From positions 35,949,501-36,013,500 of the forward strand of contig OX485805.1 of assembly GCA_950295325.1 (NCBI GenBank): a stretch of 64,000 bases of DNA. The letters are read 5' to 3'. The translations under genes and the position numbers were made by a program. The first letter of the stretch is position 1. Every line of letters begins with the position of its first letter. Positions 1-64,000 of the stretch are shown here, piece after piece. A model generated the notes under the pieces. That model was not told the origin of the DNA. It was given only the letters and a program-made list of their open reading frames with translations, and did no database searches. This DNA is from Polytrichum commune. Taxonomy: Eukaryota > Streptophyta > Polytrichopsida > Polytrichales > Polytrichaceae.

Positions 1-52
1 TTTAAGAATGATTTGACTTGACCACTTTAACCAACATTGTGGGGTGATCTAA

Positions 53-124
53 TTACAATTCCAACAACCATTGGAAATTGTTCTCAATTACAATATTTTT
101 CTATTGGGTCTAACATCATCTCAG
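53..124 (+). pseudogene. LRR exon A1, both splice sites broken
   Basis: A 72-bp LRR exon copy reading (G)-TIPTTIGNCSQLQYFSIG-type sequence. In sister copies it is bounded by AG and GT. Here the acceptor AG is AA (51-52) and the donor GT is GA (after 124), so it should not be spliced as an exon. Because the exon is 72 nt and phase 1 on both sides, skipping it would keep the reading frame. Confidence 0.8.
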
Positions 125-439
125 GAAAATATTGACATTTGTACATCTTGACCTGTATATATACTAAGAAAAAAATTCCTTGTTATATATCGATTGAACA
201 TCTTTCAAACCACTTATAAAAGTTTGGCAAATTCGAAAATTGCAATAATAATATTATTTATATATATTGTGAATCATTCTTTATTTTATATGATAAAGTT
301 GTTGATTGTCATTAGCATAGTAGAATGAGATTTTATACTTTGTTTGAAAGATACAAAAGAACTTGATGAAATACCATCATATTCTATCATTCAAAGTTGC
401 AAAGGTAGGTATACTAAGAGACGTTACATTTGCAAATAG

Positions 440-511
440 GTGTTATTCCTTCTACGTTGGGAGATTGTTCTCAACTAACTTCGTTCGATTTTTCCTCGAA
501 TCTCCTTTCAG
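440..511 (+). CDS. LRR exon B1 of RLP gene (one 24-aa LRR)
   Basis: A 72-bp exon with AG acceptor at 438-439 and GT donor after 511. It is phase 1 at both ends, so the first glycine codon is split across the preceding junction. It encodes one plant-type extracellular LRR, (G)VIPSTLGDCSQLTSFDFSS-, with the LxxLxxLDxSxNxLxGxIP pattern. It belongs to the receptor-like protein gene that ends at 16554. Confidence 0.8.
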
Positions 512-1561
512 GTACCTCATCAATCACTAAATTATATAGAGTCATGATGTTTGTAACATATTGATTTTCAAATAAATGCAAGTAAGAGGGTTTCAAGGGT
601 GCTAAATATTGTATTCAAGTGCTTGAGCATCATTAATGATAATTTGTAGAAGGAAAATATTCATAGCTATCACTTTATGCATAGTCTCTCGTTTTGAAAA
701 TGTTCACACTGAATAGAATCAATCATAAAGTAAATGGGGTTCAAATACTATTCTTATGAAGTAACATTGCTATGAGGTTTAACCTGAAGATCATAGAAGG
801 CCTCTTGAATTATTTTTGTGCCAACATATTCTATCTTGATCAAAATAAGAATCTTGTCACTTTCTTTGGCACCCATAATACATGTCCTATTAAAGCAATT
901 ATAACAAATACCTGAGCAATTGTTCAATCTTCAAATAAAAGCGTGATTCATAAGCAACGAAAAATTATTTCCTTGGTCTTATTGAGCATATAAGAGCCAC
1001 ACATGCTTCACAAGTCATGTGCGATTTGTTAATTGTTGGTGAAACTTTGAATTGGTAGGTGGGCAAGGTTACACAACTCTACATACATCATACCATAAAT
1101 ATATATCCTATAATTGCATTTGGAACAAAAACTCCATAGGATTGCGACTACCCACATCATTTGAAGGATAGCAACATATGGTCTAATAAACCAAAGAAAT
1201 GTTTGTGTTCATTGAACCACTGTAGAAACTGTCAAAAAATTTACTGTGGTCTATGAAAAAGTCTAAGCATGCATAAACCAATGAAATATCAAATGAATAG
1301 AAAACACATGCTTCTACTACTAAACACAAGGAATCCCCATGATTATAGTTTAAAGCAGTGGCCAAGCGGCAAATTTGTTTTCAAAGCCCATGACTATATG
1401 TATAGTTCATTGATATAATACACAAACAATTATCATTATCATAAGATAGAGTACATTGATATGATATTTTGTAAATTTGCAACTTCCCAAAAGTTAATAT
1501 ATTTTGATCATAAGCTTGTGGAGTAAAATATTGACACAAGATGCTCCATGTATTTCATTAG

Positions 1562-1633
1562 GTTCAATTCCAGCTTCACTAGGAAATTGTACATCTCTCC
1601 AGTCACTCGACCTCAACAGTAATGAGTTTTCAG
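1562..1633 (+). CDS. LRR exon C1 of RLP gene
   Basis: A 72-bp phase-1/phase-1 exon. The acceptor is the AG at 1560-1561 and the donor GTGAGT follows 1633. It encodes one LRR, (G)SIPASLGNCTSLQSLDLNS-, the best match to the plant LRR consensus among the small exons. Both splice sites are intact. Confidence 0.85.
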
Positions 1634-2907
1634 GTGAGTAGTTTTATCTAACCCAATTCGTCAAAGACCCATGTGTAGACGATCAACTTAGAAAACAAAC
1701 AACCATCACTACACCGTTTATGTTTATTATTTGCGGAGGGCCTAAACTAGATGCCCAGAGATTTCAAAATGTCATGCTTGCTAATTGCCAATAGGATTTC
1801 ATTTGTCAACATAAATAACTTCTTTAAGTAAGAAAATATCTACATTATGACGGTTATAGTAGCACATTGGGATATTTAGATGATATTATAGCGCTTAGTA
1901 TGCAATGGAGAGTTATTTTTTTCATACTAATGGCAAGTGTCATTTGCTTACACTTTAGTCAACTTGAAGAGCATTGTGTAACATAGGCATGCATGGATGT
2001 TATCAAGTAACCTCCATTAAAGTATTAATGGGCGATAAAGTTTCAACACCACTTGGTGAAAGTGGCTAGGTTTCAATTTGCCCCTTAGCTTTCCCAAATG
2101 CTCAATTCTCACATGCTCAACATTCAAAGAAAAAATGGGATTGCAATTTTTCCTCTCCTCATAAGTAGTATAAAGATTTGCAGAAGATTCGTTTAGGGTA
2201 GAATGTATATTAAAATCTTATTTAACAATCTTATCAAAAAAAATTAAAACAAAGTTCATGTAATTACGTAGATTATGTATTACCTAAATTTACAAATTTG
2301 TTGCGTTCCTATCACTAATTCTAGAACACTCAAAGGCATTGGGTTCATGCACGTACCATACAAATGTGTCTTCATGTACAAAACTTATAACCTTGACTTC
2401 GAAAAATGTGTTGGATTTGTAAATAAGTATCATTACTCTTGCTTTGGGACAATTATGTTAATGTAAAATACAGCATATTGATCTCCCCAATGTGGGTAAG
2501 CTTATAGATAAGAATATAAATTCTTATGTGATTTTGCATTTATGAAAATACAAGAAAAACCTCAAATTAGGGTTCAAGGTTCTCATGACTTCAAAATTCA
2601 TTATTTATTTAAGATTCTAGAAGTTAACCTTCAATCCAATGAAGAGAATATTTTTATGGAAAGTTGTGATAAAGCATGATGATAGAATATTTTGCCTTAG
2701 TGAAATATTTTCCGCTCTCATCATGGAAGTTTTTAATCAATTCAAGTCATTTCACTTTCCCTTTACTAGCTTTGCTATAGAACATACATTAACATATAGA
2801 GACAAAGAGATCTCAAATGTATACATTCTACCTTTTCTTTTATTAGCAATTGATACTCATACAAATGAACCAAAATCTAATTTGAAATTCATTGAATTTG
2901 ATCACAG

Positions 2908-3051
2908 GAAATATTTCTCCCAATTTTGGAATGTGCCAAAATCTCACATACTTCGATGCTAGCTATAACAATCTAATTGGAAGTATTCCTTCGAGTATTG
3001 GTGGTTTGAAGCAACTCCAAACGCTCGATTTCTCGAGAAACCAACTCACGG
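2908..3051 (+). CDS. LRR exon D1 of RLP gene (two LRRs)
   Basis: A 144-bp exon with acceptor AG at 2906-2907 and donor GTAAGC after 3051, phase 1 at both ends. It encodes two consecutive LRRs: (G)NISPNFGMCQNLTYFDASY then (N)NLIGSIPSSIGGLKQLQT, ending in NQLTG. The double length suggests fusion of two 72-bp exons by intron loss. An unrelated-frame ORF crossing this exon (2639-2962) is not considered coding. Confidence 0.85.
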
Positions 3052-3479
3052 GTAAGCATGGGAAGATCAAACCAACTTGTCAAATCACACTATATTAATA
3101 CACAATCAAGTTGAAAACATTTGAACTTTCTTAATATTCATGTGCAATGTATGATTAATATGAAAATTTATTGTATATGATGTGTTGACTTTGATTTGCT
3201 CATAGACTATACTATACTATCATCTAAGCTAATTAGGTGTGTTTATATTATTTTAAGAAATAAGATTGAAAATTTGATGTTTATAAACCAATTATGAATA
3301 AAAATATGAGGGTTTAATATCTAGTAAACTAAACCAAACTTACAGTACATTATATTCATTGTCTACATTGATAAACTATAACCATAATGGTAGTGAGAGA
3401 GTACACTAGTATAATTCAACATTTTGTTTTAAGAGTGATTTGACTTGACCACTTTAACCGACATTGTGGGGTGATCCAG

Positions 3480-3551
3480 GTACAATTCCAACAACCATCG
3501 GAAATTGTTCTCAATTACAATATTTTTCTATTGGGTTGAACAACATCTCAG
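3480..3551 (+). CDS. LRR exon A2 of RLP gene
   Basis: A 72-bp exon with acceptor CCAG ending at 3479 and donor GTAATT after 3551, phase 1 on both sides. It encodes (G)TIPTTIGNCSQLQYFSIG-, ending in LNNISG. Unlike A1 and A4, both splice sites are intact. Confidence 0.83.
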
Positions 3552-4635
3552 GTAATTACTGACATTGTTGCATCTGGACATGTATATATACTAAGACAAA
3601 AATTCCTTTTTGAATATATCGATTGAACATCTTTCAAACCACTTATAAAAGTTTGGCAAATTCAAAAATTGCTACAATGTTATAATTTTTATTTGATGCA
3701 AAGGTTGTGTATCATTCTTCATGGATGTTATGAATTAATGTCACTTACAATTTTAATGGGCGACGTAGCTTCAACACCATTTGGTGAAGTGCCTAGATTT
3801 TATTTTGCCCCTTAGTTTTCCCAAATGCTCAATTCTCACATGCTCAACAATTAAAGAGAACATGAGGTTGCAAATTTTCCTCTCCTCATGAGTAGTATAA
3901 AGATTTGCAGAAGATTGGTATAGGGTAGAATGTATATTAAAATCTTATTTAACAATCTTATTAAAAAAAAATTAGAAGCAAAGTTCATGTAATTATGTAG
4001 ATTATGTATTATCTAAATTTACAAATTTGTTGTGTTCCTATCACTAATTCTAGAACACTCAAAGGCAATGGGTTCATGCACGTACCATACAAATGTGTCT
4101 TCATGTACAAAACTTATAACCTTGACTTCTAAAAATGTGTTGGATTTGGAAATAAGTATCATTACTCTTGCTTTGGGACAATTTTGTTAATGTAAAATAC
4201 AGCATATTGATCTCCCCAATGTGGGTAAGCTTATAGATAAGAATATAAATTCTTATGTGATTTTGCATTTATGAAAATACAAGAAAAACCTCAAATTAGG
4301 GTTCAAGGTTCTCATGACTTCAGATTCATTACTTATTTAAGATTTTAGAAGTTAACCTTCAATGCAAGGAAGAGAATCTTTTTATGGAAAGTTGTGATAA
4401 AGCATGATGATAGAATATTCTGCCTTAGTGAAATATTTTCCGCTCTCATCATGGAAGTTTTTAATCAATTCAAGTCATTTCACTTTCCCTTTACTAGCTT
4501 TGCTATAGAACATACATTAGCATATAGAGACAAAGAGATCTCAAATGTATACATTCTACCTTTTCTTTTATTAGCAATTGATACTCATACAAATGAACCA
4601 AAATCTAATTTGAAATTCATTGAATTTGATCACAG

Positions 4636-4779
4636 GAAATATTTCTCCCAATCTTGGAATGTGCCAAAATCTCACATACTTCGATGCTAGCTATAACAAT
4701 CTAATTGGAAGTATTCCTTCGAGTATTGGTGGTTTGAAGCAACTCCAATCGCTCGATTTCTCGAGAAACCAACTCACGG
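4636..4779 (+). CDS. LRR exon D2 of RLP gene (two LRRs)
   Basis: A 144-bp exon, the second D copy within unit 1. The acceptor AG is at 4634-4635 and the donor GTAAGC follows 4779. It encodes two LRRs nearly identical to D1 (NLG for NFG, LQS for LQT). Reading frame and both splice sites are intact. Confidence 0.85.
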
Positions 4780-5208
4780 GTAAGCCATGTGAAGGTCAAA
4801 CCAACTTGTCAAATCACACTATATTAATACACAATCAAGTTGAAAACATTTGAACTTTCTTAATATTGATGTGCAATGTATGATTAATATGAAAATTTAT
4901 TGTATATGATGTGTTGACTTTGATTTGCTCATAGACTATACTATACTATCATCTAAACTAATTAGGTGTGTTTATATTATTTTAAGAAATAAGATTGAAA
5001 ATTTGATGTTTATAAAACAATTATGAATAAAAATGAGAAGGTTTAATATCTAGTAAACTAAACCAAACTTACAGTACATTATATTCATTGTCTACATTGA
5101 TAAACTATAACCATAATGATAGTGAGAAAGTACACTAGTATAATTCAATATTTTGTTTTAAGAATGATTTGACTTGACCACTTTAACCAACATTGTGAGG
5201 TGATCTAG

Positions 5209-5280
5209 GTACAATTCCAACAACCATCGGAAATTGTTCTCAATTACAATATTTTTCTATTGGGTCGAACTACATCTCAG
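5209..5280 (+). CDS. LRR exon A3 of RLP gene
   Basis: A 72-bp phase-1 exon with acceptor AG ending at 5208 and donor GTAATT after 5280. It has the same LRR as A2 with one change in the -NYISG end. Splice sites are intact. Confidence 0.83.
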
Positions 5281-5597
5281 GTAATTATTGACATTGTTGC
5301 ATCTGGACATGTATATATACTAAGAGAAAAATTCATTTTTGAATATATCGATTGAACATCTTTCAAACCACTTATAAAAGTTTGGCAAATTCGAAAATTG
5401 CAATAATAATATTATTTATATATATTGTGAATCATTCTTTATTTTATATGATAAAGTTGTTGATTGTCATTAGCATAGTAGAATGAGATTTTATACTTTG
5501 TTTGAAAGATGCAAAAGAACTTGATGAAATACCATCATATTCTATCATTCAAAGTTGCAAAGGTAGGTATACTAAGAGACGTTACATTTGCAAATAG

Positions 5598-5669
5598 GTG
5601 TTATTCCTTCTATGTTGGGAGATTGTTCTTATCTAACTTCGTTCGATTTTTCCTCGAATCTCCTTTCAT
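5598..5669 (+). CDS. LRR exon B2 of RLP gene, weakened donor
   Basis: A 72-bp exon copy of B1 with intact acceptor AG (5596-5597). The last exon base is T instead of G, so the donor reads AT|GTACC instead of AG|GTACC. This weakens the splice site, and if spliced it changes the junction glycine codon to cysteine (TGT). The exon may be partly or wholly skipped, which would not shift the frame. Confidence 0.65.
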
Positions 5670-6719
5670 GTACCTCATCAATCACTAAATTACATAGAGT
5701 CATGATGTTTGTAACATATTGATTTTCAAATAAATGCAAGTAAGAAGGTTTCAAGGGTGCTAAATATTGTATTCAAGTGCTTGAGCATCATTAATGATAA
5801 TTTGTAGAAGGAAAATATTCATAACTATCATGTTATGCATTGTCTCTCGTTTTGAAAATGTTCACACTGAATAGAATCAATCATAAAGTAAATGGGGTTC
5901 AAATACTATTCTTATGAAGTAACATTGCTATGAGGTTTAACCTGAAGATCATAGAAGGCCTCTTGAATTATTTTTGTGCCAACATATTCTATCTTGATCA
6001 AAATAAGAATCTTGTCACTTTCTTTGGCACCCATAATACATGTCCTATTAAAGCAATTATAACAAATACCTGAGCAATTGTTCAATCTTCAAATAAAAGC
6101 GTGATTCATAAGCAACGAAAAATTATTTCCTTGGTCTTATTGAGCATATAAGAGCCACACATGCTTCACAAGTCATGTGCGATTTGTTAATTGTTGGTGA
6201 AACTTTGAATTGGTAGGTGGGCAAGGTTACACAACTCTACATACATCATACCATAAATATATATCCTATAATTGCATTTGGAACAAAAACTCCATAGGAT
6301 TGCTACTACCCACATCATTTGAAGGATAGCAACATTTGGTCTAATAAACCAAAGAAATGTTTGTGTTCATTGAACCACTGTAGAAACTGTCAAAAAAATT
6401 ACTGTGGTCTATGAAAAAGTCTAAGCATGCATAAACCAATGAAATATCAAATGAATAGAAAACACATGCTTCTACTACTAAACACAAGGAATCCCCATGA
6501 TTATAGTTTAAAGCAGTGGCCAAGCGGCAAATTTGTTTTCAAAGCCCATGACTATATGTATAGGTCATTGATATAATACACAAACAATTATCATTATCAT
6601 AAGATAGAGTACATTGATATGATATTTTGTAAATTTGCAACTTCCCAAAAGTTAATATATTTTGATCATAAGCTTGTGGAGTAAAATATTGACACAAGAT
6701 GCTCCATGTATTTCATTAG

Positions 6720-6791
6720 GTTCAATTCCAGCTTCACTAGGAAATTGTACATCTCTCCAGTCACTCGACCTCAACAGTAATGAGTTTTCAG
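6720..6791 (+). CDS. LRR exon C2 of RLP gene
   Basis: A 72-bp phase-1 exon with acceptor AG at 6718-6719 and donor GTGAGT after 6791. Its sequence matches C1 exactly as far as I can read. It encodes the LRR (G)SIPASLGNCTSLQSLDLNS-. Confidence 0.85.
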
Positions 6792-8065
6792 GTGAGTAGT
6801 TTTATCTAACCCAATTCGTCAAAGACCCATGTGTAGACGATCAACTTAGAAAACAAACAACCATCACTACACCGTTTATGTTTATTATTTGCGGAGGGCC
6901 TAAACTAGATGCCTAGAGATTTCAAAATGTCATGCTTGCTAATTGCCAATAGGATTTCATTTGTCAACATAAATAACTTCTTTAAGTAAGAAAATATCTA
7001 CATTATGACGGTTATAGTAGCACATTGGGATATTTAGATGATATTATAGCGCTTAGTATGCAATGGAGAGTTATTCTTTTCATACTAATGGCAAGTGTCA
7101 TTTGCTTACACTTTAGTCAACTTGAAGAGCATTGTGTAACATAAGCATGCATGGATGTTATCGAGTAACCTCCATTAAGGTATTAATGGGCGATAAAGTT
7201 TCAACACCACTTAGTGAAAGTGGCTAGGTTTCATTTTGCCCCTTAGTTTTCCCAAATGCTCAATTCTCACATGCTTAACATTCAAAGAGAAAATGGGATT
7301 GCAATTTTTCTTCTCCTCATAAGTAGTATAAAGATTTGCAGAAGATTGGTATAGGGTAGAATGTATATTAAAATCTTATTTAACAATCTTATTAAAACAA
7401 TTAAAAGCAAAGTTCATGTAATTACGTAGATTATGTATTATCTAAATTTACAAATTTGTTGCGTTCCTATCACTAATTCAAGAACACTCAAAGGCAATGG
7501 GTTCATGCACGTACCATACAAATGTGTCTTCATGTACAAAACTTATAACCTTGACTTCTAGAAATGTGTTGGATTTGGAAATAAGTATCATTACTCTTGC
7601 TTTGGGACAATTATGTTAATGTAAAATACAGCATATTGATCTCCCCAATGTGGGTAAGCTTATAGATAAGAATATAAATTCTTATGTGATCTTGCATTTA
7701 TGAAAATACAAGAAAAACCTCAAATTAGGGTTCAAGGTTCTCATGATTTCAAAATTCATTATTTATTTAAGATTCTAGAAGTTAACCTTCAATGCAAGGA
7801 AGAGAATCTTTTTATGGAAAGTTGTGATAAAGCATGATGATAGAATATTCTGCCTTAGTGAAATATTTTCCGCTCTCATCATGGAAGTTTTTAATCAATT
7901 CAAGTCATTTCACTTTCCCTTTACTAGCTTTGCTATAGAACATACATTAACATATAGAGACAAAGAGATCTCAAATGTATACATTCTACCTTTTCTTTTA
8001 TTATCAATTGATACTCATACAAATGAACCAAAATCTAATTTGAAATTCATTGAATATGATCACAG

Positions 8066-8209
8066 GAAATATTTCTCCCAATCTTGGAATGTGCCAAAAT
8101 CTCACATACTTCGTTGTTAGCTATAACAATCTAATTGGAAGTATTCCTTCGAGTATTGGTGGTTTGAAGCAACTCCAAACGCTCGATTTTTCGACAAACC
8201 AACTCAGGG
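8066..8209 (+). CDS. LRR exon D3 of RLP gene (two LRRs)
   Basis: A 144-bp exon with acceptor AG at 8064-8065 and donor GTAAGC after 8209. Amino-acid changes against D1/D2 include FVVS for FDAS, STNQ for SRNQ and LRG for LTG. Several of these fall on the variable LRR surface positions, but with so few differences selection cannot be judged by eye. Confidence 0.85.
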
Positions 8210-8638
8210 GTAAGCCATGTGAAGGTCAAACCAACTTGTCAAATCACACTATATTAATACACAATCAAGTTGAAAATATTTGAACTTTCTTAATATTGAT
8301 GTGCAATGTATGATTAATATGAAAATTTATTGTATATGATGTGTTGACTTTGATTTGCTCATAGACTATACTATACTATCATCTACACTAATTAGGTGTG
8401 TTTATATTATTTTAAGAAATAAGATTGAAAATTTGATGTTTATAAAACAATTATGAATAAAAATATGAGGGTTTAATATCTAGTAAACTAAACCAAACTT
8501 ATAGTACATTATATTCATTGTCTACATTGATAAACTATAACCATAATGGTAGTGAGAAAGTACACTAGTATAATTCAATATTTTGTTTTAAGAATGATTT
8601 GACTTGACCACTTTAACCAACATTGTGGGGTGATCTAA

Positions 8639-8710
8639 TTACAATTCCAACAACCATCGGAAATTGTTCTCAATTACAATATTTTTCTATTGGGTTGAAC
8701 AACATCTCAG
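8639..8710 (+). pseudogene. LRR exon A4, acceptor lost
   Basis: A 72-bp copy of exon A with intact donor GTAATT after 8710, but the acceptor AG is AA (8637-8638), the same change as in A1. The two lesions sit at the same place in the 5.16-kb unit, so the mutation predates the latest duplication. The exon is expected to be skipped in frame or replaced by a cryptic acceptor. Confidence 0.78.
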
Positions 8711-9792
8711 GTAATTACTGACATTGTTGCATCTGGACATGTATATATACTAAGAAAAAAATTCCTTGTTATATATCGATTGAACATCTTTCAAACCACT
8801 TATAAAAGTTTGGCAAAATCAAAAATTGCTACAATGTTATAATTTTTATTTGATGCAAAGGTTGTGTATCATTCTTCATGGATGTTATGAATTAATGTCA
8901 CTTACAATTTTAATGGGCGACTTAGCTTCAACACCATTTGGTGAAGTGCCTAGATTTTATTTTGCCCCTTAGTTTTCCCAAATGCTCAATTCTCACATGC
9001 TCAACAATTAAAGAGAACATGAGGTTTCAAATTTTCCTCTCCTCATGAGTAGTATAAAGATTTGCAGAAGATTGGTATAGGGTAGAATGTATATTAAAAT
9101 CTTATTTAACAATCTTATTAAAAAAAAATTAGAAGCAAAGTTCATGTAATTATGTAGATTATGTATTATCTAAAGTTACAAATTTGTTGTGTTCCTATCA
9201 CTAATTCTAGAACACTCAAAGGCAATGGGTTCATGCACGTACCATACAAATGTGTCTTCATGTACAAAACTTATAACCTTGACTTCTAAAAATGTGTTGG
9301 ATTTGTAAATAAGTATCATTACTCTTGCTTTGGGACAATTATGTTAATGTAAAATACAGCATATTGATCTCCCCAATGTGGGTAAGCTTATAGATAAGAA
9401 TATAAATTCTTATGTGATTTTGCATTTATGAAAATACAAGAAAAACCTCAAATTAGGGTTCAAGGTTCTCATGACTTCAGATTCATTATTTATTTAAGAT
9501 TTTAGAAGTTAACCTTCAATCCAATGAAGAGAATATTTTTATGGAAAGTTGTGATAAAGCATGATGATAGAATATTTTGCCTTAGTGAAATATTTTCCGC
9601 TCTCATCATGGAAGTTTTTAATCAATTCAAGTCATTTCACTTTCCCTTTACTAGCTTTGCTATAGAACATACATTAACATATAGAGACAAAGAGATCTCA
9701 AATGTATACATTCTACCTTTTCTTTTATTAGCAATTAATACTCGTACAAGTGAACCAAAATCTAATTTGAAATTCATTGAATTTGATCACAG

Positions 9793-9936
9793 GAAATATT
9801 TCTCCCAATCTTGGAATGTGCCAAAATCTCACATACTTCAGTGCTAGCTATAACAATCTAATTGGAAGTATTCCTTCAAGTATTGGTGGTTTGAAGCAAC
9901 TCCAATCGCTCGATTTTTGGGGAAACCAACTCACGG
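9793..9936 (+). CDS. LRR exon D4 of RLP gene (two LRRs)
   Basis: A 144-bp exon with acceptor AG at 9791-9792 and donor GTAAGC after 9936. Differences from the other D copies include YFSASY and LDFWGNQ. Both LRRs and the splice sites are intact. Confidence 0.85.
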
Positions 9937-10365
9937 GTAAGCCATGTGAAGGTCAAACCAACTTGTCAAATCACACTATATTAATACACAATCAAGTTGA
10001 AAACATTTGAACTTTCTTAATATTGATGTGCAATGTATGATTAATATGAAAATTTATTGTATATGATGTGTTGACTTTGATTTGCTCATAGACTATACTA
10101 TACTATCATCTAAACTAATTAGGTGTGTTTATATTATTTTAAGAAATAAGATTGAAAATTTGATGTTTATAAAACAATTATGAATAAAAATGAGAAGGTT
10201 TAATATCTAGTAATCTAACCCAAACTTACAGTACATTATATTCATTGTCTACATTGATAAACTATAACCATAATGATAGTGAGAAAGTACACTAGTATAA
10301 TTCAATATTTTGTTTTAAGAATGATTTGACTTGACCACTTTAACCAACATTGTGAGGTGATCTAG

Positions 10366-10437
10366 GTACAATTCCAACAACCATCGGAAATTGTTCTCAA
10401 TTACAATATTTTTCTATTGGGTCGAACAACATCTCAG
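10366..10437 (+). CDS. LRR exon A5 of RLP gene
   Basis: A 72-bp exon in the partial third repeat unit, with acceptor AG ending at 10365 and donor GTAAAC after 10437. It encodes one LRR ending in SNNISG. Both splice sites are intact. Confidence 0.83.
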
Positions 10438-10754
10438 GTAAACATTGACATTGTTGCATCTGGACATGTATATATACTAAGACAAAAATTCCTTTTTGAA
10501 TATATCGATTGAACATCTTTCAAACCACTTATAAAAGTTTGGAAAATTCAAAAATTGCAATAATAATATTATTTATACATATTGTGAATCATTCTTTATT
10601 TTATATGATAAAGTTGTTGATTGTCATTAGCATAGTAGAATGAGATTTTATACTTTGTTTGAAAGATACTAAAGAACTTGATGAAATACCATCATATTCT
10701 ATCATTCAAAGTTGCAAAGGTAGGTATACTAAGAGACGTTACATTTGCAAATAG

Positions 10755-10826
10755 GTGTTATTCCTTCTACGTTGGGAGATTGTTCTCATCTAACTTCGTT
10801 CGATTTTTCCTCAAATCTCCTTTCAG
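10755..10826 (+). CDS. LRR exon B3 of RLP gene
   Basis: A 72-bp exon with acceptor AG at 10753-10754 and donor GTACCT after 10826, encoding (G)VIPSTLGDCSHLTSFDFSS-. It is the last repeat-array exon before a roughly 2.4-kb stretch without a recognisable LRR exon. Confidence 0.82.
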
Positions 10827-11300
10827 GTACCTCATCAATCACTAAATTATATAGAGTCATGATGTTTGTAACATATTTATTTTCAAATAAATGCAAGTAA
10901 GAAGGTTTCAAGGGTGCTAAATATTGTATTCAAGTGCTTGAGCATCATTAATGATAATTTGTAGAAGAAAAATATTCATAGCTGTCACTTTATGCATTGT
11001 CCCTCATTTTGGAAATGTTCACACTCAATAGAGTAAATCATAAAGTAAGTGGAGTTCAAATACTGTTGTTATGAAATACCATTGCTTCAAGGTTTAACCA
11101 AAAGGTCATAGAGAGCCTCTTGAATTATTGTTGTGCCAACATATTCTATCTTGATCAAATTAAGAATCTTGTCGCTTTCTTTGGCACCCATAATACATGT
11201 CTTATGAAAGCATTTGTAAATAATACTTCAGCAATTTTTCAATCTTTAAATAAAAGCGTGCTTCATCAAGAAAAGAAAAAATGATTTCCTTGGTCTTATT

Positions 11301-11826
11301 GAAGTTTCAATCAACACAATGTATGAGCATGTGAAGGCAAAGAAAAATATATTAAGAATTGGAGGGAAGGAAAAAAAACGCACACACACAATATTTTCCT
11401 CACATAGCTACATTCCCGCCACTTGTTCACATTTTCCTACCAACATGGATGCCCCTAGCTAAGCTCTAGCTCTTTTCGTATCTTTTATGTTGAACTTGGT
11501 TTTCAGTGAACATCTAATATTATGCATGAATTTTGGACAAAATAAAATTCCATGCTTGTGCTTTTATTAGTGGACCCTACTATAGAGTTGGCAAAAACTA
11601 GTCTTAGATTTGGGTTGCAATTCTTATTGTGAACACGTTTAGTTGCATGCAAACTATGTGTTTATGAAGTTTACACATCTAGAGTGAGTTTTTAACCACA
11701 TTTCTTTTCAAAGCATGTAAAATTTAGAAGCTCATCATACTCTTTTAGTTTCTTCCTCAAAAAAATTGTATTACCCATGCACATGCCTCAAATGAACTGA
11801 ACAAATTCTCTTAGATGCATTATTAT
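11301..11826. other. Intronic AT-rich stretch, nothing recognised
   Basis: Part of the long intron between exon B3 and exon E. It contains a short CA-repeat near 11382 and no LRR exon, other gene or clear transposon end that I can support. Confidence 0.5.
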
Positions 11827-11830
11827 ATTA

Positions 11831-12594
11831 GGGGCCATTCACGGTTGGGGTACTACTTTTGGGTGTCTAACGGTTTAAGGACTTTTTTTGATAACTTCAC
11901 ATACTTGATATAATTGGATTTGTATTGTGGAGCATATTTTGTTTGGACCATACCTACATTTCATCCTCCATATTGAGTACAATGACAAAGTTAATTTAGA
12001 AGGAATAGGGTCATTTATGATATCCATTTGATTCCTTACAGGACATTCAGGAGTGTTGTCTTACTTCCTGACCTTAGGATCAAGGAACGAAAAGGACAAC
12101 AAGAATTAATCGAAATGATCCCAATTTTTTTCCTCACAATTATCATTCAAGTGTGTACCAATAGAACCAAATATGTATTGAATAGCAATTGCCCAACTTT
12201 ACATGTGGCACCAAACATGTCCAAATATACATATACTCACGGCCACACGTAAAAGGAACGTCTAGTATTAGAATTGGACAAAAAAATTTATATGAATGGA
12301 CACATGACACTTTTACCAAGGTACCAAGATACATAACAAGAAATAATTGACCACCAATGCACACCTAAATAGCAAAAAAATGCCACTGATGTGGCCTAGG
12401 GTTTAGGGTTTAGGGTTTAGGGTGATTATTAAATAATAATAAAAATCTTTCTTGATAAAGCTTATGAACTATCTACTTATTTATGTAAAATTTATTGATC
12501 AAATAATAGTAAATCATGATAAAAACCAAGATCAATGCGACAAAGTGCTTAAGTCCTTTGTCCCAAAAGTAGTACCCCAACAGTGAATGGCCCC
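11831..12594. mobile_element. 764-bp TIR element with telomere-like repeat
   Basis: A non-coding DNA transposon inside the RLP intron. Its ends are inverted repeats of about 33 bp with one mismatch, starting GGGGCCATTCAC and running into GTTGGGGTACTACTTTTGGG (11831-11863 against 12562-12594). A 4-bp direct ATTA flanks both ends. The interior has no convincing ORF but holds 3.5 copies of TTTAGGG (12398-12423). The superfamily is uncertain because the flanking direct repeat is short. Confidence 0.8.
12398..12423 (+). repeat. Interstitial plant telomere repeat (TTTAGGG)
   Basis: Three and a half tandem copies of the Arabidopsis-type telomere heptamer, inside the 764-bp TIR element. A shorter degenerate run (AGGGTTTAGGGTTCAGGG) occurs near 17258 inside another transposon. 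Confidence 0.9.
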
Positions 12595-13084
12595 ATTAGG
12601 ACAATTCTTTTACCCATATTTTATCAAATCATAGTTGCTTCTTGAATTGAAATGTTTTGAATATTCTTTCTTAAAAAGAGAGAGAGAGAAAGGGGGTGGG
12701 GGTGTCTACTCTTCAAAGGGTCTTGAGAGTAAATGATGAAAAAGTAGGGTATGTATGTGGTTTGTCAAAGCCTTGTAAGTTGTATGCACTTCATGTAATC
12801 AAGAGCTATGATTGTGATTCATAATATTGCTAAATGATATGCTCCCTCAAGCTTTCCAAATAAAGGAGATTTTGTGTTCCATGGGGACCTTGCCTTGACA
12901 TGAAAACTTAGGCTATTGTTTTTTGAAAATTACAACATGTTTATTTCCGAGCATTGACCATATTACTCTCCTACCCAAAGTGAGGGAACATGAGACTTAG
13001 GAATGTCATCCACAAATTTATTATATAAGATAATTTGAAAATGAATACTCAAACTAATCATGAAATCTTTTTCTATAACAATTG

Positions 13085-13181
13085 ATGAGGTAAATATGAT
13101 ATTTACATGGAGATGTATATGGGATACTCCCAACACAAAATGTGCCTCAATTTCATTGTATTTTTTTAGTATAATTGGCAT
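13085..13181 (-). pseudogene. LINE C-terminal fragment (decayed)
   Basis: A short minus-strand stretch reading NEIEAHFVLGVSHIHL, which resembles VENEAHFVLECPLLN in the LINE fragment at 41341-41420. The nucleotide sequences also correspond (both contain a 'cacaaa.tgtgcctcatttt'-like core). It is a small relic in the intron upstream of exon E. Confidence 0.45.
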
Positions 13182-13272
13182 AATCTTAAAATGTTTTCTT
13201 TGGAGAATGCATCTTCCGTATATTTTGCTAGTTTGATTCTATTATTTACTTGTTTGCATAAATATTGGACAG

Positions 13273-13416
13273 GTTATATTCTTCCAAGCTTAGGCAACCT
13301 CCAAAACCTGATGAGTTTGCAACTTGGTAACAACTTCTTGATGGGTCCCATACCCACAACATTGGGTAACTTGACAAACCTTCTATATCTAGGGTTATCC
13401 ACCAACAACCTTACAG
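13273..13416 (+). CDS. LRR exon E of RLP gene (two LRRs)
   Basis: A 144-bp exon with acceptor CAG ending at 13272 and donor GTAAAC after 13416, phase 1 at both ends. It encodes (G)[19 protein letters not shown]- followed by a second LRR ending in TNNLTG. It is single copy in the window and diverged from A-D, so it belongs to the original, non-amplified part of the gene. Confidence 0.85.
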
Positions 13417-14923
13417 GTAAACTTGTCTTAAACAATTGAGTTTTGAGATTAGCCATGATTCTCAATTTGGAATTTTCTTGGATTCATGAATGTGATATGA
13501 GATTTTAGCATCAACCTATTATGTTTTATGATTTTCCATATTGTTATGATTTTTCAAGGTCAAAAAGTGTTGAAGCCATAAAATAACATGGGTCCCCTCC
13601 CAATTGTGTTGTTTGTTGAGCCTAAAATAGTATGCAAATTTCAAGCACCTAATACAATGTCTTTGAGCACTTGTCTTTTTGGTGTCCAATCCACACCTAA
13701 CCACACACCCCTCAAATACAAGTATTTGATTAGGATAAGTAATTGAATTAGGCGCAAACTTGCATTAAATGTTTAAACAAAGTCGTCGCGAGTAGTGTCC
13801 ATAACAAGTACAAGTTCCAAACTACTCCAAATTCAACTAAACTTATTTAGTATTTGATTTGAAATCCATTGGGGAAAATGAATTATGAAGCTTGATATAT
13901 TTAGACCTATAGCTACACCTTTCACACCTACTACTATGGCCCACTATAATATTGACATACCATGATAATTAAGGCCGATGCATCTTATCCTAACACACGC
14001 CATTTTTGAGTCCATAATATTGTCTGCTCAGATCTACAAAATATGAAATACAAATATTCCACATGAACATGAATTATTATGGACTTAAAATATGAGATCA
14101 ATAGAAGATAAAGATTATAAAAAATTACTAATAGTTGTAGAAAATTTTAGCATTTTTTATTCCAATAATAATTTTAATCACTTTATAAGCCATCCTAATT
14201 CTCAATCCACATAAAATACGCTGGGCCATGAAAATTTCTTTGACTCTCATTTTACGACATTATGTCATTAACATCATATCTATTGCTATGAAATCCATAG
14301 ACATTTGTGGATTTTATCATTTTTGTTTGGGTGTGATGCTTATGTTAAGCAAATGGGACTATTAGTGTTCCCATTATGAAGTAGAAAAAGAACATTGATG
14401 TAACCAAGTCGTGTGGCCTTCTCCAAGTAGACCTAGTGTATTTTAGGATGGTCATAATCAAATCTTCATTTTGCAAGCTTTGTGACATTGATATTTTAAA
14501 CTCCAAAAGAGGTGGAAAGTTGATCCATAAGTACTATTAACTAGGGAAAAATATGCAATAGATTCTTGACAACATCAACATTTCTTCTAGGCTTCTCAAT
14601 AGAAATGCATTTGGCTTATGAACGAACAAAAACCCTTTTCATACATTTTATGCATTGATGACTCTCATTTAAGACACTAGAGTTATTCTTTATTGAAACC
14701 TAAGTTTCAGTGGGGAGTTGGTTGTTTTGCATATAAAACTCTTCATGTTCCGTAACTCTCTAGTACATGCTTGGAGTTGGTGTAGAGGTTGAATCAAAAA
14801 CATTCTATATCGGTTCATTGAAGGACGACTCATTTTAGCACCTCCTGACATGTCGTCCATTTACTTTCTTCCAATTAATTTTATACTCAAGTTTGATAAT
14901 TGATTATGTATTTTTTTCTACAG

Positions 14924-16554
14924 GTGTTATTCCAGAAACACTTGGATCACTCAACAAACTAACAAAAATGGACTTGAGCAACAACGACTTCAGTATTGAT
15001 AAGAATACAATCCTTTCCTCGTTTTGCAACCTTACTAGTCTTACCTATTTAAGGTTGACTGGATCTAACTTGAGTGGGAGCATCCCTACATGCCTTGGAA
15101 ACTTTCCGTTTCAGACCTTAGATCTTTCATTCAACAACTTAACCGGTCCCATTCCTCCTTTATCAAATCCTCCACCAGATTATACTGATCAGACAGTAAT
15201 CCTATCAAACAATTGCCTTACAGGCCCTATCCCCAACGAATTTGGCAATCTCAGCAATATGAGCCACTTGGATCTAAGTGGAAATCGTCTATCGGGAATG
15301 ATACCAGATTTCATTTTTCAATGGCAACTATTAGATTATCTAGACCTATCAAATAACATGTTCACAGGCGAATTTCCCTTGGCATCACCTAGAAACTACA
15401 ACTCATACTCTGTGTCTTACTTGGATATATCACATAACTACCTCAATAGTAGTGTCTCATTGTTTCTATCCAATCTTTATAGCACACATTGGGGCAAGGG
15501 ATTACAAACACTCCGGATAGGGGGGAACCTTTTTTATGGGCCACTTCAACTAGACTTTAGCCTATTTGAGTTTTTAAATTATTTTTCAGCAACACGCAAC
15601 CAAATTATAGGACCTATTCCCCTAGATTTTGGAACCAAAAATTCAAGTATTGTCCTAATTGACCTTAGTCATAACCAACTTACTGGGGACATCCGTTCAG
15701 GACTAGAGCCGCAAGTTGCAGCTAACACCCTTAGTGCTCTACGTGTTTTGACCCTTGCACATAACAAGTTGATAGGCCCAATTCCTCTATGGATTACGAG
15801 GCTCAAAAGCCTTCAAGTGCTAGACTTGTCATTCAATATCCTCATGGGTTCAATCCCTCTGGACCTTCATTCTTTGTTGGGTTACAAAGTTTTATCCTCA
15901 AAGCTAGGTGGCTTGAATGAGTTCACCTTGGTTCAAACTGTCGACCTTACAACACAAAAATATACCTATATTCTTCTAACTACCACATACATGGATTTGT
16001 CCTCCAATGCTCTCACAGGTGACATTCCTCCAAGCATCGTGCAATTGAGCGGATTGTTGTACTTATATTTGTCCAACAACAAACTCACCGGCAATATTCC
16101 TACAACCTTAGGAAACCTTTCACAATTGGAAAGACTTGATATCTCTCGCAATAATCTCACTGGGGAGATTCCTTCCAATTTGAGAAGTTTATCGTATCTT
16201 CAAATCTTCAATGTGTCTTTCAACAATCTAAGCGGACCAATACCTACAGGTGGCCAATTTCTGGGGTTTTCAAACACTTCTTACCTTCCGGGCAACGATG
16301 GGCTTTGCGGAGAGGTGATCCACCGAATGTGCAACTCGACACCACAAGCTCCAAAGCCACATGTCTTGAAGGAGGCGGTTTCTTATGAAGACATCATCTC
16401 CTTGCCGGGCTTTCTAATTGGTGTTGGAGTTGGATTCTTTTTGGTGGCATTTTTCTTGTTGTATTGGCGACATCGTCAGGGTGTATATTTAAGCAACGCA
16501 AGGCACAACAAGCCTGTCAAACGGCGATATGGAGCCTTTAAATACCCTTCTTGA
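14924..16554 (+). CDS. LRR receptor-like protein, C-terminal exon
   Basis: Terminal exon of a cell-surface LRR receptor-like protein. The open frame runs back to 14893, but the acceptor CAG at 14921-14923 and the phase shared with the upstream exons make 14924 the exon start. It ends at TGA 16552-16554, giving about 543 residues. In order: about 15 LRRs of the LxxLxLxxNxLxGxIP type; a short non-LRR island near 15865-15985 (LLGYKVLSSKL...LTTQKYTY) before the last four LRRs, as is typical of plant RLPs; a C-terminal cap with GNDGLCGE and a further Cys; an acidic/polar linker; one transmembrane helix at about 16396-16468 (LPGFLIGVGVGFFLVAFFLL); and a short basic tail (WRHR...KRRYGAFKYPS). No kinase domain follows, so it would need a co-receptor such as a SOBIR1/BAK1-type kinase (inference). 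Many NxS/T sites fit an extracellular glycoprotein. The signal peptide and first exons lie upstream of the window. Confidence 0.92.
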
Positions 16555-16946
16555 TGGAAATTTTTAGTCTATACCCTTTTCCCCCCTAAGAATTGAGAAT
16601 TGATTGGTGTGTTGTACCAAATATATTTCTTCATCTAGTATGTTTGTTAGCTCATGAATTGGTATTATTACAATCGTGGAGCAATCACATGACTTACCTT
16701 CATTTGTAAGTACCTAACATGATTGTGAAAGTAACTCTTCTGATTTGGTCACTTCAAGTTTTTGTTAGATATCTTTTAGAGAATTGTTGTTGTAGATGTT
16801 ATACACCCAAACAGAAGTCGTATGTTCAACTCACACATGTGATTGTGGAACTCTCTCTCTCACTTTGGTAATTGAATCTAAATGATACATTTAGTTTCAT
16901 TTATTTATTGCCCAGCCATCCCTCCAAATAATTTTACTACCATCTT
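16555..16946. other. 3' flank of RLP gene
   Basis: AT-rich sequence after the stop codon, presumably 3' UTR and downstream DNA. I cannot identify a definite polyadenylation signal. Confidence 0.4.
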
Positions 16947-16954
16947 CTTTGTGG

Positions 16955-18267
16955 CTCGGGGGGGGGCACTCCCTTGTATATTTTGCATACACCTGCGATA
17001 ATGACCTATTAAAATGGGGGCTATTTACCTATGAGAAAGGATTATAAGGGATGCTAATTTTTGAAATAATGGTAAATTGTTGTGATTATTTGTACCCTAT
17101 TGGTAATTATAAATTCTTGGATGGTTGATTTTATGGTACCCTATATTACTTATATGTAATTTTTTTCCCCTGATTGCCCTCATTCCTTAAAGTGTATGAT
17201 ACATTAGAATTCTCGTTAGAAGCACGTGTACAGAGTAAGAGAAACAAACATTTACTAGGGTTTAGGGTTCAGGGTCACATTGAAGTCCGGGCAAAGCAAA
17301 ACACTAAACAATAACAACAAAAGATTGCAATTACATGTCATTAAGCAACACGAGCCAACAAATAAAAGTTGTGTTGGATAACACAGTTAGAAACCTTGAG
17401 GTTTTAGGGAACATGCCAACCACATGTGTCTCAAAGTCACATTTACAAGGTTTGCAGAAGCCCTACAATTGATGCCTTGATCTTCCAATCCTACACATTG
17501 GAGGAAAATCCCACACCATGCAAGCAAAATCCACCTAAACTAGCTAGGCTACCATTTACACATGTGGGAGATATGAGGATACTCGAACTGAAATGACTAC
17601 TACAGATTTCAAGGTATACTAATGATCATTAAGCCTTTTTTCCAAATTATATCTCCACATGTGTGAGATAGTACAAATTTAGCATGTTTTATTTTTTATT
17701 TGAAATGAACTCACTCAATGAGTTTGCATCTACCTCATCTAAGGTGTAGATTTTGCTAGTTGATTCATACACTAGAGACACAGTTGAGATAATAGCATCC
17801 ACATCAACCCACACACAGTCACTCTCAACATACTTATATTTGTTGAGACCCGGCTATTTTTTGAACCAATGGAGGTAAGCCATAGCAGTTGGGAAGAACG
17901 TTTCTCTATTTCCGTTCTGGACTGCACGTTTCATCAAGTCAATGGGTTGCCAACAATTGCCCCACTTAGTACCAACCTTCACCCTTATCTTTTGAACCCT
18001 TCCTATATAGAACATGCCATATTTTGGTGGCAAAGTATTTAATTTTTGAAACTATCGCTTTTTCTCCATGCTATTTTATATGTACCACTTAGGTAATTTA
18101 ATCATGTTTTGTCAAATGCTATATTACATATAATCATGTTTCACAATCCCAGAGCACCCTATACTACATCTAATAATTTTACAAATTTTACGCCAAATTT
18201 TTATACAAGACCCTATATTTTATCGCACGTAGTTCCTACGTTTTTCGCCAGTGCCCCCCCCCCCGAG
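16955..18267. mobile_element. TIR transposon 'A', 8-bp TSD, CTCGGGGGG ends
   Basis: A 1313-bp DNA transposon flanked by a perfect 8-bp duplication CTTTGTGG (16947-16954 and 18268-18275). The left end reads CTCGGGGGGGGGCACT and the right end mirrors it with CAGTG followed by a C-run and GAG. An 8-bp TSD is typical of hAT, and also of KDZ and P-like elements; the TIR is not a classic hAT CAGGG. Inside, on the minus strand, is a C-terminal protein fragment (17689-18057). A related 287-bp element lies at 56553-56839. Confidence 0.9.
17689..18057 (-). pseudogene. Transposon A protein fragment (GRV/PIDLM family)
   Basis: Minus-strand frame reading KYGMFYIGRVQKIRVKVG, then a stretch containing PIDLMKR, then AMAYLHWFKK, an in-frame TAG at 17854-17856, and continuing as YKYVESDCVWVDVDAIIS to a stop at 17689-17691. 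It aligns along its length with the 213-residue ORF at 35562-36203 in element B1: GRV-x-K/R-hR-x-K-x-G, PIDLM, W-x3-K, V-D-h-x2-II. The N-terminal part is missing; the element is internally deleted and the gene is dead. The function is unknown to me; it is probably the C-terminal region of the element's transposase or an accessory protein. Confidence 0.7.
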
Positions 18268-18275
18268 CTTTGTGG

Positions 18276-21200
18276 TGAGTATCTTAACATGTCAACCTAC
18301 TATGCTTGGAAAGGACTTTGGAAACAAATGCGTTTTTGAAGCAATTGACCAAAAAATTGAAGGTATTTGCGACTTTGATTGCAGTCAAGATAAGTTCAAA
18401 ATTACACTTTAAAAATAGGGTTAATGATGATGAGGATTGTTGAGACTTAGACTAAATCAGAGTGGTTGCAATTTGGAACTGACATACAAGAAAATATTGT
18501 AAAGGGAGAATCATATAGTGGGAAGAAAACATCATAATATGTCTTCTCCAATTCATTTTAAAAATGTTTTCCTTCAAAAAAAAATGACAAAAATCGCTAG
18601 GTAAACTAAAACCATTTCAAATTTTGTTAGATGGGCTAGTATCATAAGTTTCACAAGTTGTTGAAAAGAGAAAAATATGTCTCCACCCTTCTTACTTTCT
18701 TCAAACAATGAAGAGATAACTTTGGGCCCCCAAACAAGATATAACCCCTAAAGCATGCCAGGAAGTTTGACCTCATAACACTAGGTCGATGAACATGGAG
18801 AACTAATCACTAGTTACAGACAAAACTGGTAGAGTTTGAGAAATAACTAGTCGAAGTTCAAAACATTCAGGAAAATTACCCATCCTTTTAGAAGAAATCT
18901 ATGAAACATACCTCAAATTAAGAAAAGCAAAACCGAAAGATCGCAACATGTAACCAGTTGGACTTGAAAACATTACGATCTCCACCAATTATGCCCAAAA
19001 ATCTCGCTAGACACTGATTCTCTCAATTCACCTAAGTATTGTTTGTAGTATTAGTCACATTCTAACACATGTCCACTTAATGATAGAGGCTAGCTATTAC
19101 CATCACAATTTATCTTTAAGGCAACGATGTGAGGTCACGCTTGTACATGGGATGCATTATGAGTTGAGGCTGTGCATGAATTGGCATTTACATCCTAGAT
19201 GGAGGTTATAATTTCACTCTAAGGATGTAAATCCAGTTGCATGATTAGTGGCCTTGTTTTAAAGACTTAGTTTGGAAAGGGCTTCGAAAAGAGAGCTATA
19301 GAGAATCAATTTTAGGCAACATCCATCAGCTTTATTTGTAAGTTTCAAATGCAAAAATGTACGTATGTTGAGAACATGATTGGTTTTTAAACATAGTAAG
19401 GTAAGAATATCGTAGTTTTTCCTAGGAAAAAACATTTTTGAAAAGAACTCGCATAAGCTTTTTAGCTTGTTTGGCATTTATTAGGGATTGTGACATTCTC
19501 ATAAATAAACACTCAATGAGTCTTTCTTTGGACCCGATGTGGTTGTGCACCATTCACACACCTGACCCACACATCACACAAAGACAAATGTTAACATACG
19601 TAAGTTAAGCTTTAGAGGTTGTATTGTGATCTTCTCAACATTGTCCGAAATTTCCCACTCCAATTCAGTAGCTCAATAAATAGAATCATCACTTCTTAGT
19701 GTATATCTTACCGTTCATTTAGCATCTTTGTGAAGTTATTATTGTTCATACATTTTTGCAATTGTCCACATGTCCGAATTCAAAAGATTACAACAGAAGT
19801 GTGTACATTTGTATCATAGGAACAATTTTGCCGAGATGAAAACGTCCGCCTCAGTCTTTAGGGGTTAAAGTTAGTTGGGTTGAGTCAATCCACGCATAAA
19901 CAAATTGACATACAATTCACTACTAGCATACAGGTCATGTGTTAGGGTCATCACAACTAAGCTTGGACATTGCAACTGGGATAATTATAAACAATTCTAG
20001 ATTGCACAACTCTCACTGACAATGAACATTTCATAATGTGCATCACATAAACTCAGTTGCCATGAACAACTAGCAAGAAGCTTGATGCAGTTGCTTACAA
20101 TGCCATGGTATGATGGCTAGTTACAATGTCATGTTCAGTTCATTCTTTATGGACTCGTATTTGCAAAAATGCATGTGTCCATTGCAACCAAAACTTTGTC
20201 CATATGTGTCAAGCATGTTAGGAAAATGTCAATGTAGTTAAACATCTCCCAACCTCAAGTTCCGAAGGAAGCAAGTGTACCTCTTCAGGTGCAAATTGCG
20301 ACATCACATACAATCTCATGTAATAAACACCCCATACAATGCACTTGATATTTATGCAGCGCAAAATTTTGCAAAGAAGCCGTTGGTCACAAAAATGAAA
20401 ATTTACACAAAGAACATGCCCCTACAGAGTCAAATGAATAGGAGGAAACACATATACTGTGTTGGTAGTCAAGAAGGTGGGAGAAAATACACATAAAATG
20501 TTTTCTTATTCTTATGAGGCAAGGCAACCCTGTATAATTGAAATACACAATAAGGCTTGCACATTCAAATGGATTCCCAAAGCTAAATTGAGAAGAAGGC
20601 GGTATTTTCTTAAACTACTTTGATGTCCACAACTTTTGGACCTTGTAAAGCAACAAAATTACACCACACATGTGCTCAAATGAATGTAGACCCTTCCATA
20701 CACGAGGCCTTGTGCCGCATATTACATCCCTTCTCTACAACTTGTAGCCAACCTCAGCGTCACATGACATTTCCTTGGCATCGCAGTCATGGTCATTTGC
20801 AAAGTCCAATTCCCCTATCAACCATGCACCTTCCCATTTGGATTTCACATTTGAATTTCCCATTTGAATTTCACATTTGCTTCACACAACTCTCACCCTC
20901 AAAGCACCATTTCTTGCACATTCATGCAACCTCGAATATATTCATCATTGATCAAAGCAAACAATTTGTGAAACACATCTAAACACACAAGAATCAATGT
21001 TTGGCTCTTTACGATAGAATGAGGGACATGTTACAATACCAAAGAGAGCATTCCTATTATTTAAAATTGAACATGGATATGGGTTTTCTAATGAATGTGA
21101 CAACTTATACTCTAACTCACAAATTAGTCAACCCAAGTTCCTATTCCACTCACCATGATAAAGAAGATTTTTTTTTTAAATTTATTTATTTGCGTTGATT

Positions 21201-23400
21201 CCTATACAAATATTTATTCTCTAATGCCTTCATCTAAAAAGGAAGAATTTTTCTAGAATGATTGGATGTACAGTACATTGTTTGTGAGCACATTGTCCAA
21301 ACCCTCACAGAAGATCAACTCTCAAAACATAGGACTATGCTAAGAATATTGCATTCAAGATAATGTTGTCGGGCCCTCCAATACAAACATCACATGGAGG
21401 TTCTTGTAATTAATACTGCATAATATTTTGATACAATATTTTATAAGCTTTAATAAAATAACACAAGAATAGTGCACCTCAACCTACATCTTTGTAGACT
21501 GGAATCATCACCTACTAGTCTGACAACCAAAAACTACACATCAAACATCAAAGAGCCATGGGTTTTTTTTAACCACTTCAATCAACTCACAACCATTGTC
21601 TATAAATCCCAATCTTATGAAATTTCACCACTGGCGAAGAAAAGATTGATTTTAGAATAAAATATTTGACAAAACCCATGAAGAGCTCCAAATGCGACTT
21701 CCGAATGAAATCTTTATATTTCAACCCACCAACACAACTCAATTGATTACGACATCTCCAATCCATGTGAAATATTGGTTTTCAAAGCTAATTGAAATGT
21801 AAATCATGTACTATGCAAGAAATCATGCACTATGCAAGAAATCATGCCTTAGCTGAGATTATGAACATCATATCAATCATACTTATAATTGACAATGCAA
21901 CACCACATATACAACTCAATGTTTATCTCACCTCCTAGTACCATAGGTCAAAAAATTGCTTTTCTTTTTAATGCTTATGGCTGATGTAAGGTCCTCCCAC
22001 ATCATATGTATCGCATCCCCCATAGGCTTGCATAGGTTTAAGTGAAAGTGATTCAAAATTATATACTAACTTTGGATTTTGTGAAGGAAAAAATCATAAA
22101 CATTTTGAAAGCATATTGATCTACAAAGCAAAGTAATTTATGTTGACAAGATATTTTTCAAGAAAATTCTACATATTATAGAAAACGGTGCAAGTAGTAT
22201 GCAAGTAGACATATTGAACACATAATTGTCTAAAATTTGTTTAAAACATGATAAAATTACCTTAAATTGATGTCAATCTGCAATATTTTGTATTAATGCC
22301 CTCAAATTTATAACGAATTCAAAGAATGTGAAATAAAATCCAATTTCAAAATATTTAAAATCATGAAATCTACATCCGAAACTAAATTTAGCCATTACCT
22401 TTTGAGCAATACTTCGAATGATCAGTTTTGAAAATCTCATCTTGATATTCTATATTTAACTACCTGACACAACAATAGAAGACACCACAAAAAAAACCAA
22501 TGTAAACAATACTTTACTACTAATTTTAGGTGCTTGACCAAAGAAATTATGGTTTTAGTATACTGCAACATTTTTTCCGTATACTTGACCGTGCTTGCTC
22601 CGCTTTGTCCTAGTACTTGTTAGCATTAAATTTCATGGTGTTGCCATTATGTGCCCATGAGATACAAGTGAGGTAGACATGAGATTGGAAGAATTGAAGA
22701 CTTTGGTGGAAACTGCTATGCAAGTAGGTGATCACAAAAGCCTTTAGAAGCCAATGAGTAAGGTCAAAAACATGTAAAGTTAACCCTTGTGAGTGAATTT
22801 CCAAATTTGCGGGTTGCCACTATACTCCAATACATTGTTCCTGGAAGGAATATGGAATGGGAATTCATATCGTATTTCAAGGCACTATTTTTGGCTTCCT
22901 CTTCAAAGAATTTGCAAGCCTGACACACTTACAAATGCTTAGTGCATCAGAATTTAGACCCAATTGTGCATGTTTTAAGTGACTTTAGAACACGGTCCAC
23001 CCTTTGCAAAACCCTTGAAAGAGACCATTGAGTCACGGATTGACTTATTAAGTAATGTGGAGCTTTGAACAGAAGTTGGGAATAAAGTCATGAAAGCAAT
23101 CAATTAAGCTCCCGAGAACTCGTTCAGTCCATGTAAAGTGGAGAGTTACCACAAAACTAACAAGATCAATGAACAAGTTAAATGCAGAGTAGATGTATCA
23201 CTGGAAGAACATTGACAACAGTTCTACATCTCTTGCATTAAATTACTGGAGAAAGTTATGTTTAAAGACAAAATACAAAGTAGCATATGTTGAAGGTCTG
23301 CTGTCTAATTAAAGTGATCCGTGGTGTCTTTGTTGGATAGCACTAGGCGATTGTTCCTGTTATCAAATTTTGGTTTGAATGAGATTGTTGGTGAGGTGAG
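18276..23400. other. AT-rich intergenic DNA, no gene recognised
   Basis: About 5 kb without a supported gene. Open frames are short and show no family resemblance. The only recognisable structure is a diverged repeat at 18841-19012 shared with 44967-45140. Confidence 0.5.
18841..19012. repeat. Dispersed repeat R1, copy 1
   Basis: About 170 bp similar to 44967-45140 in the same orientation. Shared landmarks are AACTAGTYGAAGTTCAA, ATTTTAGA-like text, AACCGAAAGATC and CGGACTTG-like text. Its class is unknown; it is probably a piece of an old transposable element. Confidence 0.65.
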
Positions 23401-23539
23401 CTTCTCTGCAAGCATTCGTCCCGCGTTGTTGTTAATGTTGATGCCTGGTTTCAGTGCTGTTAATTTTGATGCCTGGTTGGAATAAGGTTGTCGTCGTTGC
23501 CATTGCTACCATGTGCATTGCTCTTGACATGACTCGCAT

Positions 23540-24600
23540 ATGCATATCTGCAAGGGGCGTGGTGGACGCGGTTCAAAGAGGAGTTCTTCTGGGGGAGGCG
23601 TTGGATTTGGTGGAGCGGACTCAAACATCGGTCTCATGGGCACTCCTTTCGCTGCAATGCTTGGCGGGTGCAATGCAGTACCTAGATATGCGTCTAGCTA
23701 CCACTACCCTGGTCATGTGCATGCCGAGTACATGCTTCCGCCAGGCACACCATCGAGAGGGCGGAATTCATCACCTTTGCCTTTCACCTTGCACGCCTCC
23801 ACAGGGCCAACGTCTGGCACTCCCCATCAGCACCCAATATTCATGGTCCCACAAGCAACTACCACGCAAATTGGAGCGCAACACATTCTTAATCCCATGC
23901 ACGCCGAAGCTGAGTACCTTTACACTTCGACCCATGGGTGGCACACCCGCAGTAATTCCCCCTCACACCCAAAACCCAGGCTTCGAGGTCCCAGCCACCC
24001 CCGGGGGGATCACGCAACATTCAGAAACCACGTGAACAGGCAATTGATTGATCTTGAGGTGAGGAAGTTGCTTACTCCATAACGCACGAAGGGCAAAAAG
24101 TAGGCGTTTGCGCAAGGATTTTGAGGAGCAGGTGTGGTGTGTTCAGGGAATTGGGGGTGCTCCCATAATTCGATTAAGCACCAATTCGGCAGGCGAGGTC
24201 TGTGAGTTGCGCACCAAATGGCACGCCGCAAGCAAAACCCTATTTGGCAGATATCTTCGGTTTAGTAGACAAAAGTTCGATGAACGAGACAAGAAACCGG
24301 TCCTGCATTATTGACACGGTGACCAATAAAATGTTCAGATACGAGCCGTATGCACAAAGAGATGATGCGGTAAAGGATTTCCTACAGTCGTACCTGAATA
24401 CTTCAAGACGTGGGCACAGGAAGTTTTGGGTTACGCACGGCCGGGTGCGACGACCAAAATCCCCACCTGAGCACGAGCCCCGGGGATTGGTATGAGGGTT
24501 GTCGATTTTGGAGAAGTGAGGAGGGGATGAAAGTCTTCGAGCGCATGACCGCAGTGCGGGCACGCGTGGGAAAGACTTCCCACGCCATTGAAGTAGCGCC
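23540..24600 (+). pseudogene. Ptta/En-Spm-like transposon ORF, N-terminal pieces
   Basis: GC-richer plus-strand sequence with gene-like frames broken by shifts. The first piece (about 23540-24082) is Gly/Ser/Arg-rich then Pro/His/Thr-rich, low complexity. The second (about 24090-24310) reads RKDFEEQVWCVQGIGG... and continues as ELRTKWHAASKTLFGRYL. The third (about 24460-24600) reads DWYEGCRFWRSEEGMKVFER then RARVGKTSH. The last resembles the W-x2-FW-S...TSH core of plant Ptta/En-Spm transposon proteins. No single frame spans the region, so I treat it as a decayed element. The assignment rests on remembered family pattern only. Confidence 0.42.
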
Positions 24601-24994
24601 ATGCCACAAAGAAGATTGCCTCGTGTGTCGAATCTCGAGTTCCAATTTACTTTGGCATGGCCATGGTACATTGCAGCTTTATATTTAAATTCGGTGGAAT
24701 TGACAGAGTTGATTGTGCAATGTAGAGGGCGCCAATTAGTGACGAAAGCGGCCGTGGACGGGGAAGGTGGAGCACGTGGGGCCTCTGTTGCTCATGCAGG
24801 TTGCGGCAGTGGTGGGCGGGGGGCAGTGTTCAAGTGTGAAGTGTGTACATGCATTTCAATGTGAAGTGGTACAAAATAATCACACTTCACTCAAACTTTT
24901 CTGCAACACTTCACCAAAAAAAAACTTGATGTTGGCCGCTTTGTATTGAATATGAAAAAAATATGATGTCTCACTATATTGAAGAAGTACATGC

Positions 24995-25400
24995 AATAAA
25001 CTGATGCACTAAAATTATTTAGATTCCCTACATAATGCACTTGATCATCATCCAACTCCAAAGGCAAAGCTGTTTGGGTTTTGGTTGATTTCCAAGTGTC
25101 AAAAGTTATAGCCCAATCGATATTTTCCATCGGAAGACCACATAATGACACTTGCATCAATGCATGATCCAATGTTTCAAGTTTCAATCGACTTCTACGA
25201 TCACTCTTCACCCAATTATGTTTGGAAAATCCACGTTCACATATAGTTGTGCTTGCCAAGCCGAAGTTGCAGTCAATGCCAAGTCGAAGTTGCAGAGTCG
25301 GAGTTCCAGGATTTATTGGAATTTGGAAGTGTCTGCTAGAGTGACAAGATTGGTGTCCAACTTTGTTTCTATTTGCAAATTACAACCACTATATTTTGTG
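24995..25400 (-). pseudogene. hAT transposase C-terminal dimerisation fragment
   Basis: The minus-strand frame 24891-25259 reads CERGFSKHNWVKSDRRSRL, then KLETLDHALMQVSLCGL, then a short Trp-containing tail with LPLELDDD. This is the C-terminal hAT dimerisation region of plant transposases (the S/CER-x-FS...K...R-x-RL signature). The frame stays open upstream to about 25390 but is not recognisable there. The catalytic part of the transposase and the TIRs are not seen, so this is a remnant. It lies between the two groups of Ptta-like pieces and in the opposite orientation, so it is probably a nested insertion. Confidence 0.72.
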
Positions 25401-25469
25401 ATACGCAGTTTTTGGAGAGGCCTTCACTGTGAAGGGTGGAAACTTTGCAGAGCACATTTTTATGAAGTG

Positions 25470-25560
25470 CCCCCCCCCCCCAAAAAAAAACTTTTTTGAC
25501 AACCAAAATGGCATTTGACAAATGTTGAAGACTTCAATATTAAACATTGGGGGGGGGGCT
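25470..25560. repeat. Poly-C / poly-G tract pair
   Basis: A 12-C run followed by A's (25470-25490), then an 11-G run near 25548-25558. Facing C and G homopolymers about 70 bp apart look like decayed transposon ends similar to the G-rich TIRs elsewhere in the window, but no TSD is evident. Confidence 0.4.
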
Positions 25561-26313
25561 GGAGGCACACCTTATTCCGACAAGGTTTTGTGTATCTTAT
25601 ATGCATCCCTTCCACGCTATTTTGAGCATTTATTACCACCTTAAAAAATACAAGATTTAATTTTTTGTATCGTGGATGCTATATGGATGAACGAAGAAAG
25701 TTATAACTCTTTGTGATCTGAATTTGCCCAAAGGAAATTTGTAGGGGTGAAGAGGCAACCTATGTGCAAAGGCAACGTAATTGCACATAGCAGTGTAACA
25801 ACTAAGTACTTCTTAGGACTATCCTCACGGGTTGTGCACCAAATGGGCCTGTACCATTGGTTTCGTTGGTTCAATGAGCAAGTAGGAGTAGATATATTCC
25901 AAAAGCTTTATTGCATAACATTAAGCAACCCATTGTGTTGAATGTCTTTCTATTCCTACCTCTCAGTAAGGTATGTGGGTGTTATTTTGGTTCCTTTTCT
26001 TAATCATTGAGTTGCAGTCAATGCTCTTTTAACAGATATCTGAGATAATGGGACCTCTGTATTTGATTAGTATGTGGTTAAGTTGGGATTGAAGAGCAAA
26101 CACCATAAACACACATGTTTACAAGAGAATGACTACGTCTTTGAATATTTTTAACAATTCAACAGTGAATAGGAACCTGCCATGTGAATTGATTATGAAC
26201 CTTCTTGCATGGGCAGCCTTGTTTCAGTCCTTGTGATTTCAATTGTGGACTGCCTCTTAATACCAGTGAAGCTTATTTCGGCATGAACTCCCCTTTTGTA
26301 ATGAATTTGTGCA

Positions 26314-26473
26314 GGCCCTCACAAGTTATTTACGTGGATCGTCTTGCACATGCGATGAATTTTCCTTCTGGCGGGATGAATGCCGCAGAGATCATGACAA
26401 AATGCGAGAGCAGATTGCAGATTTAATTGCCTCACTGGATTGGAAGTGGGCCTTGATTCATGAAGAAATCTGA
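26314..26473 (+). pseudogene. Coiled-coil exon of Ptta-like transposon gene
   Basis: After an acceptor-like TTTGTGCAG, the frame reads ALTSYLRGSSCTCDEFSFWR then a charged helix (DECRRDHDKMREQIADLI) to a stop at 26471-26473. It looks like real coding sequence but belongs to no family I can name. Its position between the Ptta-like pieces suggests the same decayed element. Confidence 0.4.
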
Positions 26474-26499
26474 AATACGTAGTCCACCTTCATTACAAC

Positions 26500-26815
26500 A
26501 CACATGCTTGTAGTGGCCATTTAGTAGAACCCTTGCCATATACCAATCGAATACAAGGGTTCAATTAGGAAGCACGCTGTGTCAATGAGATTTTACTGGT
26601 TGGAGACATCCATCGTAAATTTGAATGGCAGGTGCAGAACTCTAGAGTTGGGTGCAATTCTTGATTGATTGTGCTAAGTTATAGCACCAGGTATGTACGT
26701 GGCCATTCATTACAGGCCTTGACATACACCACTTAAGTATTGGTTTGCAAGAATGAAGAGGACCTTGTCAATCAGATTTTACTGTGGGGAGACATATGTT
26801 GAATGGCAGGTGCAG
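26500..26815. repeat. Short imperfect tandem duplication
   Basis: The text GTCAATSAGATTTTACTG, followed by GGAGACAT and TTGAATGGCAGGTGCAG, occurs at about 26581-26637 and again at about 26767-26817. It duplicates the acceptor region of the Ptta-like exon that begins near 26811. Confidence 0.6.
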
Positions 26816-27394
26816 GTGCAGGTGCCCATTTGGGATAATTTCTTGATGGGGAAGGGGCGTGCGTCAGCAGGTCCAAGCTCGAGTATGTCGACTGCTGTTG
26901 AGGACTGCCCAGAAGCAGATGATAAGTGCGAGAAGGTGAGTCCCTTGGAAAGAGATTTTCCGGAGGTTTGCACACTTGCGCAGGTTTTCTGTCGTGCTTG
27001 TGAGAATGTTGGGGTTTGAGGGGAGGTGAGCACCGTTGATTTATCAATGTCGTTCATACTGTATGTTTTTGTGATGCAGGTGCGCACCACACCAAAGACC
27101 ACTTTTCCGAAGGGCTCGTTTGTGGACCTCCTGCATCCAGAGCATAACACCGAGGTAATGGGGAAGGGACGCTTAGGCAACGCCTGTGCAATGAGAGGAG
27201 GTGCTGGGGTTATCTACACGGATGGAGCTCAGTATGTGACAGTAACGGAGGCTACGAGAAGAGGGGTGACCTTACCAGTGGAGTATGGCGTGGAACCTCT
27301 GTCTTCGCTTGACGAGGTAGTGGGTTGCGAAATCCCATGGCCCATCGTACATCTGCAAGTGCGAGTGCGCGACTTTGAAGTGCATGTCACCTAG
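26811..27394 (+). pseudogene. C-terminal exons of Ptta-like transposon gene
   Basis: Two exons with matching phase. The first runs from a GGCAG acceptor near 26810 to donor AAG|GTGAGT at 26935 (VQVQVPIWDNFLMGKGRA...DDKCEK). The second starts after GATGCAG at 27080 and ends at TAG 27392-27394. The second reads NACAMRGGAGVIYTDGAQYV, then LPVEYGVEPLSSLDEVVG and IPWPIVHLQV. The 'LPV...LSS/LG...WP' end resembles the C-terminal domain (DUF8039-like, from memory) of plant En/Spm-associated proteins. Both exons and introns look intact, so a short expressed gene cannot be excluded. Confidence 0.42.
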
Positions 27395-27399
27395 AGAAG

Positions 27400-29880
27400 T
27401 CGTTTGTGTTTACAATTTCCAGGGATTTCAGAGTGAATGACCCAATTTTCCTTTGAAATTCAGCTTAGCGAGCCCTATCTGTACGTTTTAAATTTGGAGT
27501 TCTTCCCAGTTTTGTACGGCCTATGAAAATCTTGTTTACACCTGTTGTGGACAAGGATCCAATTCCATACAGTTTTGAAGTTCAGTAGACATGCAATCCG
27601 CATTTTCCCGCACTCCAAATTGTGAAAATGTCATGCGTGTTCAATTTCTGTTGGCATTACATTCAATTTATGTATACACTCTGTTGTGACTGGTGTATGT
27701 ATACGCTTGGTGTAATCTACTGTCATGTGGAACCTGCAAATACACACATAATCTGTTTAAGTATGTGCAGTTCTACACTTCACCCGTTTCCATCCCCACA
27801 ATTTCTTGTACTGAAAATACACAGTATTTTATGAATTTTGGTATAATAAGGTGTGGCACCCTTCATTAATTTCCAGCCAGGAATTCTCGAGTGTCACCTC
27901 ACGGTTTGACTTAAGCGTTTGTAGCCATTTGTAAATACATGAGAAGAGCTCGCACAGGAGTCGCCTTTGAGAGCACTTCCGTATTGATACGTTATGAACT
28001 TTGCATTGTGAGGTTTCGTGAATATTGCACATCTCCCACAGTAACTCCAATTTGAAAGTCATACGTCTCAAACTTCATGACTTGAGATGGCCACAATTTT
28101 GTAGGTTGCACCGGACGCGCTTTGACATTAATTACCATTTTATGTCATGTCTTGTTGAATGTAGTGTACATAATTACACCTCTCCAGAAATGTATTTTGT
28201 GACACACTAATTAGTTGCATCAGACATTACATTCTCATAGAATGTAATTAATGCGCAGTTGCATTTATGTCATCCTCATCAGCCAAGCCGGTAATGCCTG
28301 TCCCATGCAACTGATTGCTACATTGGTCCGTAACAACTTCAAAGGTAAACATGTTGTGACACGAAACCATGTATGCTGGTAGTAAGTCCAAATCGTAATC
28401 TGTATGGAGTTTGACACCATCACACACCATTTCTAAAATATTATCTCATATGATGTCAACGCAGAATTATTTAATGGAAGTAAAACCTTCAATTACTCGC
28501 TCTGATTGGTGCAGCAGGCCTCTTCACTTTCCACATCACGCAAGCCTATCTGTTTTAATTTCTTGGCATCAAAAAACGTGTGGATGGTACTTCCTCACTG
28601 AAAAATTTGTACAAGTTCCATGATGAAGAAGCACTTGCAAGCTTGTGCCCTTCCACTTCCCGACAAGCACTGCAGACAAGACAATTGAATTCCACGCAGA
28701 AAATGCTCGACAGACGCAGCCAACTCACAATCTGTAGGGCTCTGACACCATTCATGGCACATTAATGGAATCATTGCATGAATCACACTTCATTGCTAGC
28801 AGGCACTCCATGATACCATGCAAATGACTTCCTTCATTTCCATCGTACTCATTTCCTTGTATGTAATCATAGGAATTTAATACTCAACACTGTCCTTTTT
28901 GGCAGAAATGCATTTATTACATCGAATATACAAGTCTTCCTCGCACTGGTCAATGCTAGGAGCCTCTGTTTCCTCCCCACTAATAACTTTGAAGTTTGAG
29001 AGGCAAATCTGGCTACAACGCACAATAAGATAATTAGGTTCCTCGTGAGGATGAGTATTGAATTTGTCATGTCAGAGACTGGTTGTTGATGACATCAGTG
29101 CCCTTTGCGTGGGTCAGAGTTGAATAATTTCCATTTCGACTGAGAATGTGAGTTGTGTTCTTCAACTGAGACAGATATCACATGGGAGGTCGAAATTCCA
29201 TGTCGGTATGAATCGTTCTCCAAAAGGTTCATTGTAGAACCCAAAATCCAATCACCACTGGCATATATAAAACCCCTGCATCCAATTTCGAGCCATCTCC
29301 CTTTCAGATTTTTTGTTGCTTGCAAAAACATAAGCACTATGTGGGCGAGCATAATATTTGGTGGAGTCAGAGACTTGCGATGACAGCCACTTGAGCAAAA
29401 TTTTGTTGTCCAATACATTAAGCAGCCTGACGAATCATAGAACAAAATCAGAGTCCATTCAATTCGAAACCATGAATTCAGATATAAGACTTTGTAAAAC
29501 ACTTCAAATCTGGTGTCAAAAAATCTAGATTTCATACCTTGTGCTTGATATCCACAAACTCAAAATCCTCGGGGAAACGGCTGGTGAGGAAGGGGCCATA
29601 GATTGGACACCCTCTCCAATTTCCAAATTGTTGCCGAATTCCAATAGATTCTGTAAGTCGATATGGATGGCATCTCACTTGGTTACATTCGAAGTTGTTG
29701 GTGTGTTCACCTCCAACAGATCTGTGGAACTAGTGAAGTTGGAGCACAAGTATGTTGCAATATGATGTGACAGCCAGAGACCACGTCGTGGTCATTTGCA
29801 CATCCCTACAAGTATTTGAGGAGATGCAATAATACACAGTTTTGCTTCACGTTATTCTTCATATCACAAGATGATGATGA
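27400..29880. other. Intergenic, no gene recognised
   Basis: Moderate GC and several open frames (for example 29095-29535 on minus, 146 codons), none with a recognisable domain, splice-consistent exons or repeats. A TATATAAA motif at about 29264 on plus could be a promoter, but no gene follows that I can support. Confidence 0.4.
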
Positions 29881-29892
29881 TGACAACGACGA

Positions 29893-30120
29893 CTATGTAA
29901 CAGGAACAGTCGTGGGCTGCACACGAAATTTGGTGTGGATTGGGTTTGGAGTCACATGAGTTTTGGTGCGTGGGTCTGGGCTACTGGAATCACTTGAGGA
30001 AGTTGAAGTGGACGAGAGAACCGAGCTGCTCCCTGACGAAGGCTCAGGTGAGTCCAATGTGAATCCCCGACTTCGAATCTCTCGCACCCTCAGCACCTCG
30101 CTTCGATATGTGCTCCGTTT
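29893..30120 (-). CDS. MIP1-type leucine-zipper protein, exon 6 (last)
   Basis: Read on the minus strand from acceptor TTTCCAG (AG at 30121-30122) to TAG at 29893-29895; phase 0, matching exon 5. It encodes 75 residues: KRSTYRSEVLRVREIRSRGF, a Ser-rich stretch and a polar end finishing VQPTTVPVT. It is separated from exon 5 by a 1.18-kb intron. I take it as the terminal exon because phase, acceptor and composition all fit. If other exons exist, they would lie elsewhere in the intron; I see none with the DUF547 sequence. Confidence 0.62.
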   Translation of the reverse strand, partial: KRSTYRSEVLRVREIRSRGFTLDSPEPSSGSSSVLSSTSTSSSDSSSPDPRTKTHVTPNPIHTKFRVQPTTVPVT

Positions 30121-30769
30121 CTGGAAAGCAAAATTTAGAAGGTGAGCAGTCAGAAATTTACACTCTGATAGAAGAAAACAGTAGGAGCTTTACAAAAAGA
30201 AATTATTCAACCCTTCAAATCTGCTTTAGTTAAATCAAAACTTGGAACCCATCGCAAGCTAAAATTGCACACTTGCAGATAGTGTTCAGGATATAGAATT
30301 CAATCGAATTCCTTAAACCAAAGTATGGTGCCCAGTACGGAAGCCAAGTGCTTGTCATGTTTTCCATCATGGGTCATCTATGACCATGGACAAGATCATT
30401 TGAACTTTTGGAATTTTCACCATATATTTAGGTGAAATTCAGACCTCTTACATACCACTGCATGTCTGATGAAATAAATGTACAGAGTTAAACTTTTCAG
30501 AGACCGAATCAAATGGGTAAGAGGCTGATGTAGTACAGAATAATGCAAATCTACGCACTTCTACATGTTATAGTATTGTTACAGAGGCAGTATTGCAGAA
30601 AGTTTTCTTCCATAAATATATATATATGGCAGGTAAATAGTGAGGTCTAAGATAAACTATGCAATTCTATACATATAGACACACTGCAAAATCACAGTAA
30701 TTATTCATTCTATAAATGGTCGGTAATGAGATTCATGTATGATCTTGTGAAACACGATAATGCTTTCAA

Positions 30770-30900
30770 CGCAAAGAAAATCCTTTCAATAGCCACAAAG
30801 AATGCAAAGAGCAAATTGTGTGTGGTGCTTCGATTGAAGTACCCCCGCTGGTCAAGGAGATCCTCCCTGATCCGGCCAGATTTTTTTTGTCATTATGCCA
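30770..30900 (-). repeat. Decayed duplicate of exon 5 end in intron 5
   Basis: Plus-strand 30776-30890 resembles 31242-31350, which spans the exon 5 donor of the MIP1-type gene. Both contain CAATAGC, GAATGCAAAGAG, AATTGTGTGTG and TGATCCGGCCA. The copy reads WPDQGGSP then a stop on the minus strand, against WPDQQGESPSAEE in the real exon. It is a partial local duplication that has lost coding ability. Confidence 0.7.
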
Positions 30901-31296
30901 GAATCTCTTCTTCTATACATGGTGAGTATATGGTGAAGCTTATGATCTTGTGAAGACAAACTAAGGTATGTGGGTGTTATGCAGTTCGTTTTTCATGTCC
31001 TCCAACTTCTACCGATTCGATATACACAACGAAACTTATGTTGCTTTAGCAAATCTACAGTGAAGCATTAGCAGAATCGGATTGAAAATTGGACCTCCCC
31101 TGCTTTAGTTATGGTTATCGGAAGTGCATGTTTGTTGATTCCTTAACTGAATACATAGGTCCTCCCAATTGTTCACTATCGAGTATGGAGTAGTTAATAA
31201 AACTTGAAGACGCAGTCCAATCTCTTTTAAACACAAAGGAAAACCCTTGCAATAGCACAAATGAATGCAAAGAGAAAATTGTGTGTGATGATTTAC

Positions 31297-32172
31297 CTCC
31301 TCCGCTGAAGGTGACTCTCCCTGCTGATCCGGCCAAGATTTTTGTTGTTGTGGTGGCGGAAGCTTGTCCTGAGGAAGTGTAGAAGCTTCATTATCTTCAT
31401 GTGAAAAATTCCAGAAGGCAAGACGCTTCGCAGATGGCAGAAGCTTGGGCAAATCCTTCAACCGGAGCTCTGGGGTGTGCTTCTCCGGAGTGATTGGAGA
31501 TGCCGGCGGTGGAGTGAAAGGGCTGGATATGACAAATACTGGAGATGGAGAAACAGGTTGCTTAATAGGTTTAGCCGCCGGAGATGGTGATGATGGGGTT
31601 AGGAAACATTTGTTCTGCTTCGGAGATGCTGATGATGTTACATCCGACCTCTTTGGCATGGACGATGAGGAGGAGGAAGAGAATCTAATTCGAAGCCTGC
31701 TGGAAATGCAACTATCAGATGACGATGAAGTAGAGTCATGGCTATGGCTCCACAACGATCTCAACATGTGTACCGGAGACTTTGGGGGAGTGGTCTGCTG
31801 CATCACTACTGTGTGAGGACAAGGCATCCGAAGAAGCTCCTTAATTGTCATCGGAGGAGTGGCCGGAGGAGAAGAATCATCACAGCGGTTTGGCAATGGT
31901 GTTCTTGGCGAAGAAATGATGCTTTGAGACGATTCTTCTTCTTCTTGAGGTGTGGATGTGGATTTTCTTGAGGGCGAGGCAGGCTCCTCCGAAGTGGAAA
32001 GTTGATGCAGTGAAGTTGCAGGATTGGGAGAAGGGTTAGGGTTAAGACAATTCTCCATCACTTCACGTTCGGTGCGTTCGTGTACAAGCTCCCATTGAAG
32101 AGCTGTTGTCTGCGTCTCCAGCTTCAGCACCGCGGCCTCTAGGGTTGCGATGTCGGACAACAATTTCTGCGC
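31297..32172 (-). CDS. MIP1-type leucine-zipper protein, exon 5
   Basis: An 876-nt phase-0 exon. The acceptor CTTGCAG precedes 32172 and the donor GAG|GTAAAT follows 31297 on the minus strand. It starts AQKLLSDIATLEAAVLKLET then QTTALQWELVHERTERE, the second half of the plant MIP1-type leucine zipper (PF14389 family). The remaining ~240 residues are Ser/Pro-rich low complexity with SP and TP motifs suited to phosphorylation, a basic Ser-rich patch (RLRIRFSSSSSSS) and the short conserved-looking stretch LKDLPKLLPSAKRLAFWNF. No DUF547 sequence is present. Confidence 0.85.
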
Positions 32173-32258
32173 CTGCAAGACCAAGAACATGAGAGAGAGA
32201 GAGAGAGAGAGAGCCCATCCGATTTAAGATAATTTGCAGAGAGAAAAGAGGAGCTTAC

Positions 32259-32378
32259 ATTGGCAGGGAGGTCACGGGGAACAATGTTAGGCAAGGCACC
32301 GGAGGCATGAGCAAACGCCCGCTCCAGTGATGTGTGGAGCTCCACTTCTTGTTGCAACTGCTGGTGCAACACAAACAC
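32259..32378 (-). CDS. MIP1-type leucine-zipper protein, exon 4
   Basis: A 120-nt phase-0 exon with acceptor TTTCAG before 32378 and donor AAT|GTAAGC. It encodes VFVLHQQLQQEVELHTSLER followed by AFAHASGALPNIVPRDLPAN, the first half of the MIP1 leucine zipper: a heptad-rich coiled coil then the conserved (S)GALP...P...LP link. Together with exon 5 this gives the best evidence for the family. Confidence 0.88.
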
Positions 32379-32545
32379 CTGAAACATCAACATAACCATC
32401 ATCCCAATAAGAAGACTAAGATTTTCAAGCTCCGAAGCAGCTCCATTTTTTTTTATTAGAACGAAAGTAGGCTTCTGCTGTAACTAGAGATTGATGATGA
32501 GTGTGAGGGAGGGAGAGATATCGGATAATCTACTAAGTTGCTAAC

Positions 32546-32632
32546 CTCATCTTCAAGTTCGGAGCGGTGGACAAATTTTCGGAAAGTGGAGCTACTGAGC
32601 AACTTGCACAGGGCCGAATCGTCCACTCCCAC
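32546..32632 (-). CDS. MIP1-type leucine-zipper protein, exon 3
   Basis: An 87-nt phase-0 exon between acceptor CACACAG and donor GAG|GTTAGC. It encodes VGVDDSALCKLLSSSTFRKF then VHRSELEDE, leading into the coiled coil of exon 4. Confidence 0.8.
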
Positions 32633-32780
32633 CTGTGTGTCAAGCAAGAAAACTTAGTTTGTGAGAATGAGAATCAACAATCTTTGTAAATGCATCTTAA
32701 TTTGCAAAAAAACAATCTTTTGGAATATGTGAAGGATACTAAAAAAAAAGGTTAAGATAACTTATTGATAGTGATTCTAC

Positions 32781-32886
32781 CTCTGAATTTGAGAGTTCCA
32801 CTGTTTGTAGGTACTTCTTCAGAAGCCTAACCTCCGCTGCCGAAGGACCGCCCTTATGCTTCTTGCGAGCCTGCTTCTCTACCGAC
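32781..32886 (-). CDS. MIP1-type leucine-zipper protein, exon 2
   Basis: A 106-nt exon with acceptor TTTACAG before 32886 and donor GAG|GTAGAA. It starts in phase 2, so the split codon AG|G gives Arg with exon 1, and ends in phase 0. It encodes SVEKQARKKHKGGPSAAEVR then LLKKYLQTVELSNSE. The basic KQARKKHK patch could be a nuclear-localisation signal (inference). Confidence 0.82.
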
Positions 32887-33049
32887 CTGTAAAATGAAAT
32901 TCATCAAAAATCACATAGAATGCGCTAGAATCACTAATTACTTGCTTGCACTGACTTGAAGAAAGAAACGGCCATAAAACTAATTGCTCCGGTTTCTTGC
33001 TACACCGAAGATGGGAGAAGAATTTTGTGAAGCTTGGCTGGTTGAGTAC

Positions 33050-33306
33050 CTCCTAGACCTTCCAGGCTTGGCAGATTCCGAGAGTTCGACATGCGTGAGG
33101 GAACTTGGTTGTGACAAATCATCATTGGTTGTCTTGGTGGTGGAAACTCGTATTTCCGGATTAGCGATGTCACAGGACTTGGTGGTGGAAACTTGTATTT
33201 CCGGATTACCGATGTCACAGGACTTGGTGCAGTTGTCCTCCTGTTGCTCCTGATCCTGCTCCTGCTCCTCCTCTTGTCGAGCTTGTGACGACTCCCTGGC
33301 CACCAT
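33050..33306 (-). CDS. MIP1-type leucine-zipper protein, exon 1 (start)
   Basis: Starts at ATG 33306-33304 and ends at donor AG|GTACTC (intron from 33049). The next apparent donor downstream, at CG|GTGTAG, would put exon 2 out of frame, so the earlier one is chosen. Residues 1-85 are polar: a Gln/Glu-rich start (ARQEEEQEQDQEQQED), an internal duplication of about 15 residues (KSCDIGNPEIQVSTT and KSCDIANPEIRVSTT), and a basic end GRSRR. All six exons join in one frame for 557 residues. Family members act as cytoplasmic or nuclear partner proteins; the founding MIP1 was reported as an interactor of MADS-box/ternary-complex factors. An (AG)n tract lies upstream at 33511-33536. Confidence 0.78.
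33136..33226 (-). repeat. 45-bp duplication inside exon 1
   Basis: Two adjacent 45-bp copies (GGTGGTGGAAACTYGTATTT on plus, followed by the same text to TCACAGGACTT) that encode the repeated KSCDI-x-NPEI-x-VSTT motif of exon 1. The frame is kept. Confidence 0.85.
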
Positions 33307-33510
33307 GATCTCTACCTACCTAATCTCTCACAACACGAAATTACCACAACTCTTCTTCTGCGTGCGACAAATTGCACAATTGCACAATTCTCCTGAATCC
33401 TGGTCGATGCAACTAGTTTTCACTGGTCAGTCCGCATTACTAGCCATGCAACTTCTGGCCAAGAATCCTTCTACATTCGTCCAGCTTTCTTGAGCACTCG
33501 CGATCAAAAG

Positions 33511-33536
33511 CTCTCTCTCTCTCTCTCTCTCTCTCT
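33511..33536. repeat. (CT)n microsatellite, 5' of MIP1-type gene
   Basis: Thirteen CT units on plus, about 205 bp upstream of the start codon. GA/CT tracts are common in plant 5' UTRs and core promoters, so this may mark the leader. A second (GA)n tract (32191-32213) lies in the intron between exons 4 and 5. Confidence 0.75.
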
Positions 33537-34638
33537 ATGGCGTCACTCAATTTCTCGGCCTCAATCTTCAAACGATAGACATGCGTAGCACTAAGAGATA
33601 TTGCAGAGTCATCCTAAATTGACTCGAGTGTCACCTGAATTGTCCAGGAGAAATAGTTGTACAGTACAAGCTACCCTTCAAGATTGAGACCCCGCAACCC
33701 AGATGACGCCCATACCTCCTCATCAACAGTAAGGGTTAATTTGATTACGAAGCTGCTTCACAGGTCAATCATGAGGTAGCCAAACCAGTCAAATCAATAA
33801 ATCCTCGAAGACTTACTTCGATCACACAACTCCAAGCTGAACTTAAACCTTCTTCACCTCGGGCATGGGGAAATTTCAGTTATGTACACACTTGATCCCC
33901 GACTACCTATTGCGATCTCCTCAAACTAGAATCCCACCCAACTTACCCTCCCATCCCTTCCCCTATTATCCTTGGAAGTTGGTCTCCAGCTAACTTAAGA
34001 CTTCCTACAACCTTCAAAACTAACGAGACCACCGAGACCAATCTTCTTCTTCTTCTTCTTCACAGTCCGGCCACCAGCGTGAACCCTGAGCTAATTCACG
34101 AAGCTTCACGAAACTGCAGTTGCAGGAGCTCAATCAAGTCTTCCTCGAAACAGCAAATTGCACAGAAACGGGACAGGATTAGTGGAACCCAGAGCCCCAG
34201 AAATACTGGAAGCCGGTGCCTGCCTTTCCACCTTCGAATTACTCGCTTACATCCACACATAAGCTTGGACTGCATGCATTAGATAGGAAGTTGGGCAGGA
34301 GAATCCCACCCACCAGCAAACTAGGTGACAAATGGTTCGCTGCAGGCCATGGCACGGTGGTAAGTTGCGGGGCCTGCCGCCACAAGCTCCAACGACAAGC
34401 TGCAGCAACTGGGAACTGGGAACTATGCGTGTGGATGAATAAGTTTTCTCTTTTCTTTACTCAACTGACTCCGGAAGAACTCCTCCGGAAGACAGGAGAT
34501 TCAGGCCCAAGTTTTCGGAGTGGCTGGCCGGGGCGAAAGGCGAGAGTTTTGGGGGATTTTGTTGATGTTGGGGGTGGCGATGTCGTTTTTACCTGCGAGA
34601 TAAGTTGGATGTGGGTGTGGCGGAAGTTCAAGGGGTGA
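33537..34638. other. 5' flank of MIP1-type gene
   Basis: Presumed promoter and leader region. It contains a CTT-repeat near 34046-34060 and no gene on either strand that I can support. An open frame of 140 codons on plus (34216-34638) has no recognisable features. Confidence 0.4.
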
Positions 34639-34675
34639 AAACAACAACAACAACAACAACAACATCATCATCATA
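34639..34675. repeat. (AAC)n-(ATC)n microsatellite
   Basis: Eight AAC units running into four ATC units. It is a simple trinucleotide repeat in non-coding DNA. Confidence 0.85.
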
Positions 34676-34785
34676 TGAATAATATTAACTATAATGGTAA
34701 AGAGAGGGATGGGATATTGTGTGTGAAGTTGAGGGATGAAGAACTTGGAGACTTGGAGGGGAGGCCACGGAGAGAGGGAAGGAAG

Positions 34786-35229
34786 GGAATTATCGTGTAC
34801 AAGTGTACCATTCATTCATCCAACGTAAAAGCCTTGAAATAGTATGCAGCCCGGAGGTTACTTTCTCTATGCCATTTACGGTACTTAGTGTCACTTACGA
34901 TTGGGAATTAGGCAATGGTCTAACTATTTATTGTACATCTCATTTTTCACAAATAAAAGTCAAATTGATGGTATGGACATTATAGAACGGTGACATCTTG
35001 ACTTGGTAAACAATGCCATAAGCCGTAAAAAGTTGTAGCACTCGTAACTTTGAATAGTAGGTGACACTAATTACCATAAATAGTGTAGTTCATTTAACAC
35101 CAGAATCAACTTTACAAATCCCAAATTGGTCTACTCAAGGTTATGTGCTATGAATTGGCAACAAACTTATGAGGGGGTCAAAGTTTTTAAGTTGGATGGA
35201 TGAAAGGTATGCTCATATATGATAATTCC
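34786..35229. mobile_element. TIR element 'X', copy 1 (444 bp)
   Basis: The ends are imperfect inverted repeats: GGAATTATCGTGTACAAGTG... and ...ATGATAATTCC, both continuing inward through a CATTCATCCAAC-like block. A second copy with the same ends is at 42587-42814. An inner inverted pair around TTAGTGTCAC (34888) and GTGACACTAA (35053) is also seen. No ORF and no clear TSD, so the class is unknown. Confidence 0.6.
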
Positions 35230-35318
35230 AGGCTCTCTACACATGCCACACACGTTCAAAAACGTCGGTTTTGATATAGAGTTTGGTGTGCCATGGTAAA
35301 AATAATTTAAGCCTAGAC

Positions 35319-36747
35319 CTCAGGGGGTGCACCTTTCATTAAAACCTAGAATCACGTGCGTTCACTGCATACTCTAAAAACCCCCTATATACAAGCTATT
35401 TTTTGTGAAATGAAGTAATACACATACAATTGCAACAATAAATATACAAGTAAAAATATGTATACACAAAAAAACATCCATTCATATATAGTCATTAACA
35501 TAAGTATACAAATATATTTTTGAACAATAATCAACCCCTATAATATGTATAACAAAATATCCTAGCTTTCATCAGCAAAGTCGTTGAAAACTTTTTCATC
35601 TCCCGGATGTAACTCATAAACATTTGATTCACCAATATATGTCATTATAGCCAATGCAATTATTGTCTCTAAGTCTACCATCAAATGATCAGTAAGATCA
35701 TATGTCCACTTGTTGTTAGCCCCTTTTTGATACCAACATAAACCAATCTCCACGTTTGATGGACGGTCCATCAAGTCAATTGGATCCCTATACTCCACCC
35801 CACGATTACCAAACTTCCTCCGCATCCTATAAACTCTCCCAACAAACCAAACCTCAACTCGAGTAGATTTTTTTGGCCTACCTCGTTTTTTCACAGTTTT
35901 AGCTTTAGGTGTGTTCAAAAAACACACAACACAGTCACAACCAAGCTTTGACAAAGTGTCATGGTTTCCAACACTCAGGAGTTTAGGCTTCATATATAAT
36001 ATGCCAGCTCTAATTCGAGTCAACCGATCTTTACACAAAGGATTGGCATTCAATTGACTAACAAGTGTACTTTTAAAAATTCTAGACTCCCCTACCATTA
36101 CATAAGCCACAACTGACTTTGCGTTTGATAAAGAGGGAATTTCAGAACGAGGCCATGACAATGTCAGGACTTTCGGTGATTCCCACGGCAGCAGTAACTG
36201 CAAGGATGCTGAGAAGTGCTGGAAGCAACAGGTGAAAGAATGAAAAGTAAAGTAGTTGTCGGAAAAAAAAAAAGCAGGCTATGCAAGAAGAGAAAAAAAA
36301 AACCTTCGGCGCTCGACTAGAAGAGAAAACAAAAACCTTCAGCGCCCGACAAAAAGAGAAAACAAAAACCTAGGGATGGGAGGGGAAAAGGGTCCTTGTT
36401 ACTTTGAGCTAAACGAATCATTTCAGACCCCTAATACTGCCTCTTTCCCCAATATTACCTTGATACCTTGTACATGGTTCATACAACCCTATAAGGTTGC
36501 TAACAAAAATCGTTAATCCTAGTTAATCTTAATTTCATCCAATATGAAAACTTATGATATGTAGTATAGTAACACTATCATACAAGTACAATTATTGTAT
36601 ACTTTTTAAAGGCCTTCCATATATGTACGTAACTATAAATTATAACATGTATACCATATGTATACGTAATACGGCAAGGTCCAAATCAATACCCCTCCTG
36701 TGCACTCACCTATACTCGTACATGTTTAGTACAGTGCACCCCCCGAG
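35319..36747. mobile_element. TIR transposon B1, 8-bp TSD, carries 213-aa ORF
   Basis: A 1429-bp element with a perfect 8-bp TSD GCCTAGAC (35311-35318 and 36748-36755). The left end reads CTCAGGGGGTGCACC and the right end GTGCACCCCCCGAG. It is the best-preserved member of a family with copies at 37368-38624, 44515-44803 and 50421-51466. It carries a minus-strand ORF at 35562-36203. The right third (about 36204-36747) is partly deleted relative to B2, which keeps more of the protein's N-terminal side. Confidence 0.9.
35562..36203 (-). CDS. Transposon-encoded protein, GRV/PIDLM family (unknown)
   Basis: A 213-residue open frame inside element B1, the longest intact member of a protein family shared by at least three elements in the window. 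Visible segments: SVVAYVMVGESRIFKSTLVS, GILYMKPKLLSVGNHDTLSK, a basic AT-hook-like KKRGRPKK, the core VWFVGRVYRMRRKFGN, RDPIDLMDRPSNVEIGLCWY, and a C-terminal part NKWTYDLTDHLMVDLETIIA then an acidic tail. Copies in B2 and A align along the last ~130 residues. The upstream part in B2 adds a predicted helix (VENDLQEYVELQSELQHALD) just before this start, so the true protein is longer and this ORF is truncated at its N terminus. No catalytic motif of a known transposase is evident. I infer a transposase C-terminus or an accessory DNA-binding protein. Confidence 0.65.
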   Translation of the reverse strand: MQLLLPWESPKVLTLSWPRSEIPSLSNAKSVVAYVMVGESRIFKSTLVSQLNANPLCKDRLTRIRAGILYMKPKLLSVGNHDTLSKLGCDCVVCFLNTPKAKTVKKRGRPKKSTRVEVWFVGRVYRMRRKFGNRGVEYRDPIDLMDRPSNVEIGLCWYQKGANNKWTYDLTDHLMVDLETIIALAIMTYIGESNVYELHPGDEKVFNDFADES

Positions 36748-36753
36748 GCCTAG

Positions 36754-37062
36754 ACATGTGCCTAACCTTGAGCTTGGTTTCAAGATTGGTCCCTCGTTTA
36801 TTTGGTTAGAAACATCCCCGTTTTCAACTCCGATCATAAACAGAGGTTTCGAGCCTTACAAAATCATTGATCTCTCATATTGGAGTTGAAAACATACGAT
36901 TCTACCCAATAAGAGAGGGACGATCCTTGAAACCAAGCTCCTCAAGGTTGGACTGGGGTGAACCAACCCGTACATCAGTTCCTTGGAGACAAGGGTTTAG
37001 ACATCCAACAAGAAACGAGTGTATGGGTTAGTTCGCCCAAATCCCCAAGGTTAGGCACATGT
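36754..37062. mobile_element. Fold-back element with nested inverted repeats
   Basis: Perfect 17-bp terminal inverted repeats ACATGTGCCTAACCTTG (36754-36770) and its complement (37046-37062). Inside are two more imperfect inverted pairs: about 36773-36835 with 36882-36950 (CTTGGTTTCAAG, GTCCCTC and GTTTTCAACTCC blocks), and GGGTGAACCAACCCGTACA with its counterpart near 37018-37038. It starts directly at the right TSD of element B1. It is non-coding and probably a MITE. Confidence 0.75.
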
Positions 37063-37330
37063 TAAGGCCAGAATATCTTTTACCTTGTCCCACCTAAGTC
37101 CGTTTCAAAACCCAGTTTTTCAAACATTGGTGGCCTCCACATGAGATAAGCCTCCTCCGGTGGATAGAAGAGGAAGAGGGGGTCACGGCGGAGCTCCTAC
37201 GTGAGAGGACACATCTGATTGAATGAGCTTTGAAGAGTCCACCACTTAGGCAAAGTTTGGGCCTCCTTAGCTTCTTACTTTCAACTTATAATCTGCTCCA
37301 TTACTTAAGAAGTTACACGGTTTATGTCAA

Positions 37331-37360
37331 TTAGTGTGGATTAGTGTGGATCAGTGTGGA
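37331..37360 (+). repeat. Three 10-bp tandem repeats next to B2
   Basis: Three units of TTAGTGTGGA (the third is TCAGTGTGGA) directly before the TSD of element B2. Confidence 0.8.
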
Positions 37361-37367
37361 TTGACAT

Positions 37368-38624
37368 CCAGGGGGTTGCACCTTTCAATTAAAACCAAGA
37401 ACCATGTGTGTTCGCAATATACTCTAAAAAAAATCCCTATATACAATTTCTTTTTTGTAAAATCAAGCAACACACATACAATTTGAATGATGAAAATACC
37501 AGTGACAATGTGTATACATAAAAAATAAAAAATAAAGTGCATTCATATATAGTCATTAACATACATATACAAATATACTTTTGGATAATAATGAACCCCT
37601 ATCATATGTATAATGTAAAACCCTAGCATTTATTAATAAAGTCATTGAAGACTTTTTCATCCCCCGGATGTAACTCATAAGCATCTAAGTCTATAATATA
37701 TGTCATAGAAGCTAATGCAATTATTGTTTCTAACTCTACCATCAAATGATCCTAAGATCGTAAGTCCACTTATTGTTGGTTCTTATTGGATATCAACATA
37801 AGTCGATGTCCATGTTTGATGGACAGTCCATCAAGTCAATTGGATCCCTATTCTCCACTTGATGATTACCAAATTTTCTACCCATCTTATTAACCCTCCC
37901 AACAAACCAAACCTTGATTAAAGCTAAATTCTTTGATCTCCCACATTTCTTGACAATTATAACTTCAGGTGTATTCAAAATCACAACCAAGATTTAACAT
38001 AGTATCATGATGTGTGTCGGTAAAGAATTTAGGCTTCATATATAATATGCCAACCTTAATCCAAATCGATCGATCTTTAGATAAAGTTGGATTGCCATTC
38101 AATTGATTAACAAGCGTGCTTTTGAAAATTCTATACTCCCATACATAAGCCACAATAGACTTTACATTAGATCAAAAGGGCATTTCAACATTTTCATGTT
38201 CATCAAGTAGAACATCCAAGGCATGTTGAAGCTCACTTTGCAACTCCACATATTCTTGTAAATCGTTTTCAACCTACAACTACATCAATTCCATCTCTAT
38301 GACAACATCCTTGCACATGTTTGAATTGTCTTCTCCAACACTACAATTTTCCTTGTCGCCACCTTGTGCACTAGAATCATCAATCGATGTGTGATCATAA
38401 TCACATCCTCCTCCATACTTGAGCCTCAATAAATGAGCCTCAATAAGTGACCCTACCATACAAGTATAAATGTTGTATACTTTCTAGAGGTCCTCCATAC
38501 ATGTACATAACTACAAGTTATAATTTGTGTAGCATATGTGTACGTAATACCAAAAAGTTCAAATTAATACCCCTTTTGTGCACTCTCGTATACTCATACG
38601 TGTTATGAATGGTGCACCTCCTGG
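37368..38624. mobile_element. TIR transposon B2, 8-bp TSD, decayed
   Basis: A 1257-bp relative of B1 with ends CCAGGGGGTTGCACC and GGTGCACCTCCTGG and an 8-bp TSD with one mismatch (ATTGACAT 37360-37367, ATTGACGT 38625-38632). It is in the same orientation as B1 and about 600 bp away. It keeps sequence absent from B1 (about 38170-38430) that on minus reads as more N-terminal protein, including VENDLQEYVELQSELQHALD, before the part shared with B1. Frameshifts and stops break the gene. Confidence 0.85.
37630..38435 (-). pseudogene. B2 copy of GRV/PIDLM protein (broken)
   Basis: Minus-strand fragments: KYGGGCDYDHTSIDDSSAQG near 38410, the helix VENDLQEYVELQSELQHALD near 38270-38210, YRIFKSTLVNQLNGNP and GILYMKPKFF (38153-37965), then VKKCGRSKN and VWFVGRVNKMGRKFGN with RDPIDLMDCPSN (37990-37793). 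It aligns with the B1 ORF but has frame breaks near 37970 and 37790 and stops near 38170 and 38280. It shows the intact ancestor had at least ~90 residues upstream of the B1 ORF start. Confidence 0.68.
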
Positions 38625-38632
38625 ATTGACGT

Positions 38633-41160
38633 TCGATGTTTTACGTTATAAGATACACATTGTGGTTTTTTACCCCCTTAATGAATGCGGGGTGACTTAC
38701 CAAATGAAGTGTCAAAGAGCACTCATAGAAAATGAGAGTCCATTTCTTGTCCAACATACACCATTTTGAAATGTCAAAGCTCTCCAATATTGACATTAGC
38801 GTAGCCGTGATGGTGAGCGATTTATTCAACTTTTTGTTCTATGCCACTACTTACATGCATGATGTCAATTAGTGCAAATTGCCACTTGAAGTTGGGTAGT
38901 AATTCTATACACTTCTAGTTGTTGGACTGGCTTGGAAGTTATCTCATCCAATTAGCAAATACATATCATAAAGATAGTTATTTTAAGTTTCAAGATCGAA
39001 GTTGGAATGCAAAAGTTATAAGAGTCCATAGTGAAAATTTGAGTGGTATGTATATGGACTTATGGCAAAGACACCAAAAACGAGTGAAATGCACACGTGT
39101 TACGATGAGATTGAACTAGATGCTCAAAATATAGACATCATTTAGGTACCAATAAAAATATCCACTCAAATATGGGCATTTGATTAGTATTATTGAGTCA
39201 TGATCACATAAGACTCGTGTGCCTTATCGTGGATTTGCCATTTGGAGTTACGTACATAGTGCTACAACTTGAAGAGAAAGCCCACTCATTGTGGAGATCG
39301 AATCTAAGGAGTTTTAGGAAAAGAGACACGCTCCACATTCACATTGTAATGAATGACCAATTTTGCAAGCCTCCCTACACATCTTGTATGTCTGCACGGT
39401 CTATTGTAAATTGCATTGAATGTCTACCTCGGCATTTGAGTCTATACACTCACCACCTACTATAACTCATGTAGTATGTCATACGATTCTAAGTTTGAGA
39501 CTTGGATTGCACTTAGAGAAATGTAAAATGAAATCGATCATGGGCGTGCTCTAATTTTCTCAGAATGCATGCAATTTTCGTGAGTGCAACAAAAATAATA
39601 TGCACTTCCCACTCTCTTAAATTATAATTCAAATCATAGGCTTCGAACCATCAAGCTACATTCTATGTAAAATAAAGCAACATTTTGTAACTTCCAATTG
39701 GTATTTCATGTTGACTGAAATAAACAACGTCCATCCAGAATGCAAATTTGCAACAGCTAAGGACACCAACAACATCAATAATCTTAGACAAGAAAAAATA
39801 AGCCACCTCCCCCCTCCCAACCCCACACACACAACTCCCGTAACATGTCAAAATTTGAAGAAACAAAAACCTAGCGTTGTTATTGCTCAAGTGCTACAAT
39901 GAAGTCCATTACAAAGAGACAACATGAAGATTTAGCTTTATCTACTAATTAAAACCCATTATTAACGAAAACCGAGATTATGATTTCCATGTACTTTAAC
40001 AACTTTTTTAGCATGAGTTCTAGCATTCAAAAGGACGTCAATAACGAAACCTATGTCGTGCAATTGCTGCCGAAAGGGGTGGCGGTGCAGCTCCTAAGTA
40101 GGTGACCAAGTTATGATTCCAAAAAGGGAAAGTTTTGGCTCCTTTGCTTTTAAAACTTTTGGCTTTAATGCTAGTGTGCAAGGAGATTTTTGGCATCATG
40201 GGGTGAGATCCTAGCTAGCTAGTCGACCCGGTTACATGTTGCCATCTTTTGATCTTTCCTTATTAATTTGAGGTATATTCTCTAAATTTGTCTCAAATGT
40301 TTGGTGATTTTTATAAAAGTCTTGAACTTCAACCGGTTCATTCTCAAACTCAACCGGTGCATCTGCAACTAGCGGCCGGCTCTCCCCATTTGTTGTTTCG
40401 TGCTACTTAATTGCATCCAAGTGATGTGTGTGTGCGATGGTTGAGGTTTAAAATATGAAGCTTTGGGGTGCAAAAGGAGGAGTTTAACCGCCTTTGCCTT
40501 TGTCTTTGAAGCTAATTTTGGTGTCAACTCAACTCAACAACAAAAAAACCAAAAACAAAGTTCTGGGTTGCATACAATTTAAGTGTTTTTATGTTGGATG
40601 AATGAGAGGTCCAGTCGTAGGCGATGATTTCTTTATGTCGTGTTCTTTGTGGTGTCTAGGTAAACTCATCCATCAGGTTGGTAGATAGGTCAATGCAAGG
40701 TGTCAATAACAATATCAAAGAACCTACCCATCTAGTACCAATCTTGTAATAATGATCAAGTATCGATGTTTGATGGGTATCTCAAGATGAGAGAATCTTT
40801 TGTGCCCAAGTAATTATATTGGGCTAATAACATTTTAAGCCATATTAATATTAGGTGGATTTACTTGGGTATGAAGGTTCTTGGATGGTACATAAACCCA
40901 AAATCTTTCAAAAACAAAATATCCTCAAATACCATTATCTTGTTGGTATCAAAAAATACAAGATCCTCACTATAGATACCCAAATGGTATAAGGAGAAGG
41001 GGAAACACACACACACACACACAACAATGGTGAGAACACAACGATCCATTCTAGAACCTTTAGATTTTCATTTTTGGATTGGTTGACATCATAAATTGCA
41101 TCAAAACCCTTGAATTATTCGAAATGAAATGGAATTACTTCTAAAGTCTAGGAAGCCAAA
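38633..41160. other. Intergenic, no gene recognised
   Basis: About 2.5 kb of AT-rich sequence. No protein family, TIR pair or TSD that I can support. A (CA)n tract lies near 41006-41023. Confidence 0.45.
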
Positions 41161-41169
41161 AGGCTTATG

Positions 41170-41640
41170 GGACTAAAAGTACATCAAGATGGTGTCAAGA
41201 AAGCTAATGTCCCTAGAGTCATCGTGTGTTGTGGGACTAGTAAGATAGAGGCAAATATCAACTTGATGGTCTAGTTGGAAGAAGACTTGAGACTATCTAT
41301 TACTACATTTGGAAATAGGGGAACGAAACCTATCTCTAATAGAGTTCAAGAGGGGACACTCCAACACAAAGTGTGCCTCATTTTCAACTCCATTGTTAGA
41401 GCAAAAGTGGCATAATCTTTTATCCCTAGAGATTGGGAGAGTCGACCACCAGCTAGTTTCAATGGCAAGTCTGTGATTGGAGGTGAGGTAAACAACAACG
41501 AATTTTTGTTGGAATGGTGTCAATGGTTGCTTCAAGTACGATCGACATTCATAGTTGAGAAAGTCCTTGAGGTGAAAGTAATCTAATTTCTTTCCCATGA
41601 AATGAATAGACCCTCAACTTACAAGGGGGCTTGTTTTATC
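41170..41640 (-). pseudogene. LINE C-terminal (zinc-binding) fragment
   Basis: The minus-strand frame 41293-41598 reads YLTSNHRLAIETSWWS, then RDKRLCHFCSNNGVENEAHF and VLECPLLNSIRDRF. This is the reverse-transcriptase-associated zinc-binding end found after the RT domain in many non-LTR retrotransposons (C-x2-C...E-x-H-x4-C pattern). The similarity continues after a frame break to FFQLDHQVDICLYLTSP (about 41270-41220). The RT domain is not present, so this is a 5'-truncated or eroded copy. Confidence 0.72.
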
Positions 41641-41806
41641 GGTCGTGCCTTGTGAGAAGGGACCACAAATCAGTCTCTCAGAATTGGGCCAAAGTTTGAC
41701 ATCCAACCATATTCGACCACATATGGTGTCAGTAACTCACTCTTCAAGTGGAGCCCAGTTGCAAGTAATTTGTTGATGTAAAGTGGTATCTAGAATGAAC
41801 CAAATT

Positions 41807-42480
41807 TTAGTCTTGGTCAAACAACCAACCAAAACTTGCCACATGTGCAAGATTAATACCAGAGCACAACACTCTTGCAACTGGCCGCTTGCATCCACAA
41901 GAGATGAGTTTACCTAGACACCACGAAGCCCGAGCTTCTTCGTTAGGCTTATGTACCACAATAATATTCGACACATGCCTCTCCATCACTTATTCCATTA
42001 CAGTATCTCAGATACTCACTTATTATCTAGGTGTGGAGAAATTGCATGGCCTTCGGATTGAGCGTAAGGAACAAACAAACAAACAAAAAGAAACAAAAAA
42101 GAAAACACAACGTGGTCTTGGAAACAGGAGATGTTTGAGCTCTTGTGGAAGCTTGCTCACTGCAGTGCGTGCTTCACTTACTAACTTTCGAAGCATGCTT
42201 TTTGCAGTGGGTGGTTGGCGTTTTTGTGGCTTTTATTATGTTTCTACTGTCCCTGCTTGTCAGCTCACTCGCCCCCCTCCACCTTACGGCCAAAGCTTTA
42301 TCATCCAAGTGATGTTGAGATTGAGTGCTACATTCATCCAACATCCATACGTATATATCTATATACATTTTTAATTTTAATTTTAATTTTGGTACGTTGC
42401 GGAATAAAATTGGTGAGCAATCCACTGATCACAGTTAAGGCCACAATAATTAATGAGAGAGAGAGAGAGAGCGCGTCACT
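41807..42480. other. No gene recognised; simple repeats
   Basis: Contains an ACAA-rich run near 42070-42095, (TAATTT)n at about 42370-42391 and (GA)n at about 42455-42471. An open frame on plus (41889-42374) has no recognisable feature. Confidence 0.4.
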
Positions 42481-42586
42481 CTATGTATGAATCGAGGTTG
42501 GAAACCCCCCCCCCCCTCCCACACACACACACAACACTATCATGCTACCATATGTACCATTTAACAAATTAGTCATTGTGGAGAGA

Positions 42587-42814
42587 GGAAATTATCATAT
42601 ACGAGCGTATCTCACATCCATCCAACATACAAAAAAGTTGTTTCTTTATAGCTATGTTGTCCATTTAGTTCAAACGCTTTTTGGTAGACTAATTCAAGGT
42701 CTTTAACACTGATTTCGGTGTCAAATCAGCTACAAAAAGTAACCATAGGGATGCATATTGTTTCAAGGTTTAATTGTTGAATTAATGAGATGTACGCTCG
42801 TCTATGATAATTCC
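42587..42814. mobile_element. TIR element 'X', copy 2 (228 bp)
   Basis: The left end is GGAAATTATCATATACGAGC and the right end mirrors it (GCTCGTCTATGATAATTCC), each with an inner CATCCAAC-type block. It is the same family as 34786-35229 but about half as long, so it is a deletion derivative. No TSD was recognised. Confidence 0.65.
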
Positions 42815-43701
42815 TTCTCCCCATCCCTCCCCTCCCCTCCAACCACTCCCACAATCCACTAGTACAAAATATACACTTGTATGATCATTGTTCATCACGA
42901 ATCTTCTTAACACGATTTGTGTGGGGAGGCGAGATTTGGTTTGTTGCGACCCTTATTTGGTCACTCTTCTTGATTGGGTGCGTCTGTTTGAGTGGTATAC
43001 CGTATGTCGATAGTAGGTTGGGAAAATTTTGGCCAATAATTAATTACTTTTGGAAAAAAAAGCTTGGGCGGTCTGTAAAAACAATTATGAAGAATTCGGC
43101 AAGTATGTACATGTACAATTTATTCATTCAGGCACATAGCATATCTTATGGCCTTCACACAACAACACACGCCTTAGATTTGCTTACACACACTTCTCTA
43201 GCAGACTTTGCATGCTCTTGAGCTCTTTTTTTTACTTGAATTTGAGAGGTTTGTCACCTAATGCGTGAATGTGAAGTTGAGTATGTGTGAACGCATGTCA
43301 CAAGCCATATTGTTAGTTATGAGTTTTGGACTTTGGATTGAGTTGTTCCAATACACCAAATTTCCTAAAATTTAGGCATTTTGATTATTAATTTTCTCTC
43401 ATTTTGGCCATCTAGGCCAATAATTTTCAAAAAAGTTAGGCTTAATTCTTTTTGAATTAATTCGTGCCCAACCTACTAACAGCCTATGGTATCATATGTT
43501 CAAAACTAGGAATAAAAAATCAATGATTTTACACAAACATGGAATACTATACACCTTGAATATATATATATATATAACCTCAAAATTATGAATAGTTTGT
43601 TAGATTCTAAACCTTGGTAGTTTTTGAGTTTAAATTTTCACTCCAACCTCTTACAACTTTTGCACCTCAACTCCAATCTGAAACGTGACATGATAATCTC
43701 C

Positions 43702-44108
43702 CATGGGGAGGTCACTTCATTGTCAAGTTGACACTATGTGCGGACAAAGTTTGCTACCCCTATATTACATGCCATATATAATTTTAAAATTTATGATATT
43801 TTTTCTACATATACATAACCATTGATAGTATCTTTTGTATATTTTTTTGAAATTTTTAGTCATCTTTTTTTTTTAGTAATTGTTTTAGTTCAATTCTGTG
43901 TCATTCTAGTTAGAAACGGTATGTTTTATGAAAAAAACAAATCATCAAATTTAGTTACCACTTTTAACTATGTCATAGGTATTGTGTATATCTACTCATG
44001 AAAAAAATTTGATAAAATTTTGACCCATTTTGGTGGTGCAACTTACCAAAAGAAGATTTTTTTGGTCGCACGTGGTGTTCAACTTGACAATGGAGTGATC
44101 TACCCATG
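43702..44108. mobile_element. 407-bp MITE 'M', copy 1, 8-bp TSD
   Basis: The TSD TAATCTCC is perfect (43694-43701 and 44109-44116). The long inverted ends start CATGGGGAGGTCACTTCATT and continue through GTCAAGTTGACAC. It has no ORF. A second copy at 50806-51213 is about the same length and highly similar throughout. The 8-bp TSD suggests mobilisation by a hAT-like transposase. Confidence 0.93.
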
Positions 44109-44480
44109 TAATCTCCGTTATTTACAATTTCTAACCAAATGAGACAATTCCGAATTCAATCCAAAAATTAGAAACATGTGTGTCAAGGAATTGGGGTTCT
44201 TGGGCATCTATAGAACTCATCCATCGTGGATATAAAGACCCGCGTGGAAACAAGTCCCCTGCCAATTGAAAGCCGATTATTCCAACCGGGACTTGTTATA
44301 CTAATTCGGGGTCCCTAATGCCATTCCCAAAACTTAAAGATCTAAGAACGGTTAGTCAAAAGCTTTAAACTGGGCTAATTTTTTTCACCTTCCTAATGGA
44401 AGAGGTCGCGTAGACATCATGAATGCCCAACCCCGCAATAGACAGTTTGTTTTTCAAACACCTCCCGAGAGCGTAATATT

Positions 44481-44506
44481 AAAAGCATGTCCCCTATATG
44501 TTGGTT
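44481..44506 (+). repeat. Dispersed repeat R2, copy 1
   Basis: AAAAGCATGTCCCCTATATG and the following TTGGTTG recur at 47826-47852, with weaker similarity about 45 bp further upstream in both places. It is a fragment of an unidentified repeat, cut here by the short B-type element that begins at 44515. Confidence 0.6.
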
Positions 44507-44514
44507 GTTTATTC

Positions 44515-44803
44515 CTTGGTGGGTGCATTGTTACATATGTATAGTTAACTTTGTACATATGATAGAGTTTGATTGTTATTCCAAAGCATATTTGTATACT
44601 TATGCTTGTGACTATATACGAATGTGAATTTTATGTATGCATATTGTCACTTGAATTTTTATCATTGAAATTGTACAAGTATTGCTTAATTTCACACCCC
44701 CCCCCCCTCCCCCTGGAAAAAACCCTTGTACATAGGGGCATTTTAAAGTACGTTGCACATGCACATGATTGCTAGTTTTAACGAAAGGTGCATTCCCTCC
44801 AGA
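44515..44803. mobile_element. Short B-family deletion derivative (289 bp)
   Basis: The ends CTTGGTGGGTGCATTGT and AAGGTGCATTCCCTCCAGA match the B family. The TSD is 8 bp with one mismatch (GTTTATTC 44507-44514, GCTTATTC 44804-44811). The interior matches only the reverse complement of the left ~240 bp of B1 (35319-35560), so the whole coding part has been lost. A C-rich run sits at 44695-44710. This shows how the family makes MITE-like derivatives. Confidence 0.8.
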
Positions 44804-44966
44804 GCTTATTCATCCAAATCTAAGCTCACTAGACCAATTCAAAAGTATTTGCCCATTTTTAAAAAGTTCATGCAACTTAAATTAGATATCCCCAAACTCC
44901 ACAATAATAATCAACATTTATACCCTCCCCTCCAATGAATCATGAGAACCACCCACTACTTACAAA

Positions 44967-45140
44967 AATAACTAGTTGAAGTTCAAGACTTCACAAAACC
45001 AATTGATCATTTTAGAGGAATCTATGGAGTACACCTCAATCTAATAAAGATAAACCGAAAGATCACAACACATAACCGGTCGGACTTGGAAGCACTAGGG
45101 TGTCAATCGATTAAGCCCAAAACACCTCCCCGGGCATTGC
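44967..45140. repeat. Dispersed repeat R1, copy 2
   Basis: Counterpart of 18841-19012, same orientation, moderately diverged. Its class is unknown. Confidence 0.65.
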
Positions 45141-45780
45141 TTCCCTTGGTAAGTGTTGTGAACATTCACCCTACAAGAGGGCCACATAGTTTACCCTAGT
45201 CGGGAGCTAGAGGATGTGTACTAGGCATTCTTACGAGGGGTTAAAAGAACACCACTAACTATGGTCCGTGTACTTGGTGTCCTAAATAAGTTAGTTGTTA
45301 TTGCAAACGAGGTTGGTTCCGCGGGTGCTATCTTATCATACGCATCGGATGACACTAAGTTAGTTGGATGATACTAAGCTAGTTGGCGGATGGAAAAGTA
45401 GTTGGAAAGTCGTGCGGATGTGGATGGAGAGTTTGGAGTGGTGGGCATGGCATTCATGATTTGGTAGGCGTCCGTCGTTTCTTTGTGACCCTCATTACCC
45501 CATCTTCCAACACCACATGAGTGGAACATACTACCCTTCTCTTCCCTTCCCTTCTCTTCCGTGTCGGAAAAAGTATTATAAATGGCCACCATCCAAAATG
45601 TAAGTTGTACCCATCTCCAATTATCATCATACATCATTCCTTTTCACCTAATTTCCAACCCCCAACACTACAAGGAACTTAGGGGGTCGTGTTAGAACTA
45701 GGATTTAAGTAAATATGGACAAAAGGCTCGTCCAAGATTGATGATGCATCTGGGAACATTTTTTCTCATACTTGAGACAT

Positions 45781-45999
45781 CACTGGTAGAAAACTATGTC
45801 CAAATAAACTGCAGCCGAAATCGACGCGGTTTTTTTCGACCAGCATGATTTGTAGCCACTAAATGACTGTAATTTTTTATTTTCATTTTGCGATTGTACT
45901 TCAAAAAAAAATAGGGCGTTTGATATACCGTTGGAATGGAATGGTATGTTACACGCCGATTTTGGCTAGAACTCTTCCTGGCATAGTTTTCTACTAGTG
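45781..45999. mobile_element. Mini-CACTA element (219 bp)
   Basis: The left end is CACTGGTAGAAAACTATG and the right end CATAGTTTTCTACTAGTG; the inverted repeat has one mismatch over 18 bp and the ends begin CACTR as in CACTA (En/Spm) elements. The 3-bp TSD CAT flanks both ends (45778-45780, 46000-46002). It is non-coding and would be mobilised in trans by a CACTA transposase. Confidence 0.93.
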
Positions 46000-46002
46000 C
46001 AT

Positions 46003-47208
46003 ATACATTGTAGAACAAAAAAGAATTTGGAGGAAGAAACTAGGAGAATATGATGAAATTTCCAATTATCATGCATTGAGAAGCATTATGGTCGAATGTT
46101 CTCTCTATATGTGTATTTGTTCACAAATAATACAATGTGCATGCAACTAAAGCGTGCTACAACAAGAGATGCCCACATCTAGAATTCTTTATTGTCATTT
46201 CTATCATACGGTTTGCTGATGGAACTGCACATAGAAAATTTCATCATGTCCAAAACTTGTGGATAAGTCTAGATGTACTTAGAACATAGTTCTAGATGAC
46301 ACCACCCAAATGAAGTGAGTCGTAGGAGGCGCGTACCACTTAATGTATTGTGGTGTTGTTAAGATTAGTCTTAACAACACCAAAAACATGGTAACCCTTA
46401 AAGTGTGTAGCGATTCAATGTACAACATCATATACATACTTTTAACGAGCCTCGTCAAGTCTAGAACTCATTGATTTTAAATTTGTTAGGGTTTCACCTT
46501 AATTTAGTAAATAATATCATGTGAATGACTCTATAACTATAAAAATTACATATTGACATTGATGATCAAAATACACAAAATATGTATTTGACCCAAAGGC
46601 ACCCATGTTGTGTTTTGAACCGAAATCTCTTATTACATTACACAATTCAACCGATTCAAAACATGCACTTGAAGAATAAAACTTATTCTAAGATAGGGTC
46701 CTTTTTTGACACAATTAGCTCCAAGTTTTAGTACGTAGTTCTAATACACGATTTGTTGTATGCAGAGGTCCAATCTAGGCCTCTCAGACGCTTAAGGGTC
46801 AAGCGATGTGCATGTTATAACTCTTGTCATTTGGGAGGTGTCATCTAACCACCCTTTTCCTTGTCTCAAAAGTTGTTGGCATCCAATTTTGGGACCGCAA
46901 ATAGGTGTGTAAGGTGTACACTAAACATTGTATTTAGTGTCATGTGATATTGTATGTCAATGTGGTAATTTTTATGAATGACTTTACAAGTATTATCATG
47001 GATGGTTGAATTTGGATGATATCCATGCCAATTACTGAAATGAAGTTTGGTATATTCCGCATCCTGGCAATTCTATAATGAAATACTATCATGAACGATT
47101 AAAATTTGAAAGAAAAAAAAAATCACTTGGTGAGTGATAGTAATTGCAACATTGTAAATCTATAATGCCCAAAACTCTCACAATGAATTACAATTACACG
47201 AGCGGTTT
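46003..47208. other. Intergenic, no gene recognised
   Basis: AT-rich. The only structure seen is the perfect hairpin at 46351-46382, listed separately. Confidence 0.45.
46351..46382. repeat. Perfect 14-bp-stem hairpin
   Basis: TGGTGTTGTTAAGA, loop TTAG, then the exact complement of the stem. It could be the centre of a fold-back element or a closed-up TIR pair; no flanking duplication is seen. Confidence 0.85.
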
Positions 47209-47221
47209 ACAGTTAGTATAT

Positions 47222-47395
47222 ATATAGAAGGCCGACAGGCCAGTGCCAAAGCACATGAGGCAGTTCACCACCTGGCAAGTTTTCCGTCAAGTAGAGAGGA
47301 GATTTCACAGTTGGGATTCGAACCGCCAACCTCTTCCTTGAGATTTGGGTATCTCTCCACTATCATCTGGTAGTTTAAGGTCATCTCGAACCATC
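47222..47395 (-). mobile_element. tRNA-derived SINE with 13-bp TSD
   Basis: A ~174-bp insertion flanked by direct repeats ACAGTTAGTATAT (47209-47221 and 47396-47408). On the minus strand it contains GGTTCGAATCC, a perfect match to the RNA polymerase III B box of tRNA genes, about 80 bp from its 5' end, with a plausible but weaker A box upstream (CCAGATGATAGTGGAGAG). It ends in a TA-rich tail. The long TSD and B box are diagnostic of SINE retroposition. Confidence 0.83.
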
Positions 47396-47408
47396 ACAGT
47401 TAGTATAT

Positions 47409-50400
47409 TAAAGTAAGACAAATAAAATTGGTGACACTACATCCATTATTCAGTGTAGTCAGCAGAGTGCTTTGTAAAACATGCTAGGGAACACAAAGGA
47501 ATAGTATAGATTCAAGTTTGTTAAAGATCTTGAGATTTTAGGTTTCATAATCCCTAAGTATGGGTTTAGTATACTATACTATACTATAACCATGATGGGA
47601 GCCTACACTAGAAGGAATGAATGTTCACTTGACATGGTTAATGAGATGGGGAAATTTGTATGAGTATACTAATTATAGTATTTAGTGTGGGTACAAGTCA
47701 ATTAAAATTAGCCATTATGCATGCCATTGTTCATAGATTAGTTCGTCAACCTTTGAACTTTAAGAGGGTTTTAGAGGACTCCGTTGGCGGTTTGGTTTTC
47801 TAACACCAACCGCGGGGGTCATAGTAAAAGCATGTTCCCTATATGTTGGTTGCTAATGCGTCCTAATAACTTAAGGCCACTCCTTAGACTACCCTAAATT
47901 GTCTCATTAGTGTGGGTTTGTATTTGGAGTTACGTGTTGCTATAAGTTTTTACTAACATTATTGTTACTAACTAACTTATATCATGTTCTCCGGTGTGCT
48001 CGCTAACTACACTAAATATGTTACTTAGTGTCACCAATTATAATTGTCTCGCTCAATACTAATTGTAAACAACGGTATAGTGTCACAAACATGAAATGCT
48101 AACCCAATTCCCTTGTAAAAAAATGGGGATAAAAGATTTAGAGTGATGCAATTATTGTCACTTACCAACCGATTTTTCATCCAAATTTCAATCATCCATG
48201 ACAATAATTCATCACAAGTTGTTGGAAAGAGAAGGTAGGATTTTGGCCAATGAATGAACTCATCCATCATCCATGACAATACTTGTTCACTTATTCATAA
48301 GAAGTGTCATCCGAAAAGTTGCCATAGTGACATAAAATACCATATGACACTAAATATCACATTCAATGTACTTATGTTATTTGGGTAAAAAACGATACTC
48401 TCAGTTAAAATGTTATAGCAATGCATATCTCCGAATGGTAACCCACATTTATTAGACAAAGAAGTGTAGTTCAAGGTCTCTAACCTCCATTTAGGGGTTG
48501 ATACGGCTTAAAGCATAATTATTAGGGTTGTACAATAGTAATCATCGCTTTCATCATCCCTACCCCCCCCCCCCCCAATTCGCCCTCCCCCTTGGTAGGT
48601 GTTGTGGGCGGCATTCACTCATCATATTGGACTTGAAGACATCAAGATATAATTGTTGTTTTGTACATCATATGATGTCAAAAGTGGTCAAATCCAGTTT
48701 ATAAGTTGTCTTCCTTTGACAATTGGATCAATGCATGTATAAATATGAACTATATAGAGGTTTTGAATTTGTAAGGATGACCTAGATTTTGTGAGTAATC
48801 GCTCACCAATATTTTTTGCATATAGCCATGTTTTCACCTCCTATATGTAGTGGGTTGTGTTATTCATGGTTTGAATTTCTTAAATTGAGTGAACATTCAC
48901 CTTAATACATGTTACGAATTTGTTCAAAGTGTCACATAGACCATGGAATGGTAGTTTGAAACCCTAATCCCGTAGAGTTGAGTCAAGCATTTTCCATGTA
49001 CTAACACACAATGTAAAATGAAGGTTGCGTTCTAGAAAGTAAGAGGTTTGTGAAGCATGTGGGAGTAAACCCGTCGATTTAAAGATCACATCCATGCCGT
49101 TTGTGTCTTCAAATAGCTTGGTGAACTCCTTGTAAGGAATTTTCTAGTTTTGGAACGAGTTAATCATAATTACTTGGGTTGAAACTTTGCAAGTGTTCAA
49201 ATGTTTTAGGTTAAGGAAGATACAAAAGATGAGAGTTCAAAGTGACTAAATTGGGACATATATAACTTTGGAATGACAATGGTACTAAATCAAGACATAT
49301 TGAGTGATGGATTACATAGAAAACATATGATGATAGATGCCTATGATGTAGTGTCAAGTTCCATTCATTGTGGTTTTCTTGCAGTTTTACGCGTGTTTCT
49401 CTATTAGGAACTTTCAAAGTAAGTTCAAATCAATTTTGGGTCTACAAGGTCCAAGCCATGTATAGATTGCATGAATGTCTTCCAGACTTATTTTGTTTTA
49501 AAGAAGCGCCATTCAAACATGGAAAGCTTTCATCATGATTTTCACAACTTTTGTTGCATTTCACTAGTCAATATTGTTCATCGTTCGTACAAAGATTTTG
49601 AACGCACATGTGAGACGTCATGATATCTCCTTATGAGATTTTGATTCCATTTTTCTTTGAAGTAGTTACACTAGCCACCTATCACCACGCAAAAACATTG
49701 AACAAAAAACATACTTTATTTGCATCCTCATCTCACCTTTCAATCTTCTCATGTGGACACAATGGGAAGAATGTTCTTTATGGACATTGATGGCCTTACT
49801 ATAAAGTTGTAAAGCACACGTGTGACACTCACATTAATTCCCATTGTGAAAGTAGCGTGACTTACTTTAGATTCCATGAACCATGCATCCAGTTGTTTGA
49901 CATTGTGCAAAGATCCTTTCCAAAAGTTGGTTGAAAAGGTTCTATGGTATGTTTGCTCCAAGGACCCCGAAACTTTATCAAATATAGCGGACTGATTTCT
50001 CCATCAAATGAGTCATGTAATATATCATTAGAAATATCTTACAAATTTTCTTCCAATCGTGTTTAATAGTCCTTCTAATTCATACATATTAACACACAAA
50101 GCCCTTGAAGTATGTAATGTGTTAGTTTGAAGATGGGTTTGGTGTAGAATCAAATGGACACATTTGAGTATGTTTTGCAACAAAGGTAATGAAATGGACT
50201 CACATTTAAATGTGAATAAAAGTTGTGCATAAGATTTAACGGCATGACTTGCACTCTTGTTTTTTCAGAGCCCATAATTCTAGAATAAACTCAGGGTTAG
50301 GTGGCCCATTTTTTCAATATAACATTGTATGCAGACGGTGCATGCAATTGACTACTCCTTGGTGGCTGCTCTTCAATTGGTTTACTTCATGTTTTTTTAT

Positions 50401-50412
50401 TTTTATTATAAC
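47409..50412. other. Intergenic, no gene recognised
   Basis: About 3 kb AT-rich. Contains repeat R2 copy 2 (47826-47852) and a 15-C run near 48565. No protein family was recognised on either strand. Confidence 0.45.
47826..47852 (+). repeat. Dispersed repeat R2, copy 2
   Basis: Same text as 44481-44506 with one substitution. It is followed here by unrelated sequence. Confidence 0.6.
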
Positions 50413-50640
50413 ATGTTATCCTCAGAGGGTGCAATGTACCAAACACATATGCCTATACGTCAGTGCACAAAAAGGTATTAATTTGAACTTTGTCGTATTA
50501 CATGTACATATGCTACATAAATTCTAACCCGTAGTTATGTACATGTATGAAGGACCTTTTGGAAATATACAACATTCGTACTTGTATGATAGTGCAACAT
50601 ACTTTATTGCATAGTTTTTTTCATTTTGGCTTATTTAGCA

Positions 50641-50808
50641 TCAAAAGGAACCAACAACAACTGGACATACGATCTTATTGATCATTTGATGATAGACTTA
50701 AAAACAATAATTGCATTAGCTTTTATGACATGTACTACAAACTTACATGCTCGTGAGTTAAAGACTTTATTGAAAAGGTCTTTGATGGCTTTATTGATGA
50801 ATGCCCAC
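50641..50808 (+). pseudogene. B3 copy of GRV/PIDLM protein C-terminus
   Basis: Reads GTNNNWTYDLIDHLMIDLKT then IIALAFMT, matching GANNKWTYDLTDHLMVDLET in the B1 ORF. The reading continues to DALLMNA-like sequence where MITE M interrupts it; the ancestral ...GC|TAGGATATT stop context resumes after the MITE at 51220. Everything upstream of the W-T-Y-D-L part is deleted. Confidence 0.7.
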
Positions 50809-51213
50809 GGGGAGATCACTTCATTGTCAAGTTGACACCACGTGCGGACAAAGTTTGCTACCCCTATATTACATGCCATATATAATTTTAAAGTTTATGA
50901 TATTTTTTCTACATATACATAACCATTGATAATATCTTTTGTATATTTTTCTGAAATTTTTAGTCATCTTTGTTTTTTTAGTAATTGTTTTAGTTCGATT
51001 TTGTGTCATTCTAGTTAGAAACAGTATGTTTTATGAAAAAACAAATCATCAAATTTAGTTACCACTTTTAACTATGTCATAGGTACTGTGTATATCTACT
51101 CATGAAAACAATTTGATAAAATTTTGACCCATTTTAGTGGTGCAATTTACCAAAAGAAGATTTTTTTTGGTCGCATGTGGTGTTCAACTTGACAATGGAG
51201 TGACCTCCCCGTG
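50806..51213. mobile_element. 408-bp MITE 'M', copy 2, nested in B3
   Basis: The inverted ends CACGGGGAGATCACTTCATT and the complementary right end (GGAGTGACCTCCCCGTG) match copy 1 (43702-44108) and the interiors match closely. The TSD is TGAATGCC / TGAATGCT (50798-50805, 51214-51221), 7 of 8. Comparison with element B1, which lacks the insertion at the same place, confirms the insertion point. Confidence 0.93.
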
Positions 51214-51574
51214 TGAATGCTAGGATATTGCATTATATATTTTCATAGGGGTTGATTGTAATTTAGAAGTGAATTTGTATATTTATGTTAATGCCTACAC
51301 ATGAATGACATTGTGCTATGTATTAATGTTGTCACTTGTATTTTGTCATTGAAATTGTATGTATATTGCATTATTTTACAAGGATAAACTTGTAGGGGGG
51401 GGGGGGGGGTTAGAGTATGTTGTGACACAGATGATTCTTGGTTTTAATGGAAGGTGCACCTCCGGGATTGTATCATGGCAACATGGCATGGCCTAAGTGA
51501 CCATTAAAACAATGTGTAAGCGAATTTCATTGGTTATAGTTTGGTTGAAGCGGGCTATTTCTAAATATCTACAT

Positions 51575-51926
51575 GTTTCATCTAGCCTTGATCCAAGTCA
51601 ATTGATCTTTAAATAAAGTTGGATTGCCGTTCAGTTGACTAACAAGTGTACATTTGAAAATTCTAAAATCCCCTACCTCAACATAAGCCACAATGAACTT
51701 CACACTAAAAGATCTTATGTTTTCAAGTCTAGTGATACTAGCATACAAATGTTGTGCATGTTTTATAGGTCCTCCATACATATACATAACTACGAGTTAT
51801 AATTTGTGTCGCATGTGTATACAAAATACGGCAAGTTCAAATTGATACCTACTTTTGTGCACTCACATATACTCGTACGTGTTGAGCATAGTCACAAAGT
51901 GTCACTCCCCCCCCCCCCCCCTTTTG
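51575..51926. mobile_element. B-family fragment B4
   Basis: Same orientation as B1; matches its middle and right parts: TGACTAACAAGTGTAC, CCCTACCTCAACATAAGCCA, and later TACGGCAAG...GTGCACTCACATATACTCGTACGTG. On minus this includes RIFKCTLVSQLNGNP of the shared protein. It ends at a 16-C run (about 51907-51922) in place of the usual TIR. The left boundary is unclear. Confidence 0.65.
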
Positions 51927-52650
51927 GCGTAGTTTCAGGACTAACATAATGGATGGAATTAGAGTGATAGGAGTCCACACATAAGATGGAAACACACATG
52001 ACAAAAAGGACAAAAACAATCCATAAGAGAAACCATTCCATTCCTACTCCCTTTCAAGTAATGTTATATGATACAACGTTGGTTAAAAATGACAACAATA
52101 GGTAGTACCAAAGGCTCCTTTCTCTATACTTGAAAGTCAAAAAACACGCCAAAAAAAAACAAAGCGAGTCTACTAGGTATGGTAAGTCATGTACTATTAC
52201 TATGTCTTTAGTTGTCAAAGTCACTTTCACATGATGTATAAGATATGATGTGTTGTCCTCACATTTTGTAAGGAAGGGAAAAAGAGGGGGCAAGTTGAGG
52301 ATGAGAAAGCAACCTACGACGGAACCACACATTCATTTCCACATCGTTTGTTTTATTCCTTGATTTTATAATGTCCTTATAAGCTTGCTTTATGCGGCCT
52401 CCTTGTGTGGGTGGACCCTTGATGTGGTATGATGTTATAATTCCTTGGCCCATTCTGACGGCTTGGGCATATTCAATATATAAGTCTTTCTTCCAATTAC
52501 AAAAAATACTATCCCGGATTATAGTACAATTGAACTTGAGTTTTTTTAATTTGATGAAGGAAAATGGAGATCGTGTCTTAGAGTTTAAGCAACCTATAAA
52601 ATAGTTTAAATGAAGTACAATGACTCGTACTACGTTACGTAGTCCACACA
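51927..52650. other. Intergenic, weak similarity to 57360-57490
   Basis: The reverse complement of about 51938-52055 resembles 57360-57490 (shared TCTTATGTGTGTGGACTCCT and TCTAATTTCATCC-like text). An unidentified open frame runs on minus at 52259-52651. No gene can be supported. Confidence 0.4.
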
Positions 52651-52656
52651 AACTAA

Positions 52657-52848
52657 GGGTGGGTTTGCACTAGGGTCCAAGATCAAAGAAACCCAAAAAA
52701 TACAGGCGATCCCATTTTGTGAGTTCTCATTCAAGAATATATTCTTTGTAGTTTTGAGGATCCAGTCTTGAATCCGAAAGTGAAGTGTGTTAAGGGATGT
52801 TATGGGACCCCAACTTTCTAACAATTGAATCCTAATGCAAACCCAACC
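52657..52848. mobile_element. PIF/Harbinger-like (Tourist) MITE, TAA TSD
   Basis: A 192-bp element whose ends are GGGTGGGTTTGCACTAG and CTAATGCAAACCCAACC, an imperfect inverted repeat. The 3-bp TSD TAA flanks both sides (52654-52656, 52849-52851). A G-rich TIR with TAA target duplication is characteristic of Tourist-type MITEs of the PIF/Harbinger superfamily. It is non-coding. Confidence 0.82.
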
Positions 52849-52851
52849 TAA

Positions 52852-55800
52852 GGTTTTGTCTAATTAATCATGATCATGCAACAAAATTGGTTATTTCTAG
52901 AACCTACACCATCACAACATTACTTAGCAGAAAGGTGATGCACCCTAGAGCCAAAAATCCAAGTGTAATCATGCCCCCCTTATGTTGGTCCAGCCTTGCA
53001 AAATGAACAACACTCACCCTGAGTATAGTAGTGTCAACTCACAAGAGTGAACCAACATTTGGGGGGGGGGGGAAGTTCAATAGTTTTCTTATAGCCTAGA
53101 CCATCCCATTTGAAAAAAAGGAGCAACAACATTAGGCTTCAAAAGGTAATGATACAATCAAGCTTTCTTCATAAAGTTCTTAATCTTTAACCTTGCAAAC
53201 TTCTTTTAACAGAAAATGAACAAAACTTTACTATATGAGAAATGATTCAATGAGTCTCTAGTGGTGAAAACCCCGGGAAATAACAATGAAACAAGTTACA
53301 TGACTGTAGGGACTACCTCCTATTTTAGAGTCCATAAAATATGTTACAATCCCTCAATATGGTCTGCTTTCACTTCACACAAAACTTGAGAGCCCATCAA
53401 ATGCAAAAATAGATGTTTATTATTACCACGACACGGGTCTTTGAATGATTCTTCAAGTGCCCTTAGATTATCATGGTCACGACTCTCGGTCCGTGTGCAA
53501 AGATCGAGTGTCTTTGACGGCTCTTGAGGCAACTCGTCGACGTCCCACTTATTATCAAATGAATGTGTCAAGTGTCCACCTCGGCTAGCAGCAGTGAAGA
53601 TGAAGAAGAAGCCGATTGTTGCACCAAAGGACCCGCTTACCATGAGAGGATTGGCATGCACATCCAACACCAACGTCCATGCATGAATGAAGTAACGATC
53701 AAACCTCCAACACAATCACGTTAATTAATTAATTTATTTATTTAAAAAAAAACACTTCAAACTCATGCAAGCATTTGTCTTCCAACCTCATTGTGATAGC
53801 CATAATAGTCATAGAAAACCCCACTCAATTCACATTTGTGAACACAACTACCACCAAAAACCATCAAGGGTTGTCCCCCGAAACAACCTTGGTCATACCC
53901 ACATTGGATGCCAAGTTTGATAAAGTCTTATAATCACCAAAAACCCATATGAAAATGATTTGAATATCCGTGGGTTTGGTTCATGCTGGAGTGATTATAT
54001 TTTATTGCAATCTACTGCAATGCACATGATAGGTTAGCTAGAATTACACTGATTGATAGGAGGGAAACCATGATGATATTTCACAACAAAGTAGTTGACA
54101 AGTACATAAACTGCACATAGTGGACAAATTTGACATATGAAGCCATGGTGGGAATAATTTGACGCCATGCCTTTAGCAAATATGGTCACATCTAGGAAAA
54201 TAGTATATCAACACAAATTAAAGCTCGTCTCCAACAAAGACCACATTGCTCCCCTAGTGACAATAGCACGTACTCATAAGGAAAAATCATAAAAGTTTAT
54301 TACGAAAAAACACCATCTATGTTCACAATATCTTAAACAATAAGATGTATTTGAATAACCCCCTCATTGTATGCGCAAAAATGGTTGAACATGCAATCAT
54401 ATCATTCAAAACCAAAAGGCTCTCTGAGGACTCAAGTGGCATTAGCAATGACAAAAATAATAGTACAACAAAATGCCCGACACACACCAAACTCTTGATG
54501 GGATTTCCTATTGTGCACTTTATGGCTTGAAAAAAGGAGAACTTTTTGCAAGCCTCACCACCACATAGCTTCATCAACTAGTATCTCAACTCGAAATAAT
54601 GATTAAGAAAGCAAAAGGGTTCAAAGACATACATCCCATATTTCCCCATGTTGCAATATAGGCCCTGCCCTCTAGCAAGACACCATGGTAAGATGGGGCA
54701 CTTCCTCCACCTCATTCAACTCCCAAGGGGGACAAAAGTTGACATGCATGGATTGGAAAACAACCCATACCAGCTCATCATTTTGAGAGATGGAAATGTT
54801 AACATCACTAGAGTATAGATTAAAAAAACAACAAAAACACACAAAAAAGAAATATAAAGGTTACAAAAAAAACAATGACCATCTTACTTGGCTTAAATAT
54901 TACACCAACAATCTTAGTGATTTGTGACAAGGAAAACAAGTGGGTGGGATTAAAATTCAACTCTCTAAACCCAAAGATTGTATAGACTTGATCAATGATA
55001 GGTGCTCATTTATATTGATAATTAAAAAAAAAAAAAATACAAGTGAAATTTAAAAATGCAAATGAATTGCCTACTAAAGTAGAGGCAATAGCAAGAAGGA
55101 CTTCCCCGACCTCATCCAAGAGCAACTGTATTTGAACAACATTTAATAAAACTTCAAAGCAAATGCAAAATACAAATTCATCTGTACCGCCAAACACATG
55201 AACAGTAAATTTGCCCACATCTACCTCGCCAATTTCAATTTAAAAAACAGTATAATTGACCATGGATTTGACATCAAAGAAATTGAACATGCCCTAGCTA
55301 ATCACAAAAAACAATAGAGACAAGGCATCAAGAAGCCACCATAACAAGCGCCAAAGCATACACCCTCACACTCACAATAACTAAAATTTCACAACAAGAC
55401 TCCTAAATTACATTATTCCCGCACTGCGGCAAATCATGGGGGGAAAACCTTCACTACCTTATATTTTGTTGGGATAGATCATAGTGAAACTAAACTCCAC
55501 ATTGGAAGATTAAACATAGTATGTTCCATGATAGGTGAGTGTAGAAGAAACAAGTAGCATTTTGCAAAAGCTTCATAAACTTCCATGGATACAAACAAAG
55601 TATGAAAGGTTGCAGAAGATGTTTAGTCCTTCGCTCATCCCCATGGCTAAAGGGAAGCCTACATTGTGGCCGAAATACATATAATAAAATAACTCTTACT
55701 ATATGTTGGCATTAAGACTTATCCCCACCTTCCCAACCTACTGTACATTATGTCCAAGAAAGTCTCCAAAACATAAACAAAATAAATAATAACTAAACTC

Positions 55801-55890
55801 CCCCCCCCCCCAAAAAAAAATCAAAAACAAAAACCAAAAATATCTTCCAATACATCATTCACTCTATACAAAGAAGATAACCATAGAAAA
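52852..55890. other. Intergenic, one orphan ORF, no gene supported
   Basis: Mostly AT/AC-rich, with a 10-G run near 53060. The minus-strand frame 53344-53715 (123 codons; contains GSFGATIGFFFIFTAASRGG and FDNKWDVDELPQEPSK) looks more protein-like than its neighbours, but I recognise no family and see no partner exons. Confidence 0.4.
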
Positions 55891-55899
55891 ATAATCTAC

Positions 55900-57180
55900 C
55901 CCTTAGAAGACCTAAACGCACTTCTCACAAACCAAACTGACTTAGCCACCCCCCTCACTTGCTAGTTAAACTACACACACTAAACTACATTGCTCTAAAT
56001 AAATAAATATTTTCTATAGGCATCCCCAAAACAAAATAAAATCATACACACCATACAACACCTCACTAAAATATTTCCCCACTCACACGCATCCTCATAC
56101 AATTATGAACGAAACCCCCACTGCATACCAAACTACCGCTTGTCCAAACTCACAACAAAAAATTCCATTAGAAAAAATTCCATTAGAAAAAATTGAATGA
56201 AACATAATACTTAGTTGCTTACTTCTTTTAACATGTGGCAATATTGTAGCCAACATGAGGCCCATGTCATACCTCTTACAAAACACCCGGCTAACCATAA
56301 AAAACAAAATAAGACATATTGTATAATAATCACAATAGAATTACAACATGAATACCAACACCTAACCAAATCCTTCAAAATCCTATTCAAACCCACACAC
56401 CCCTAACACACATAAACCACATTATCACATTCCCACCTACACACCTACATACAATAACATACCTACCATCCCTCTCCAAGAATCACATATGCTCTAATAA
56501 TCAAAATGAACCCCTCCATTGAAACTTGCAACCTACAACTTCAGCAACTACCCTCGGGGGGTTCACTCCCTCTTATATTTTGCATACACGTGCGTTCATG
56601 ACCTATTTATTGGGGGGGTTATTTACCTTGCAGAAAAGATTATAAGGTGATGGTATTTTACATGTAAAAAGCCTGAAAATATTATATGTGATGGTATTTT
56701 ACATGTAAACATGTTTCACTATTTTAAAATCCCCTATTTTACATGTAAAATTTTTCCAAATTTTATCTACAATGAATATATTGGACCCTATTTTTTTATC
56801 GCATGTTGTTCTACGATTTTCGCCAGTGAACCCCCCGAGCAACTACCAACCCCATAGTAGAACCTTCAACTTCTTGGATAAATAACAAGACTCTCCAACC
56901 CAGTAAGAAGATACATAGAGACCCCACACCCGTATATCCAATTTTACAACACGGAACTCGACCAAATTCCCCCCTACACACCATCCATAGGAAACTCAAC
57001 AAATATATATACCTTAACCTAGAACTTCCAAGCCTCATGACCTTGCAAAGACAATTCCTGTACATACCCGCACAACTCACCAAAGCATTAAGGTGCAATG
57101 AACCCTTAATAGAGTACATACAACCCCTACAAACCCCAAACATTCATCCTATCCCACAACAACACCACTCTTAATAAGCC
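55900..57180 (+). pseudogene. AC-rich LINE-like remnant, split by a MITE
   Basis: Strongly strand-asymmetric (A/C-rich on plus) like the clear LINE remnant at 60.3-62.9 kb. Near the right end, plus-strand text reads LNLELPSLMTLQRQFLYIPA, then QLTKALRCNEPLIEYIQ and PNIHPIPQQHH, resembling the region after the RT catalytic core of a LINE. Other parts are too decayed to place. The 287-bp element at 56553-56839 interrupts it with an 8-bp TSD. Confidence 0.45.
56553..56839. mobile_element. TIR element 'A' derivative, 287 bp, 8-bp TSD
   Basis: The TSD CAACTACC is perfect (56545-56552, 56840-56847). The ends CTCGGGGGGTTCACTCCCTC and AGTGAACCCCCCGAG match element A (16955-18267), as do the subterminal texts TATATTTTGCATACAC and ATTTTCGCCAGTG. 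The interior holds three ATTTTACATGTAAA motifs and no ORF. It is a MITE-size deletion derivative of the A family. Confidence 0.93.
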
Positions 57181-58750
57181 AAGAATCTCACCTTATCTTG
57201 GAATGCATCCTCGCTCAACATTGTTATGCCTTCTGTAGTTAGGCTTTTTGCTATCACTAAAATACTCACATAAAAAAAACCCATGGAATCAAATCATAGG
57301 AAAGACTAAGCTAGTATCTATAAGGGTTATGTCACATTGGGTTAAGGATTATAATAACAATCTAAGTCTTTTACTCCCTTGTTCCTTCTTTACTATACTT
57401 AATTTCCACTCGTATGATTCCTTGTACTTCTTCCATCGTGGGTGTTTTCTATCTTATGTGTGTGGACTCCTATCATTCTAATTTCATCCTCTAATTAGTC
57501 GTGAAGCTCAAGAGCTTGGCAAATTGCCAATGGCTAATCGTCAAGACAAAGTCCGAGGTAATGTCTTCTGAATGCCACATCGTCTTTAAATATCATAAAT
57601 CATGCTTTGCAATAATCTCAAATTTAATTATCTTAATTCAACTTACAGTCATTCGGCCATTCTTCCAAGACTCTAATCACCATCTTCATCTTCAGCTTAT
57701 TTGGTAACTTCTCACAACAATTATCCACAAGATTATGTAGAATCAATGCATCAACAACTATGTTATATCCATTAATTAAGTCTTAAACTACTTTAGTCTC
57801 AAATTGAATTGCCTTGGTAATATCTTACTCTATTCCAACAACTTCTCATTCTCAGGTTGGTATTATATTGTCTCTTGGAGCTTATAGCCTACTACTATGT
57901 ATTTCTATTGCATGCGTTCATACCATTAGTCTCATGCCAGGTTAAGTCACGTAGTTGTTTCCAATCTATATTCTATCACAGTTGTCACTCTGCACTCTCT
58001 CTTTCTCTCTTAGGGGAGACACTTGTAAAGCCTATGGTGTGAGCCCAAAATTATATCCACATGTGTTGTTAACATTTGTAAAACATTACAAGTGATGTTT
58101 TTATGATTTATGACTACTCACAAAAATATAAAAAGAGTGAAGCCTGAAGAAAGCTAAATTTTAGCATTAGGCTTGTATGGAGTGGATTGACTAAGTTTAG
58201 TAGCGTGAGGACATGACATTGGTAGAAAATGTGGTAGGTAGAAAGCCAAAGTTAGTTAAATATTTGAATTAGGATCTTTGTTGATCGATTGAGGGAGGAA
58301 GGCTTAGGAAATAAGATGAAAGCCTACAAAGTAGGAGGAGATCTCGAAGGCTTATCGTGAGCCTTGAGGGTGCTCACCTCCTCAAACTCATTATTTAAGA
58401 CCTCGTTCTTCCCTCACTCATCCTCTCTTTCTTTCATGCTCCTTGACACTCCATGTGTTATAAGTGTGGGTGCGTGGGAAGCAAGATAGGAGCACGTGTG
58501 TGTGCATGGGTGTAAGGTTAGGAGCCAAGGCTAGTTGGCATTGAAGAGGGCTTGACCTCTTCTTGGTAATAGTTGGGCGTGAACGATTTAAAGTTCAATT
58601 TATGGCTTTTGTTTGAGTACTTGGATTTACATTGATTAGCCTTATACTTATACGGATGTGCAAGTCTCTTATGGGAACATTTAGTTTTGTTGGACTTACA
58701 AAGTTACCTTATTGAAGTAGGTGAGCTTGTGTGTGTGTGGAGTAAGAGAG
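57181..58750. other. Intergenic, no gene recognised
   Basis: AT-rich. The part 57360-57490 shares a repeat with 51938-52055 in reverse. Nothing else was identified. Confidence 0.45.
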
Positions 58751-58751
58751 A

Positions 58752-59310
58752 GGGAACAACGTAGAATTGCGACCATGTACTTTTTGGCAGTAGAAATGTT
58801 ATTGTATATTCATGTAGAGGACTTCATTAGCTATCCATGGATACCAAGAACTCATTTTTTGGACTTCATATGAATTCTTGAGAGCCAAAAACCGAGACTA
58901 TGTCCAAACTTCCAAAAACTAGTGAAAAAGTGCAGATTCAAAGGGAACAGCATAGAATTGCGACCATATAATTTTTGGCAGTATAAATATTATTGCATAT
59001 TCATGTAGAGGACTTCATTACCTATCCATGGATACCAAGAACTCATTTTTTGGATTTCATATGAATTTTTGAGAGCCAAAAAACCGAGACTATGTCCAAA
59101 CTTCTAAAAAATAATGAAAAAGTGCAGATTCAGAAGGAACAGCGTAGAATTGCGACCATATATTTTTTTGCAGTAGAAATATTATTTCATATTCATGTAG
59201 AGGACTTCATTACATATCCATGGATATCAAGAACTCATTTTTGGGACTTCATATGAATTTTTGAGAGCCAAAAAACTGAGACTATGTCCAAACTTCCAAA
59301 CAAATAGTGA
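58752..59310. repeat. 191-bp tandem repeat, three copies
   Basis: Three consecutive units starting near 58752, 58943 and 59135 (the GAATTGCGACCAT landmark at 58764, 58955 and 59147; spacing 191 and 192 bp). Units share TTCATGTAGAGGACTTCATT and CCGAGACTATGTCCAAACTT with scattered substitutions. It is a minisatellite or satellite monomer array, non-coding. Confidence 0.93.
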
Positions 59311-60290
59311 CACACTCTTATAATATTTAGACTTAAAGTATTGGATTCATTAGGTAAGAAGGGGTGTGTGTAATTTTTGAATGTATTGGTGATTGACCAT
59401 TGAGGTAAGTGTTTTTAAACATTCACACTTTTTTGGTTGAAATAATTATACATTGAAATATCAAGAAGCAGTTACTACGTGTCATTCCAACATTTTCCAT
59501 TCGGGCTAGGACGAAATTAAGGGTGGCGAACTTTGGGTGACATATGGCCTAGTCAATCCCTCCTCTCATGATCCTATCTCTCTCGGCTCTCAATGTCATT
59601 TACTCTTCCACTCCAACTAATCGTGTTAAACAATAATTAAACAACTATACAAGGCTATTGACCTTTTTCTTTGGCAAGTAGTCTTTATTCTTTATCTCAG
59701 ATTGAGTGGACTACTTGCATGCTTATGGCTATAATATGGTTGAGACCATCGCTAACTCCAAGACACAACCATTGATCTCTCTCACCCTCTTGGCAATCTA
59801 TTTGCCGATTTCAACGCTCATGGCTATTGCTAGAATTCACATACGACAACACTTTCATTCAAAAAACATGTTCAACAATCAAGTTTGTACTTCACAGACA
59901 TCAAGACTATTACACATGAAAGGTCTTTATTTCTCATCTCAAAATTCAAAGACTCAAGAATTCGAATCACTCGGTTCCATATCAGCCTATTGTTGTTTCT
60001 CACAAGTATCTCACTTGGAGAATACCTAATTCTAAACTCAATCATTGAGTGTTGATGCTTCTACTAGCCTCTTGCTATTATTTTGAGACTATGTTTGATT
60101 TTCACGATTGAAAATAGTATGAGCAGGCAATGGCCTACCTCCCCTTTATGAGCGAGGAGGGGAAGGTCATTGCAGCAACCGCCTTGGAACATCAATAGCC
60201 CCATGTTCCCACTTGGTATGGGTTTCCAACTTTCTATCACCTCTAGTTCTCACTAACTTTCGGAATTGAGCATACAAGCCAGGCTATAGC
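59311..60290. other. Intergenic, no gene recognised
   Basis: No domain or repeat was identified. An open frame on plus (59706-60029) lacks recognisable features. Confidence 0.4.
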
Positions 60291-60299
60291 CAAAAAATT

Positions 60300-62880
60300 G
60301 AGCTTACACCTTCCATCCACATGTATCCCAACACCCCTTGTAATAATCTCTATACAAGAAACTAACTTTACAGCCACTAAATCTACAAAACATATATATG
60401 AGAAATTTCTTAATTATAAATTATTTTTAACAACACACACAACATTATACAATGCACACACCAAAGAATGACATATAGAGTACATAGGGCCAGACTACTA
60501 ACACCAATCTATAACAAATACGCATGTCCAGGGAACCTCCCAAAAATACCTATTCATGCCGACATATCACCATTCCTCCAAATAACACGAATCGCAAACC
60601 AACCACTCCAACCCTAGCTAATGATAAACATGTGTATGTCATCACACATAGAGGACCTTCCCCTCATCCCAATTATACAAACCACCATAACATAATAAAT
60701 TGACACCCACCCCAATCACATTTACATACTATGCGGAGACTTCAACCGTGACACTACCCTAATTAATAGACAAAATAATGAACAAACTACACCGCCCCAA
60801 CCAGAAAACTACCATTGAAGAGCACTATCCTACTTCCCAACAAACATAAACCTCTCAAGACAACGCAGACACAACTACACACAAAATATCCTAATCAACG
60901 GCTATTATATAAAACCCCAAACAATGACCTCTATACCTCCACAACCAATATTACCCTTGAGCTTAACTTTGATCATCTATCTAAAAATCTTCATATCCCA
61001 CCAAATACTCTAATCGCAAAAAAACCACCCATACCACCAAATTTAACCCCAAAACTATGAAACCTTCCCAACCCAATTCTCCAAGACAAGCTCAACCCCA
61101 AATTGACGAACTCGCACCACTACTAAATAATCATCAACTCGCACAAGAACAATGGCAAACAATCTGCACCACCTTAGATAACCTCATCACCAATATATTA
61201 GACATGATCCAGGAAACATATTGCACACCACCAATCCCAACAATCTCAAACATATTGTGAAACAAGGAGGTAATCTTTCAAAAAAAAACTCCAAAAAACC
61301 TAGAAAATTTACCTTACAGCTTACCACCTCATTCGAAAAACAATTTATATAGTTAAAAATAAATTAACTAGTGCAAGCACCACATAAACCAAGAAATCCG
61401 AACCTTCACCCATACCATTATACCCCCACCCCCAAACTCCTAACTTCCATATGATATAAGGATAGTTACAATAGCTAGGATTGCAAGAAAAGCCAAAAAT
61501 GACACCCAAAATACCACAACTTAATATTCATTAAAACAAGTTCAAAAGCTATATCCAAATACCGACCCAATACTGACAATTTTTATGAAAAAAACCCCAA
61601 GAAATCAAGAGAAAACTTTCCAAAAATAATGACATCCCCCATTTGATTGTCTCATTGATAGATATAGTAACATCCTTACTAACCCAAAAGATATCACAAA
61701 ATAAATCTACACCCAACAATCAATTAGCAACATGCCAACAGTCCCAACATGTCACTACCAACTGACAACCCAAAAAACTATACTTGTAGAGTTTGACAAT
61801 ACCCATGGCATGGTCTCAATGGCTTGACTATTATAGCAAGAGAAGAACCACAAATCCCTCTCCACACATATCTTAACCTAAAAACATAAGACATATGCCT
61901 TAAAAACCTTGCCCATGGAAAAAAAAACCGGACCAGTTAGAATTTCCAACTCCATATTAAAAAACATGCCTCTGCATTTTCACAACGTCACTACTATTTT
62001 TTCACTCACTACTACAAACAAATTAAATCCCCTCAATATGGAAAACCAACCTCACCGTACTCATATACAAAAAGGCGACCCACACTGCCTCACAAACCAT
62101 AAAATAGTGGCACTCGCCAACACAATTTACAATATTTACCATCAAATTTAAATCTATATTATCCTTTGATAGAGAAGCTTGCCTACCCATCAAGAACATG
62201 TCCTATCTACAACTCCCCCAATGCAGACTCATGGGGAATGCAAACACATGGCCACATGTACTACTAAAATGCCAACAACAACACATTCATGCACTAACTA
62301 CAAAAGGACACAACAAAGCCATATGGGAACTAAGAAAACTTATCTTCTCAAATACCAATTCAAGTCACTTTACACTCATGAATGCAAGGACTCATAACGG
62401 ACTACCTCAAAACAACAAAATACTACCTTGGCTCCATGTGTCCTTGGTGATCAAAGATGCCACTGCAACGCTAGACTTGAACCCAACATACTATGCATAG
62501 TAGGCCACCCATATAACGACCCCCCACCGACAACCTCCAGCCTAGAACTCACAATATAATTTATGGAATTCACATATGCAATGACATGTTCTTTGAAGGA
62601 TCCATCAGCATGAAAACTACAAAACACCAACCACTTATAAATATTCTCATTACAAAATGATGGAAAGTAACCCCACTCATGGTATTTGTAGCCGGCACTA
62701 GAGCAACTACACACATACCATCAATGAAATACTTAGAACTCCAACTAAAATTTCATGGTTATTAAAATAAAATAGAACCCTAAATAAATGAACACAATTG
62801 CCATACAATATGCACACTCTATACTAATCCACAAACTCAAAATAAAAACCCAACAAACCACCGTTAATCTCCAAGACCCA
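60300..62880 (+). pseudogene. LINE (non-LTR retrotransposon) remnant
   Basis: Plus-strand remains of a LINE polyprotein, A/C-rich, with many stops and a large internal deletion. In order: apurinic endonuclease part with IISIQETNFTATKSTKHIYE (QET at about 60355-60363) and the ILCGDFNRD motif (GDFN at 60735-60746), then RQRRHNYTQNILINGYYI; a linker part at 61057-61260 (QEQWQTICTTLDNLI); a short piece of the reverse transcriptase start at 61930-62150 (SNSILKNMPLHFH, KKGDPH-like, LTNHKIVALANTIYNI); then the C-terminal region from 62200 (NTWPHVLLKCQQQHIHALTT, KAIWELRKLIFSNTN) and traces to about 62870 (NTIAIQYAHSI). The RT catalytic core is missing. The order matches one element in one orientation. 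Confidence 0.78.
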
Positions 62881-64000
62881 CCATAGGCCAACAAACCATA
62901 AGGAAAGCACCAACAATCCAACCCCACGTTACCAAACCTACTTAGAAACTTACATAACATACCAAAGGATAACAAACCAAAAGATTAATAATGGCACCAA
63001 CCACTTTTAGCTCATTTAGGGAATAGGTTGTTGGTTAACGCCACGTTTCCTGCCTACCAAGTCACTTTAAACCTATATCTACTCAAAAATGCTTCTCGTG
63101 AATTGAACCCAAACCCTATACAAAGAGTAAACACCACTCCCAACCAAAAAAAGATCCAATGACCCGGTGCCCACTCACTACCAAAAACTCACCCTTATAT
63201 AACCAACAAGTTATAAACAATGAATACTTTGTTCCTGCCAAGGCTACTAATCACAAACATAGTGTCTACTCCCTGTAAAAGGTGAAGTACTTCTACACCC
63301 AAAGTCATTGTCCTTTAGGACGTGGCCAAGGATGCTTTACGAACATACACTCTATTCACTCTACCCTACTTCAATGAAGTGTTACTTACACAATATTATA
63401 TGTAGTTTCATACTCCAAATTTTGAACTGCAGTTATACTTAGAGTCCATGCTCCAAAAAGTTTAGGAAAATGAAAATTTTGGAAAGTTGTTTTGTGACCA
63501 GGGTCTAAATATCAAGTCATCAAAATTTTGCTTCTTTCTTTGCCTGAATAATTTTACATTCACAATCCCTCGCATACATATAATAGCCTTGTAGTGAAAA
63601 AAAAATAGTGCTAAATTGGCTTTTACTCTAGAGATAATAATTTCATTCTATGGTGAAATAGGATCCCCTCGCCTCAAACTACAATAGTTGGATTAATGTG
63701 GGTGGACAATTAGCGTGGAAATAATTAGCGTGGGCTGCACTACACTAAATATTGTATTTAGTGTCACTTACTATGTGGATATAGACAAGGCCATAGCTTC
63801 TCACTATGGATTCCATTTGATGGCAACAAAGATTACAAAAGGTTGTATGGACAATATGCTTGGTAAAAATTTACATTCTTAGCAAAATGCTATAGCATTG
63901 TGTAACATTGGATGGTAAGTGCCACTAAACACCATAAACGATGCAGTTGTTGGCTCTCCCCATGACACAATGACAATGGAATGTGTGAATGTTCACAACA
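62881..64000. other. Intergenic; possible tRNA-like segment, repeated motif
   Basis: Near 63090-63140 the minus strand has GGGTTTGGGTTCAATTCACG, close to a pol III B box, perhaps an old SINE or the LINE 3' end; no TSD was found. Near 63740 a self-complementary ACTAAATATTGTATTTAGT is followed by GTCACTTA, a motif that recurs in several other non-coding places in the window (for example 34888, 46935 and 48018). Confidence 0.35.

Follow-up and report, generated by a model that had tools for sequence, protein, structure and literature searches.

Our analysis indicates that two elements in the window, the whole stretch of 64,000 nucleotides that was analysed, are very probably non-autonomous and arose by internal deletion from a large DNA transposon of the cut-and-paste type. 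The protein of this transposon, of ca. 1,500 amino acids and probably of the DDE type, resembles in layout that of the P superfamily, to which we do not assign the lineage. The first, B1, is a non-autonomous, internally deleted element of 1,429 bp on the minus strand (35319-36747), flanked by identical copies of an 8-bp target site duplication (TSD), GCCTAGAC, at 35311-35318 and 36748-36755. Its left terminal inverted repeat (TIR), CTCAGGGGGTGCACC (35319-35333, plus strand), is the 3' end of the parent element, and the right one, CTCGGGGGGTGCACT (36733-36747, minus strand), is the element 5' end. The second, B2, is a non-autonomous element of 1,257 bp from a related subfamily (37368-38624, minus strand), with termini CCAGGGGG and CCAGGAGG; its two TSD copies, ATTGACAT at 37360-37367 and ATTGACGT at 38625-38632, agree in seven of eight bases. 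B1 and B2 share 77% identity over 840 aligned bp, and both are confirmed as real insertions, bounded by G-rich TIRs and flanked by TSDs of 8 bp.

The terminal sequence CTCRGGGGGTGCACC was counted 294 times in the genome and the reversed-pattern control once, a frequency far beyond chance. The original prediction of a transposon family with 8-bp TSDs and a shared protein is borne out. With the joined flanks of B1 plus one TSD copy as a query (153 nt), 53 of the 57 matches listed span the junction, one alignment being inspected, and two of the other four are the flanks of B1 itself. Since matches run through the junction, B1 was inserted in a dispersed repeat that has relatives lacking B1; these empty sites are paralogous, being relatives of the invaded repeat.

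A full-length relative of B1, of 9,148 bp (G000 C4:55005007-55014154), carries the TSD GTTTATTT on both sides. B1 keeps 418 bp of its 5' end at 95.7% identity and 829 bp of its 3' end at 96.4%, that is, the subterminal DNA and TIRs of a coding element with the interior lost, as in a MITE-like deletion derivative. The parent 5' end kept in B1 lies at 36330-36747 (minus strand) and includes the subterminal motif ATAGGTGAG, common to the 5' ends of B1, L013 and L014; B2, in turn, is 77–78% identical to the 9.1-kb element over 1,099 and 176 bp. Long copies measure 5.8–9.1 kb. Both ends and an 8-bp TSD were found at ten of 13 long loci (L007, L010-L020 and the C4 element, with L004-L006 outside this survey), the TSD being perfect in eight and with one mismatch in two; ends were not found at L017, within 11.3 kb, nor at L011 and L020, in pieces of 7.3–7.4 kb. 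A single open frame of 1,490–1,509 amino acids is present in six of the ten loci having both ends and a TSD. Likewise, ends on both sides and an 8-bp TSD were found at 16 of 17 short loci, and in 14 the TSD is perfect. The catalytic region is matched 86 times (83 of 264 candidates scored); nine of these matches lie in open frames of at least 1,490 amino acids and are stop-free within the match. Movement looks recent, because L010 and L012 are 99.5% identical over 6.7 kb and have perfect but different TSDs, GAAATCAC and ACCATTGC.

Judged by its sequence, the protein shared by B1 and B2 is the last ca. 194 residues of the ca. 1,500-residue protein, and not a separate gene. The minus-strand gene described earlier does exist as an open reading frame of 213 codons in B1 (35562-36203, minus strand), but as the truncated tail of a larger protein: the residues encoded from 36143 to 35565 are 93% identical to L003, and the first ca. 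20 have no counterpart in the parent protein. In B2, the corresponding C-terminal transposase region (37638-38444, minus strand) is decayed and contains in-frame stops. It had been anticipated that the family would be supported by longer copies in which a transposase precedes this domain, and such copies were found, their invariant D, D, DxxH and E preceding the tail. The protein, 1,493 amino acids long in L013, consists of N-terminal zinc-finger-like Cys/His patterns, recognised by eye, a coiled-coil-like stretch, the catalytic region and a C-terminal domain. In an alignment of 18 sequences, the invariant columns are D271, D390, D392, D437, H440 and E632 of A3, corresponding to D701, D820, D822, D867, H870 and E1062 of L013, with ca. 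195 residues inserted between DxxH and E. This region is probably catalytic, with a putative RNase H-like fold. The original prediction recognised neither a DDE triad nor a known transposase family; no Pfam model matches the protein, and the long copies do have the invariant D, D, DxxH and E.

Pfam searches yielded nothing significant for any of 12 family members, some of them lacking the N-terminus, or for a consensus of 760 amino acids. PDB profile searches with the family protein gave no match, and NCBIfam, Pfam and PDB searches with the tail, the whole protein, alignments and the consensus gave no result. Short peptide patterns, which distant relatives could escape, found none in viral contigs and prokaryote genomes, and no description of such a plant family was found in the literature searched, which comprised few subscription journals. 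An AlphaFold2 model of the C-terminal piece in the window, for which the alignment consisted only of window fragments, had a mean pLDDT of 34.6.

We infer that the ca. 1,500-residue protein is the transposase. It would bind the G-rich TIRs, and perhaps also the subterminal ATAGGTGAG motif, cut the element out and insert it at an 8-bp stagger, and copies without the catalytic part, of about 1.4 kb and 716 bp, would be moved in trans. We read the lineage as an apparently uncatalogued DDE cut-and-paste type of the C/DxxH group, whose likeness to P is one of layout.

That the transposase is a highly diverged P member, with an 8-bp TSD, a D-D-[DxxH]-insertion-E arrangement, a GTP-domain-like insertion and other zinc fingers replacing THAP, is a serious candidate, although we hold it to be somewhat less than evenly probable. 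The P signature is described, in the available parts of two papers (PMC8230255, PMC7776569), as D, D, [C/D](2)H and E, the last two being separated by an insertion, and our invariant columns reproduce this string, as a pattern from which we infer the catalytic role. The order in the family, D701-D820-D867xxH870-E1062 with spacings of 119, 47 and 195, is as in P, and the spacing is roughly similar; for Drosophila P the same partial sources give D230-D303-D339xxH-E531, with spacings of 73, 36 and 192. The 8-bp TSD of the superfamily (Drosophila P, THAP9; PDB 6p5a) is found with at most one mismatch at the 16 short and ten long loci above, and the insertion of ca. 190–195 residues and the internally deleted copies are further likenesses. 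In the best local alignment of a first hhalign set-up (P-value 0.23), the first-D block falls on the D230 block of P; in a block-chain test, the best place for this block in P was exactly there, and at the places expected for them two other blocks ranked second and another third. Moreover, a YIDIF stretch (D969, replaced by E in L018 and L019) is placed where P has WFDIF, the D444 of which is said in the parts available to act in GTP binding (PMC8230255, PMC7776569).

Against P membership, hhalign comparisons with the single P chain reached significance in none of three set-ups (P-values 0.23, 0.16 and 0.19); the best alignment was at an implausible place in the latter two, and in the last at least ten of 60 shuffled P sequences outscored the real one. 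In the block-chain test, for which blocks were picked after the resemblance was noticed, 16 of 400 shuffled sequences scored at least as high as the real one, and neither the second-D block nor the E block ranked third or better in the expected register. The Pfam model of the P RNase H domain (PF21787) had no genome match at E ≤ 10, a result of little weight because its control matched nowhere either. No THAP domain was matched by Pfam in 12 of 12 members, some without the N-terminus, and THAP is described as confined to animals in the parts available of PMC8230255 and PMC7776569. No significant sequence or profile similarity to the P superfamily was found, and the family differs from it in its CTCGGGG-type termini and in a protein about twice as long, with a long C-terminal extension. 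The Drosophila P transposase has 751 amino acids.

It is unlikely that the elements are ordinary members of hAT, MULE, KDZ or Kolobok whose transposase has diverged. TSDs of 8 bp are also produced by hAT (PMC10741241) and Zisupton (PMC12730594), according to the literature behind our superfamily comparisons, of which parts were available (PMC7776569, PMC8230255, PMC12730594, PMC10741241, PMC10045372). As far as these parts go, hAT resembles the family in its 8-bp TSD, short TIRs, C/DxxH motif group and frequency in plants. The hAT Pfam domain is present in none of 12 members, and the family protein is much longer. Indeed, no Pfam model fits these members or the consensus, the hAT, MULE and KDZ transposase domains included, although Pfam finds DUF659 in another open reading frame of the same genome (5.4e-34). 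We take DUF659 to be hAT-associated, the E motif of the family, SDSCEIFFS, to differ from the hAT C-terminal motif, and Pfam to include a KDZ transposase model. MULE TSDs are given as 7–12 bp in the part available of PMC10741241, so that length alone does not exclude this group, and the part available of PMC12730594 attributes 8-bp TSDs to the KDZ groups Zisupton and Dileera, and 7-bp TSDs without TIRs to Kyakuja. KDZ and MULE were rejected because the family lacks a Pfam match to their transposase domains, and no dioxygenase domain was found in the open reading frames scanned, unlike in KDZ. Kolobok, the target of which is TTAA, was rejected because this target does not fit.

The chance that the family represents an undescribed superfamily of DDE transposases within the C/DxxH group, which is intact and has moved recently in a land plant, is possibly shared with animals and is missed by standard TE annotation because it has no profile, falls just short of even. 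LEAFY-type matches show that the genome is that of a land plant, and their sequences suggest one outside the seed plants. A 382-residue sequence of an uncharacterised animal protein of the rotifer type, without accession, with unverified letters and set down after the alignment had been seen, could be aligned to the family across 351 columns (hhalign E 3.9e-23) and is a lead only. Within one genome, the family has full-length copies as well as one terminus present in 294 exact copies, and its protein is unmatched in Pfam. If the family is P-like, transposition of the P type would be extended to land plants; if not, the family represents a missing superfamily, and its many short derivatives (294 exact termini from one subfamily alone) would stand as unclassified repeats. 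Either way, annotators would gain a profile with which many MITEs flanked by 8-bp TSDs could be classified, and mobility can be tested directly on the intact copies, which are nearly identical.

It is very improbable that selection maintains the 213-residue product in short elements as a protein in its own right. We compared the retained fragment in 21 B1-type copies, B1 and 20 fetched from the best protein matches, and 13 of the latter, as well as B1, are stop-free in the compared region. However, despite a choice that favours conservation, dN/dS was 1.17 in pairwise comparison and 0.95 when singleton changes were used, and there were six singleton stops; in the full-length protein the fragment forms the tail, and a 716-bp class that lost more of it still has perfect TSDs at four of four loci. 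The fragment thus evolves neutrally (dN/dS about 1) in these copies, selection on the short frame was rejected, and the earlier argument that conservation across copies implies selection fails. Nor does the proposed AT-hook-like segment KKRGRPKK hold, with 12.1 bits against a Pfam cut-off of 17.4 and no conservation in relatives such as L010, L013 and L018. Between lineages, the full-length protein is constrained, as deduced from a dN of 0.186 with saturated dS for L013 and L014. Very close pairs show little constraint (dN 0.004 and dS 0.005 for L010 and L012; pairwise dN/dS of 0.76–0.89 among L003, L004 and L007), which is expected for recent or decaying copies and is no proof of present function.

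Least probable of all is that the elements have captured an ordinary host gene and only carry it. Gene capture does happen, as indicated by a host gene fragment (DUF1295, 3.9e-28) in the 9.1-kb copy. We rejected this reading because the ca. 1,500-residue protein is found repeatedly in elements whose ends are of the same kind, and because lineages as little as 28% identical to L013 have it and also have TSD-flanked elements of their own. Searches for hits to a host gene family or a catalogued transposase C-terminus, either of which would have spoken against the original prediction, found neither for this protein.

Other pieces of the family are scattered in the window. A further, fragmented copy (50421-51463, plus strand) comprises a 5' end at 50421-50629 and 3'-region pieces at 50626-50734 and 51214-51463, and two more pieces lie in reverse orientation at 51596-51692 and 51744-51892 (span 51596-51892, minus strand). 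A 3'-region fragment (44551-44792, 72% identity) is accompanied by a TIR-like sequence at 44515 with three of 14 bases off (44515-44792 overall, plus strand), and a C-terminal fragment of another subfamily, 47% identical to L016 and with one in-frame stop, occupies 17692-18018 (minus strand). Finally, a 287-bp element at 56553-56839, with no strand assigned, has CTCGGGGGGTTCAC at both ends and the TSD CAACTACC on both sides.

The two short transposon copies of the window, B1 (35319-36747) and B2 (37368-38624), lie where the original prediction had placed them, as does the minus-strand ORF of 213 aa at 35562-36203. B1 is flanked on both sides by the target site duplication (TSD) GCCTAGAC and ends in CTCAGGGGGTGCACC and CTCGGGGGGTGCACT, and the flanks of B2 are ATTGACAT and ATTGACGT. 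The joined flanks of B1, with one TSD copy, retrieved at least 57 matches from the P. commune genome (408 Mb, 64 contigs, seven chromosome-sized), at least 53 of them spanning the junction; these counts are lower bounds from 40 of 500 candidates scored, with the alignment inspected for one match. The other four listed matches were B1's own flanks (two) or touched one side only (two). Many matches are paired on opposite strands, as expected of a hairpin-like repeat, so the copies are fewer than 53. They represent a paralogous empty site and, thus, B1 is an insertion. The sequence that it splits (35249-35318 and 36756-37069) is a dispersed hairpin-like repeat with inverted arms, whose relatives match the joined flanks.

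A full-length relative of B1 occurs on contig C4 (C4:55005007-55014154); it is a complete element of 9,148 bp, with both terminal inverted repeats (TIRs) and the TSD GTTTATTT on each side. B1 shares 95.7% identity with the first 418 bp of this element and 96.4% with the last 829 bp; because it matches both ends, it is derived from such an element by internal deletion. No counterpart of B1 positions 419-603 was found in the C4 element, but positions 443-611 match the 2,982-bp copy L007 at 91%. B2 shows 77-78% identity to the C4 element and is a member of a sister subfamily. The C4 element (L021 and L003) also carries a DUF1295/steroid dehydrogenase-like host gene fragment (Pfam, 3.9e-28), indicating that the family can capture genes.

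The unnamed protein originally described as shared by B1 and B2 is real, but it is not a separate protein. In Pfam, the 213-aa ORF gave only an AT-hook score, below threshold; in the genome, it retrieved at least 151 matches (150 of 2,851 candidates scored). One of these, on C4, sits in a far longer frame, there broken into three ORFs of 385, 252 and 794 aa, of which the 213-aa ORF is the tail (ca. 194 residues, 93%). A 520-aa query from the middle part yielded at least 86 matches (83 of 264 candidates scored), nine of which lie within open frames of at least 1,490 aa and have no stop in the match. From the first ATG, the ORF exceeded 1,000 aa in 10 of the 12 fetched pieces (one being an upstream piece only) and 1,300 aa in eight, and measured 1,490-1,509 aa in seven; longer copies with more protein upstream, whose discovery the original prediction had proposed as support, therefore exist. 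What was first described as an unnamed protein is the tail of a larger, transposase-like one, whose family is uncatalogued and has intact relatives, and the finding is better than first stated.

Both ends and an 8-bp TSD were identified in 10 of the 13 long loci examined (L007, L010-L020 and the C4 element, with L004-L006 outside this count). Besides the C4 element, these are L013 (5,802 bp, TSD TCTAGATT, ORF of 1,493 aa), L014 (6,351 bp, AAAGAAAC, 1,490 aa), L018 (6,034 bp, CTCAGCTC), L019 (5,800 bp, GTAACGAG), L007 (GGCAAAAC/GGCAGAAC), and the elements at loci L010 (8,426 bp, GAAATCAC, 1,509 aa), L012 (8,423 bp, ACCATTGC, 1,509 aa), L016 (6,880 bp, GGGTGGCA, 1,499 aa) and L015 (8,315 bp, TSD matching at 7 of 8 bases, 1,496 aa). 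No element ends were found for L017 within the 11.3 kb searched, nor for L011 and L020 in their unextended pieces. L010 and L012 are 99.5% identical across 6.7 kb yet have different TSDs, indicating that the family moved recently. At loci L010, L012 and L016, the TIR G-tract is longer at one end of the element than at the other. L018 and L019 form a divergent subfamily (28% to L013), in which a separate upstream ORF (410 and 363 aa) precedes frames of 1,150 and 1,083 aa; that of L018 gave nothing significant in Pfam.

Likewise, 16 of 17 short loci showed both ends and an 8-bp TSD (14 perfect, two with one mismatch); no right end was found in the L066 piece. Of the 17, 14 had been chosen for an exact TIR at one end, so that their independent evidence is limited to the opposite end plus the TSD. 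The short copies form two size classes, with 12 loci at 1,383-1,432 bp and four at 716 bp, and CTCRGGGGGTGCACC occurs 294 times in the genome versus once for a reversed-pattern control. For the sampled copies, the data reject the proposed selection on the short protein. Across the C-terminal frame of 21 B1-type copies (B1 and 20 fetched ones, all matching B1's first residues, which are absent from the parent protein), dN/dS came to 1.17 in pairwise comparison and to 0.95 when computed on singleton changes; six singleton stops were present, and the frame was stop-free in 13 of the 20. The fetched copies were drawn from the best protein matches, which biases them toward conservation, and a dN/dS of about 1 with stops despite this bias means that no selection is seen on the short frame. 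Longer relatives (L003, L004, L007) gave 0.76-0.89. Divergence was dN 0.004 and dS 0.005 between L010 and L012, and dN 0.186 with saturated dS between L013 and L014; the protein is constrained between the latter lineages.

D701, D820, D822, D867, H870 and E1062 (L013 numbering) are invariant in an 18-sequence alignment. The passages of PMC8230255 and PMC7776569 on the P superfamily, typified by the Drosophila P element transposase, give its signature as D230, D303, D339xxH and E531, with an insertion at residues 339-528. The D-D-DxxH-E spacings are 119, 47 and 195 in the family versus 73, 36 and 192 in P. Upstream of the putative catalytic residues lie Cys/His patterns resembling, by eye, BED or C2H2 fingers, and a coiled-coil-like stretch, with a GCN4 zipper as the sole PDB profile match (E 0.84). 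The protein is probably a DDE cut-and-paste transposase acting on the G-rich TIRs and perhaps also on ATAGGTGAG, which B1, L013 and L014 have in common at their 5' ends.

Pfam gave nothing significant for any of 12 members or for a 760-aa consensus; the same library found the hAT-associated DUF659 at 5.4e-34 in another ORF (L005:3710-5074) adjoining a family relative. PDB profile searches returned nothing significant for the family, nor did hhalign against the P chain in three set-ups, in the third of which real P was outscored by at least 10 of 60 shuffles. In a post-hoc motif-chain test against P, 16 of 400 shuffles reached the real score; of six blocks, the first-D block ranked first at the expected place, two others came second and another came third; in the expected register, neither the second-D block nor the E block was among the best three. 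Given these non-significant searches and the weak motif-chain result, the lineage is P-like in layout yet is not filed as P; on residue pattern, it looks like a C/DxxH-group DDE transposon. A provisional rotifer-type protein sequence aligned strongly with the family and is treated as a lead. The portion of a plant review that names seven TIR superfamilies includes neither P nor a comparable one (PMC10741241).

The window also contains a 287-bp element (56553-56839) that has a perfect 8-bp TSD, CAACTACC, and carries CTCGGGGGGTTCAC at both ends, the GTTCAC end resembling that of L014, and rearranged family fragments in both orientations at 50421-51892. LEAFY-type matches, which mark the genome as that of a land plant, occur at three places (C1:40571425-40572195, C1:62298386-62299612 and C7:8635861-8637757).
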